Below, in pieces: positions 1 through 47,541 of a DNA stretch of 47,541 nucleotides. Below the pieces are notes generated by a model. That model was given only the letters and a program-made list of their open reading frames with translations. It did no database searches and had not been told where the DNA came from. Where the stretch lies: contig JALSPW010000102.1 of the NCBI GenBank assembly GCA_026985735.1, positions 1 through 47,541 on the forward strand, given 5' to 3'. Origin of the DNA: Saprospiraceae bacterium (lineage in GTDB: Bacteria; Bacteroidota; Bacteroidia; Chitinophagales; Saprospiraceae). Position 1 is the first letter of the stretch, and every line of letters begins with the position of its first letter. Both the position numbers and the translations under genes were made by a program.

Positions 1-377
1 AAAAGTAAAAACCTTATCAAAAATCTTTATTTTAAAAATTCAAGCACTTTATAGACAGACACTATTTAAACTTAAGTGTTTGCAAATCAAATGTAGATTT
101 TTTATTTTGAAAATCAATCCTACTATGGGGGGAAAAGTAAATTTTTATACTCATTTTTTCCGTCTTTTATTGACTTCTATCCATGATTTTTCAGGATCTT
201 CTAAAAATTTGTAAATATTTATGTAATCCATCAGGTGTATTCTTTTCAAAGATATAAGATTTTAGAATGACTATTTGCTTTTTTATCCTGTCCCAACAGG
301 TTAGTTGTTCTGAATTTAAGATTCATTTGCCATTACAATAAAAAAAATAAAACTTTTACTGAAAGATATATTTTTCT

Positions 378-385
378 TACCTTTG
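378..385 (+). promoter_or_regulatory. Bacteroidota -7 box TACCTTTG upstream of smc
   Basis: Exact TAnnTTTG match ending 6 nt before the smc ATG; TTTT at 354-357 about 20 nt upstream. Confidence 0.6.
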
Positions 386-391
386 CCGTTC

Positions 392-3300
392 ATGCGCTTA
401 AATAGTATTTATATTAAAGGATTTAAGAGTTTTTCAAAGGAGACTTTGATAAGTTTCAATGAAAATGTTACCGGAATTGTTGGTCCCAATGGTTCGGGAA
501 AATCCAATATTGTGGATGCAATAAGGTGGGTTCTCGGGGAACAAAAGCCAACTGAACTTAGATTGGACAATATGTCAGATGTGCTTTTTAACGGAACAGA
601 AAAGCGTAAAAAAAGTTCAATGGCCGAAGTTACTATCACTTTTGATAATACAAGAAATATACTTCCGACCGAATATGGCACGGTGGCGGTATCCAGGATA
701 TTGTATCGTACTGGTGAAAGCGAATACAAAATAAATGATGTGTCGTGTAGATTGAAAGACATACGGTCTCTGTTTATAAATACCGGTATCGGACCTGATT
801 CTTACGCTATTATTGCGTTACATATGGTAGAAGATATTTTGGCTGATAGTAATGGCTCAAGGAGGTTTATGTTTGAACAAGCAGCGGGAATATCTAAATT
901 TAAAAAGAGAAAAAAAGAAACTTTATCCAAATTGAAATTGACAAGATTGGATTTGGATAGAATTGAAGACTTGTTGTTTGAGATACAGACTAATCTCAAA
1001 GATCTGGAAAAACAAGCAAGAAAGGCAGAGAGATTTATCAAAGTCAGAGAACAATATAAAGAAATCAGTATAGCACTTCAGCTGAAAAAATATGATAAAA
1101 TTATTGAGTCTTATAAAAATATCAGAAGCAATATTGAAAATGAACTTTTAAAATTCCGGAAGTTTGAAACAGAGATAGCTAAAAAAGAAGCTAATCTTCA
1201 AGAACAAAAGAATAAAATACTTGAAAGTGAAAAAAACCTTAGTGACTTTCAGTATAAAATTAATAACCATGTTGATAGTCTAAGGAAAAATGAAAATGAA
1301 AAACAATTACTTAAACAAAAACTTGAATTTGATAATAATAAGATTAAAGCTATTGAAAAAGAAAAAATTGAAAATAAAGATAGCCTTTCGAAAATAGGAG
1401 AGGGGATAAAATTGCTTGAAAAAAGACTCAAAGAGGAAGCAAAAAAATATGCTAAGTTTGAAAAATTGTATAAAGAAAATGAAGCAAAATATAAAAAATT
1501 AAAATTTCATTTTGATGAAGTGAAGGATTTGGCCGATAAAACCAACAAAAAGAAAAAATCCCTTGAAGAAAATAAATATAATTTGTTGAAAACAAAAGCT
1601 GTTTTCCAAAATAATATTGATAATTTGGTTTCAAATGTAACTAGAACAAAAGAGATAATTGAAAGACTTAATAAAGAATTAAGAAGTTTAGAAACCGTTA
1701 AAAGAGAGCAGGAAGATGAAAGTTTTACTTTGATAAAGAAGATTGAATCTTTTAAAAAGGCTAAAGAAGAAAAAGTGGCTTTGCTAGATAATTTATCCAT
1801 GCAAAAAGATAAATTGATTGAAGAGAAAAGAAGGATTAGCAGGAAATTGGATGCCAGGAAAAATGAATTGAGATTGGTAAAAAGTATGTATGATAATCTT
1901 GAAGGTTTTCCCGAGTCCATTAAGTATCTTAATAAAAACTGGAATGAAAAGATTCCTCTTCTTACAGATGTGATTTCTACCGGTGAAGAATATAAAGTAG
2001 CAATAGAATCTTTTTTGGAACCATATCTTAATTATTTTGTGGCTGACAATATTCTCCAAGCGAGGGAAGCAATTGGATTATTGAGAAAAACTCAAAAGGG
2101 GAAAGCACATTTTTTTATTTTGAATAAGTTGAAAGCCGGGGAAAATAATCCTCATAAACTTGAAAATTACATATCGGCTCTTGATATTGTGGAATATGAA
2201 GATAAGTATAAAAATCTGATTGAATCACTATTATCAAATGTATATATCTCATTGATTGAAATGGACGATATCTACCATGGTGATCTTAAAAATATAATAA
2301 TACTTGATAAATCCGGTAGTTTTATGTCTGATGACAAATCAATATCAGGAGGTTCTATCGGACTTTTTGAAGGTAAGAAAATAGGGAGGAAGAAAACTCT
2401 TGATAGCTTGAAGAAACAAGTCGCGGATTATCAAGAGGATTTGGAGTTGGTCAATGATAAAATAAAAACATTGGAGGAGGAAATGAAAATGTTGGAAAAA
2501 GAATCCAATGAGACAGAGATTGAAAACTATCAAAAACTATACGATGAAATAAATACTTCTCTAATAAAGATTAAAATAAATATTGATAATAAAAATAAAA
2601 GAATTTTTGACCTGAATATAGAAATTGAGCAAAATCTTGCCAAAATCTCTTCCCTTACCGGAACAATCGAAGAGAATGAAGAAAAAATCGAAATATTGAA
2701 TTCGGAAATAGAAGCTTTGAGTAAAGTAAAGGATGTTAAAGATACGGATATTGAATTACTTATGAATGATGTTTCATTGTATTCCGAAAAAGTAAATAAT
2801 GCTAAAATAGATTTGATTAGACAGCAGAATCTAATTGAATCATTGAAAAAGGATTTGCAATATAAAATAGAAAATAAAATATCTCTTGAAAACAGTGTTA
2901 AAAATAATTATGAAGAGATAAATAAACTGCAAGATGAAATTTCAACAATAGAAAATAACTTGCGTGTATTGGATGATAAATTAGTTATACAATATAAACA
3001 AAAACAGGAGTTTGAAGCAGATTTGAGTGGGATTGAAAAGGAATATTTTGAATACAGGAATATAATTAGTAGCATCGAAGATGAGATAAATACATTGAAG
3101 CATCAAAAAGGGAAAACACAATTTTTAATAAACCAATTGAAAGAAAAGCAATTGGATCTAGATTTTAAAAAGAAAGCGGTAAGTGAAAGATTGAAGATAG
3201 AATTTAGTTTGGAGTTGAAAGATGTTTTGAATTTTAAGAGATTCGAAGAAGAAGAATATGTGTTGGAAGATAAGGTAAGTAGATTGAGAAACAGATTGGA

Positions 3301-3931
3301 TAATTATGGCGAAGTGAATACTTTGGCAGTTGATGCTTACAAAGAAATGAAAGAAAGGTACGAACATATTCAAAATCAAAAGGAGGATATTTTAAATGCT
3401 GAAAAATCGTTGAAAAAAACGATTTCAGAAATTGAAAAAACGGCAACGGATAGATTTCTTACAGCTTTTGATATTATTCGAGAGCATTTTAAGGCTGTTT
3501 TTACTACATTATTTAAGGAAGGTGACACATGTGATTTACTACTTGAAGAGGAAGATAAACCATTGGAATCAAAAATCAAAATTATTGCAAAACCCAAAGG
3601 GAAAAGGCCTAAAACATTAAGTCAATTATCAGGTGGGGAAAAAACCTTGACTGCCATAGCATTGCTGTTCTCATTATATCTATATAAACCGGCTCCATTC
3701 TGTATTTTTGATGAAGTAGATGCTCCCCTTGATGATGCCAATATTTCAAAATTTAATAATATAATTAGAGAATTTTCTGCAAATTCTCAATTTATTGTTG
3801 TTACTCACAATAAAGCTACAATGAGTGCTGTGGATATATTATACGGTGTATTTATGCAGGAACCGGGAATTTCTGAAGTAGCGCAGGTGGATTTTAGAAA
3901 CTATGATGAATTGGCAACTGTGAAAAAATAA
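392..3931 (+). CDS. smc: Chromosome segregation protein SMC
   Basis: N-terminal GIVGPNGSGKSNIVDAIRWVLGEQ Walker A, long coiled coils with hinge, C-terminal LSGGEKTLTAIALLFSLYLYKPAPFCIFDEVDAPLDDAN signature. ATG at 392 preferred over the TTG at 383, which lies inside a TACCTTTG promoter box. Confidence 0.97.
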   Translation: MRLNSIYIKGFKSFSKETLISFNENVTGIVGPNGSGKSNIVDAIRWVLGEQKPTELRLDNMSDVLFNGTEKRKKSSMAEVTITFDNTRNILPTEYGTVAVSRILYRTGESEYKINDVSCRLKDIRSLFINTGIGPDSYAIIALHMVEDILADSNGSRRFMFEQAAGISKFKKRKKETLSKLKLTRLDLDRIEDLLFEIQTNLKDLEKQARKAERFIKVREQYKEISIALQLKKYDKIIESYKNIRSNIENELLKFRKFETEIAKKEANLQEQKNKILESEKNLSDFQYKINNHVDSLRKNENEKQLLKQKLEFDNNKIKAIEKEKIENKDSLSKIGEGIKLLEKRLKEEAKKYAKFEKLYKENEAKYKKLKFHFDEVKDLADKTNKKKKSLEENKYNLLKTKAVFQNNIDNLVSNVTRTKEIIERLNKELRSLETVKREQEDESFTLIKKIESFKKAKEEKVALLDNLSMQKDKLIEEKRRISRKLDARKNELRLVKSMYDNLEGFPESIKYLNKNWNEKIPLLTDVISTGEEYKVAIESFLEPYLNYFVADNILQAREAIGLLRKTQKGKAHFFILNKLKAGENNPHKLENYISALDIVEYEDKYKNLIESLLSNVYISLIEMDDIYHGDLKNIIILDKSGSFMSDDKSISGGSIGLFEGKKIGRKKTLDSLKKQVADYQEDLELVNDKIKTLEEEMKMLEKESNETEIENYQKLYDEINTSLIKIKINIDNKNKRIFDLNIEIEQNLAKISSLTGTIEENEEKIEILNSEIEALSKVKDVKDTDIELLMNDVSLYSEKVNNAKIDLIRQQNLIESLKKDLQYKIENKISLENSVKNNYEEINKLQDEISTIENNLRVLDDKLVIQYKQKQEFEADLSGIEKEYFEYRNIISSIEDEINTLKHQKGKTQFLINQLKEKQLDLDFKKKAVSERLKIEFSLELKDVLNFKRFEEEEYVLEDKVSRLRNRLDNYGEVNTLAVDAYKEMKERYEHIQNQKEDILNAEKSLKKTISEIEKTATDRFLTAFDIIREHFKAVFTTLFKEGDTCDLLLEEEDKPLESKIKIIAKPKGKRPKTLSQLSGGEKTLTAIALLFSLYLYKPAPFCIFDEVDAPLDDANISKFNNIIREFSANSQFIVVTHNKATMSAVDILYGVFMQEPGISEVAQVDFRNYDELATVKK

Positions 3932-3934
3932 AAT

Positions 3935-4525
3935 CTATATCGTAAAATTTTTTTTCCAATAATCAAGTCTATAATCAAAGATAAAAAAACCAATGATATA
4001 AATAAAATTATAAATATTTAAAATATCATTGAAATAAATGCTGTGAATACAACCTGCCAAGCCTATAAAAAAGAGTATTGTGCTAACAATTTTGACTATT
4101 TTATTTATCATTTCCAATGTATAATCTTCATAAATACCTATTACAAATGTGGCAAAAATACCCATGTAAAATGAAATACTTACTAATGGGTAATATCTTG
4201 TAATATAAAATGCAATAATTCCGGTAATCATTAGACTTATTAATAAGATTACCCAAATTGCTCTTAATTTTTCTCTTTTGCTTAAATGATTGTTTTTATT
4301 AAAGATTATTATAAAATCAATAAGAGGTTGAAGTAATTTATTCATACTGAAAATAAAAAATCCGAATAATATAAATATAAGAGCAAACGGTTTCATCTCA
4401 TCAAAACCTATAGCTCTGACAAATACTTTATATATCAAATAAAATGAAAATGTAAACAGTATCTTATGTGTATAAGTCCAATTTTGATCAAGGTCTTTTT
4501 TAAGTTTTTTTAGTTTTGCTAACAT
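3935..4525 (-). CDS. Hypothetical multi-pass membrane protein
   Basis: 196-aa ORF with several hydrophobic segments; convergent with smc, 3 bp between stop codons. Confidence 0.75.
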   Translation of the reverse strand: MLAKLKKLKKDLDQNWTYTHKILFTFSFYLIYKVFVRAIGFDEMKPFALIFILFGFFIFSMNKLLQPLIDFIIIFNKNNHLSKREKLRAIWVILLISLMITGIIAFYITRYYPLVSISFYMGIFATFVIGIYEDYTLEMINKIVKIVSTILFFIGLAGCIHSIYFNDILNIYNFIYIIGFFIFDYRLDYWKKNFTI

Positions 4526-4686
4526 AAATATTTATATTTTTACTATATTTTTAATAATAAAATAACAATAATACTATCTTTGAATATATTTTCATTATAA
4601 ATCAACAATTTTATAATAAAAAATGTTAATCAAATAATATTTAATCCAAAATGATTCTAAATTGATAGTTTTAAAAAATCAAAGAT

Positions 4687-5196
4687 ATGAATTTTAAGAC
4701 AATAATATTGATTTTTATTCTAATCTCAACAATTTTCATTCTTGCTCTTTCCTTCGAAAGAGACACGGAAAAGGTTTATGTGCAGAAGATTGATAAGTTT
4801 GATGAGATTGAACATATTTTCACGAAAGATAATGATACTACTTATCTTATCAATTTCTGGGCCACAACATGTCCGCCATGCTTAAAAGAATTACCGCTTT
4901 TTGAAGAATTAAGACAGAAATATAAAGGAGAAAAATTTAAAATTTTTTTGATTAACACTGATAATGAAGAACGGTATAATGAAAAGGTAGTACCTTATGT
5001 AGAGAAATTAAAACTTAAAAATAAAGTATATGCTTTGGTAGATGACAATTATACGGTGTGGACAGCTAAAATTAATGAAGATTGGTATGGTGCTTTACCT
5101 TATACTGTTATTTACAAGGGAAATAAAAGGAAATTTTTTATGGGAGCTTTTAAGAATGAGCAGGAACTTGAAGAAACAATAAAAAAATTTCTTTAA
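4687..5196 (+). CDS. TlpA-like thioredoxin-fold protein
   Basis: N-terminal hydrophobic segment, NFWATTCPPCLKELPLFEEL active site (CPPC). Confidence 0.85.
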   Translation: MNFKTIILIFILISTIFILALSFERDTEKVYVQKIDKFDEIEHIFTKDNDTTYLINFWATTCPPCLKELPLFEELRQKYKGEKFKIFLINTDNEERYNEKVVPYVEKLKLKNKVYALVDDNYTVWTAKINEDWYGALPYTVIYKGNKRKFFMGAFKNEQELEETIKKFL

Positions 5197-5228
5197 TGAA
5201 AATATAGAAAATTAAACGACATACTATT

Positions 5229-5284
5229 TAAGTTCAAAGGACAAAGTTCAAAGTTCAAATGGCAAAGGACAAAGTTCAAAGGAG
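5229..5284. repeat. Degenerate CAAAGTTCAAAG-type intergenic simple repeat
   Basis: AGTTCAAAGGACAAAGTTCAAAGTTCAAATGGCAAAGGACAAAGTTCAAAGG, irregular 7-10 nt units. Confidence 0.8.
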
Positions 5285-5543
5285 AAATGTAATTCATTGT
5301 GAATAGAGAATTATGAATAATAAAATTTAAATTGTCAATTACGGATTAATACTGACTGAAGACTGCCTACTAATTAAAATAGACAAAGATTTATTACAAA
5401 TCACAGACCACAAACCACATATAATAAATCATTATTCTGCCAAAAGTTAAAATATTTTAATTTTGGAGATACTTTGTTTCATATCACGGCAGTTGTTCTG
5501 AAATTTATTTTTAAAAATAATATAAGAAAAACTAATAATTTTG

Positions 5544-5551
5544 TACCTTTG
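5544..5551 (+). promoter_or_regulatory. -7 box TACCTTTG upstream of tRNA-Arg
   Basis: Exact TAnnTTTG, 26 nt upstream of the tRNA 5' end. Confidence 0.6.
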
Positions 5552-5577
5552 CGCACCTTGTTTGAAATCATATCTAT

Positions 5578-5652
5578 GGCCCCATAGTTCAAGGGATAGA
5601 ATAGCGGTTTCCTAAACCGTAGATCCAGGTTCGAGTCCTGGTGGGGCTACCA
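5578..5652 (+). tRNA. tRNA-Arg (anticodon CCU)
   Basis: GGCCCCA/TGGGGCT acceptor stem, anticodon stem GCGGT/ACCGT with loop TTCCTAA, GGTTCGAGTCC T-arm, encoded CCA. Confidence 0.95.
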
Positions 5653-5663
5653 TATATGTTTGA

Positions 5664-5984
5664 TTACCTGCCCAATATTTTTTTACCTTCTTCACTAATC
5701 ATTTCAGGTGTCCATGGAGGATCAAACGTGAGATTTGCATTTACTTCATATTCGGGATATTCGTTCTTAATAGCCTGGATAACATTCATGACTATAGTAT
5801 CTGCAATGGGACAAGCCGGAGTTGATAATGTCATTGTTATATCAAATGTCTTCTTGCCGTCATAATCAATATTATAAATCAATCCAAGATCAACAATATT
5901 CAATTCTACCTCAGGATCAATTACTGTTTTTAATATTTCCATCACTTTATCTTCTGTCTCTTGTATTTCTTGCGGGGTTTTCAT
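5664..5984 (-). CDS. DUF59/MIP18-family metal-sulfur cluster assembly factor (SufT/PaaD-like)
   Basis: VIDPEVELNIVDLGLIYNI...LSTPACPIADTI...FDPPWTPEMIS motif set. Confidence 0.9.
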   Translation of the reverse strand: MKTPQEIQETEDKVMEILKTVIDPEVELNIVDLGLIYNIDYDGKKTFDITMTLSTPACPIADTIVMNVIQAIKNEYPEYEVNANLTFDPPWTPEMISEEGKKILGR

Positions 5985-7264
5985 TTATATGGATTTGTTC
6001 TAAATATTATAGTAAACACATTTATATTAAATAATGTTGCAGATAGCAACATTAATATAGCCGATATATTTAAAAGATATTCTTTATTTAAAAGTAATCC
6101 GGCAAAAATCAATATTAACATCGATATATATAGGTAAAACTGAATATGGCCGGTTTTTTTATAGTATAATTGCTCAGGTTTCGGAACTTTCCTTTTCCCA
6201 AGATGCTTTTGATATTTATATAGCCAAACGATAAATGGTAATGTTTTATATGTAATACCAAGAATTAAGTTTATATAAACTCCAAATAATATTGAGAAAA
6301 TATAAAAAATTGCTATTTCAGAAAAGAAATAATTATAATCAAGATTTTCAGAAAAGAATATTAAGATAGAAAAAATTATCGGTACGATTAAAAAGATAAA
6401 TGCTGTTAGCACATGTTTCATCGCTATATCAAGCTTTTTCTTTTTGAATTTAAATGATTGATAAATATAACTAATGTATATAAAGATTCCTATAATTACA
6501 AAAAGCCATGAGAGGAAATTCAAAATTTCTGTTTCATAAACTTGATAGCTTATCCAGGCACTAATAATGCCGGCATTTATAAAAGAATATATATATTTTA
6601 ATTTTTCTTTATTTACATATCTATGTGATATTAAAAACATCGGGATGATAATAGAAGAAATACCTATAATCAATAATAATAACCAACCCGCTAAACCGAA
6701 AATAATATGGATTTTTAAATATTTTAATATATCTAAACCGAGAAAGGAATATTTGAAATTGTATGCTTGTAATAATCCGTAAATAGTAGTTAAAAATAAC
6801 CATAATAATGAAGTTAATATGAATGTTATTGCTATGTCATGCTTTTTTGCTTTTAAATATGTTGCTAGGATATTGAAAATAAATATCCAAATAGAAATTG
6901 CTACCATAGAAGCTGCAATAATCAAATAATTAAAGTAACTATTTGTGTAAAATGATATAATAAAAAAGGTCAAACTGAAAATGAATATAAAAAAATTTCG
7001 AAATGCAAGTTTTTCAAATCTAAGGTTTGTATTGAATACCACCGGAACAAATTGGTGTAAAGTTCCCATTGTCATCATGGTTATAATCCCCAGGGTTGCG
7101 ATATGAGTCAAAGCAATTATCTTTGGTTGTAAGTATACAAGTTCATGCTTGTCATTTACAAAGAAAAAGAAAATTCCAAATATCAAAAATGATAGAGAAG
7201 AACCTGCAAAATACGGTACTACAGTTAATGGAGTAGGGGCCTTTTTTGTAGTGATGCCTATCAT
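5981..7264 (-). CDS. COX1/NnrS-like polytopic membrane protein (paralog 1)
   Basis: About 12 hydrophobic helices with ALTHIATLG and KIHIIFGLAGW histidine motifs; paralogous to 7261..8547; ATGA overlap with DUF59 gene. Confidence 0.75.
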   Translation of the reverse strand: MIGITTKKAPTPLTVVPYFAGSSLSFLIFGIFFFFVNDKHELVYLQPKIIALTHIATLGIITMMTMGTLHQFVPVVFNTNLRFEKLAFRNFFIFIFSLTFFIISFYTNSYFNYLIIAASMVAISIWIFIFNILATYLKAKKHDIAITFILTSLLWLFLTTIYGLLQAYNFKYSFLGLDILKYLKIHIIFGLAGWLLLLIIGISSIIIPMFLISHRYVNKEKLKYIYSFINAGIISAWISYQVYETEILNFLSWLFVIIGIFIYISYIYQSFKFKKKKLDIAMKHVLTAFIFLIVPIIFSILIFFSENLDYNYFFSEIAIFYIFSILFGVYINLILGITYKTLPFIVWLYKYQKHLGKRKVPKPEQLYYKKTGHIQFYLYISMLILIFAGLLLNKEYLLNISAILMLLSATLFNINVFTIIFRTNPYK

Positions 7265-8547
7265 TTGTTAAAAATCACTTCTTTTTTGCCAAATATAATT
7301 TTAAACATATTAAAATTATATATAATAGCTGTAATTATCATTAGTATTGCTCCTGCTTGAACGAGGTAAATAATATTTAACAAAAGCCCTGCCAGTAATG
7401 CAATTAGCATAGTATTATAAATATAAAATTGAATATCGGCAAGTTTTTCATTATATAATTCTCTTGGAAACGGAGTTTTTGCCTTTCCTACATATTTTTG
7501 ATATCTGTGAAGCCATATAATAAATGGAATAGTTTTGTAGGTTTGTCCCAATATCATGTTTGTATAGAAACCGAAAAAAATAGAAATCCCATATAATAAA
7601 ATAATATGTTTTAATCCGGGAAATTGATAATCAGGTAATAATAATATTAAAGATGAAAAAATTAATGGAAGTACTAATATGACAAATGCAAGCATAGTGT
7701 GTTTCATCCCGATATCCAATTTTCTTAATTTGTTTTTATAAGAGTCATAAATATATGAAATGTATTGTGCTATGGCAATTAAAATAAGAATCCAAAAAAC
7801 AGGTAAAAAATTTGACCCGTTGAAAAATTGCCAATCCAGATACAACAATACCAAACCTGAATTTAGTAACCAATATGTTCGTACAAGTTTTTTATCATCG
7901 AGTTTGTGGGATACTAAAAACATAGGGACCAAGGTTATTGCAACACCCATTATTAATTGTAGAAACCAACCTATCATACCAAAATGCGCATGAATTTTTA
8001 AATATCTGAAATTTGAATTATCCAGGAAGTTGTATTTATAATTGTATGCCATTAAAAGACCATATAAACTGGTCATCATTAACCAAAAAATAGCGGTAAT
8101 AATAAATCTTGCCGATATATCTTTTTTATTGGCTGTTTGGTATGATTTAATAATATTAATGGCAAATAACCATACGGAAACAAATATCAGAATGGAAGTA
8201 TATGGCATCAATTGCAATAGTTTTGAATACCAAAATGAATAGGAAAACAATGAAATGCTGATAACAAATAACCAAAAATTGAAAATGGCCAGTTTTTCAC
8301 TATATAGTTTGGTTTCAAAAACTACCGGTATCAATTGATAAAGTGATCCTATGATAATCATAGTTCCCCAACTTAACGCTGTTATATGGGTAATAGCTAA
8401 TATTTTTGGTGTATAAAAACTTAAAATAAAATTATCACTAGATATAAAAATCAATATCGAAAGTATCATAAATGCAATGGATGCAGCTATGAAATGAGGT
8501 ACTACCACCTGTTGTGAAGGAGATCTCTCTGTACTTAATCCTGTCAT
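7261..8547 (-). CDS. COX1/NnrS-like polytopic membrane protein (paralog 2)
   Basis: About 12 hydrophobic helices with AITHITALSWG, KIHAHFGMIGW and GMKH motifs; ATGA overlaps at both ends. Confidence 0.75.
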   Translation of the reverse strand: MTGLSTERSPSQQVVVPHFIAASIAFMILSILIFISSDNFILSFYTPKILAITHITALSWGTMIIIGSLYQLIPVVFETKLYSEKLAIFNFWLFVISISLFSYSFWYSKLLQLMPYTSILIFVSVWLFAINIIKSYQTANKKDISARFIITAIFWLMMTSLYGLLMAYNYKYNFLDNSNFRYLKIHAHFGMIGWFLQLIMGVAITLVPMFLVSHKLDDKKLVRTYWLLNSGLVLLYLDWQFFNGSNFLPVFWILILIAIAQYISYIYDSYKNKLRKLDIGMKHTMLAFVILVLPLIFSSLILLLPDYQFPGLKHIILLYGISIFFGFYTNMILGQTYKTIPFIIWLHRYQKYVGKAKTPFPRELYNEKLADIQFYIYNTMLIALLAGLLLNIIYLVQAGAILMIITAIIYNFNMFKIIFGKKEVIFNK

Positions 8548-9353
8548 TTTTTATAAATAATTAATTTTGTGTTAGCTTCGTTAATTTTATTACCTACCAG
8601 ATTGTAACCCCTTTCTGTCAATTCCTTTAATAAAAACTGTGGGATTCTTTTATGGTGAACATATAATGCACTTCCTTCAGGCATGGTCTCAATTTCCTGA
8701 AGTATTGTAACCATTGGGAGGGGCATTTCCAGATTCCTAACATCGATTTCTTTTATCTTGTCTTGGTAATCGGAATATATTTTTTCAAACAATTCCTTGT
8801 CGTCTTCAACTATATCTTCCGGTAAACCATCTGCATTGGTTTTTCCTCCAATTTTGGTAAAATAAGTGTATACCAAATCATTTTTCCTCTCTACTTTAAA
8901 TGCATAACCTTTTTCAGATAAAATCTTAATCATTGGAAGTGGCTCAAAACTGTTGATTATTTTTAGAACTTTGTTCTCCGGTAATTTCTTGATTGCAGAC
9001 ATTATTGATTTAAAAGGATCAATGCCTTTCTCCAAATCTATCCGTGCATCCAATTCTATGATTTCTTTATTGGTAAAATAGTCTTTATCTTTTTTTGTCT
9101 CACTTATTTTATCGGCATTTTTGTCTTTTTTCTCTATTTTAAAACCTATGGATGATAATCTGTCAAAAAGAATATCAATATCAATTCCTCCAATTTTTGC
9201 CGCATCAGCTATTGTTACTCTCGGAGCTAAAACTTTTCTTAAAATCGGATTTTTTAATTTCTTAAAATGTTTGTTTATAGTTGCTATTACATCTATAACA
9301 TCTTTGTTTTCCTTTATAATATCCGATATTTTTGTTTGTGCATTTATTTTCAT
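8544..9353 (-). CDS. DUF1858-like N-terminus plus two DUF2249-like repeats
   Basis: KNPILRKVLAPRVTIADAAKIGGID (DUF1858/ScdA_N-like); two copies of a [FM]xPLPM[IV][KT]IL...KxRGY/EKGY unit (DUF2249-like). Confidence 0.75.
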   Translation of the reverse strand: MKINAQTKISDIIKENKDVIDVIATINKHFKKLKNPILRKVLAPRVTIADAAKIGGIDIDILFDRLSSIGFKIEKKDKNADKISETKKDKDYFTNKEIIELDARIDLEKGIDPFKSIMSAIKKLPENKVLKIINSFEPLPMIKILSEKGYAFKVERKNDLVYTYFTKIGGKTNADGLPEDIVEDDKELFEKIYSDYQDKIKEIDVRNLEMPLPMVTILQEIETMPEGSALYVHHKRIPQFLLKELTERGYNLVGNKINEANTKLIIYKK

Positions 9354-9476
9354 TCAATTGACATTTTTAATAAAATGCAAAATTAATAAATTAAAATTTA
9401 GGATTTTAATTTAAATCTAATTATTTTAATTTAGATTAGATATATATAGTGTTTCTTTAATTTTTATGTAAAAAAA

Positions 9477-9508
9477 GCCTGCCCGAAATTCTTTTATTCC
9501 AGACAGGC
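9477..9508 (-). terminator. Rho-independent terminator
   Basis: Minus strand GCCTGTCTGGAA-TAAAAGAA-TTTCGGGCAGGC (12 pairs including GU) followed by a T-rich tract; downstream of 9536..10453. Confidence 0.85.
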
Positions 9509-9535
9509 GCTCCCATTTACATAAATCTTTATTGT

Positions 9536-10453
9536 TTACAAATTGTCCAATATGGATTTTATTTCTTCTATTCGTTTTTTACTTACATCAACTTTAATTA
9601 AATCACCATTATTAAAACTAGCATATTTCATACCAAAAAATGCCTGGCCATTGGCATTATCTGAAATGACAATTATATTTGCTTCAGTTTCAGGTATTTT
9701 AACATTATAAGGAAGTTCAAACACTTTTAATTCACCGTCCCAATACATTTCTATATTCGTATTTAATTTTGGAATAGATATTTGAACAATTGAATTGTCA
9801 ACATCAAATCCGTCAGGAAGTGAGACTCTGATTTTTTCAATTTTAGCATTTTCTGTTATTGCTTGTCCAATACAGAAAATTCCTTGCCTATCCGTAGTGA
9901 AAATATATCCTTTTTGAATAATAGGATCTTCACCGGATGTTATTTCCCATGAACTTTTAGTTAAAATGTCATTTTCATAAGCACTTTTACTCCACCCTTT
10001 TGAAGTCAATCGAAAAATACTTGGGACTTTTAAATCATTATAAGGAATTTTGAATCTAATTGGAATTCCTTTTTTAAGTGCTATATCATTCCCTTTGGTA
10101 TCCGAAAGTTCAAATTCAATTATATTTGAGTTCTTAATAAGTTTTCGGTTTTCACTTTCCATTGAAATTCTGTTAGCCACCAGTTTTCCAATTGTGTTTA
10201 TTTGTTTAAGTGAAAAATTTATTGTATCATTATTTTCAAAAAAATCATCATTTAATTCAACAATCAGGCCTTTGGAAAAGGTTTTAACATGATTTCCACT
10301 AACCGAGAATATGGCTTTTTCTTTTTTATCCTGCAACTGTGCCAAATAACTTATAGTATCATTTTTATAAGGATAAAAAACTTCATATTCCTCGACACAG
10401 GAATTAAATAATACAATAACCAGAGCTGTGTAAAAAAGTTTTTTCATATACAA
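9536..10453 (-). CDS. Hypothetical lipoprotein
   Basis: MKKLFYTALVIVLFNSC lipobox; last gene of the sigma/anti-sigma operon. Confidence 0.8.
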   Translation of the reverse strand: MYMKKLFYTALVIVLFNSCVEEYEVFYPYKNDTISYLAQLQDKKEKAIFSVSGNHVKTFSKGLIVELNDDFFENNDTINFSLKQINTIGKLVANRISMESENRKLIKNSNIIEFELSDTKGNDIALKKGIPIRFKIPYNDLKVPSIFRLTSKGWSKSAYENDILTKSSWEITSGEDPIIQKGYIFTTDRQGIFCIGQAITENAKIEKIRVSLPDGFDVDNSIVQISIPKLNTNIEMYWDGELKVFELPYNVKIPETEANIIVISDNANGQAFFGMKYASFNNGDLIKVDVSKKRIEEIKSILDNL

Positions 10454-10474
10454 TGCGTTTTCTGTAATTTCATA

Positions 10475-11842
10475 TTAATTAAAAAAATATCTTGGCCCCA
10501 AAGAAATTCCGAATTTTGTAAATTTCTGAGTTAAGGGGTAATTATTATTTGTAAATGGTTTTAAGAAATATCTAAACTTAGGTTCAGCAAAAAGTTCAAT
10601 ATTCCTGTTTATCCTATATCCAAAATATGCACTTGTGTAAATCGAAATCCCTAAATTTTTATTGAAAATATCTGGATTGTCGGATTGTTTATTAAAACTT
10701 ACTACTTCACCGTTCATATTCAACATGGTACCTTTTTGATAAGTTAAAATATTTAAAACTATACCTGCATTTATTCCTATATTAAAATCATTATGTTTAA
10801 ATTGATATCCAAAAATAACAGGAATATCAATCATGCTGTAATTATTTATTTTTTGAATATCTTCTTTGCCGTATATTTCTTTAATTGTCGTGTCTCTTGA
10901 AATTTGATATGTTCCGTCGGTGTTCCAAATTGTATCAATAGTAATAATAGTTTGAGTGTTTTTAACGTCTTTTATTACAATATGGAATTTTTCATTTATT
11001 GTAGTGAAATTCAATCCGGTTTTGATCAAAATGTTTTTATTGAACTTATATCCGGCCATTATTCCTCCCGAATATGATAATAATGCACTTTCACTGGACA
11101 ATCTGGAATTTATATATTCAGGTTTTGTGCCGGTAAGACTCTTTTTTGCGTAATCGGGGGAAAGATATAAATCCATAAACCATCTGTTTGCCCCATCTGA
11201 AAAACAATCATTTAAGATACCGTGTTGAGGTTTTATAGTAGGATTAAAAATTCTATTATTTAAAAGAAGATATTCTGTTTTTGACGATTTTAAAACTATT
11301 GGCTTTGAAAAGTTGTCATATTTTTTTATACCGGTGGTATTTTTATGAATATTTGATGTTTTTGATAATTGATTTTGAAAAATATTTTTATGTTCAATAT
11401 TTTCCTGATTCAATATTGTTCGGAGATATTTGGATGATTTTGGTTGATAAGAAGTTGTGTGATTATTATTGAAATTTATATTTGAATTAAGTATTTTATC
11501 GTAACCGGAAAATATATCCGGGGTATTTTGTTTTGTTGAACTTTTGACGGGGTTAATGTGATTATAAGATTTTGTGGAATTTTTATTTATCTCCTTGGAA
11601 ACTTTAGCAATAACTTTGCTGTTTTGGTTTGAATTCTCTTTAGAATTGGTACGGGACTTCAATAGGACAAAGCCTAATCCAAGGATAAATGCAATTCCTG
11701 TTGCGGTAATAAAATATATAAGAAACCGTTTAATTCTTTGTCGTTTTATCAGGGCTTCAGATACATTTTTCCATACTTTGTCTGAAGTTTGGATTTCAAT
11801 ATTATGAAGTTTTTCCTTAAATATTTTTTCAAAATTATCCAT
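10475..11842 (-). CDS. Putative dual-membrane-spanning anti-sigma factor (N-terminal cytoplasmic segment, one TM, low-complexity linker, C-terminal outer-membrane beta-barrel)
   Basis: N-terminal soluble segment, TM FLIYFITATGIAFILGLGFVLL, N/S/K/T-rich linker, PorT-like beta strands ending GISLGPRYFFN; overlaps the ECF sigma gene by 8 bp. Confidence 0.75.
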   Translation of the reverse strand: MDNFEKIFKEKLHNIEIQTSDKVWKNVSEALIKRQRIKRFLIYFITATGIAFILGLGFVLLKSRTNSKENSNQNSKVIAKVSKEINKNSTKSYNHINPVKSSTKQNTPDIFSGYDKILNSNINFNNNHTTSYQPKSSKYLRTILNQENIEHKNIFQNQLSKTSNIHKNTTGIKKYDNFSKPIVLKSSKTEYLLLNNRIFNPTIKPQHGILNDCFSDGANRWFMDLYLSPDYAKKSLTGTKPEYINSRLSSESALLSYSGGIMAGYKFNKNILIKTGLNFTTINEKFHIVIKDVKNTQTIITIDTIWNTDGTYQISRDTTIKEIYGKEDIQKINNYSMIDIPVIFGYQFKHNDFNIGINAGIVLNILTYQKGTMLNMNGEVVSFNKQSDNPDIFNKNLGISIYTSAYFGYRINRNIELFAEPKFRYFLKPFTNNNYPLTQKFTKFGISLGPRYFFN

Positions 11843-12371
11843 TGTGTGAATATAATTCGATTATTAATTTTTTTAACATATTTTTTGCTTTTGCCAATTG
11901 AGATCTGGAAGAACTTTCGGCAATTTTTAACATTTGTCCTATTTCTTTATGACTATATCCTTCTATAACATACATATTGAATACTGTCCGGTATCCAACG
12001 GGTAATTGTGTTAATAAATTTAAAAGTTCATCAGACGACATACCGGATATAGCATCTTGATTTTTATCATATAAATTATATATAGTTTTTATGTCTTCAG
12101 TATACAATTTCTTTTTCTTTTTTATATATTTTAATGCAACATTAATCATTATTTTTCTAATCCATCCCTCAAAAGAACCTTCATGTTTATAATTTTTTAA
12201 TTTTGAAAAAATCAAAATAAATCCTTCCTGCATGACATCTTCTGCATCCTGATTATTTCCTGTATACCGGAAACACAATGCTTTCATAGAATTTTTATAC
12301 TTGTCAAATAAAGCTTTTTGACTCTTTATGTCATTTTTCAGACTTGCGGAAATCAATTCTTTATCTGTCAA
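11835..12371 (-). CDS. RNA polymerase ECF-type sigma-70 factor
   Basis: ALCFRYTGNNQDAEDVMQEGFILIFSKLKNYKHEGSFEGWIRKIMINVALKYIKK (region 2) and LPVGYRTVFNMYVIEGYSHKEIGQMLKIAESSSRSQLAKAK (region 4). Confidence 0.95.
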   Translation of the reverse strand: MTDKELISASLKNDIKSQKALFDKYKNSMKALCFRYTGNNQDAEDVMQEGFILIFSKLKNYKHEGSFEGWIRKIMINVALKYIKKKKKLYTEDIKTIYNLYDKNQDAISGMSSDELLNLLTQLPVGYRTVFNMYVIEGYSHKEIGQMLKIAESSSRSQLAKAKNMLKKLIIELYSHNG

Positions 12372-12407
12372 AACAATCGTTTTAGTTTTTCCGGAAGCAA
12401 TTTATAT

Positions 12408-12439
12408 TATATAGAGACTTATTATTATGGATTCGTTGC
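12408..12439 (-). promoter_or_regulatory. Candidate ECF promoter of the sigma/anti-sigma operon
   Basis: Minus strand GCAAC-N16-GTCTCTATATA, about 40 nt upstream of the sigma start codon. Confidence 0.45.
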
Positions 12440-12467
12440 CTGCCGGAAGTTAAATTAATTAATTTTT

Positions 12468-13295
12468 TTAATCTTTATTTTTTATATTTCCTTTTTTTGT
12501 TTCATCGTTATTATTTTCTTCCACTATGTCCGCATCATCAATAAGGGGATTTCCATCATTGTCACGATCTTCAAATCCATCAATATCAGGCATTTCTTTT
12601 TTTGAGACGGTTTTATTTTTTGTTATTTTTGGAGTTGGGTTGTCCGAATATTCTCCTGATGTAAATTTATCAGCTTTATCAAAAAAATCAGATTTATCAT
12701 CAAGTTCGGAATCTTTTAAATCTATTGGAGAATCTGCAAAATCATCTTTATTATCTTCTGCTTGTTTTGTTTTTGCATATTCTTCTGCTTTTTTGATTGT
12801 CTCATCTATTTTTTCTCCAAGATTCTTAGTTATTTCTGAAGCTTTGTTATATATGGTTTTTCCGCCTTCGATAATTTTACCTCCGATTACTTCTGATGTC
12901 TCTTTGAATTTGTCGGCGGCTTCTTTTCCCGGACCATCTATAAATTCTTTTGCTTCTTCAATAAATTTGTCTCCGGTATCAGCAATAATATCTCCCGCTT
13001 TTTCAATTGCTTCGGTAGATTTTTTAAAGACTTTACTATCTGTAATATTATCAATAATTTCTTTCGATTTTTCAGTTATATTATTTACTACCTGATTGCT
13101 TTTTTCATTCGTTTGTGTTTTTATTTCATCAAATTTTTTATTCAAATCATCTTTTTGAGTTTCAAAAAAATCTTCAGAAGTTTCCAGTAAATGTTCACCT
13201 TTTTCTTTTGTATAATCAATCGTTTTTTTTGCAGCTGATTTAGTAATCGATTTTGAACCGAAAATCAGTTTTTTAATATCATTAAATATTCCCAT
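12468..13295 (-). CDS. Hypothetical amphipathic-helix (YtxH/LEA/apolipoprotein-like) protein with acidic tail
   Basis: Charged amphipathic repeats with Lys/Glu/Asp/Thr periodicity; tail DIDGFEDRDNDGNPLIDDADIVEENNND. Confidence 0.7.
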   Translation of the reverse strand: MGIFNDIKKLIFGSKSITKSAAKKTIDYTKEKGEHLLETSEDFFETQKDDLNKKFDEIKTQTNEKSNQVVNNITEKSKEIIDNITDSKVFKKSTEAIEKAGDIIADTGDKFIEEAKEFIDGPGKEAADKFKETSEVIGGKIIEGGKTIYNKASEITKNLGEKIDETIKKAEEYAKTKQAEDNKDDFADSPIDLKDSELDDKSDFFDKADKFTSGEYSDNPTPKITKNKTVSKKEMPDIDGFEDRDNDGNPLIDDADIVEENNNDETKKGNIKNKD

Positions 13296-13471
13296 GATTT
13301 TTTTTATAATTTATTTAATAGTTTTATTTTGTGCTAAAATTAATGCTTTTATTCAAATTTTAAAGTATTTTTACTAAAAAATAGAATTAATTCCTGTTTT
13401 ATTACTATTCAGGTAGTTTTATTTTGTTCGGAAAATGTTTTTTTTTATAAAAATAGCACTCATCTTGATCG

Positions 13472-13622
13472 ATTAGTGTTTGTTTATAAAGTTAAGAGTC
13501 TGAGCTATTATGTTCGAGTTCAAGGTTTGCGAAATATTTGAAATCAAAGAGTTGACTTTTGTCAATAACTATTTCAAACATGAGCATAACGAAGAAATCG
13601 GATATTTTAGACAGGCACTAAT
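13472..13622. repeat. Long-form copy (B) of a terminal-inverted-repeat intergenic element
   Basis: Ends ATTAGTGTTTGTTTATAAAG ... TTTTAGACAGGCACTAAT; interior folds as nested inverted repeats (TTGAAAT/ATTTCAAA, TTATGTTC/GAGCATAA, TTGAC-TTTT-GTCAA). Confidence 0.8.
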
Positions 13623-13663
13623 TTTACAAAATTAAAATATATACTCAAAAAAAGAAAAATAAA

Positions 13664-14614
13664 GTGTCTGAAACCAAGAATGAAATCAAAAATTTAATAA
13701 AAAAGATTAATAGCCTTCAGATAGTGGAGAAAGAATATTCTTCCATTGAAAGTAAAAAGAAGAAACTTGAAAATGAGCTTAGTGAATTATTGGATTTACT
13801 ACAAACTAAAAATAATGAGATTTCAAAAATGGAAAAATTTTCCTTTGGTGGGCTAATAAAATCTGTTTTTGTTGACAGGAAAAAGGTTTTGGATAAGAAA
13901 AGAGAAGAGTATTATGATTTATCCAAACAATATGAAAAATTAAAATCTGAAATAGCTGCCCTGAATTATGAATCCAATCTATTGGGGAGAAAATACAATG
14001 ATTTTTTAAGATATAAACGGGAATTGCAGGCACTATTTGAAAAGAGGGAAGCTGAATTAATGACGGAAGATTCAATGGAAGGATTAACTTTTAGGAATAT
14101 GCTTGATGATATAAAAGATATGAAAAAAGAACAAGCGAAGATTTTAGTTTCTATTTCAATTATCGATAAGTTGTATAGTAAACTTACTTTATTAAGTGCT
14201 GCTTTGAGAGAAGTGGAAGGATATGGTAATTGGAAAACCAGAAAAAGGATGAGGCGTGTAGATTCTTACAAGAATATTGCTATCAATAATGCAAAGCAAT
14301 ATCTTTTGGAAAGTAACCTTATGATAAAAAAACTGGAACAATCTTTAATTGGTATAAAAATCAACAGTGTTAATCTTTATTTAAAACCTATTGAGTTTCA
14401 GGGGTTTTTAAATGTTATTTTTGATAATTTTATTACGGATATTATTTTGAGAAAAAAGATTAATGATGCTATTGACAATATTGAGGATGTTTATAGAAAT
14501 CTAACTATTTTGAAAAATGAATTGCGGGATAAAATTGAAAGCATAGAGGATAAAATAAAACAGTTGGAAATCCTTAAAAAAGAAGTTGTCTCTGATCACG
14601 GATTACCATCATAA
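13664..14614 (+). CDS. Hypothetical coiled-coil protein
   Basis: 316-aa ORF with GTG start and extended heptad-like regions; no family recognised. Confidence 0.7.
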   Translation: MSETKNEIKNLIKKINSLQIVEKEYSSIESKKKKLENELSELLDLLQTKNNEISKMEKFSFGGLIKSVFVDRKKVLDKKREEYYDLSKQYEKLKSEIAALNYESNLLGRKYNDFLRYKRELQALFEKREAELMTEDSMEGLTFRNMLDDIKDMKKEQAKILVSISIIDKLYSKLTLLSAALREVEGYGNWKTRKRMRRVDSYKNIAINNAKQYLLESNLMIKKLEQSLIGIKINSVNLYLKPIEFQGFLNVIFDNFITDIILRKKINDAIDNIEDVYRNLTILKNELRDKIESIEDKIKQLEILKKEVVSDHGLPS

Positions 14615-14637
14615 ACCGTAAAAATAGAGATTAAAAA

Positions 14638-14680
14638 GCTATCAAAATAACGAAACATTTTGTTCCTTTATTTTGATAGC
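14638..14680 (-). terminator. Rho-independent terminator between convergent genes (pnp side has the T-tract)
   Basis: Perfect 13-bp arms GCTATCAAAATAA / TTATTTTGATAGC; followed on the minus strand by TTTTT. Confidence 0.85.
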
Positions 14681-14693
14681 GCTTTAATATTAA

Positions 14694-14755
14694 CTAAGTG
14701 TTTGTCTATAAGGAGATTGTTTTGAATTTTAATGGTATTATAGACAGGCACTAAT
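14694..14755. repeat. Short-form copy (C) of the terminal-inverted-repeat element
   Basis: CTAAGTGTTTGTCTATAAGGAGATTGTTTTGAATTTTAATGGTATTATAGACAGGCACTAAT; right end contains the pnp stop codon. Confidence 0.8.
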
Positions 14756-17027
14756 CATGTTTTCTATCATTTCTTCTGTTGTCACCATCTCTTCTATTTC
14801 TATTTCCGCCACGTCTATCTCCACCGCGTCTGTCTCCACCTCGATTATAATGCCTTCTATCGTCTTTTTCACCTCTTTCTTCACGTTCTTTAATATAATC
14901 CGGTTTAGGTAGCAAAGCTTTTCTACTAAGTCTGAGCTTTTTAGTTTTAGGGTCAATATCTATTAATTTAACTTTAAATTTATCTCCTACATTTACCGCA
15001 TCTTCAACATTTTCTATTCTGGAATATGATAATTCGGAAACATGAACCAAACCACTTTTCTTACCTAGGAAGTCAACAAAAACACCATAAGGCATAACAG
15101 TTTTTACTACTGCATCAAATTCATCACCAATTTGAGGTTTATAGGTTATTTCTTTAATTGTCTTAATCGCAGCTTCAATATCATCTTTATTTGTGCTGAA
15201 TACATGTACTATTCCTTTATCTTCTTCTTCGGTAATGGTAATAGTTGTATTTGTATTCTTTTGGATTTCTTGGATTACTTTTCCTCCCGGTCCTATTACT
15301 TCACCTATTTGATCCGTTTTGATTTCAATGACACTGATTCTTGGAGCATGAGGTTTGAGATCTTCTCTCGGAGCATCTATCGTTTGATTCATTTCATTCA
15401 ATATATGAGCTCTTCCTTCTTTTGCTTGCATAAGCGCACTTTCAAGAATATTATATGGAAGTCCGTCTATTTTAATGTCCATTTGGCATGCGACAATACC
15501 GTTTTTGGTTCCGGTTACTTTAAAGTCCATATCGCCGATAGCATCTTCATCACCGAGAATATCTGACAATACAACATATTTTTCACCATCGGTTATCAAA
15601 CCCATTGCTATTCCGCTAACACCTTCTTTTATTGGGACTCCGGCATCCATTAATGCCATTGAACCGCTACAAACTGTAGCCATTGAAGACGAACCATTTG
15701 ATTCCAATACATCTGAAGTAATTCTGATAGTATAAGGAAAATCTTCAGGTAATACTTTTCTTAACGATCTTCCCGCTAAATTTCCATGGCCAACTTCTCT
15801 ACGTCCGGGACCTCTCATCGGTTTAACTTCGCCTACTGAAAAACCGGGAAATGAATAATGCAATATGAAATCATCATAATATGAATTCAAAGCATTATCA
15901 ACCATTATTTGATCCATTTTTGTTCCCAAAGTAAGTATGGATAATACTTGAGTTTCTCCCCGGGTAAAGACGGCTGATCCATGACTGGAAGGAATAAGAT
16001 CTATTTCTGTCCAGATATTTCGTATTTCATCCGGTTTTCTTCCGTCCATTCTGATATTTTCTTCCAGTATTAATCTTCTGAAAACTTCTTTTTTCGTTTT
16101 GTCAAAATAAGTTGAAATCAGGCTGCCATATTCCTCAAACCATTCTTCTCCTTTTTCTTCTTTTAGGCTTTCTTTTAGCTCTTTTTCTATTTCTTTCAAC
16201 TGATTTTTTCGTGTGAGTTTATCCAAAGCACCTCTGGCAATTGTCTCGATTTTACCCGAGATCATATTTTTGATAGTCTCTTTTAGTTCAGGACTTTCCA
16301 ATGATTTTTCGAGTTCTCTTTTTACCAAAGCTTTATCACCAACTAATTTTGCTAATTCAAGTTGTGCTTCAATTTGGATTTTTATAGCATCATGAGCTAT
16401 CTTAATTGCTTCAACAATTTCTGTTTCACTTACCTCATCAGCTTCACCTTCCACCATCATCACATTGTCTAAAGTAGCAGCAACTATCAAATCTAAAGTT
16501 GCATTTTCCAGTTCGTCCCTTTTAGGGTTAATTTGATATTCTCCATTGATTTTAGCTACTCTGACTTCGGAAATAGGCCCATCCCATGGAATATTAGATA
16601 CACTTAAAGCACTGGATGCCGCTAAAGCTGCCAAAGCATCAGGCATTACACCGTCTTCGGCTGAAAGTAAATTGATATAAACCTGGGTTTCATTCATATA
16701 CCCGTCAGGAAACAGAGGCCTTAATGCTCTGTCAACCAATCTTGAAACTAATATCTCATTATCGGACAAGCGGCCTTCTCTCCTAAAAAAATTACCGGGA
16801 ATTCGTCCGGCAGATGCAAATTTTTCCTGATAGTCAACAGAAAGTGGAAAAAATGACTGATTTTCTTTTGCTTCTTTAGCAGAAACAACTGTTGCTAATA
16901 ATATAGTTTTTCCTATTGTTAAAGTTACCGAACCATCAGCCTGATCAGCCAATTTACCGGTTTCAATAACAACATCATTTCCATTCGGCATCTTGAACGA
17001 AATGGAAATTCCTTGTTTTTTACCCAT
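14751..17027 (-). CDS. pnp: Polyribonucleotide nucleotidyltransferase (PNPase)
   Basis: Two RNase PH domains (FFRREGRLSDNEILVSRLVDRALRPLFP; GPGRREVGHGNLAGRSL), KH domain (IGEVIGPGGKVIQEI), S1 domain, Arg/Gly/Asp-rich tail. Confidence 0.97.
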   Translation of the reverse strand: MGKKQGISISFKMPNGNDVVIETGKLADQADGSVTLTIGKTILLATVVSAKEAKENQSFFPLSVDYQEKFASAGRIPGNFFRREGRLSDNEILVSRLVDRALRPLFPDGYMNETQVYINLLSAEDGVMPDALAALAASSALSVSNIPWDGPISEVRVAKINGEYQINPKRDELENATLDLIVAATLDNVMMVEGEADEVSETEIVEAIKIAHDAIKIQIEAQLELAKLVGDKALVKRELEKSLESPELKETIKNMISGKIETIARGALDKLTRKNQLKEIEKELKESLKEEKGEEWFEEYGSLISTYFDKTKKEVFRRLILEENIRMDGRKPDEIRNIWTEIDLIPSSHGSAVFTRGETQVLSILTLGTKMDQIMVDNALNSYYDDFILHYSFPGFSVGEVKPMRGPGRREVGHGNLAGRSLRKVLPEDFPYTIRITSDVLESNGSSSMATVCSGSMALMDAGVPIKEGVSGIAMGLITDGEKYVVLSDILGDEDAIGDMDFKVTGTKNGIVACQMDIKIDGLPYNILESALMQAKEGRAHILNEMNQTIDAPREDLKPHAPRISVIEIKTDQIGEVIGPGGKVIQEIQKNTNTTITITEEEDKGIVHVFSTNKDDIEAAIKTIKEITYKPQIGDEFDAVVKTVMPYGVFVDFLGKKSGLVHVSELSYSRIENVEDAVNVGDKFKVKLIDIDPKTKKLRLSRKALLPKPDYIKEREERGEKDDRRHYNRGGDRRGGDRRGGNRNRRDGDNRRNDRKHD

Positions 17028-17138
17028 AATAATAATTAAATTTTAATCGCATCTTGATTTAAAATGCACTTTGAAGCGGAAAATATTATAACCGCAATAA
17101 ATATAAAATATAGTTAATTTGATAAACTAAGATCCGAA

Positions 17139-17414
17139 TTATTTTCTGATGCCCAATTTTTCAATTAATGCTCTGTATCCTACAATATCTTTTCTCAATA
17201 GATATTTTAGAAATCGCTTTCTTTTACCAACTTTAGTTAAAAGAGCCCTTCTGCTTACTTGATCCTTTTTATTTTCATTAAGGTGATGTGAAAGTATTTT
17301 AATCTCTTCGGTAAGTAATGCTATTTGTCCTTCAATTGAACCTGTATTGGTCTCTGACCCTCCAAATTCTTTAAAAATTTCTTTTTTCTTTTTTGAATCT
17401 AATAATACACTCAT
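17139..17414 (-). CDS. rpsO: 30S ribosomal protein S15
   Basis: FGGSETNTGSIEGQIALLTEEIKILSHHLNENKKDQVSRRALLTKVGKRKRFLKYL. Confidence 0.97.
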   Translation of the reverse strand: MSVLLDSKKKKEIFKEFGGSETNTGSIEGQIALLTEEIKILSHHLNENKKDQVSRRALLTKVGKRKRFLKYLLRKDIVGYRALIEKLGIRK

Positions 17415-17463
17415 TTTTATTTATTTTTACTAAGTTTAATTACGAAAATCTTCATTAGCGGCG

Positions 17464-17496
17464 CAAAGGTACTATTTATTTTATTAATTGCACAAA
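17464..17496 (-). promoter_or_regulatory. Bacteroidota promoter TTTG-N21-TACCTTTG for rpsO
   Basis: Minus strand TTTG (17496-17493), 21 nt, TACCTTTG (17471-17464). Confidence 0.75.
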
Positions 17497-17583
17497 TCCT
17501 GATAGTTTTATTTATTTTTTTATTTGTGTAGAACTAATTTTTGTTCAAATATGTTTAACAGATTGTAATTAAAAAATCAAATT

Positions 17584-18510
17584 ATGCAATATATAGATTA
17601 TTATAAAATATTAGGAATAAATAAAACTGCATCGGAAAAAGAAATAAAGAAGGCTTATAGAAAATTAGCTGTAAAATATCATCCTGATAAAAATAAGGGG
17701 AATAAACAAGCCGAAGAAAAGTTTAAAGAAATAAATGAAGCTTATACTGTCTTGTCAGATCCGGAAAAAAGAAAAAAATATGACAAATATGGTCATGATT
17801 GGGAAAAATTTGAACAAGCTGAACAGAATGGAGCTCATTTTGATTTCGGACAAGGTCAAGGTACAGGAGGATTCGATTTCGGGGGTAGCGGAGCTCAATT
17901 TGAATTTGGACAAGGGTCTGAGTTTTCTGATTTTTTCAATATGTTTTTTGGAGGCGGAAGTAGAGGATTTAATACCGGTAGAGCCGCTAGAGCGACTAAA
18001 GGGCAGGACTATTCTGCAATTGCGGAAATAACTTTGGAAGAGGCGTTTCATGGAACAAGCAGATTGATAGAATTGGGTGGAAAAAAAATAAGAGTCAAAT
18101 TTAAACCAGGAGTGAAAAACGGGCAAAAACTTAAAATTAAAGGCAAAGGGGCTCCAGGTAGAAATGGTGGTTCTCCGGGTGATTTATTTATTGAAGTTAA
18201 GATTTCAAATAATACCGGATTTGAGCGGAAAGGTGTTGATTTAAGAAAAAAATTGGATGTAGATCTTTTTACTGCTGTTTTGGGAGGTGAATTGGAAGTT
18301 GAAACTCTGGATCATAAAAAAGTAAAAATAAAAATCCCGGCAGGAACCCAAAATGGTAAAGTGTTTAGAATCAAAGGTAAAGGTATGCCAAAATATAATA
18401 TGCCCGGACATTTCGGGGATTTATATTTGGAGGTAAATGTAATAATACCTCAAAATCTGACTAATGAAGAAAAATCCCTGTTTGAAAAATTGAAAAAATT
18501 AAGAAATTAA
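17584..18510 (+). CDS. DnaJ/CbpA-type co-chaperone without zinc finger
   Basis: J domain with HPD (YHPDKNKGN), Gly/Phe-rich segment, DnaJ C-terminal domains; no CxxCxGxG repeats. Confidence 0.93.
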
Positions 18511-18603
18511 TTCAATTTTTTATTTTATTCATGAAACTTTCTTTGATGATACTTTGGGATAGTGTAATGTGATATGAAGATAGGGGAGTGAGTAAAGTCG
18601 GTA

Positions 18604-18650
18604 AAGTGTTTATGTATATAGTTTGAATTTTAATGATTATATAAATTTAC
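18604..18650. repeat. Degenerate short-form copy (G) of the terminal-inverted-repeat element
   Basis: AAGTGTTTATGTATATAGTTTGAATTTTAATGATTATATAAATTTAC shares the left end and TTTGAATTTTAATGATTATATA core. Confidence 0.55.
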
Positions 18651-18727
18651 ATTTGTTGAAAAACGATAAAATCAATAACAGATTGAAATGATACCTGCTT
18701 TAATGAAGACAATAAATTATTTATTTT

Positions 18728-18735
18728 TACATTTG
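18728..18735 (+). promoter_or_regulatory. -7 box TACATTTG
   Basis: 14 nt upstream of the OmpA-family start codon. Confidence 0.55.
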
Positions 18736-18749
18736 CAAAAAATAAAAAT

Positions 18750-19718
18750 ATGATAAATAAAGTTTCTATTCTTTTTGTATTTACAATGATATTATCATCT
18801 TGCGTTTTGCCTTCAAAATATCAAAATATTGTGGATGAAAAAAATAATTTGATTAGAGAAAATAATTCATTAAAGTATCTCAAAGAACAAAATAAAAAAG
18901 ACAAGGATGAAATTAAATCTTTGAAAGAGAGAATAAGTCAAACCGAACAATTGATGTATGAACTGAATACAAAACTTACAGCATCAAAAGATATGTATAA
19001 TAAATGTCAGCAAGAATATGATAAAATGTTGTTGGAAAATAAAAAATTATTGGATAGAGCATTTTCAGAACAAACAAATTTGTCTGAAGAATTGGCTGAA
19101 AAACAAAAATTGCTTGCAGAAAAAGAAAGAAGCTTAAGAAAACTTGAAAGTGATTTGAATAATCAAAATCTTAAACAGCAATTGTTGAAAAATAATCTTG
19201 AATCCAGAGAGCATAAAATTGATTCATTAAGAACCATGCTTCGATTGAAGGATGAAAAATTGTCATCTATTAAGGAAAAGATAAAAAGCGTACTTTCCGG
19301 ATATTCCAATGATGATATTATGGTTGAAAAAAGAAATGACGGGAGATTGTATATTTCATTAAGTCAGAATTTATTATTTGCCAAAGGAAGTGATAAATTG
19401 GATTTTAAAGGTAAATTGGCATTGAAAAACCTGGCAAAAGCCCTTAAAACAGAACCGTCTATCCATATTCTGATAGAAGGCCATACTGACGCTGACGGTA
19501 CTCCCCACTTAAATTGGAGATTGAGCACAGAAAGAGCTTTGGCTGTAACGGAAGTATTGATTAATAATGGTGTTATGCCTCAACAGATTACTGCAGCTGG
19601 TAGGGGGGAATATCAACCCCTAGTTCCGAATGATACTGAAAAAAACAAATCAAAAAACAGAAGGACAGAGATTATTTTAGAACCAAATGTTAATGATATT
19701 ATTAATTTTTTAAAATAA
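18750..19718 (+). CDS. OmpA-family lipoprotein with coiled-coil N-terminus
   Basis: Lipobox ILSSC; IHILIEGHTDADGTPHLNWRLSTERALAVTEVLINNGV...GRGEYQPLVPNDTEKNKSKNRRTEIIL. Confidence 0.92.
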   Translation: MINKVSILFVFTMILSSCVLPSKYQNIVDEKNNLIRENNSLKYLKEQNKKDKDEIKSLKERISQTEQLMYELNTKLTASKDMYNKCQQEYDKMLLENKKLLDRAFSEQTNLSEELAEKQKLLAEKERSLRKLESDLNNQNLKQQLLKNNLESREHKIDSLRTMLRLKDEKLSSIKEKIKSVLSGYSNDDIMVEKRNDGRLYISLSQNLLFAKGSDKLDFKGKLALKNLAKALKTEPSIHILIEGHTDADGTPHLNWRLSTERALAVTEVLINNGVMPQQITAAGRGEYQPLVPNDTEKNKSKNRRTEIILEPNVNDIINFLK

Positions 19719-19751
19719 AAATTATTTCTTTGCTGTGTCGTTATCATTTAT

Positions 19752-20969
19752 ATGAAGTATTCGCTACAAATATTACTATTGATTATCATCGGTCATTTGA
19801 ATGCTCAACAGGTTAACTGTTCATTTGTAAATGATTATTTTCGTTTTTTTCAAAATCAAAATGATTATAATAATTTTTTACTGAATAAGGAAAAAATAAT
19901 ATCTGCTTTTGATGAAAATTTAGATTTAAGAGATGAAATTACAATACCGGTTGTGTTTCATGTTTTTAATAAGAAAAACTCTGATTTTCAAGTAAGGATT
20001 CCTGATGTTTATGAGCAACTGGATATATTGAATGATGCCTTTAACGCACAAAATTATGATCTGAAATATGTTCCGGATACATTTTATGATTTGATTGGTA
20101 ACTTAAGAATAAATTTTTGTATTGGGAAAAAAGATGAATCCGGAAAAGTCATAAAAGGAATTTTATTTTTTGAAACGGAAGAAAATAATTTTGCCGATCA
20201 ATATGTCGAAGGAGATAATAAAAGATTAAAGATCAAGCATAAATCATTTGGAGGTTCGGATTTGTGGGATCCTCAAAAATATATAAATATATGGATTGGT
20301 GAAATGTCAAATAACTTTGGAACATCTACATTTCCAGGTATTAACCCTGAATATTCAAATGAAGAAGGTATTGTTATTAATATTGGAAACCTCAAAAAGA
20401 ATAGCACTCAGAAAAAAACTATAGTTCATGAGATGGGACATTATTTTGATCTATATCATATATGGGGAAATAATCCGGGATGTGAAAATGATGATGAGGT
20501 TGAAGATACTCCCTTACAGTATAATTATTATTCAGGCTGCCCTAAGGGCGATAAATTCTCTTGCGGATCAATGGATATGTTTATGAATTACATGGATTAT
20601 ACCAATGATCATTGCAGTCTTATGTTTACCAAAGGTCAGATTGAAAGGATGAAAGCTTCTATCAATATATATAGAAAATCCTTAATTATAAACAATTCGC
20701 TTTGTGATATTAAGATCGTTACGGATTTATTTGATGGAATAGATTTTTATGTAAAAAATAATTGTATTTCTTTGGTTAGAACATATTTCCCTGATGAAGT
20801 AATTAATGTGATAATTTATGATATTAGGGGAAGGGAAATTTATTCAGGGAAATTCGGGAAATGGGAAACAGTAAAAAATATAAGTTCTGTTTATTTTAAT
20901 TCAGGGTTGTACTTTATTCAATTAAATTCAGGAAAAATAGTTAATACTAAAAAGATTATTATTTTTTAA
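19752..20969 (+). CDS. Secreted M43 (pappalysin-like) zinc metalloprotease with T9SS-type C-terminal tail
   Basis: KTIVHEMGHYFDLYHIWG; met-turn SMDMFMNYMDYTND; C-terminus NVIIYDIRGREIYSGKF...LYFIQLNSGKIVNTKKIIIF. Confidence 0.9.
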   Translation: MKYSLQILLLIIIGHLNAQQVNCSFVNDYFRFFQNQNDYNNFLLNKEKIISAFDENLDLRDEITIPVVFHVFNKKNSDFQVRIPDVYEQLDILNDAFNAQNYDLKYVPDTFYDLIGNLRINFCIGKKDESGKVIKGILFFETEENNFADQYVEGDNKRLKIKHKSFGGSDLWDPQKYINIWIGEMSNNFGTSTFPGINPEYSNEEGIVINIGNLKKNSTQKKTIVHEMGHYFDLYHIWGNNPGCENDDEVEDTPLQYNYYSGCPKGDKFSCGSMDMFMNYMDYTNDHCSLMFTKGQIERMKASINIYRKSLIINNSLCDIKIVTDLFDGIDFYVKNNCISLVRTYFPDEVINVIIYDIRGREIYSGKFGKWETVKNISSVYFNSGLYFIQLNSGKIVNTKKIIIF

Positions 20970-21014
20970 CAATAAAATTAATTAATATTTGTTTAATTTG
21001 CATAAAAAAAATAT

Positions 21015-21740
21015 ATGAAAAAATTATTTGTAGCCGGATTGATAAGTGTATTTGTATTTGGTGCATGCAGTACTGTTAAAATGGAGTCTAATCCTAAAAA
21101 GGCTTCTCCTGTTATTGTGTATAGTAAAGGGCCTTGTTTTGGAAAATGTCCGATATATACTATGACAATTTATAATACAGGCCTGGTAAAATATAACGGT
21201 AGAAGGTATACAACCAAAAATGGTAAGCATGAGAAAATGTTAGATAAAAAAAATTATACGGAATTAGTGAAATTATTTAGGAAAAATAGATTCTGGCGGT
21301 TTGATGACACTTATGGTATGGATTTGGTTGACGCTCCGACGACAACAATATCATTTTCAGACGATGATAAAGTAAAAACAATCAAAGGTAAATCTCAATT
21401 TCCTGAAAAACTAAAAGAATTGATGATTAGACTTGATACCTTGGCGAATTCCAAGGACGGTTGGATTATGACTGAAAAACCGTCTATTGTAGAAAGAGGG
21501 GAGGAGATTATCGAAAATCAGATTATTATAAAATCAGGAAAAGGTATGATAATGTCGAGATGGTTGCAAAAATATAAAAAATACGGAGTTAGATTAATGA
21601 AAAGAATAGGAGATAGTAATGATTATTGGCTTATCAGATTTGATAAAAATAAAATTAATCCGAATAAAATGTTGAAAATGATTCAGGATGATGAATTCGT
21701 TTCAGATGCAGAATTTAACAAAAAAGTAACAAACAGATGA
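21015..21740 (+). CDS. DUF6438-like lipoprotein
   Basis: Lipobox VFGAC; VIVYSKGPCFGKCPIYTMTIYNTGLVKYNGR. Confidence 0.75.
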   Translation: MKKLFVAGLISVFVFGACSTVKMESNPKKASPVIVYSKGPCFGKCPIYTMTIYNTGLVKYNGRRYTTKNGKHEKMLDKKNYTELVKLFRKNRFWRFDDTYGMDLVDAPTTTISFSDDDKVKTIKGKSQFPEKLKELMIRLDTLANSKDGWIMTEKPSIVERGEEIIENQIIIKSGKGMIMSRWLQKYKKYGVRLMKRIGDSNDYWLIRFDKNKINPNKMLKMIQDDEFVSDAEFNKKVTNR

Positions 21741-22210
21741 AAATAGCTGTTTTTCCGGGTTCATTTGATCCTATTACAATAGGTCATGTTAATTTAATAC
21801 AGAGAGCTTGTCCGCTATTTGATAAAATAATAATATCAATCGGAATGAACACAAGCAAAAATAAACTCTTCCCACTTGAACAGCGTATAGATTGGATTAA
21901 TGGCGTTTTTAAAAATGAAAGTAAAATAGAGGTTAGAGAATTTCATGGATTGACTATCGATTTTTGCAAGAAAGTAGGTGCTAAATATATAATCAGAGGG
22001 CTGAGAAATGCTTCGGATTTTGATTATGAAAAAACAATAGCTCAATTGAATCACGAACTAAATAAAGATATCGAAACCGTTTTTCTTATTAGCAGACCGA
22101 GATATAGCCATATTAGCTCGACTATTGTCAGGGAAATAATTCGAGTGAAAGGTGATGCATCTTCTTTAGTTCCGGAAAATGTAGATTTGAGTATAAAGTA
22201 TAAAGGTTAA
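21737..22210 (+). CDS. coaD: Phosphopantetheine adenylyltransferase
   Basis: MKIAVFPGSFDPITIGHVNLIQRA; YIIRGLRNASDFDYE; SHISSTIVREI. ATGA overlap with upstream gene. Confidence 0.96.
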   Translation: MKIAVFPGSFDPITIGHVNLIQRACPLFDKIIISIGMNTSKNKLFPLEQRIDWINGVFKNESKIEVREFHGLTIDFCKKVGAKYIIRGLRNASDFDYEKTIAQLNHELNKDIETVFLISRPRYSHISSTIVREIIRVKGDASSLVPENVDLSIKYKG

Positions 22211-22394
22211 AAATCAAAGTTTAAAGTTACATCTTTCATATTTCAAGTTACAAGTTCCATGTTCCATTTTTCATGTTTTATGTTTAAGAGACAAAGGGCA
22301 AAAAGGAAAAAGAGAAGGGGGAAATGGCGCTTAATCATTGTGGGAAAAGCATAATCTTAACAGGATATATTTAACTTCTGGGAGAGTAAAAGTT

Positions 22395-22450
22395 CCTCTC
22401 TTTCCTGGTACAAAGATTGAAAAATATCATTAATTTGTAAAAAAGAGAGG
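22395..22450. repeat. Intergenic inverted repeat CCTCTCTTT ... AAAGAGAGG
   Basis: Perfect 9-bp arms at 22395-22403 and 22442-22450. Confidence 0.6.
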
Positions 22451-22596
22451 GGCTTAAGGTGAGGATAAAAGACAAAGACAAAAAGAAATATAATCGTATA
22501 CGTTGATTTACGAATGGGAGTGATAGGATAGGATTTGAAAAATATTTTTTTAATTTTTATGTCAACTTAATTCCAAACAGGTCAGTTGTTTTTAAA

Positions 22597-25131
22597 TTAT
22601 ATTTCCATTTTGAATCTCAGATTTATTCTTCTTGAAGTAAGAGTGTTTTTTATGGCATAATATCCACCGGTAATTGTCCTTACCCAGTTTACCGAAGAAG
22701 GATTGTTTATACCGAGAAGATTGAATATTTCCAAACTGACCCAAGTGTTTCGTGTAAATCTTAGTGGATGTAGCGGTTTATGGCTTTTCATGGTTTTATC
22801 CCAAAGCAAATATGAAAAACCTATATCCACTCTTCTATAAGGCGGATATCTGTAGTTATTTCTTACTACTATATTATCATCCTTAAATCCAAATGGTAAT
22901 CCTGTACCTAAATTAAGATTGAAATGCACTTTGAAATTTTTATTGTTTTTAAAATAATCCTGAAAAAATAATGAAACATTAACTAGTCTGTCAGTAGGGC
23001 GGGGTACATATTGAGTATTAACCAAGGAAGTGTCCGCCCATTTTTTATGTTGAATTCCATTTAGTTTTTCCCTTGCTTGCATTATGGATATATTAATCCA
23101 CGACTCTGCATCGGGAACAAATTCTCCATTCAATCTGAAATCAATACCGGTAATATACCCTTTGGAATCATTTTCTCCGGAATAAATAATTCTTACGTTA
23201 TCATAATCATAAGAAACCAGATTGTCAAGCCTTTTATAATAAAGTTCTGAAATTAATTTCATCTTTTTATTACTGATTTTTTTCCAATAGAAATCATAGC
23301 TAATGCCTGCTAATATATGGATTGATTTTTGAGATTTTATATCAAGGTTTAATGAACCGTTTCTTCGCCTGTGTTCTTTGTAAAACGGTGGTTGATAATA
23401 TAGTCCCCCCGATAGTTTCAAAGCAATATCCCTCTTCCAATTCAATGGCTTATATGATACCTGAAATCTTGGACTTGTGAGAAATTCACCGTTAAGTGGT
23501 CTATACATAAACCGTAGTCCTGCAGTTGCCTTTATTTCATGACTTTTATTTTTTCTGAAATAAGTATCTGAAACAAATGCACTGAAATTGTTTTTATTCA
23601 ATTGATTTTTACTTTTTAATACATACTGTAATGATACAATAGAATCGGTATATGGAATTGAATAATCTGCCGAGTCGAGTCTTTCCCACTCATTTATTTT
23701 ATCGAAAAAATACATTCTTTTAAAATCTAAACCCCATTGTATAAAATGAGAACTTTCTATTCCTGAAATCCCGGATTGGTTTAACTCTATACCTCCGATA
23801 TGCTTAATATTGGATATTTGTGAATAAAGAAAATCTCGTGTGTATTTATGTTGAGCTCCAATACCTAAAAGGCTTATTTCTTCTCCCGTCTTATCACTGC
23901 CGAAATTTGTTTCAATTTGGCTTAAACGGTATTCACCGAGAATATCATATCTTTGTGATTCTGATCCAATATATGAAGACCCCAAAAGTTTTAAATAAAA
24001 TGGATTCTTTCTTCTTTCAGGAACATATGTCAATGTGAGACCATTCATGAAACTATTGAATTCATCAACTTCATTGCCTTCAAAGAATGTGGTAAATCTA
24101 ATTGCTTTTCTGATTGTTCCCGTTACTTCCTGCTGGCTCTTGGGTTTTAATCTAAAAATATTACCATTGTAATTTCCGAGATAAGCAATCTGGATATCTT
24201 TGTTTATATCATAAGTAATAAATGTCTGAATGTCCGTGAATGTGGGGATATACTCTCCTTTTTTGGTTTGGCTGTTAAGAAGATAGCGATTGTCTTTATA
24301 TCTTAATCCTGTTAATATTCTCAGTTTATTCCACTTGTTTTTCCCCAATTTGGTACTTCCTTCCAAATGTGCATTAGCTCCTAAAAGACTTAATGATATT
24401 GAAGATTTGAAAATCGTAGGCCTCTTGTAATGAATATCCAATACAGAGGACATTTTATTGCCGTATTTTGCTTCAAAACCACCTGAAGAAAAAGACAAAT
24501 CTTTTATTAAATCAGGATTGGGAAAACTTAATCCTTCTTGTTCTGAATTTTGAATAAGTTGTGGTCTGAAAATCTCAAAATCATTTACATAAACAAGATT
24601 TTCATCATAGTTACCACCTCTCACATTGTATTGAGATGATAATTCTCCCCCTGTCCCAGTCGATGTTCCAAGAGCTATACTTGGCAAAACACTTTCAAAA
24701 TTTCCAGATGTAATTGGCAAAAGTTTTAATTCTTCAATATCTTCACGTATCATACCGACATCATTAATCCGGCTATCGGTAATTGTTACTTCATATTTTG
24801 TATCATCAGGCATTAGAGCAACGTTTATTTGGTGTTTTTCGTTTTTACTAAGCCCTTTGATATGATATTTTGTTTTTTTATAACCTATTCGCGTATAAAT
24901 AATATCCAAACTTTTATTTGCAGGAATATCAAGTTTATACAATCCGTTAAAATCAGTTTGCACAGCTGTAGTTGTTCCATCAATAAAAACCGTTACTACT
25001 TCTACCGGATCTTTTGTGACAGCGTCTGTAATCACACCGAAAATAGTACTTTTTTGAGCATTTAAAAGAAATGGTAAAATAAAAAAGAATAATAGTTTTG
25101 CCGTTTTATGCATTATTAAAAATTTAACCAT
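22597..25131 (-). CDS. TonB-dependent receptor with carboxypeptidase-regulatory-like N-terminal domain
   Basis: STIFGVITDAVTKDPVEVVTVFIDGT..., plug TGTGGELSSQYNVRGGNYDENLVYVNDFEIFRPQ; true start may be the internal Met of MHKTAKLLFFFILPFLLNAQ. Confidence 0.92.
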   Translation of the reverse strand: MVKFLIMHKTAKLLFFFILPFLLNAQKSTIFGVITDAVTKDPVEVVTVFIDGTTTAVQTDFNGLYKLDIPANKSLDIIYTRIGYKKTKYHIKGLSKNEKHQINVALMPDDTKYEVTITDSRINDVGMIREDIEELKLLPITSGNFESVLPSIALGTSTGTGGELSSQYNVRGGNYDENLVYVNDFEIFRPQLIQNSEQEGLSFPNPDLIKDLSFSSGGFEAKYGNKMSSVLDIHYKRPTIFKSSISLSLLGANAHLEGSTKLGKNKWNKLRILTGLRYKDNRYLLNSQTKKGEYIPTFTDIQTFITYDINKDIQIAYLGNYNGNIFRLKPKSQQEVTGTIRKAIRFTTFFEGNEVDEFNSFMNGLTLTYVPERRKNPFYLKLLGSSYIGSESQRYDILGEYRLSQIETNFGSDKTGEEISLLGIGAQHKYTRDFLYSQISNIKHIGGIELNQSGISGIESSHFIQWGLDFKRMYFFDKINEWERLDSADYSIPYTDSIVSLQYVLKSKNQLNKNNFSAFVSDTYFRKNKSHEIKATAGLRFMYRPLNGEFLTSPRFQVSYKPLNWKRDIALKLSGGLYYQPPFYKEHRRRNGSLNLDIKSQKSIHILAGISYDFYWKKISNKKMKLISELYYKRLDNLVSYDYDNVRIIYSGENDSKGYITGIDFRLNGEFVPDAESWINISIMQAREKLNGIQHKKWADTSLVNTQYVPRPTDRLVNVSLFFQDYFKNNKNFKVHFNLNLGTGLPFGFKDDNIVVRNNYRYPPYRRVDIGFSYLLWDKTMKSHKPLHPLRFTRNTWVSLEIFNLLGINNPSSVNWVRTITGGYYAIKNTLTSRRINLRFKMEI

Positions 25132-25173
25132 ATAAAAATAACGTAAACATAATTAACGTAATAAAATTTTTTC

Positions 25174-25181
25174 TATTTTTG
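25174..25181 (+). promoter_or_regulatory. -7 box TATTTTTG
   Basis: 14 nt upstream of ATG 25196. Confidence 0.45.
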
Positions 25182-25195
25182 TAATATATAAAATA

Positions 25196-26779
25196 ATGAC
25201 AATAATGGATAAAAAACAAAAATTTATTGAATTAATAAATAATGGTTATCATTTTAAAAATGATTCATTTATTTTGGGTGCTGCTAAATTAGATGATGAA
25301 GTACTGAAAGATACATTTGTTAGATTGCCTTTGAAAACATTTAACAGGCATGGTTTGATTGCGGGTGCAACCGGAACGGGTAAAACAAAAACTTTGCAAA
25401 TAATGGCAGAACAATTATCTGCTAATGGTGTGCCGTCACTTGTAATGGATATCAAAGGTGATTTAAGTGGAATTGCTGTCCCCGGAAATATGCATCCTAA
25501 AATAATAGAAAGACATGAAAAAATCGGTCTGCCTTATATTCCTTCGGGAAGCCCTGTTGAACTTTTGACCCTTTCCGGTGAGAAAGGTGTCCGTTTGAGA
25601 GCGACTGTTTCAGAATTCGGACCAATTTTATTTTCAAAGATTTTGGGATTAAATGATGTGCAATCAGGTATTATAGCAGTGGTTTTTAAATATTGCGATG
25701 ACAATGATATTCCATTAGTTGATCTTAAAGATGTTAAAAAAGTATTACAATATTTAAGCACTGACGGTAAAGAAGGATTTGAGGAAACTTATGGGAAAAT
25801 GTCATCTGTTTCACTTGGTACAATATTGCGGAAAATAGTAGAACTTGAACAGCAAGGAGCAGAAATATTTTTCGGTGAACCGTCTTTTGATGTGCATGAT
25901 CTTTTAAGGGTTGATAGTGAAGGGCAAGGTATAGTTTCCGTTTTAAGATTGACAGATCTTCAGGATAGGCCAAAATTATTTTCAACATTTATGCTGCAAA
26001 TGCTCGCAGAGATATATTCAATTTTTCCTGAGGAAGGAGATCTTGATAAACCTAAATTAGTTATTTTTATAGATGAGGCTCATCTGGTTTTTGAAGAGGC
26101 AAGTGATGCCCTTTTGGACCAAATAGAAGTAATAGTGAAATTGATAAGATCCAAAGGAGTAGGAGTATTTTTTGTTACTCAGAATCCTACCGATATTCCG
26201 GATGAAGTTCTTAGTCAGTTGGGTATGAAGGTGCAACATGCTCTGAGAGCTTTTACAGCAAGAGACAGGAAAGCAATTCAAAAAGCTGCGGAAAATTATC
26301 CCTTGACAGATTATTATGATATTGATGAATTGATTACCAGATTGGGGATAGGCGAGGCTATCGTGACGGTATTGAATGAAAAGGGGATTCCAACTCCTTT
26401 GGTCCATACTTATTTAAGAGCTCCTCAATCGAGAATGGATGTTTTGACTGATGATGAAATTAATTATTTGGTCAATCAGTCAAAATTGATTAAAAAATAT
26501 AATACTCCAATTGACAGGGAAAGTGCTTATGAATTGTTATCTGCAAAGATGGATGCTGCCCGTGAAGATGAACATAAATCGAATGTGGAAAAAGGATATA
26601 AGGAATTAAACAGGAGTAGAAAAAGAGAAAAAAGTACTCTTGAGAAAATATTGACAAGTACTACTTCAAGACAAATAGGAAGAACGGTAGCAAGGGAATT
26701 GACAAGAGGGTTATTGGGTGTGCTTGGTATAAAAACAACTAGGAGGAGACGAAGGCGCAAAACAACTTCCTGGTTTTAA
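25196..26779 (+). CDS. HerA-like ATPase, DUF853 family
   Basis: HGLIAGATGTGKTKTLQIMAEQLSANGVPSLVMDIKGDLSGIA; VIFIDEAHLVFEEA; VGVFFVTQNPTDIPDEVLSQLG. Confidence 0.93.
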   Translation: MTIMDKKQKFIELINNGYHFKNDSFILGAAKLDDEVLKDTFVRLPLKTFNRHGLIAGATGTGKTKTLQIMAEQLSANGVPSLVMDIKGDLSGIAVPGNMHPKIIERHEKIGLPYIPSGSPVELLTLSGEKGVRLRATVSEFGPILFSKILGLNDVQSGIIAVVFKYCDDNDIPLVDLKDVKKVLQYLSTDGKEGFEETYGKMSSVSLGTILRKIVELEQQGAEIFFGEPSFDVHDLLRVDSEGQGIVSVLRLTDLQDRPKLFSTFMLQMLAEIYSIFPEEGDLDKPKLVIFIDEAHLVFEEASDALLDQIEVIVKLIRSKGVGVFFVTQNPTDIPDEVLSQLGMKVQHALRAFTARDRKAIQKAAENYPLTDYYDIDELITRLGIGEAIVTVLNEKGIPTPLVHTYLRAPQSRMDVLTDDEINYLVNQSKLIKKYNTPIDRESAYELLSAKMDAAREDEHKSNVEKGYKELNRSRKREKSTLEKILTSTTSRQIGRTVARELTRGLLGVLGIKTTRRRRRRKTTSWF

Positions 26780-26794
26780 TATAAAAATAAAAAA

Positions 26795-27379
26795 ATGAAA
26801 AAGCTTATCGCAATATTTATTTTAAAATTGTGGGGTTGGAAGATAAAGGGAAAGAAAGCTCCTGATAAAAAACTTATGATTGTTGTTATGCCTCATACAT
26901 CAAATTGGGATTTTCCTATCGGTATATTAGTGAGGTGGAAAATGGAGATGAAAATTAAATTTGTGGGTAAATCCAGTTTATTTAAACCGCCTTACGGTTT
27001 TATTATGAGGGCTTTGGGAGGTTATCCTGTCGAAAGAAATCCTACGAAAAAAAAAGAAAGTGTAGTAGAACAAATTATTGATATTATTAATAGTGAGGAT
27101 GAGATAAGAATAACTTTTACTCCTGAGGGGACACGGAAAAAAGTGAAGAGACTTAGGTCGGGATTTTATACAATCGCTAAGGCTACCGGAATCAAAATCC
27201 AATTGGTCGCTATAGATTACCATTCTAAAACTGTTGTTTTTGATATACCGCATACTCCTGCTGAAACTTATGAAGAAGAATTATCAATATTAAAAAAATT
27301 TTATACCGGTTATAAAGGGAAATATCCGGATAAAACATTTGATTTTAATGATATTGATTTTAAGAAATATCTAACCTGA
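26795..27379 (+). CDS. 1-acyl-sn-glycerol-3-phosphate acyltransferase-like (PlsC family)
   Basis: VVMPHTSNWDFPIG (HxxxxD) and ITFTPEGTRKKVKRLRSGFYTIAKATGIKIQLV. Confidence 0.85.
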   Translation: MKKLIAIFILKLWGWKIKGKKAPDKKLMIVVMPHTSNWDFPIGILVRWKMEMKIKFVGKSSLFKPPYGFIMRALGGYPVERNPTKKKESVVEQIIDIINSEDEIRITFTPEGTRKKVKRLRSGFYTIAKATGIKIQLVAIDYHSKTVVFDIPHTPAETYEEELSILKKFYTGYKGKYPDKTFDFNDIDFKKYLT

Positions 27380-27399
27380 ATAATTGCAAAACAATCTTA

Positions 27400-28104
27400 A
27401 TGCATAAAATAAATAATAATGTTAGTATTCTTTATGAGGATAATCACATAATTGTTGTGAATAAGCCGGCAGGTATTTTGTCTCAAAAAGATAAAACCAA
27501 TGATGATAGTATAATTGAAATTTTGAAAAATTATATTAAAACAAAATATAATAAACCGGGAAATGTATTTCTCGGTTCCGTGCATAGATTGGATAGACCT
27601 ACAAGCGGAGTTATGGTTTTTGCCAGAACTTCAAAAGCTCTGACTCGTTTAACTGTTTCAATGAAAGCTAAAGAATTTAATAAGAAGTATTATGCTATTA
27701 TAGAAGGTGTAATGAAAAAAAAATCCGGGAAATTGCAACATTTTCTTGTGAAGGATAATAAACTTAATGTTGTTACAGCCTTTAAAAATAAAATTAATGG
27801 AGGTAAAAAAGCAGAACTTGAATTTTATTTACTTGGGGTTATAGATAATCTTTCTCTTGTAGATATCCGGCTAATTACCGGAAGATCACATCAGATTAGA
27901 GCGCAATTCAGTAATGAATTCTATCCTGTTGTAGGTGATTTTAAATATGGTTCAAATTTGAAGATACAAGATAGAAGTATATGTCTGCATAGCTATAGTT
28001 TGAGTTTTGTCCATCCGGTCAAAAAAGAACTTATGAATTTTATTTCCCCTCCTGATTATAATAAATGTTTTTGGAAAAAATGGGCAAAGTATTTGAGGCA
28101 TTGA
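27400..28104 (+). CDS. RluA-family pseudouridine synthase
   Basis: VNKPAGILSQKD; SVHRLDRPTSGVMVFARTSKA; ITGRSHQIRAQFS. Confidence 0.93.
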   Translation: MHKINNNVSILYEDNHIIVVNKPAGILSQKDKTNDDSIIEILKNYIKTKYNKPGNVFLGSVHRLDRPTSGVMVFARTSKALTRLTVSMKAKEFNKKYYAIIEGVMKKKSGKLQHFLVKDNKLNVVTAFKNKINGGKKAELEFYLLGVIDNLSLVDIRLITGRSHQIRAQFSNEFYPVVGDFKYGSNLKIQDRSICLHSYSLSFVHPVKKELMNFISPPDYNKCFWKKWAKYLRH

Positions 28105-28377
28105 CAGGTTCGAAAGTTTCAAGTTTGAAAGATAAAATAAATTAATGATGAAATATTAAATCGGCTTTTAAGTCATGCTATCGCGTGCTTTCAAGTCCTA
28201 AAAGGTGTCACAAATTTATTTGCGACAAAAACAAAGTCAGGTAAGTAATGATACTGAAGACCATGATTGGACATCTTAATATTACACAGGATAATTTGCT
28301 AAGTAATTTATTATTGCTAAAAAATCTGTATTTTGAATCAAAACATAGCAATATTTTTTGAAATAGCCTTTTTTTCC

Positions 28378-28385
28378 TATTTTTG
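28378..28385 (+). promoter_or_regulatory. -7 box TATTTTTG
   Basis: 16 nt upstream of ATG 28402. Confidence 0.45.
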
Positions 28386-28401
28386 ACCAAATTTTAAATT
28401 T

Positions 28402-29112
28402 ATGAATATCAGTAATATACTTTTTTTAGATATTGAAACAGTGCCTGTTTCCAAAGATTTTAATGATTTATCTCCAATAATGCAAGAGCTTTGGAAAAAG
28501 AAAAGCAAATATTGGTTAAAAGATACTGAAGAGAATGATGCTAGCTATGCTGAATTGTTTTCGACTAAAGCCGGAATATATGCGGAATTTGCTAAAGTGG
28601 TTTGTATTTCCGTTGGTTATATAAAAGAATTAAACGGTAAAAAGGAAATGAGATTAAATTCATATTACGGCGAGGATGAAAAAAAAGTATTGGAAGATTT
28701 TTCAGCATTGCTAAATAAACATTTCAACAATCCTACTAAATATTTTTTGTGTGGTCATAATATTAAAGAGTTTGATATCCCGTTTTTGTCCAGAAGAATG
28801 ATAGTAAATGGTCTTCCTCTCCCCGCTATGCTTGATATTGCTGGTAAAAAGCCATGGGAAACAAAACATCTTTGCGATACTATGGAGATGTGGAAATTCG
28901 GTGATTATAAGAATTATACTTCTCTCAATTTATTAGCAGCAATCCTTGGTATAAAATCTCCTAAAGATGATATTGACGGTTCAATGGTAGGTATGGTATA
29001 TTGGGAAGAAAATGATTTGGAACGTATTAAAATTTATTGTGAAAAAGATGTTTTGACTGTTGCTCAGATATATTTGAGGATGCATAATTTACCTCTTTTG
29101 GAAGAGGAATAA
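28402..29112 (+). CDS. Predicted 3'-5' exonuclease (PolB-exonuclease-like, RNase H fold)
   Basis: ILFLDIETVPV; FLCGHNIKEFDIPFLSRRM; YCEKDVLTVAQIYLR. Confidence 0.88.
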   Translation: MNISNILFLDIETVPVSKDFNDLSPIMQELWKKKSKYWLKDTEENDASYAELFSTKAGIYAEFAKVVCISVGYIKELNGKKEMRLNSYYGEDEKKVLEDFSALLNKHFNNPTKYFLCGHNIKEFDIPFLSRRMIVNGLPLPAMLDIAGKKPWETKHLCDTMEMWKFGDYKNYTSLNLLAAILGIKSPKDDIDGSMVGMVYWEENDLERIKIYCEKDVLTVAQIYLRMHNLPLLEEE

Positions 29113-29498
29113 TTTAAATAAAAATAATTAAATTAAGAGATTGAATTTTATGCAATTTATATTGTTTACAAATTAATTTTATGTATCTTTGGCTTTTAGT
29201 TTATCAATTTGATATTATACTGTTATCATAGTAAAGATAAGAAATGCTTTTTTTAATTTTAATATTTGTTACAGTTTAGTATTAATTTTTTTGGTATATA
29301 TTTGAAATGGTTTTTTAACAAAATAATATTAAAATAGCAGTTGTCTTTTTTGAAAAAAATAATTATTGATTTTATGTTTTCATGATATTACGAATTGTGA
29401 TGCAGTTAAAAGTGAAAAGTATTGTTTATATTTGACTTTTTAAATCAATATCTGGTATATATTGCTATATTTAAGTTAACAATTAAAATAATATAGTT

Positions 29499-30926
29499 TT
29501 GAGAATAAAAATAGGAATTGTTTGGTTTAGACACGATTTAAGATTAAGAGATAATGAGGCATTGACACAAGCGACAAATCAATGTGATGTAATTATACCA
29601 ATTTATGTTTTTGATAAAAGACTCTATGATAATAAAACAGAATATGGTTTTCGTCAGGTTGGGCCTTATAGAGCTAAATTTATTTTGGAATCCCTTGCAT
29701 ATTTAAAGAAATCCTTTAGGGAAAGAAATATTGATTTGATTATTCGTTATGGTAAGACAGAAGATATAATTTATGAAATCGCACATAAAGTTAAATCGAC
29801 ATGGGTTTATTGTAATAGAGAGCGGACTCCTGAAGAAGAATTTATCCAGGATGAATTGGAAAAGAAATTGTGGCAGATAGGACAAGAATTGAGGTTTACA
29901 AGAGGTAAAATGCTTTATCATACCGGTGATTTGCCTTTTCCTATAAAACATACTCCCGATACTTATGCCGCATTTTACCGGGAAGTCGGTAAAATAGTTC
30001 CTGTAAGAAAACCATTGCCTATTCCGGATAAGATTCTGCCTTATATGGATAATGTAATGTCCGAACCTTTGCCAACAATGGAAGATTTGGGTTTTACTCC
30101 TGATGAGATACCGGAATCAACTGTTTTTAAGGGTGGAGAATATGAGGCAATAAGAAGAATGGAAGAATTTATAAAAAATAATTTTAAAGCTACAGCTCTG
30201 AGTTTAAAACAGAAAAAGAAAAAAGGTAGTGTGCTTGTTACCCACATGAGTCCATATTTGAATACAGGATGTATCTCGCCAAAAACCATTTATGAATATA
30301 TAAATAGATTTATGGGGAATAAATACCATAGCAATAGAGCTTCTTGTATTATTCATGGCCTTATGAGAAGAGATTTTTTCAAATTACAGGAAAAGAAATA
30401 TGTGATAAAGATTTTTGAAAAAGGTGGTATTAGAGGTTTGGATTTATCTGATTTGACAGATGATATGGAAGCTTTTAATCTTTGGAAAAATGCAAAAACA
30501 GGTGTTCCGATAGTCGATGCATTTATGAGAGAATTGAATCAGACAGGTTTTATTTCCTTTGAAGGTAGAAGGATTTTATCGCAATTTTTAATAGAAGAAT
30601 TGAAAGTGAATTGGCAACTTGGTGCAGAATATTTTCAGTCTGTTTTGGTAGATTATAATCCGTGTAGTAATTGGGGTAATTGGAATACAATGGCAGGCGT
30701 TAATTTTGATGCCAAAGAAGACAGATATTGCAATTTTATTACTAAAGCTAAAAAGTTGGATCCTAAAGGTGAGTTCGTTAGACGTTGGATACCGGAATTG
30801 TCAACATTGGGAAATAATAGTATCCATGAACCTGATAAAGTATCTGAGGCTGAACTTAAAAAAGCAAATATAAAATTAGGAAAAGATTATCCGGAACCCA
30901 TAGTGAACACAGAACGCTGGGTTTAA
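29499..30926 (+). CDS. Cryptochrome/photolyase, DASH type
   Basis: VWFRHDLRLRDNEAL; FISFEGRRILSQFLIEELKVNWQLGAEYFQSVLVDYNPCSNWGNWNTMAGV; KAKKLDPKGEFVRRWIPEL. TTG start. Confidence 0.93.
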   Translation: MRIKIGIVWFRHDLRLRDNEALTQATNQCDVIIPIYVFDKRLYDNKTEYGFRQVGPYRAKFILESLAYLKKSFRERNIDLIIRYGKTEDIIYEIAHKVKSTWVYCNRERTPEEEFIQDELEKKLWQIGQELRFTRGKMLYHTGDLPFPIKHTPDTYAAFYREVGKIVPVRKPLPIPDKILPYMDNVMSEPLPTMEDLGFTPDEIPESTVFKGGEYEAIRRMEEFIKNNFKATALSLKQKKKKGSVLVTHMSPYLNTGCISPKTIYEYINRFMGNKYHSNRASCIIHGLMRRDFFKLQEKKYVIKIFEKGGIRGLDLSDLTDDMEAFNLWKNAKTGVPIVDAFMRELNQTGFISFEGRRILSQFLIEELKVNWQLGAEYFQSVLVDYNPCSNWGNWNTMAGVNFDAKEDRYCNFITKAKKLDPKGEFVRRWIPELSTLGNNSIHEPDKVSEAELKKANIKLGKDYPEPIVNTERWV

Positions 30927-30961
30927 ATCTATTGATTTTCTATCATTTTCATCTTATTCGG

Positions 30962-31183
30962 TTAATCAAAAATAAGTGTATATGTCTTTCGTATGTATTT
31001 TTTTAGATTAAGCCAAAATAATGCAATCAGATAAAAAATCAAAGGTGAACCTAATGTTAAAAACGATACATAAATAAAATATAATCTCATTTTGCTGCTC
31101 TGAATTCCAAATTTTTCACCTAGATAAGCAAAGACTCCAAAAGTAGACCGTTCAGTTTTATTTTTAAGCCAGTTTTTTAACAT
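30962..31183 (-). CDS. Small PspC-domain protein
   Basis: 73 aa; TFGVFAYLGEKFGIQSSKMRLYFIYVSFLTLGSPLIFYLIALFWL. Confidence 0.8.
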   Translation of the reverse strand: MLKNWLKNKTERSTFGVFAYLGEKFGIQSSKMRLYFIYVSFLTLGSPLIFYLIALFWLNLKKYIRKTYTLIFD

Positions 31184-31193
31184 TTTAATTTAT

Positions 31194-31793
31194 TTATTCG
31201 TCAAAAGAGAACTCGCTCTTTAGTTTTAATACATACTTGATAGTAATATCATATATGCCAAAAACGATAAAACTAAAGATAATATTGCTTATTAATGTAC
31301 TTCTGAAAAATGGAATTCCCGCAACATAACTGTTTATTAAACCTGAAAAATCTCTTGAATAAAGTTCGGGAGAACTCATCCAAGATCCAAAATTTGTAAT
31401 TAGAAAAAATATTAAGGCTCCTCCTATCGCTGTGAAAAACAGTTTTAAATAGCTGAATTTCTTTAATATATATGATGCGGCAATTATTATAATAAAAATG
31501 CTCAGATATACCCAAATCATGTAGTCGGCAACAATAATTATGTTTGATCTGTTTGCAAAATATTCCGGATGTATGTAGTTGTTGAAAATAAAATCAGATA
31601 TAAATAAAGATAAGATTGTAATGTACAAAAATATTTTTTTTCTGATAAACATAGCTCCACCAAAAATGGCTAATCCTAAAATAGGTGTAAAATTATCAGG
31701 GTGGGGCATTAGTTTGATTCCGGCAATAAGCAAAATATATAAACTGATTAATACCGGTATTAAAATTGTTTTATTATTAATATTGATTTTCAT
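31194..31793 (-). CDS. DUF6580-like membrane protein
   Basis: KLMPHPDNFTPILGLAIFGGAMFIRKK and repeated hydrophobic helices; 10 bp from the PspC gene. Confidence 0.78.
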   Translation of the reverse strand: MKININNKTILIPVLISLYILLIAGIKLMPHPDNFTPILGLAIFGGAMFIRKKIFLYITILSLFISDFIFNNYIHPEYFANRSNIIIVADYMIWVYLSIFIIIIAASYILKKFSYLKLFFTAIGGALIFFLITNFGSWMSSPELYSRDFSGLINSYVAGIPFFRSTLISNIIFSFIVFGIYDITIKYVLKLKSEFSFDE

Positions 31794-32126
31794 GTACTTA
31801 AATTTTTATTACTAAAAAATATAACTTTCCTTTCTCAAAAGCACTCTACCTGAGTAGTTAAATCATTTTTATGTAGCACAAATGTATAATAATTTTTTTA
31901 AATATAAAAATCTTCAATGCAATATATAAAATAATTGTAAATTTGCTTTTTAATATAATCTTTAAACAAAAACAGGAGTTTGTTAAAAAATATATAAATA
32001 CTGAAACGAACATGAATTTTATTAATCATAAAATACACACAAAATTATGATTAAAAAAATTTATGTGAGTTCCTGAATGTATTATAAATTTTTTGTAAAT
32101 TATCGCAAACAAAAAATTTTAAACAG

Positions 32127-33422
32127 ATGAAAAGTATAAAACTTGGATTTAAAAATGTGAAACCTTTTATTAGTGATGATGATTTTAGTAGATATTTGGA
32201 TAGTGCTTTAAAAAAGTTGAAATTATTAGAATCAGGAAAAGGAGCTGGAAGTAATTTTTTGGGTTGGTTAAGATTACCATATTCAGAAGACTATAAGGAA
32301 ATAAACAGAGTGGCAAAAAACATCAGGGCTCATGCAGATACAGTAGTTATTGTAGGTATTGGAGGCTCATACTTAGGTGCAAAAGCCATTATTTCTGCTC
32401 TTGAAGATGATTTTGGTAAAAGGAAACCTGAAATTTTGTATGCAGGATTTAATCTTGACGGTGAATATCATAAGCAATTATTGGAATATCTAAATGATAA
32501 GAATTATGCTATTGTTGTTATTTCAAAATCGGGTACCACTACAGAGCCTGCTCTTGCTTTTAGATTGCTGAAAAAACATATAGAAAATAAATTTGGCAAA
32601 AATAAAGCTTCGCATCGTATAATTGCTATCACTGATAAAAATAAAGGAGCTCTTAAACAGCTTTCGCTTAAAGAAGGTTATCAAACTTTTGTTATTCCGG
32701 ATGATGTAGGAGGAAGATTTTCCGTATTGTCTCCTGTAGGTCTATTGCCCGTTGCTATTGCGGGCTATGATATTGAAAAAATATTGCAAGGTGCAAAGGA
32801 TATTGATAAAATTACAAGTGCTACTACCGGATTTGGTTCTAATGATTTAATTCAATATGCAGCTATTAGAAATTTGTTGTATGCACAGGGGAAGAAAATT
32901 GAAATTTTAACCTCTTATCATCCCGGTTTATTTTATTTTATTGAATGGTGGAAACAATTGTTTGGGGAAAGCGAAGGTAAAAATGGTAAAGGTATTTTTC
33001 CTGCAGGAGTTATAAATACGACCGATTTGCATTCACTTGGGCAATACATACAGGAAGGAGAAAGATTTTTATTTGAAACGGTATTGTCCGTAAATCAGGC
33101 AAAGGTGCAGTTGATAGTACCTGAAGATAAAGAAAATCTGGATAATTTAAATTATTTAGCTGGAAAAGATTTTTTTGAAATCAATCGAAAAGCTCAAGAG
33201 GGGACAATTATGGCACATAGGACAGGAGGTGTTCCTGTTTTGGAATTGGAAATAGGAAAAATAGACGAGTATTATTTGGGACAATTAATATTTTTCTTTG
33301 AGAAATCATGTGCTTTAAGCGGGTATATGCTTGGGGTGAATCCTTTTGACCAACCAGGAGTGGAAGCATATAAAAAAAATATGTTTATTTTATTGAAAAA
33401 ACCCGGATTCTCTAAGGATTAG
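32127..33422 (+). CDS. pgi: Glucose-6-phosphate isomerase
   Basis: VIVGIGGSYLGAKAII; VISKSGTTTEPALAFRLLK; NPFDQPGVEAYKKNMF. Confidence 0.96.
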   Translation: MKSIKLGFKNVKPFISDDDFSRYLDSALKKLKLLESGKGAGSNFLGWLRLPYSEDYKEINRVAKNIRAHADTVVIVGIGGSYLGAKAIISALEDDFGKRKPEILYAGFNLDGEYHKQLLEYLNDKNYAIVVISKSGTTTEPALAFRLLKKHIENKFGKNKASHRIIAITDKNKGALKQLSLKEGYQTFVIPDDVGGRFSVLSPVGLLPVAIAGYDIEKILQGAKDIDKITSATTGFGSNDLIQYAAIRNLLYAQGKKIEILTSYHPGLFYFIEWWKQLFGESEGKNGKGIFPAGVINTTDLHSLGQYIQEGERFLFETVLSVNQAKVQLIVPEDKENLDNLNYLAGKDFFEINRKAQEGTIMAHRTGGVPVLELEIGKIDEYYLGQLIFFFEKSCALSGYMLGVNPFDQPGVEAYKKNMFILLKKPGFSKD

Positions 33423-33470
33423 ATTAATAACAACAGATGACGGTTTACTGAAAAAATTTCAAGTTCCAAG

Positions 33471-33498
33471 TTTAATGATTTTATATACAGGCACTAAT
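33471..33498. repeat. Right-end copy (D) of the terminal-inverted-repeat element
   Basis: TTTAATGATTTTATATACAGGCACTAAT. Confidence 0.65.
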
Positions 33499-33596
33499 TA
33501 AAGGTGAATTTTAAAAATTGAATTGCGAATGAATATTCACTACCGGCTATATGATTTTCATGGTATCAGTTGTTATGAATAAATTTATTTGAGTAC

Positions 33597-34649
33597 TTAT
33601 TTTTTTATTGTTTGTTCTTTTATTATTTTCCAAAAATCAGGATCTTCAGAACCTAATACCCACACTGATATTCCACGTAACTTATATTTTTTTAGATAAT
33701 CAAGTTTTTCTTCTAACGATTTGCTATCTTCAATATACATATATTCATAAATACCGCCATTATCCCATATTGCATAATGACATCCTGCTTCTTTATCCCA
33801 CAAAGGGGATAGGTCGTTTTTATCTAGAATATATTCAACATTATCATAATCTAATGATTCCGAATTGGAGAAACCTCCTTTTTCATCTGTATAGTCAGGA
33901 AACCAGTGAGTAGAATATGTTGGGATTCCTACCGATATTTTATTTGCAGGAATGCCTTCGGATAATAAATATTCAACAACTTTTTTTATCCATAATTTAC
34001 TTGCTACCGGACCCGGGGTAGTACGCCTTGTATGTTGGCTATATGTCATTATTGAAAGAAAGTCACCTATATTTGCCATTTTTTTTAGATCATATCCTGC
34101 TCTCCAATATTCATATAAAAACCTTGTATATTCGTTAGGACCACCAACATTCTCAAAATTATGAACTACAGCAGCGGATAATTGCAAGCCATGTTCATGA
34201 AATGCTTTAGCTGTTTCTTTAAAATATACGGTGAAACTGTCTCTGTCTGTAATATGTAGAGCCTCAAGATCAAACTGCCAACCGTCAAGTTCGTATCTTT
34301 CAGCATAATTAAGCATCATCTCTATTGATCTTTTTCTGGCATTTGGATTGGATACAAGATTATGCAATATTTGGCGGTTGAACTTTTTATTAACAATCAA
34401 AGGCATTACTTTTATACCATGTGCCTTTGCCAGTTCAAGAACTCTTTTATTTACAGATCCTGAAATTACCCCTTCGCTGCTAACCAAAAATGTTTGTGGA
34501 CATACTATGGAAATATAATCCAAATTGTTTTTAAAACTTTTAAAAGAACCGGGTTTATCTACCATATAAAATAAATTTTCCGATTCAATTTGAGCATTTA
34601 TATTACCTGTAAAAAATAATAAAAATAAAATATAAATTATTTTTTTCAT
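33597..34649 (-). CDS. Glycoside hydrolase family 18-like secreted protein
   Basis: Signal peptide; YELDGWQFDLEALH fits DGxxxDxE; SIMTYSQHTRR; KYKLRGISVWVLGSEDPDFW. Confidence 0.88.
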   Translation of the reverse strand: MKKIIYILFLLFFTGNINAQIESENLFYMVDKPGSFKSFKNNLDYISIVCPQTFLVSSEGVISGSVNKRVLELAKAHGIKVMPLIVNKKFNRQILHNLVSNPNARKRSIEMMLNYAERYELDGWQFDLEALHITDRDSFTVYFKETAKAFHEHGLQLSAAVVHNFENVGGPNEYTRFLYEYWRAGYDLKKMANIGDFLSIMTYSQHTRRTTPGPVASKLWIKKVVEYLLSEGIPANKISVGIPTYSTHWFPDYTDEKGGFSNSESLDYDNVEYILDKNDLSPLWDKEAGCHYAIWDNGGIYEYMYIEDSKSLEEKLDYLKKYKLRGISVWVLGSEDPDFWKIIKEQTIKK

Positions 34650-34867
34650 TTTATAGAATATTTATTTTTACAACTCAGTCCGGAATTTTGAAAAAAATAT
34701 TTTCACCATAATGATTTGTACTGAGAAGTTTTTGCTTATTAAGGAATGCTACAAATATACAAAAAATATTTTTTATTGAAATTATATGCTGTTGCATTTA
34801 TAAAATTTCCCTTTTCTTTTATTATATCCAATCTGTATGAGAGATTCTTAACAAAAAGCTTATTTTT

Positions 34868-34899
34868 AAATTTTAATGATTTTATGGACAGACACTATT
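34868..34899. repeat. Right-end copy (E) of the terminal-inverted-repeat element
   Basis: AAATTTTAATGATTTTATGGACAGACACTATT. Confidence 0.65.
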
Positions 34900-35177
34900 T
34901 ATGTGTTAAATTCATTATGTTAATGCGATTTGTGATGCAAAGGGATAGATTATATGCATTTTAAAATATAATCTGTAATTTATAAGCCTTTTAAAGTATG
35001 AATTGAATGCTTAAAGGCTTGCTTTTATTTATGAAAAATTGTATATTTGAAATAATTATGAGATAATAATTTCTTCGTTTTGTATTCTTATTGATTAAAA
35101 GCAATGTCTAAATTTAAAGAAAAAATGCCGGAATAAATTCGATAATATTATTAAATAACTAACTTAATTTAAACAAT

Positions 35178-35504
35178 ATGAAAGATTTATTAAATTTATA
35201 TGATGACAAGAATTGGGAGAAAGCCGATGAATACTATGAAGGGACATTGAGAAAAGTGCTTAGAGATCAAAACGGGCATAGGACGGTTTTATTGAAGCTT
35301 CCAGCAGGTTTTTCAATGAAACCACATTCCCATTTAACAGCCGAGCAGCATTTTGTATTGAAAGGTGAATATATCAGTGATGGTCAACTGTTTCCGGAAG
35401 GTTCTTATCAATTATTTGATGCCGGTGATGTTCATGGCCCTTTTGAATCTAAAACCGGTGCTTTAATACTTGTTGTATGGGACCCTTTATTTGAGAATGA
35501 ATAG
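35178..35504 (+). CDS. Cupin-domain protein (ChrR-like)
   Basis: MKPHSHLTAEQHFVLKGEYISDGQLFPEGSYQLFDAGDVHGPFESKTG. Confidence 0.85.
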   Translation: MKDLLNLYDDKNWEKADEYYEGTLRKVLRDQNGHRTVLLKLPAGFSMKPHSHLTAEQHFVLKGEYISDGQLFPEGSYQLFDAGDVHGPFESKTGALILVVWDPLFENE

Positions 35505-35587
35505 ATTTATTATATGAGTCATGTTAATTCTGCAAATTTAATTTTCCATTAAATTTGTAGTATATTCATTTTATAATCGTTGCAAAA

Positions 35588-35610
35588 AAGAGTCTTCTTT
35601 TTAGACTCTT
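35588..35610. terminator. Terminator-like hairpin
   Basis: Perfect AAGAGTCT-TCTTTTT-AGACTCTT; the long T-tract is on the minus strand, only TT follows on the plus strand. Confidence 0.5.
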
Positions 35611-35682
35611 ATCTGGTAATGTTTTTGATTCAAACTACTTTCCTCCCGTTAGTTACATTTTTTTAATAATCTCCTGTATAAA

Positions 35683-35732
35683 TATTGTCTGTCTATAAAG
35701 TGCTCGAATTAGAATGATTATATAAACAGATA
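35683..35732. repeat. Short-form copy (F) of the terminal-inverted-repeat element
   Basis: TATTGTCTGTCTATAAAGTGCTCGAATTAGAATGATTATATAAACAGATA. Confidence 0.7.
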
Positions 35733-35832
35733 TAAAATAGTATTGTGGAAATAATTCCAGATATTTTTTTATATTAAATTTAATATTGGTAATTTAGGGC
35801 ATTTTATTATAATAACAATCAATTTCCTAATT

Positions 35833-38800
35833 ATGAATAAAATTTTGTTCCCTTTTGTGATTTTATTTTCATTTGTGCTTTCAATTTCTGCTCAAAGGTC
35901 ATTAAATGATAAATCACTGTTGAATAAAAGCACTTTTTCAGGATTGAAATTCAGAAATATTGGTCCGGCTTTAATGTCAGGAAGAATTGCAGATATTGCT
36001 ATTCATCCCCAAAATCCTAATATTAGGTATGTTGCTGTCGGTTCGGGTGGTGTTTGGAAAACCAAAAATGCAGGTACTACATGGAAATCTGTATTTGACG
36101 GTCAAAATTCTTTTTCGATAGGTTGTATAGCCATTGATCCTTCAAATCCGCATACCGTTTGGGTTGGTACGGGAGAAAATGTAGGAGGAAGACATGTAGG
36201 ATTTGGTGACGGGATATACAAAAGTACCGATGATGGAGTAACTTGGATAAATATGGGACTGAAAAAATCAGAACATATTTCCGAAATAATTATTCATCCG
36301 GAAAATTCCAATATAATTTGGGTGGCTGCCCAAGGTCCCTTGTGGGCAAAAGGTGGAGAAAGAGGTTTTTATAAATCTATTGATGGTGGCAAAACATGGA
36401 AAAGAACCCTTGGTGATGATACGTGGACAGGAGTTACCGACATTGATATTGACCCTGAAAATCCTGACAGACTTTATGCAGCAACTTGGGAAAGGCATAG
36501 AACTATTGCTGCTTATATGGGAGGTGGTTTTAATACGGCTATTTACCGTTCGGATAATGGTGGTGATACTTGGAAAAAGATAATGAATGGAATGCCAAAG
36601 GGCAAGAAAGGTAAAATAGGAATAGCCGTTTCTCCAATAAATCATAATGTGATATATGCTGCGGTAGAGTTGAACAGAAGAAAAGGAGCAGTATATAAAT
36701 CCGAAAATATGGGTGAAACATGGGTGAAGCAATCCAATACGGTAAGTGGTGCGACAGGACCCCATTATTATCAGGAATTATGGGCTAGTCCGCATAAATT
36801 TGATAGAATTTATCTTGCTAATGTCAGAATGTTGGTTTCGGAAGACGGTGGTAAAACCTTTAAACAAATGCCTGAGAAAAATAAACATTCGGATAATCAT
36901 GCGTTGGTATTTTTAAAAAATGATCCTGATTATTTAATGGTTGGAACCGATGGTGGTTTGTATGAATCTTTTGATGATACTAAAACATGGAAATTTGTCA
37001 ATAATTTGCCGGTTACTCAATTTTATAAAGTTGCAGTGGATGATTCAAGACCTTTTTATTGGATTTATGGTGGTACTCAAGACAATAATACACAAGGTGG
37101 CCCTTCTCGAACAGATGATAGATCAGGAATATCAAATAGGGATTGGGAGATAGTGTTATTTGCAGATGGACATCAACCTGCAACTGAACCGGGGAATCCG
37201 GATATTATGTATGCGGAATGGCAAGAAGGGAATCTGGTTAGAATTGACAGGACAACCGGAGAAATAATACATATTCAACCTCAACCCGGTGAAGGAGAAC
37301 CCTTTGAAAGATTCAATTGGGATTCCCCTGTTTTGGTAAGCCCTCATTCTCCGACAAGATTGTATTATGGATCCTATAGAATCTGGAAATCGGATAACAG
37401 AGGAGATGATTGGACGCCCATATCCGGAGATTTGACCAATTACGAAGAAAGATTTAATATGCCGATAATGGGTAAAAAACAATCATGGGATTCTCCTTGG
37501 GATGTTTATGCGATGTCCACCTACAATACTATCACATCTATTGCCGAATCACCGGTCAAAGAAGGCGTGATATATGCGGGTACTGATGACGGATTGATTC
37601 AGATTACTGACAATGGCGGTAAACATTGGAAAAAAATAGAGGTAACAGACCTGCCCGGAATTGATAAAAAAGCTTTTGTAAATGATATAAAGGCGGATCT
37701 TTTTGAAGAAAATACTGTATATGTTTGTCTTGATAATCATAAATTCGGAGATTTTATGCCGCTATTATATAAAAGTGAAAATAAAGGTGAAACCTGGAAA
37801 GATATTACGGGAGACCTACCTCATCCTTTGATAGTGTGGAGATTGGTGCAAGATGATGTCAATCCTGATTTGTTGTTCATAGGTACTGAATTTGGCATAT
37901 ATTTTACAATAAACGGGGGTGAAAATTGGATAAAAATGAATACCGGCGCAAATATCTCATTTAGAGACCTTGCCATTCAAAGGCGTGAGCACGATTTGGT
38001 GGGAGCCAGTTTTGGAAGGGGATTTTTTATATTGGACGATTATACTCCTCTCAGATATATAAACGAGGCCGTTTTACAACAAAAAGCTATGTTATTTCCT
38101 GTAAAAAATGCATTGTGGTACATACCGAGAGGTAAATTGGGCGGGGGAAAAAAAGGTAGTCAGGGAGAGAGCTATTATACAGCTCCAAATCCACCTTTCG
38201 GAGCTGTTTTTACTTATTATCTAAAGGAAGATGTTAAGAGTTTGAAACAAATAAGGCAGGATAAAGAAAAGATGTTGGAGAAAAAAAACAAAGATATTGA
38301 ATTTCCGGGTTGGGATAATTTGGATAAGGAAGTGAATCAGGATAAACCTGAAATATTTTTAAACGTACTAAGTCAAAATGGCAATCTTATTAAAAAAATA
38401 TCAGGTTCTGGGAAAAAAGGAATACATCGGGTGAATTGGGATTTGCGATTTGCTTCCAAAAATCCGGTTAGATTGAGTAATTTTAATCAAATGGGTGATA
38501 TGCCCCGAATGAACAGAGGGTTTATGGTTGCTCCCGGTCGTTATAAAGTATTTCTTAGTTTGGAAACTGATGGTATTAGTAAGATATTGAGCGATACTGT
38601 TGAATTTGATGTAATACCATTGAAAAAACCTGCCCTTAAAGGTGCAGATTATAATGATGTGACACAATTCTGGAAAAAATTAGCTGATTTTAATTCGGAT
38701 TTTCAGATGTTGAAAATCAATTTTGATAAAATTAAAAAGACATCTCTTGCTATGCAAAAAGCATTGGGAAGAGCTGATAAATATGATTTTGAACTAAATA

Positions 38801-39111
38801 AAAAAATCTATAATTTGAAACAGGATATTTTAAATATTGAGATCGATCTTTATGGAAGCCCCTCAAAAAATGAGGTAGGTGAACATAATACTCCCGGAAT
38901 ACAAGATAGATTGAGAGTATTAATAAGCGGCGTTATGAATTCTACTTATGGTCCTACTAAGATGCATAAAAAAACATTTGAAGTCGCTAAAAAAGAATAT
39001 GACCGATTGCTTAAAAAGATGATGAATATCAAAAATAACCGTATACCTAAACTTGAAAAGGAACTCAAAAAGGTTGGTGCACCTTATATAGAGGGAGAAA
39101 CTTTAGAATAA
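35833..39111 (+). CDS. Secreted VPS10/sortilin-like BNR-repeat beta-propeller protein
   Basis: Signal peptide; repeated (Y/W)KS(T/E)DGGxTW units such as IYKSTDDGVTW, FYKSIDGGKTW, IYRSDNGGDTW. Confidence 0.9.
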   Translation: MNKILFPFVILFSFVLSISAQRSLNDKSLLNKSTFSGLKFRNIGPALMSGRIADIAIHPQNPNIRYVAVGSGGVWKTKNAGTTWKSVFDGQNSFSIGCIAIDPSNPHTVWVGTGENVGGRHVGFGDGIYKSTDDGVTWINMGLKKSEHISEIIIHPENSNIIWVAAQGPLWAKGGERGFYKSIDGGKTWKRTLGDDTWTGVTDIDIDPENPDRLYAATWERHRTIAAYMGGGFNTAIYRSDNGGDTWKKIMNGMPKGKKGKIGIAVSPINHNVIYAAVELNRRKGAVYKSENMGETWVKQSNTVSGATGPHYYQELWASPHKFDRIYLANVRMLVSEDGGKTFKQMPEKNKHSDNHALVFLKNDPDYLMVGTDGGLYESFDDTKTWKFVNNLPVTQFYKVAVDDSRPFYWIYGGTQDNNTQGGPSRTDDRSGISNRDWEIVLFADGHQPATEPGNPDIMYAEWQEGNLVRIDRTTGEIIHIQPQPGEGEPFERFNWDSPVLVSPHSPTRLYYGSYRIWKSDNRGDDWTPISGDLTNYEERFNMPIMGKKQSWDSPWDVYAMSTYNTITSIAESPVKEGVIYAGTDDGLIQITDNGGKHWKKIEVTDLPGIDKKAFVNDIKADLFEENTVYVCLDNHKFGDFMPLLYKSENKGETWKDITGDLPHPLIVWRLVQDDVNPDLLFIGTEFGIYFTINGGENWIKMNTGANISFRDLAIQRREHDLVGASFGRGFFILDDYTPLRYINEAVLQQKAMLFPVKNALWYIPRGKLGGGKKGSQGESYYTAPNPPFGAVFTYYLKEDVKSLKQIRQDKEKMLEKKNKDIEFPGWDNLDKEVNQDKPEIFLNVLSQNGNLIKKISGSGKKGIHRVNWDLRFASKNPVRLSNFNQMGDMPRMNRGFMVAPGRYKVFLSLETDGISKILSDTVEFDVIPLKKPALKGADYNDVTQFWKKLADFNSDFQMLKINFDKIKKTSLAMQKALGRADKYDFELNKKIYNLKQDILNIEIDLYGSPSKNEVGEHNTPGIQDRLRVLISGVMNSTYGPTKMHKKTFEVAKKEYDRLLKKMMNIKNNRIPKLEKELKKVGAPYIEGETLE

Positions 39112-39118
39112 TATGGAA

Positions 39119-40504
39119 TTATTCAATAATAATCTTCATTGTATCCGAATTTAATCGTGTCATAAGCCATTTTTTTAGCTTTTGGGTATCTCTTTGTTTT
39201 GATTTTTTTGAAAATTTGATTATTGCGACAGGCAAAGTGTTTTGACGCCCTGAGGATAAATTATATTCTGGATTCATTGAAATTGAAATTTTTTCAAGTT
39301 CAGGGTAGTATATTTTAGCTTCATTGGCTATTTGCTTTAATGGAATAGTTTCTTTTTGCAAATGCTTTAATTTACTTTTAAGAATATAGATAATAGAATC
39401 CTTTTGCCTTAATGTTTGATTGTTTTTTTCAAAAATAGATTCAAGAATATCTGTTTTTACATTTTCTTTTAGTAAATCCAGAGATATTTCTTCTTTTTTT
39501 GAAATTTCCGCTTGATTTATTACTAAACGTGTATTGCCAAGACCATATTTGTCAAGGTTTTTTTTCAATTTTGCAATTTCCAAACTGTCAATAGGATTGC
39601 CATATAATGTAATTTCTATTTTAGGATTTTTAGAATCATATTGTATTTTTTTTGAAATAATAAATGTTTTGTCAAAATCAAATTCATCGCTGATGAAATT
39701 TGTAGCATTTTTCTCAAATTCACTTTCTTTAACCATTAAATAACCGGTATAAACCGAAGGAGCGATAAATAATAGTATTAAGAATATTACAATTCTCTTT
39801 ACTCTTTTTTGTTTTTCAGGATCTACAAATTGCTTTCTTCTTATTTTTAGAATCCTGATAATAATATAAGTGCCGGCACTGATAAAGATACTGTTTATTA
39901 AAAATAAATATAAAGCTCCCCAAAAAAAATGCATATTCCCTGTTGCTATTCCAAAACCAGCAGTGCTTAAAGGTGGCATTAAGGCTGTAGCAATCGCAAC
40001 TCCCGGAATTACATTGTTTTTTTCTTTTCTAGTATATGCTATTATTCCGGCAAAACCACCTGAAATAGCAATAATCACGTCCCAAATAGCGGGTGATGTC
40101 CTGGATAATAGTTCCGATTGTACTTTGTCAAGTGGGGAAATATAGAAATATAAAGCAGAAGTTATTATACTTAAAACAATTGCTATACCAATATTATAAC
40201 CGGATGTTTTTAGCAGATCGAGATCATTTCTGCTAAGCCCCATACCTATACCCATTAAAGGTCCCATTAATGGAGAAATCAACATTCCCCCAATTATTAC
40301 AGCCGTTGAATTAATATCAAGACCTACCGAGCAAATGATTATTGCAAAAATTAATATCCATAGGTTTGTACCCTTGAAGACAGCATCCTTTTTTATATCG
40401 TCTATTATTTCTTGATTGCTTGCCTTATCGGTATTGAGATTAAATAGTTCTTTTATTTTTTGAGACATGGATTTATTGTTTTCCATACTTGTTTTGTCAG
40501 ACAT
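39119..40504 (-). CDS. DUF389-family membrane protein
   Basis: SVGLDINSTAVIIGGMLISPLMGPLMGIGMG...GIIAYTRKEKNNVIPGVAIATALMPPLSTAGFG. Start trimmed from 40540 because a TATATTTG box lies inside the extended ORF. Confidence 0.88.
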   Translation of the reverse strand: MSDKTSMENNKSMSQKIKELFNLNTDKASNQEIIDDIKKDAVFKGTNLWILIFAIIICSVGLDINSTAVIIGGMLISPLMGPLMGIGMGLSRNDLDLLKTSGYNIGIAIVLSIITSALYFYISPLDKVQSELLSRTSPAIWDVIIAISGGFAGIIAYTRKEKNNVIPGVAIATALMPPLSTAGFGIATGNMHFFWGALYLFLINSIFISAGTYIIIRILKIRRKQFVDPEKQKRVKRIVIFLILLFIAPSVYTGYLMVKESEFEKNATNFISDEFDFDKTFIISKKIQYDSKNPKIEITLYGNPIDSLEIAKLKKNLDKYGLGNTRLVINQAEISKKEEISLDLLKENVKTDILESIFEKNNQTLRQKDSIIYILKSKLKHLQKETIPLKQIANEAKIYYPELEKISISMNPEYNLSSGRQNTLPVAIIKFSKKSKQRDTQKLKKWLMTRLNSDTMKIIIE

Positions 40505-40519
40505 AAATGTGATTTTGTA

Positions 40520-40527
40520 CAAATATA
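40520..40527 (-). promoter_or_regulatory. -7 box TATATTTG for the DUF389 gene
   Basis: Minus strand TATATTTG 15 nt before ATG 40504. Confidence 0.5.
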
Positions 40528-40658
40528 CATGAAAAATCATATATAAGCAAATGAATGCGAATATAACAAATTGTGAAAAAAATTATTTTAAGAATATGCT
40601 GAAATCAATTCAAATAAAAGTGTAGACCAGACAAGATGAAAATAAAATAAACTAAGTT

Positions 40659-41153
40659 TTATTTCAATATTCCCGCTATATCTTTTTCAAGTGTATCTTG
40701 GGGAGATTCTATAATCCGGCCTATTTCTTTTCCATTTCTAAAGAAAATAAAAGTCGGAACATATTGAATATCATATATGTTTTTTTGATAATCAGGAGCT
40801 GCTTTTTTTCTGTCTAAAGCGATAAACTGAACATTTTTATAATCAAAACCAAGGTAATCAAGTAGTTTGATAAATCTTGGCACTTCTCTACGGCTATCAC
40901 TACACCATGAACCGAAAAATACTTTGATTTTGGTGCTTTTTATTTTGTCCTTTATGCCATATAATGTTTTTACATCTAATGTATAATTTTGATATTCATC
41001 TTCGTACCAGTCAGCATAAGGATCTTGCAAAAATGCGGCTTTGTTAATTTCTCCTAACATCATTTTATCTTGCGAAACAGATGTCGTCTCCTGAGAAAAT
41101 AAATTGAAACCTGAAAATAAAAGTAGAATTGAAAATAGATACAAGTTTTTCAT
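40659..41153 (-). CDS. Thioredoxin-fold secreted protein
   Basis: Signal peptide; KIKVFFGSWCSDSRREVPRFIKLLD; YDIQYVPTFIFFRNGKEIGRIIE. Confidence 0.85.
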   Translation of the reverse strand: MKNLYLFSILLLFSGFNLFSQETTSVSQDKMMLGEINKAAFLQDPYADWYEDEYQNYTLDVKTLYGIKDKIKSTKIKVFFGSWCSDSRREVPRFIKLLDYLGFDYKNVQFIALDRKKAAPDYQKNIYDIQYVPTFIFFRNGKEIGRIIESPQDTLEKDIAGILK

Positions 41154-41216
41154 AGTTTGGATTTTATAAATAATAACATAATTTTTGATAAAATATTATT
41201 TGTTTTATTTTTTATT

Positions 41217-41224
41217 TACCTTTG
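41217..41224 (+). promoter_or_regulatory. -7 box TACCTTTG
   Basis: Exact TAnnTTTG, 52 nt upstream of ATG 41277. Confidence 0.5.
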
Positions 41225-41276
41225 TTTAATAAATCTGCAATATTTATTTGAGTTTACAAATACTAATAAGTTTATT

Positions 41277-41804
41277 ATGACATATTCAAAAATAATTAAT
41301 AAAGTTAAATCAATGAATTCCATTCTTAAAAATACGGAAAGTTATCGTAAAGAATGGAAGAAGAATAAAAAAAAGATGATTATCAATAATTTGGAAAAAA
41401 TAGTAAAAGAATCCGGATTGATAGCAGAAGTAATTGTTCATGACCAATTTGAAGGATTGGAAGCAATTTCGCTCACCACCGGAACAAAGGAAAGTGGTAT
41501 CTATGAAAAAGTGTCAAAAGCCGTGAAGAAACCTTTGATCAGGATAGGTGGAATGCTTATGTTCCAACAATTGTTTAACGGTAAAATATCTATATGGGTA
41601 AATTATCCTTATATAGAAGGAATCGGGGATCCCAAGGCTCCCAAGATGCTTGAAATAGTCCGGCCTCATGAATTGAAGGATGTAAATATACTGAGGTATG
41701 CGGAACAATTTATTGATGCCATTACTGAATGGGAAGATTATGATGATGACATACCTCCTGCTCCCGGAATTGGATTTAATCATCAGGCAGCTTCAATAAA
41801 ATAA
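41277..41804 (+). CDS. Hypothetical conserved-looking cytoplasmic protein
   Basis: 175 aa from MTYSKIINKVKSMNS; ORF-track start 41157 rejected because the promoter box lies within it. Confidence 0.7.
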   Translation: MTYSKIINKVKSMNSILKNTESYRKEWKKNKKKMIINNLEKIVKESGLIAEVIVHDQFEGLEAISLTTGTKESGIYEKVSKAVKKPLIRIGGMLMFQQLFNGKISIWVNYPYIEGIGDPKAPKMLEIVRPHELKDVNILRYAEQFIDAITEWEDYDDDIPPAPGIGFNHQAASIK

Positions 41805-41819
41805 TTTAATAGGTATTTT

Positions 41820-42749
41820 ATGTTTTGTAAAAATGTTGAAAAGGGTAGAAATGGAATAGTCCATTATATATTTACTATTGTGTTCACGATATTTGGTTAT
41901 TTACTGGGACAAATACCTATGTTGATAGCCTTTTATTTTGCAATGAACAAATACAATGATATCGGGACAAATGCACTGTTGGAATTTCAGGGAAATCCGG
42001 ATTTTTCACTTTTTCATATTTCTTCAAATGAAGGCTTGTTTTTGATATTGCTCATTTTTATATTCGCTTTTGTTGCTTTAGCCCTTAGTATAAAATATAT
42101 TCATAAGAGAAAAGTAGTATCATTGATATCAAGTACAATGAAAATAGATTGGAATAGAATTCTCTGGAGTACAGGATTTTGGTTTTTATTGCTTTTATTA
42201 GTAGAAATTCTAACATATTTTAATCATCCTGATAGATATCATTTTAGAGCACCTGATTCTTCATTTATTGTTTTGTTATTGATTTGTTTATTTATTTTAC
42301 CGGTTCAGACTACATTTGAAGAAGTGTTTACTAGAGGATATATATATCAGGCTGTTTCATATAATACAAAAAATGTCTTTATGGGGTTTCTGGTGAGTAT
42401 AGTTATCTTTGCGTTTATGCACGGATTAAATCCCGAAACGGTAAAATATGGCTTTTGGCCGATGATGAGTTATTATATATCCGCCGCAATTTTGCTTGGT
42501 CTAATAGTGATTTTTGATGACAGACTTGAATTGGCTATAGGTGTACATACCGCTACAAATATATTTGGTGCTCTGATAGTGACTTATGAAGGGGCTGCTA
42601 TGCAAACGGATTCTTTGTTTATTAATTCTAAAATATCACCTGTGATTTTAGCTTTGGAAATAATAGTACTCGGAGCTATATTTTTATTTGTTTCATCTAA
42701 AAAATACCATTGGGATATTAAATCCATAGATTGGTTTTGTAAATATTAA
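41820..42749 (+). CDS. CPBP-family intramembrane metalloprotease
   Basis: TFEEVFTRGYIYQ (EExxxR), FAFMHGLNP, GVHTATNIFG. Confidence 0.88.
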   Translation: MFCKNVEKGRNGIVHYIFTIVFTIFGYLLGQIPMLIAFYFAMNKYNDIGTNALLEFQGNPDFSLFHISSNEGLFLILLIFIFAFVALALSIKYIHKRKVVSLISSTMKIDWNRILWSTGFWFLLLLLVEILTYFNHPDRYHFRAPDSSFIVLLLICLFILPVQTTFEEVFTRGYIYQAVSYNTKNVFMGFLVSIVIFAFMHGLNPETVKYGFWPMMSYYISAAILLGLIVIFDDRLELAIGVHTATNIFGALIVTYEGAAMQTDSLFINSKISPVILALEIIVLGAIFLFVSSKKYHWDIKSIDWFCKY

Positions 42750-42762
42750 TCAAAAGATAAAA

Positions 42763-44571
42763 ATGAAAATGAGAATTATACTTATTATAATAGCTGTTTT
42801 TTGTAATTCACATGTTTTTTTTGCGCAAAATACATCTTATTGGCAGCAAAAAGTAAATTATAATATGAAAATAGATATGGATGTTGTAAAACATCAATAT
42901 AGAGGTTCACAACATTTGGTTTATTTTAATAACTCACCGGATACGTTAAGAAAATTATATTATCATCTTTTTTATAATGCTTTTCGGCCTGGAAGTATGA
43001 TGGATATTAGAAATCAGTATTTGCCTGATCCCGATCGAAATCTCGATAAAACGATAAAGAATTTAAAATCTGATGAAATTGGTTTTGAGAAAATCCTAAT
43101 TTTAACTCAGAATGGAAAGAAAGTAAAATACAATATTGAAGAAACGATTTTAGAGCTTGAATTAAATACGCCTTTGTTGCCTAAGGATAGTACGATATTG
43201 GATATGATTTTTGAAGTACAGGTTCCCAAAATGTGTCGAAGAGCAGGAAGGGATAGTCCTCAAGGTATTGATTATAGTATGGCACAATGGTACCCGAAAC
43301 TTGCTGAATATGACTATATGGGCTGGCACGCCGATCAATATATAGGTAGGGAATTTTATGGCGTTTGGGGTGATTTTGATGTTACTATTGATATTGATAG
43401 TGATTATATAATTGCTGCCGGTGCTCATTTAATTGATAGGATATCACTTGGCAATAACAGGACAAGATATCATTTTAAATCTAAAAATGTACATGATTTT
43501 GTTTGGGCGGCAGATAGAGATTATACGGATTTTAGCCTGAAAACAAAGTCAGGGACGACACTTAATTTTTATTATCAGCAATCGGATAGACGAGACAGTA
43601 TATGGCATCAGGCCGGTAAGATAATTCTCACAGCATTTGATTTTATGAATGAGAGATATGGCAAATATCAATATGATACTTATTCTTTTATCGAAGGAGG
43701 AGATGGCGGTATGGAATATCCACTCGCTACACTGATAACAGGAAACAGATCTGTAAAAAGTCTTGTAGGTATATGGACACATGAGTTTATGCATAGTTGG
43801 TATCAAATGACATTGGCCACTAACGAAAGTATGTATCCATGGATGGATGAAGGTTTTACCAGTTTTGCTACGGTTGAAATTCTTGATTATTTAAATAATT
43901 TAGGCTTGATTAACCGAAAATTTCCGGATTTCCCGTTTGAAAAGGATTATCAAAAATGGAATAAATATATTGAATCACCATATAGAGAGCCTTTAAGTAC
44001 TCATTCTGACCATTACAATACAAATTATGCATATTGGGCTAATGCTTATACGGGAGGTGAAATATTTTTAAAACAATTGGAATATATTATTGGTAAAAAA
44101 TCATTTGACAAAGGATTGTTGTTATATTTTGATACATGGAAATTTAAACATCCCGGCCCCATTGATTTTATCAGGATAATGGAAAAAGTATCTGGATTGG
44201 AACTCGACTGGTATCTGGAGTATTTTGTTTATTCTATGAAATATCCTGATTATGCAATAGATACATTGACAGAACAAAAAGGGGGTGAATCAATTGTGAG
44301 ATTAATCAATAAAGGAAATTTTCCAATGCCTGTTGATGTTGAAATTCAATTTACAGATGGGACTGATATGTATTTCCACATACCTATGGATATGATGCTT
44401 GATAGTAAAAAAAGTGACTATTATAAATTTGAAATACTCCCGGTATGGAATTGGGTAAATCCATATTATGAGTTTTCTGTGGAAAAGAAACCGGAGAAAA
44501 TCAGTAAAATTATTATTGACCCTTCTAAAAGAATGGTTGATATAAACAGAGAAAATAATATCTACAAATAA
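42763..44571 (+). CDS. M1-family (gluzincin) metallopeptidase
   Basis: Signal peptide; GGMEYPLATLITG, THEFMHSWYQMTLATNESMYPWMDEGFTSFA (HExxH-18-E). Confidence 0.92.
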   Translation: MKMRIILIIIAVFCNSHVFFAQNTSYWQQKVNYNMKIDMDVVKHQYRGSQHLVYFNNSPDTLRKLYYHLFYNAFRPGSMMDIRNQYLPDPDRNLDKTIKNLKSDEIGFEKILILTQNGKKVKYNIEETILELELNTPLLPKDSTILDMIFEVQVPKMCRRAGRDSPQGIDYSMAQWYPKLAEYDYMGWHADQYIGREFYGVWGDFDVTIDIDSDYIIAAGAHLIDRISLGNNRTRYHFKSKNVHDFVWAADRDYTDFSLKTKSGTTLNFYYQQSDRRDSIWHQAGKIILTAFDFMNERYGKYQYDTYSFIEGGDGGMEYPLATLITGNRSVKSLVGIWTHEFMHSWYQMTLATNESMYPWMDEGFTSFATVEILDYLNNLGLINRKFPDFPFEKDYQKWNKYIESPYREPLSTHSDHYNTNYAYWANAYTGGEIFLKQLEYIIGKKSFDKGLLLYFDTWKFKHPGPIDFIRIMEKVSGLELDWYLEYFVYSMKYPDYAIDTLTEQKGGESIVRLINKGNFPMPVDVEIQFTDGTDMYFHIPMDMMLDSKKSDYYKFEILPVWNWVNPYYEFSVEKKPEKISKIIIDPSKRMVDINRENNIYK

Positions 44572-44577
44572 AAAAAA

Positions 44578-44601
44578 CCCTCTTTAGGGAAATAAAGAGG
44601 G
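44578..44601 (-). terminator. Rho-independent terminator between convergent genes
   Basis: Perfect 9-bp stem CCCTCTTTA-GGGAAA-TAAAGAGGG; followed on the minus strand by TTTTTTTT. Confidence 0.85.
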
Positions 44602-44664
44602 CTTGAAAAAAAATACTCTGAAACTAATAAAGGTCAGTTTTAGTACTGACGCTTAATGTTTTTT

Positions 44665-45597
44665 TTATTTTTGAAGATCATCATATACCTTCATTACTGC
44701 TTTGACATGATTTGCTGATGTATTCAATAATTCTTTTTCTTCATTATTTAAATCGATAGTAATCAATTTTTTTATTCCTTCTTTGCCTAGTTGAACAGGT
44801 ACTCCCAAATATACATTATCAAGATCATATTCTCCCTCCAGTTTTACACAACATGGGAAAATTCTTCCATCATCTTTGATTATGGATTCGACCATTTGTG
44901 CAGCAGCTGAGCCGGGAGCATACCATGCTGATGTCCCCATAAGTTTAACCAATTCACCACCACCTTTTTTTGTTCTTTCCACTAATCTGGTAATTGTTTC
45001 TTCATCCATCATATCTCTTAATGGGATACCTGCAATAGTTGTATATCTCGGTAGTGGTACCATAGTATCACCATGTCCTCCCATTAACAAAGACTGAATA
45101 TCCTTAGGTGAAACATTCAATTCTTCTGCTATAAATGATCTGAATCTTGCAGTATCCAAAACACCTGCCATACCGAAAACTTTATTTCTGTTCATGCCTG
45201 ATGCAGTATGTGCAGCATAGGTCATAACGTCCAATGGATTGGATACAATGATGATAATTGGATCTTTTGAATATTTCAATATAGATTCCGTAACGGTTTT
45301 TACTATTTTTGCATTTGTAGTGATTAAATCATCTCTGCTCATACCAGGTTTTCTCGGTATACCGGCAGTGATAACAACAACATCGGAATCTGCAGTATCT
45401 TTATAATCTTCAGTTCCTTTGAGTCTTGTAGAATAATATCCGATTGGAGATTGTTCCCATATATCCAAGGCTTTTCCTTTGGCCATATCGCCATAAATAT
45501 CAAGGAGTACTACTTGATTGACTATGTCTTTATGAGCTATTGCATCGGCTACTGTAGCGCCAACATGTCCTGCTCCTACTACTGTTACTTTTTTCAT
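44665..45597 (-). CDS. mdh: Malate dehydrogenase
   Basis: MKKVTVVGAGHVGATVADAIA; TAGIPRKPGMSRDDLI; VSNPLDVMTY; LMGGHGDTMVPLPRY. Confidence 0.96.
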   Translation of the reverse strand: MKKVTVVGAGHVGATVADAIAHKDIVNQVVLLDIYGDMAKGKALDIWEQSPIGYYSTRLKGTEDYKDTADSDVVVITAGIPRKPGMSRDDLITTNAKIVKTVTESILKYSKDPIIIIVSNPLDVMTYAAHTASGMNRNKVFGMAGVLDTARFRSFIAEELNVSPKDIQSLLMGGHGDTMVPLPRYTTIAGIPLRDMMDEETITRLVERTKKGGGELVKLMGTSAWYAPGSAAAQMVESIIKDDGRIFPCCVKLEGEYDLDNVYLGVPVQLGKEGIKKLITIDLNNEEKELLNTSANHVKAVMKVYDDLQK

Positions 45598-45822
45598 TTG
45601 TATAATGTTTTTTATTATAAAATTAATTTGTCATTAAATTATTTGATTATAATCTAATATATCAAACAATTAATTATACAAAAATATTATTTTTTTTTGG
45701 AATAATTTTAAATAACGGTAAAGTATTTAATTTTAGAATTTTAATTTTTACGGAATATAAATTAAGCTATTTATAATGCTTGTTAATATACTCTGCTTTC
45801 GTATGTATAAAACGGGACTGCT

Positions 45823-46539
45823 TTAATGCACTAAAAGATTTTTGTACATCTGAACCGTATTATGAAGACCGTAATACAACGCATCACTTATCAAAGCATG
45901 TCCTATTGAAACTTCATCTAACCATGGAATATTTTCATTGAAATATTTTAAATTATCAAGGTTTAGATCATGGCCGGCATTTAATCCTAATCCGATTTTT
46001 TTTGCGATTTTAGCAGCTTTTATATAAAGGGATATTGCTTCTTTTTTGTTTTTAGAATATTTTTGTGCATAAGGACCGGTATACAATTCAATTCTGTCCG
46101 TACCTGTTTCTTTTGCGGCATAAACCAATTCTTCTACAGGGTTTAAAAATATTGAAACTCTTATTTTTTTTTCATGTAGTTGTTGTATGATATCTTTAAG
46201 TAAATTTTGGTTTTTAATTGTATCCCAACCGGTATTAGAGGTCAAAACATCCGGAGGGTCAGGAACCAATGTACATTGGTGTGGAGCATTGTCAATTACA
46301 AGTTTCATAAATCTATCGCTGGGAAATCCTTCGATATTAAATTCCGTAGTGACTATTTTTTTTAAAACAGGAATATCCGAATACAGGATATGTCTTTCGT
46401 CGGGTCTGGGATGAACAGTAATTCCATCGGCTCCATAATGTTCAATGTCTTGGGCAATTTTGAATATATCAGGTAAATTTCCTTCTCTTGCATTTCTTAT
46501 TAAAGCTATTTTATTGATGTTTACACTTAATTTTGTCAT
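45823..46539 (-). CDS. pdxJ: Pyridoxine 5'-phosphate synthase
   Basis: LSVNINKIALIRNAREGNLPDIFKIAQDIEHYGADGITVHPRPDERHI; LGLNAGHDLNLDNL; EVSIGHALISDAL. Confidence 0.96.
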   Translation of the reverse strand: MTKLSVNINKIALIRNAREGNLPDIFKIAQDIEHYGADGITVHPRPDERHILYSDIPVLKKIVTTEFNIEGFPSDRFMKLVIDNAPHQCTLVPDPPDVLTSNTGWDTIKNQNLLKDIIQQLHEKKIRVSIFLNPVEELVYAAKETGTDRIELYTGPYAQKYSKNKKEAISLYIKAAKIAKKIGLGLNAGHDLNLDNLKYFNENIPWLDEVSIGHALISDALYYGLHNTVQMYKNLLVH

Positions 46540-46655
46540 AGTGAATAATTTTACCAGTTTTTAATTGTGATTACTCATGTAGTAGATTTTTGAATAAATT
46601 AATATTTTTAATCAAAATGATTCCACTTAAGTAGTTACAATCTAAATAATAATTT

Positions 46656-46663
46656 TAAATTTG
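46656..46663 (+). promoter_or_regulatory. -7 box TAAATTTG
   Basis: 16 nt upstream of the TTG start at 46680. Confidence 0.45.
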
Positions 46664-46679
46664 TTCAAAATTAAGCATT

Positions 46680-47541
46680 TTGAAAGTATTTTTTAGAATA
46701 TTATCGTTATTTATAATTTCTCAAATCTTTGGTTATCTGTTTGTGGTTTCTTCAATAGGCTTGTCTTTCAGCGAAATAAAGAATATAGAGAATTTTACTC
46801 CGGTGGAAATCGTAGATAAAATAGGCCTGTATTATTATATATTAATGAGTCAATTAACAGGAGTTTTGATACCTGCAATCTTGTATATCCTAGTTTATCG
46901 AAAAAAAAATGTGGATTTGAATACAGGATTTATTTTACCTAAACGAAATTCATATTTTATCTATGCTATATTTTTACTTTTTCTGTCATATCCTTTAATT
47001 CAGTTTTCAGCGGATTTGAATTCCAAAATGTTTTTTTCTAATTGGTTGTCAGATGAGAGTGAAATGATAGGAAGGATGACAATGGATATTTTAAAAATGA
47101 ACGGAATAGGAGAATTACTTAGAAATATAATTCTAGTTGGATTTCTACCTGCTATTGGAGAAGAGTTATTTTTTAGAGCTGGAATTCAAAAAGAGTTATT
47201 AGCATTTTTTAATAGGAAAGATTTTGCTATTATCCTGACTGCAATCATTTTTAGTGCTTTTCATCTGGAATTTGATGGATTTTTACCAAGATTTTTTCTG
47301 GGATTGATTTTAGGTTATACTTATTATTGGTCATCCAGTTTATGGGTGCCGGTTGTTATACATTTTATTAATAATTCGTTATTGATTATTACGGCATATT
47401 TTACAACTGACAACCTTGAGGAATTAGTGAATAACCAAAGTGTTGAACCAATACCTGTTTATATGCTTATGATGTCTGCAATCTCCGTGTTTGTAATACG
47501 TCATCAAATGTATAAAATGTACAAAGAAGATAAATTTGAGA
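46680..47541 (+). CDS. CPBP-family intramembrane metalloprotease (3' end beyond window)
   Basis: Manual translation MKVFFRILSLFIISQIFGYLFVVSS...PAIGEELFFRAGIQKE...IIFSAFHLEFDGFLPRFFLG...WVPVVIHFINNSLLI; open to the window edge, so absent from the ORF track. Confidence 0.88.
   Translation, partial: MKVFFRILSLFIISQIFGYLFVVSSIGLSFSEIKNIENFTPVEIVDKIGLYYYILMSQLTGVLIPAILYILVYRKKNVDLNTGFILPKRNSYFIYAIFLLFLSYPLIQFSADLNSKMFFSNWLSDESEMIGRMTMDILKMNGIGELLRNIILVGFLPAIGEELFFRAGIQKELLAFFNRKDFAIILTAIIFSAFHLEFDGFLPRFFLGLILGYTYYWSSSLWVPVVIHFINNSLLIITAYFTTDNLEELVNNQSVEPIPVYMLMMSAISVFVIRHQMYKMYKEDKFE

Follow-up and report, generated by a model that had tools for sequence, protein, structure and literature searches.

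The question raised by this locus is what a bacterium of the Saprospiraceae does with an ECF sigma factor gene that overlaps the gene of a putative envelope-spanning protein, and what part the lipoprotein encoded by the third gene plays in the same system. The locus lies in a stretch of 47,541 nucleotides (contig JALSPW010000102.1), here called the window, from a draft genome of 3.08 Mb. We refer to the middle protein as Dma, after the family to which it is assigned below, and to the product of the third gene as LIP. The features of the locus are as follows.

12468..13295, minus strand: apolipoprotein/YtxH-like amphipathic protein of 275 aa, 5′ of the sigma gene, with a conserved acidic DGDGNxxIDDA tail; associated by linkage
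12412..12440, minus strand: predicted autoregulated ECF promoter, GGCAACG-N18-TCTA (−35 GGCAAC, −10 TCTA), 41–69 nt 5′ of the sigma start
11835..12371, minus strand: ECF sigma factor of 178 aa, TTG start (Pfam Sigma70_r2, 3e-15, and Sigma70_r4_2, 5e-13; NCBIfam sigma70-ECF, 6e-26)
10475..11842, minus strand: Dma-family middle protein of 455 aa (AlphaFold2 model; hhalign to Bacteroidaceae Dma; synteny)
11723..11842, minus strand: residues 1–40 of Dma, predicted cytoplasmic sigma-binding segment (helices 2–13 and the start of 21–65; conserved D5, L12 and W24)
11654..11722, minus strand: residues 41–63, inner-membrane helix (hydropathy 2.19 over 19 residues; AlphaFold2 helix 21–65)
11195..11641, minus strand: residues 68–216, disordered periplasmic tether (most residues with pLDDT < 50; 53% N/S/K/T)
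11204..11206, minus strand: codon of Cys213, the only Cys of the window Dma protein, seven residues ahead of where the barrel's first strand begins
10484..11185, minus strand: residues 220–453, predicted 8-strand outer-membrane beta-barrel (AlphaFold2 pLDDT mostly above 90; Foldseek)
9536..10447, minus strand: LIP lipoprotein of 303 aa, ATG start (lipobox VLFNSC, Cys17; leave-one-out HMM; AlphaFold2)
9477..9508, minus strand: intrinsic terminator at the operon end, a 13-pair stem followed by a TTTTTTT tail

A preliminary description of this DNA had placed an ECF sigma gene at 12371–11835 on the minus strand, overlapping the middle ORF by 8 bp, with a lipoprotein gene third and a strong terminator after it. 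This layout holds: the sigma ORF matches both Pfam sigma regions, the overlap is seen at 11835–11842 and the terminator at 9508–9477, and a minor correction concerns the start of the lipoprotein gene, which is placed at 10447. The TTG start codon of the sigma gene aligns with the GTG, TTG or ATG codons at which the sigma genes of relatives begin. These relatives were fetched with Dma as the query and are mostly MAGs of Saprospiraceae and Chitinophagaceae; of the 44 loci with DNA on that side, 43 have the sigma gene immediately 5′ of Dma. Because the pair recurs in dozens of genomes, its arrangement is not a matter of chance. Just 3′ of the terminator, on the minus strand at 7261–9353, a COX1-like multi-pass membrane protein and a DUF1858/DUF2249/TusA-like protein are encoded in tandem. 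Homologues of the amphipathic protein at 12468–13295 lie beside sigma at five loci (L002, L004, L131, L144 and L156) and beside a separated LIP gene at two (L100 and L103).

RseA and FecR are single-pass inner-membrane anti-sigma factors encoded next to their ECF sigma, and the window protein resembles them in its single inner-membrane pass and its adjoining ECF sigma gene. To our knowledge, RseA and FecR have periplasmic domains only, lacking both a long tether and an outer-membrane barrel. One could nevertheless envision that the window protein is an ordinary single-membrane anti-sigma factor whose barrel is cut off or not in the outer membrane, and that LIP is a neighbour with no functional tie to it. 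The result that the window protein alone gave no Pfam domain above cut-off (barrel E 0.44) fits this explanation. The AlphaFold2 model of 10475..11842, a check that the preliminary description had itself suggested and that we ran on a 40-sequence alignment, argues against it: the C-terminal barrel is confidently modelled, with pLDDT > 90, and its Foldseek matches are OmpA-like, the top one being the OmpA barrel (E 1.8e-7). Matches to Pfam OMP_b-brl or OMP_b-brl_2 were also obtained in 10–11 of 25 Dma relatives (E up to 1; best 6e-7). Together with the promoter copies of LIP genes that lie far from dma, as described below, these results make the single-membrane explanation highly improbable. 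The remaining anatomy agrees with what had been described earlier, namely a soluble N-terminal segment (a helix pair in the model), a single TM helix (the sole strongly hydrophobic segment of the ORF, at about 41–63) and a long N/S/K/T-rich linker, which is modelled as disordered. The claim of a C-terminal barrel ending in aromatic residues is supported by the model for the barrel but does not hold for its end, where the final residue is Asn (..RYFFN).

The membership of the pair in the Dma family was examined by profile comparison. When the alignment of window-family Dmas was compared by hhalign with an alignment of Bacteroidaceae Dmas, which includes dma2-type loci picked out by their DUF4943/DUF4858 neighbours, the match was 98.7% with an E value of 4e-16. 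A profile built from window-type Dmas retrieved Dma loci of Bacteroidaceae-like genomes, one of which contains a sigma-Dma fusion resembling the published Dma3; the neighbours in these genomes are NigD, DUF4943 and DUF4858 genes, and it is because of them that the genomes were taken as Bacteroidaceae. NigD and DUF4943/DUF4858 are neighbours or targets in published Dma/EcfO systems, DUF4943 and DUF4858 being neighbours of dma2 (PMC13088901). Members of the Dma family adjoin an ECF sigma of group ECF21, and their loss causes hypervesiculation. The window sigma, a candidate for that group, matched the sigma factors of Bacteroidaceae Dma loci at 1e-25 to 1e-49, and those of dma2-type loci at about 1e-34. 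On the basis of the hhalign result and these sigma matches, we assign the pair to Dma: by homology it is a Dma-family sigma/anti-sigma pair of known type from a Saprospiraceae genome, with predicted sigma binding. The earlier proposal of a Dma-related envelope stress sensor is thus supported both by the barrel model and by homology to Dmas encoded beside NigD and DUF4943/DUF4858 genes. The window's genome also contains two further, divergent sigma-Dma pairs, L090 (G000:C100), which has the gene of a 579-aa lipoprotein 5′ of sigma, and L091 (G000:C316).

Among the closest published systems is Dma2-Das2 of Bacteroides thetaiotaomicron (BT_1558/BT_1559), encoded in an operon of three genes, the last of which rises strongly in expression on dma2 deletion (PMC13088901). 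The two loci share an adjacent ECF sigma, a cytoplasmic N-terminal segment, one TM helix, a disordered tether, a C-terminal barrel and the number of genes. They differ in the third gene, which encodes a DUF4943 protein in B. thetaiotaomicron and a member of the unrelated LIP family in the window, in their source (a gut Bacteroides as opposed to an environmental member of the Saprospiraceae), and in the solitary Cys that precedes the barrel in the window protein. In EcfO-Reo of Phocaeicola vulgatus and B. fragilis, the anti-sigma factor is likewise predicted to cross the envelope and to carry an outer-membrane barrel, and it is thought to sense outer-membrane stress, and the regulon includes surface lipoproteins, NigD (PMC9308784, PMC13114119). 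The lipoprotein genes there are those of NigD and not of LIP, and the LIP and NigD profiles align over the signal peptide alone. Dma1-Das1 of B. thetaiotaomicron (PNAS 2024, as described in PMC13088901) has the same architecture as the window pair and acts through a NigD protein, nigD1 (bt_4005), which is needed for hypervesiculation; that target is of another family, and its locus number suggests another place in the genome.

A cysteine at the barrel start, usually the only one, is a conserved property of the window-type proteins. All 40 aligned Dma homologues contain at least one Cys, and 34 of them have a single one. The last Cys falls 237–258 residues from the C-terminus in 39 of the 40, a position that corresponds to the start of the barrel. 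Most Dmas of other Bacteroidia families lack it, as do several Saprospiraceae Dma paralogues with the alternative gene order. Pairing of Cys213 with LIP was considered, but some LIPs have no second cysteine (for example, at L129), and a general Dma-LIP disulfide is therefore unlikely.

With the pair assigned, the question is what the third gene contributes. The members of the LIP family were recovered by leave-one-out HMM searches at E values of 1e-28 to 1e-67. Among 46 loci that were collected with Dma alone and that had enough DNA downstream, LIP is immediately 3′ of sigma-dma in 25 and further along in 3, so that the conserved synteny of the lipoprotein, a check named in the preliminary description, extends to about half of the loci. 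Culturable relatives with all three genes include a Segetibacter strain (L150) and Deminuibacter soli (L155). Neither the window protein nor its relatives matched a Pfam family, and no solved structural relative was found. The AlphaFold2 model of LIP is all-beta with a C-terminal helix (pLDDT 89), and Foldseek searches of the PDB with this model gave no convincing match, the best being SpyCEP (E 5e-4), followed by weak matches to AnkG and DUF4876. Two known families were tried and rejected. As a NigD protein, LIP gave no NigD_N or NigD_C Pfam match, and the hhalign alignment covers just 32 signal-peptide columns; DUF4943 (PF16301) was matched neither in the window protein nor in its family, nor anywhere in the window's own genome. 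The surface-export signal (LES) described by Lauber et al. (PMC5080379) consists of C-x-K-(D/E)2-x after the lipid-bearing Cys. The post-lipobox consensus of the LIP family, C-Q-K-D-x-D, with K at +3 in 21 of 28 members, is close to it, whereas the window LIP has CVEEYE, with the acidic residues and without the lysine; surface exposure is therefore less sure for the window protein than for its relatives.

Lipoproteins and secreted proteins of other kinds accompany sigma-Dma pairs elsewhere. A lipoprotein of 449–649 aa is encoded 5′ of sigma in 5 of the 46 Dma-collected loci. In a second architecture (L094–L099, L106, L124, L125, L127, L128 and L133), a lipoprotein of about 450–1090 aa is encoded immediately 5′ of sigma-Dma; these long proteins have CarboxypepD_reg domains where scanned and show partial similarity to LIP. 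In other Bacteroidia families (L157–L161, L163, L164, L166, L170 and L181), the gene after sigma-Dma often encodes a secreted protein of about 460–500 aa, one of which bears a T9SS sorting tail; several sigma genes of this set are also preceded by the element GGCARCR-N18-TCT, which is described next.

This element was identified by a dyad search of sigma upstream regions, in which GGCAGC together with a second block at a fixed distance occurred in 10 sequences, compared with at most 3 in shuffles. It is present 5′ of sigma in 27 of 41 regions, of LIP in 21 of 28, of Dma in 0 of 45 and of other ORFs in 1 of 485, counts that are not independent events because the loci are related. Since the LIP upstream regions had not been used in motif discovery, they provide an independent test of the element, and its enrichment there is strong (Fisher 2e-30). 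Spacings other than 18 gave essentially no matches. The window contains a single exact match (12440–12412), where 0.06 is expected. In five of five genomes in which a close LIP homologue lies apart from sigma-dma (L100, L103, L120, L122 and L143), in some of them kilobases away, the LIP gene has its own copy; this is the observation that argues against LIP being an unrelated neighbour. Remoter LIP-like genes (L092, L104, L105 and L107–L109) have no copy upstream. A search of four whole genomes (32 Mb) with the strict element gave 30 matches, compared with 9 for the control. The matches that avoid coding frames and lie no more than 150 nt from a start preceded sigma in 4 of 4 genomes and LIP in 4 of 4, with a spurious frame running across one of the LIP matches. 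Two other genes, encoding an FG-GAP protein and a small outer-membrane barrel, had such a match in one genome each.

No copy of the element precedes the window LIP gene, which is only 28 nt away from dma; transcription from the sigma promoter presumably continues into it. The regulon of the window's genome is not readable by motif, given 7 matches compared with 10 for a reversed control. An intergenic copy of the element, some 190 nt ahead of a PorP/SprF gene in that genome (L192, G000:C297:6842), offers a lead but could be due to chance.

Could the element instead be the operator of another regulator, with sigma-dma and lip merely co-regulated? Its absence from 14 of 41 sigma and 7 of 28 lip upstream regions would be in keeping with such a regulator. 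A two-block element of fixed spacing shortly 5′ of the start, with TCTA as the second block, is however the typical form of an ECF promoter, and the element tracks the sigma gene across families. We think that this alternative is very unlikely.

We consider it likely that the locus encodes a Dma-type outer-membrane stress switch that drives GGCARCR-N18-TCT promoters, with LIP as its main conserved output besides itself. The course that we infer, from the binding of sigma through the signal and the release to the function of LIP, is as follows. In the resting state, the 455-aa protein would keep the ECF sigma at the inner membrane by its N-terminal segment in the cytoplasm; the disordered tether of about 150 residues would span the periplasm, with the 8-strand barrel anchored in the outer membrane. 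Perturbation of the barrel, or of the outer membrane itself, would free sigma, which would then transcribe its own sigma-dma operon from GGCARCR-N18-TCT, providing both amplification and reset, as well as LIP, in the window as the co-transcribed third gene. LIP would act as an effector that modifies the cell surface or shields it, a role that NigD appears to have for EcfO/Das1 in gut Bacteroidales. Of the conserved outputs of sigma, LIP is most probably the main one, and the counterpart of NigD in those organisms. The published Dma2, EcfO-Reo and NigD data agree with this reading (PMC13088901, PMC9308784, PMC13114119).

The lipoprotein had been put forward as a candidate modulator or target of the sensor. 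The promoter element shared by sigma and LIP favours the target; a feedback role is less likely. In one such role, LIP would be, instead of or besides an output, a sensor or brake that contacts the Dma barrel from inside the outer membrane or from its surface and reports the status of the envelope or of lipoprotein export, so that its accumulation shuts the switch off. The conserved operon with Dma and the common promoter would suit a feedback regulator no less than an effector, and the conserved C-terminal helix and the QKDxD signal of the family are compatible with it. The divergence of LIP correlates with that of the Dma barrel beyond that of sigma, but this partial correlation (r 0.75) is confounded by species history. 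In addition, no vesiculation phenotype was seen for the third gene in the published work on dma2 (PMC13088901), and adjacent LIP is missing at about half of the loci. We regard the feedback role as unlikely. A related scenario, which we regard as quite unlikely, is that LIP is both product and ligand of the Dma barrel: as a surface lipoprotein it would engage the barrel, and the switch would monitor how well the outer membrane exports or displays lipoproteins and close on the arrival of LIP, with the near-solitary Cys at the barrel mouth as a second, redox or disulfide-tether input. If this were true, Dma systems would be modular, each coupled to a particular family of lipoproteins (LIP, NigD or DUF4943).

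In two families of environmental Bacteroidota, the switch is linked here to a family of lipoproteins and to a predicted promoter. As far as the literature shows, neither the LIP family nor the promoter element nor the solitary Cys has been described before. The GGCARCR-N18-TCT element is a ready reporter promoter, and Cys213 and the GGCARC and TCT blocks are simple targets for mutation. We offer the hypothesis that each Dma pair drives its own lipoprotein, which would bear on what triggers Dma proteins and on the roles of their conserved targets.
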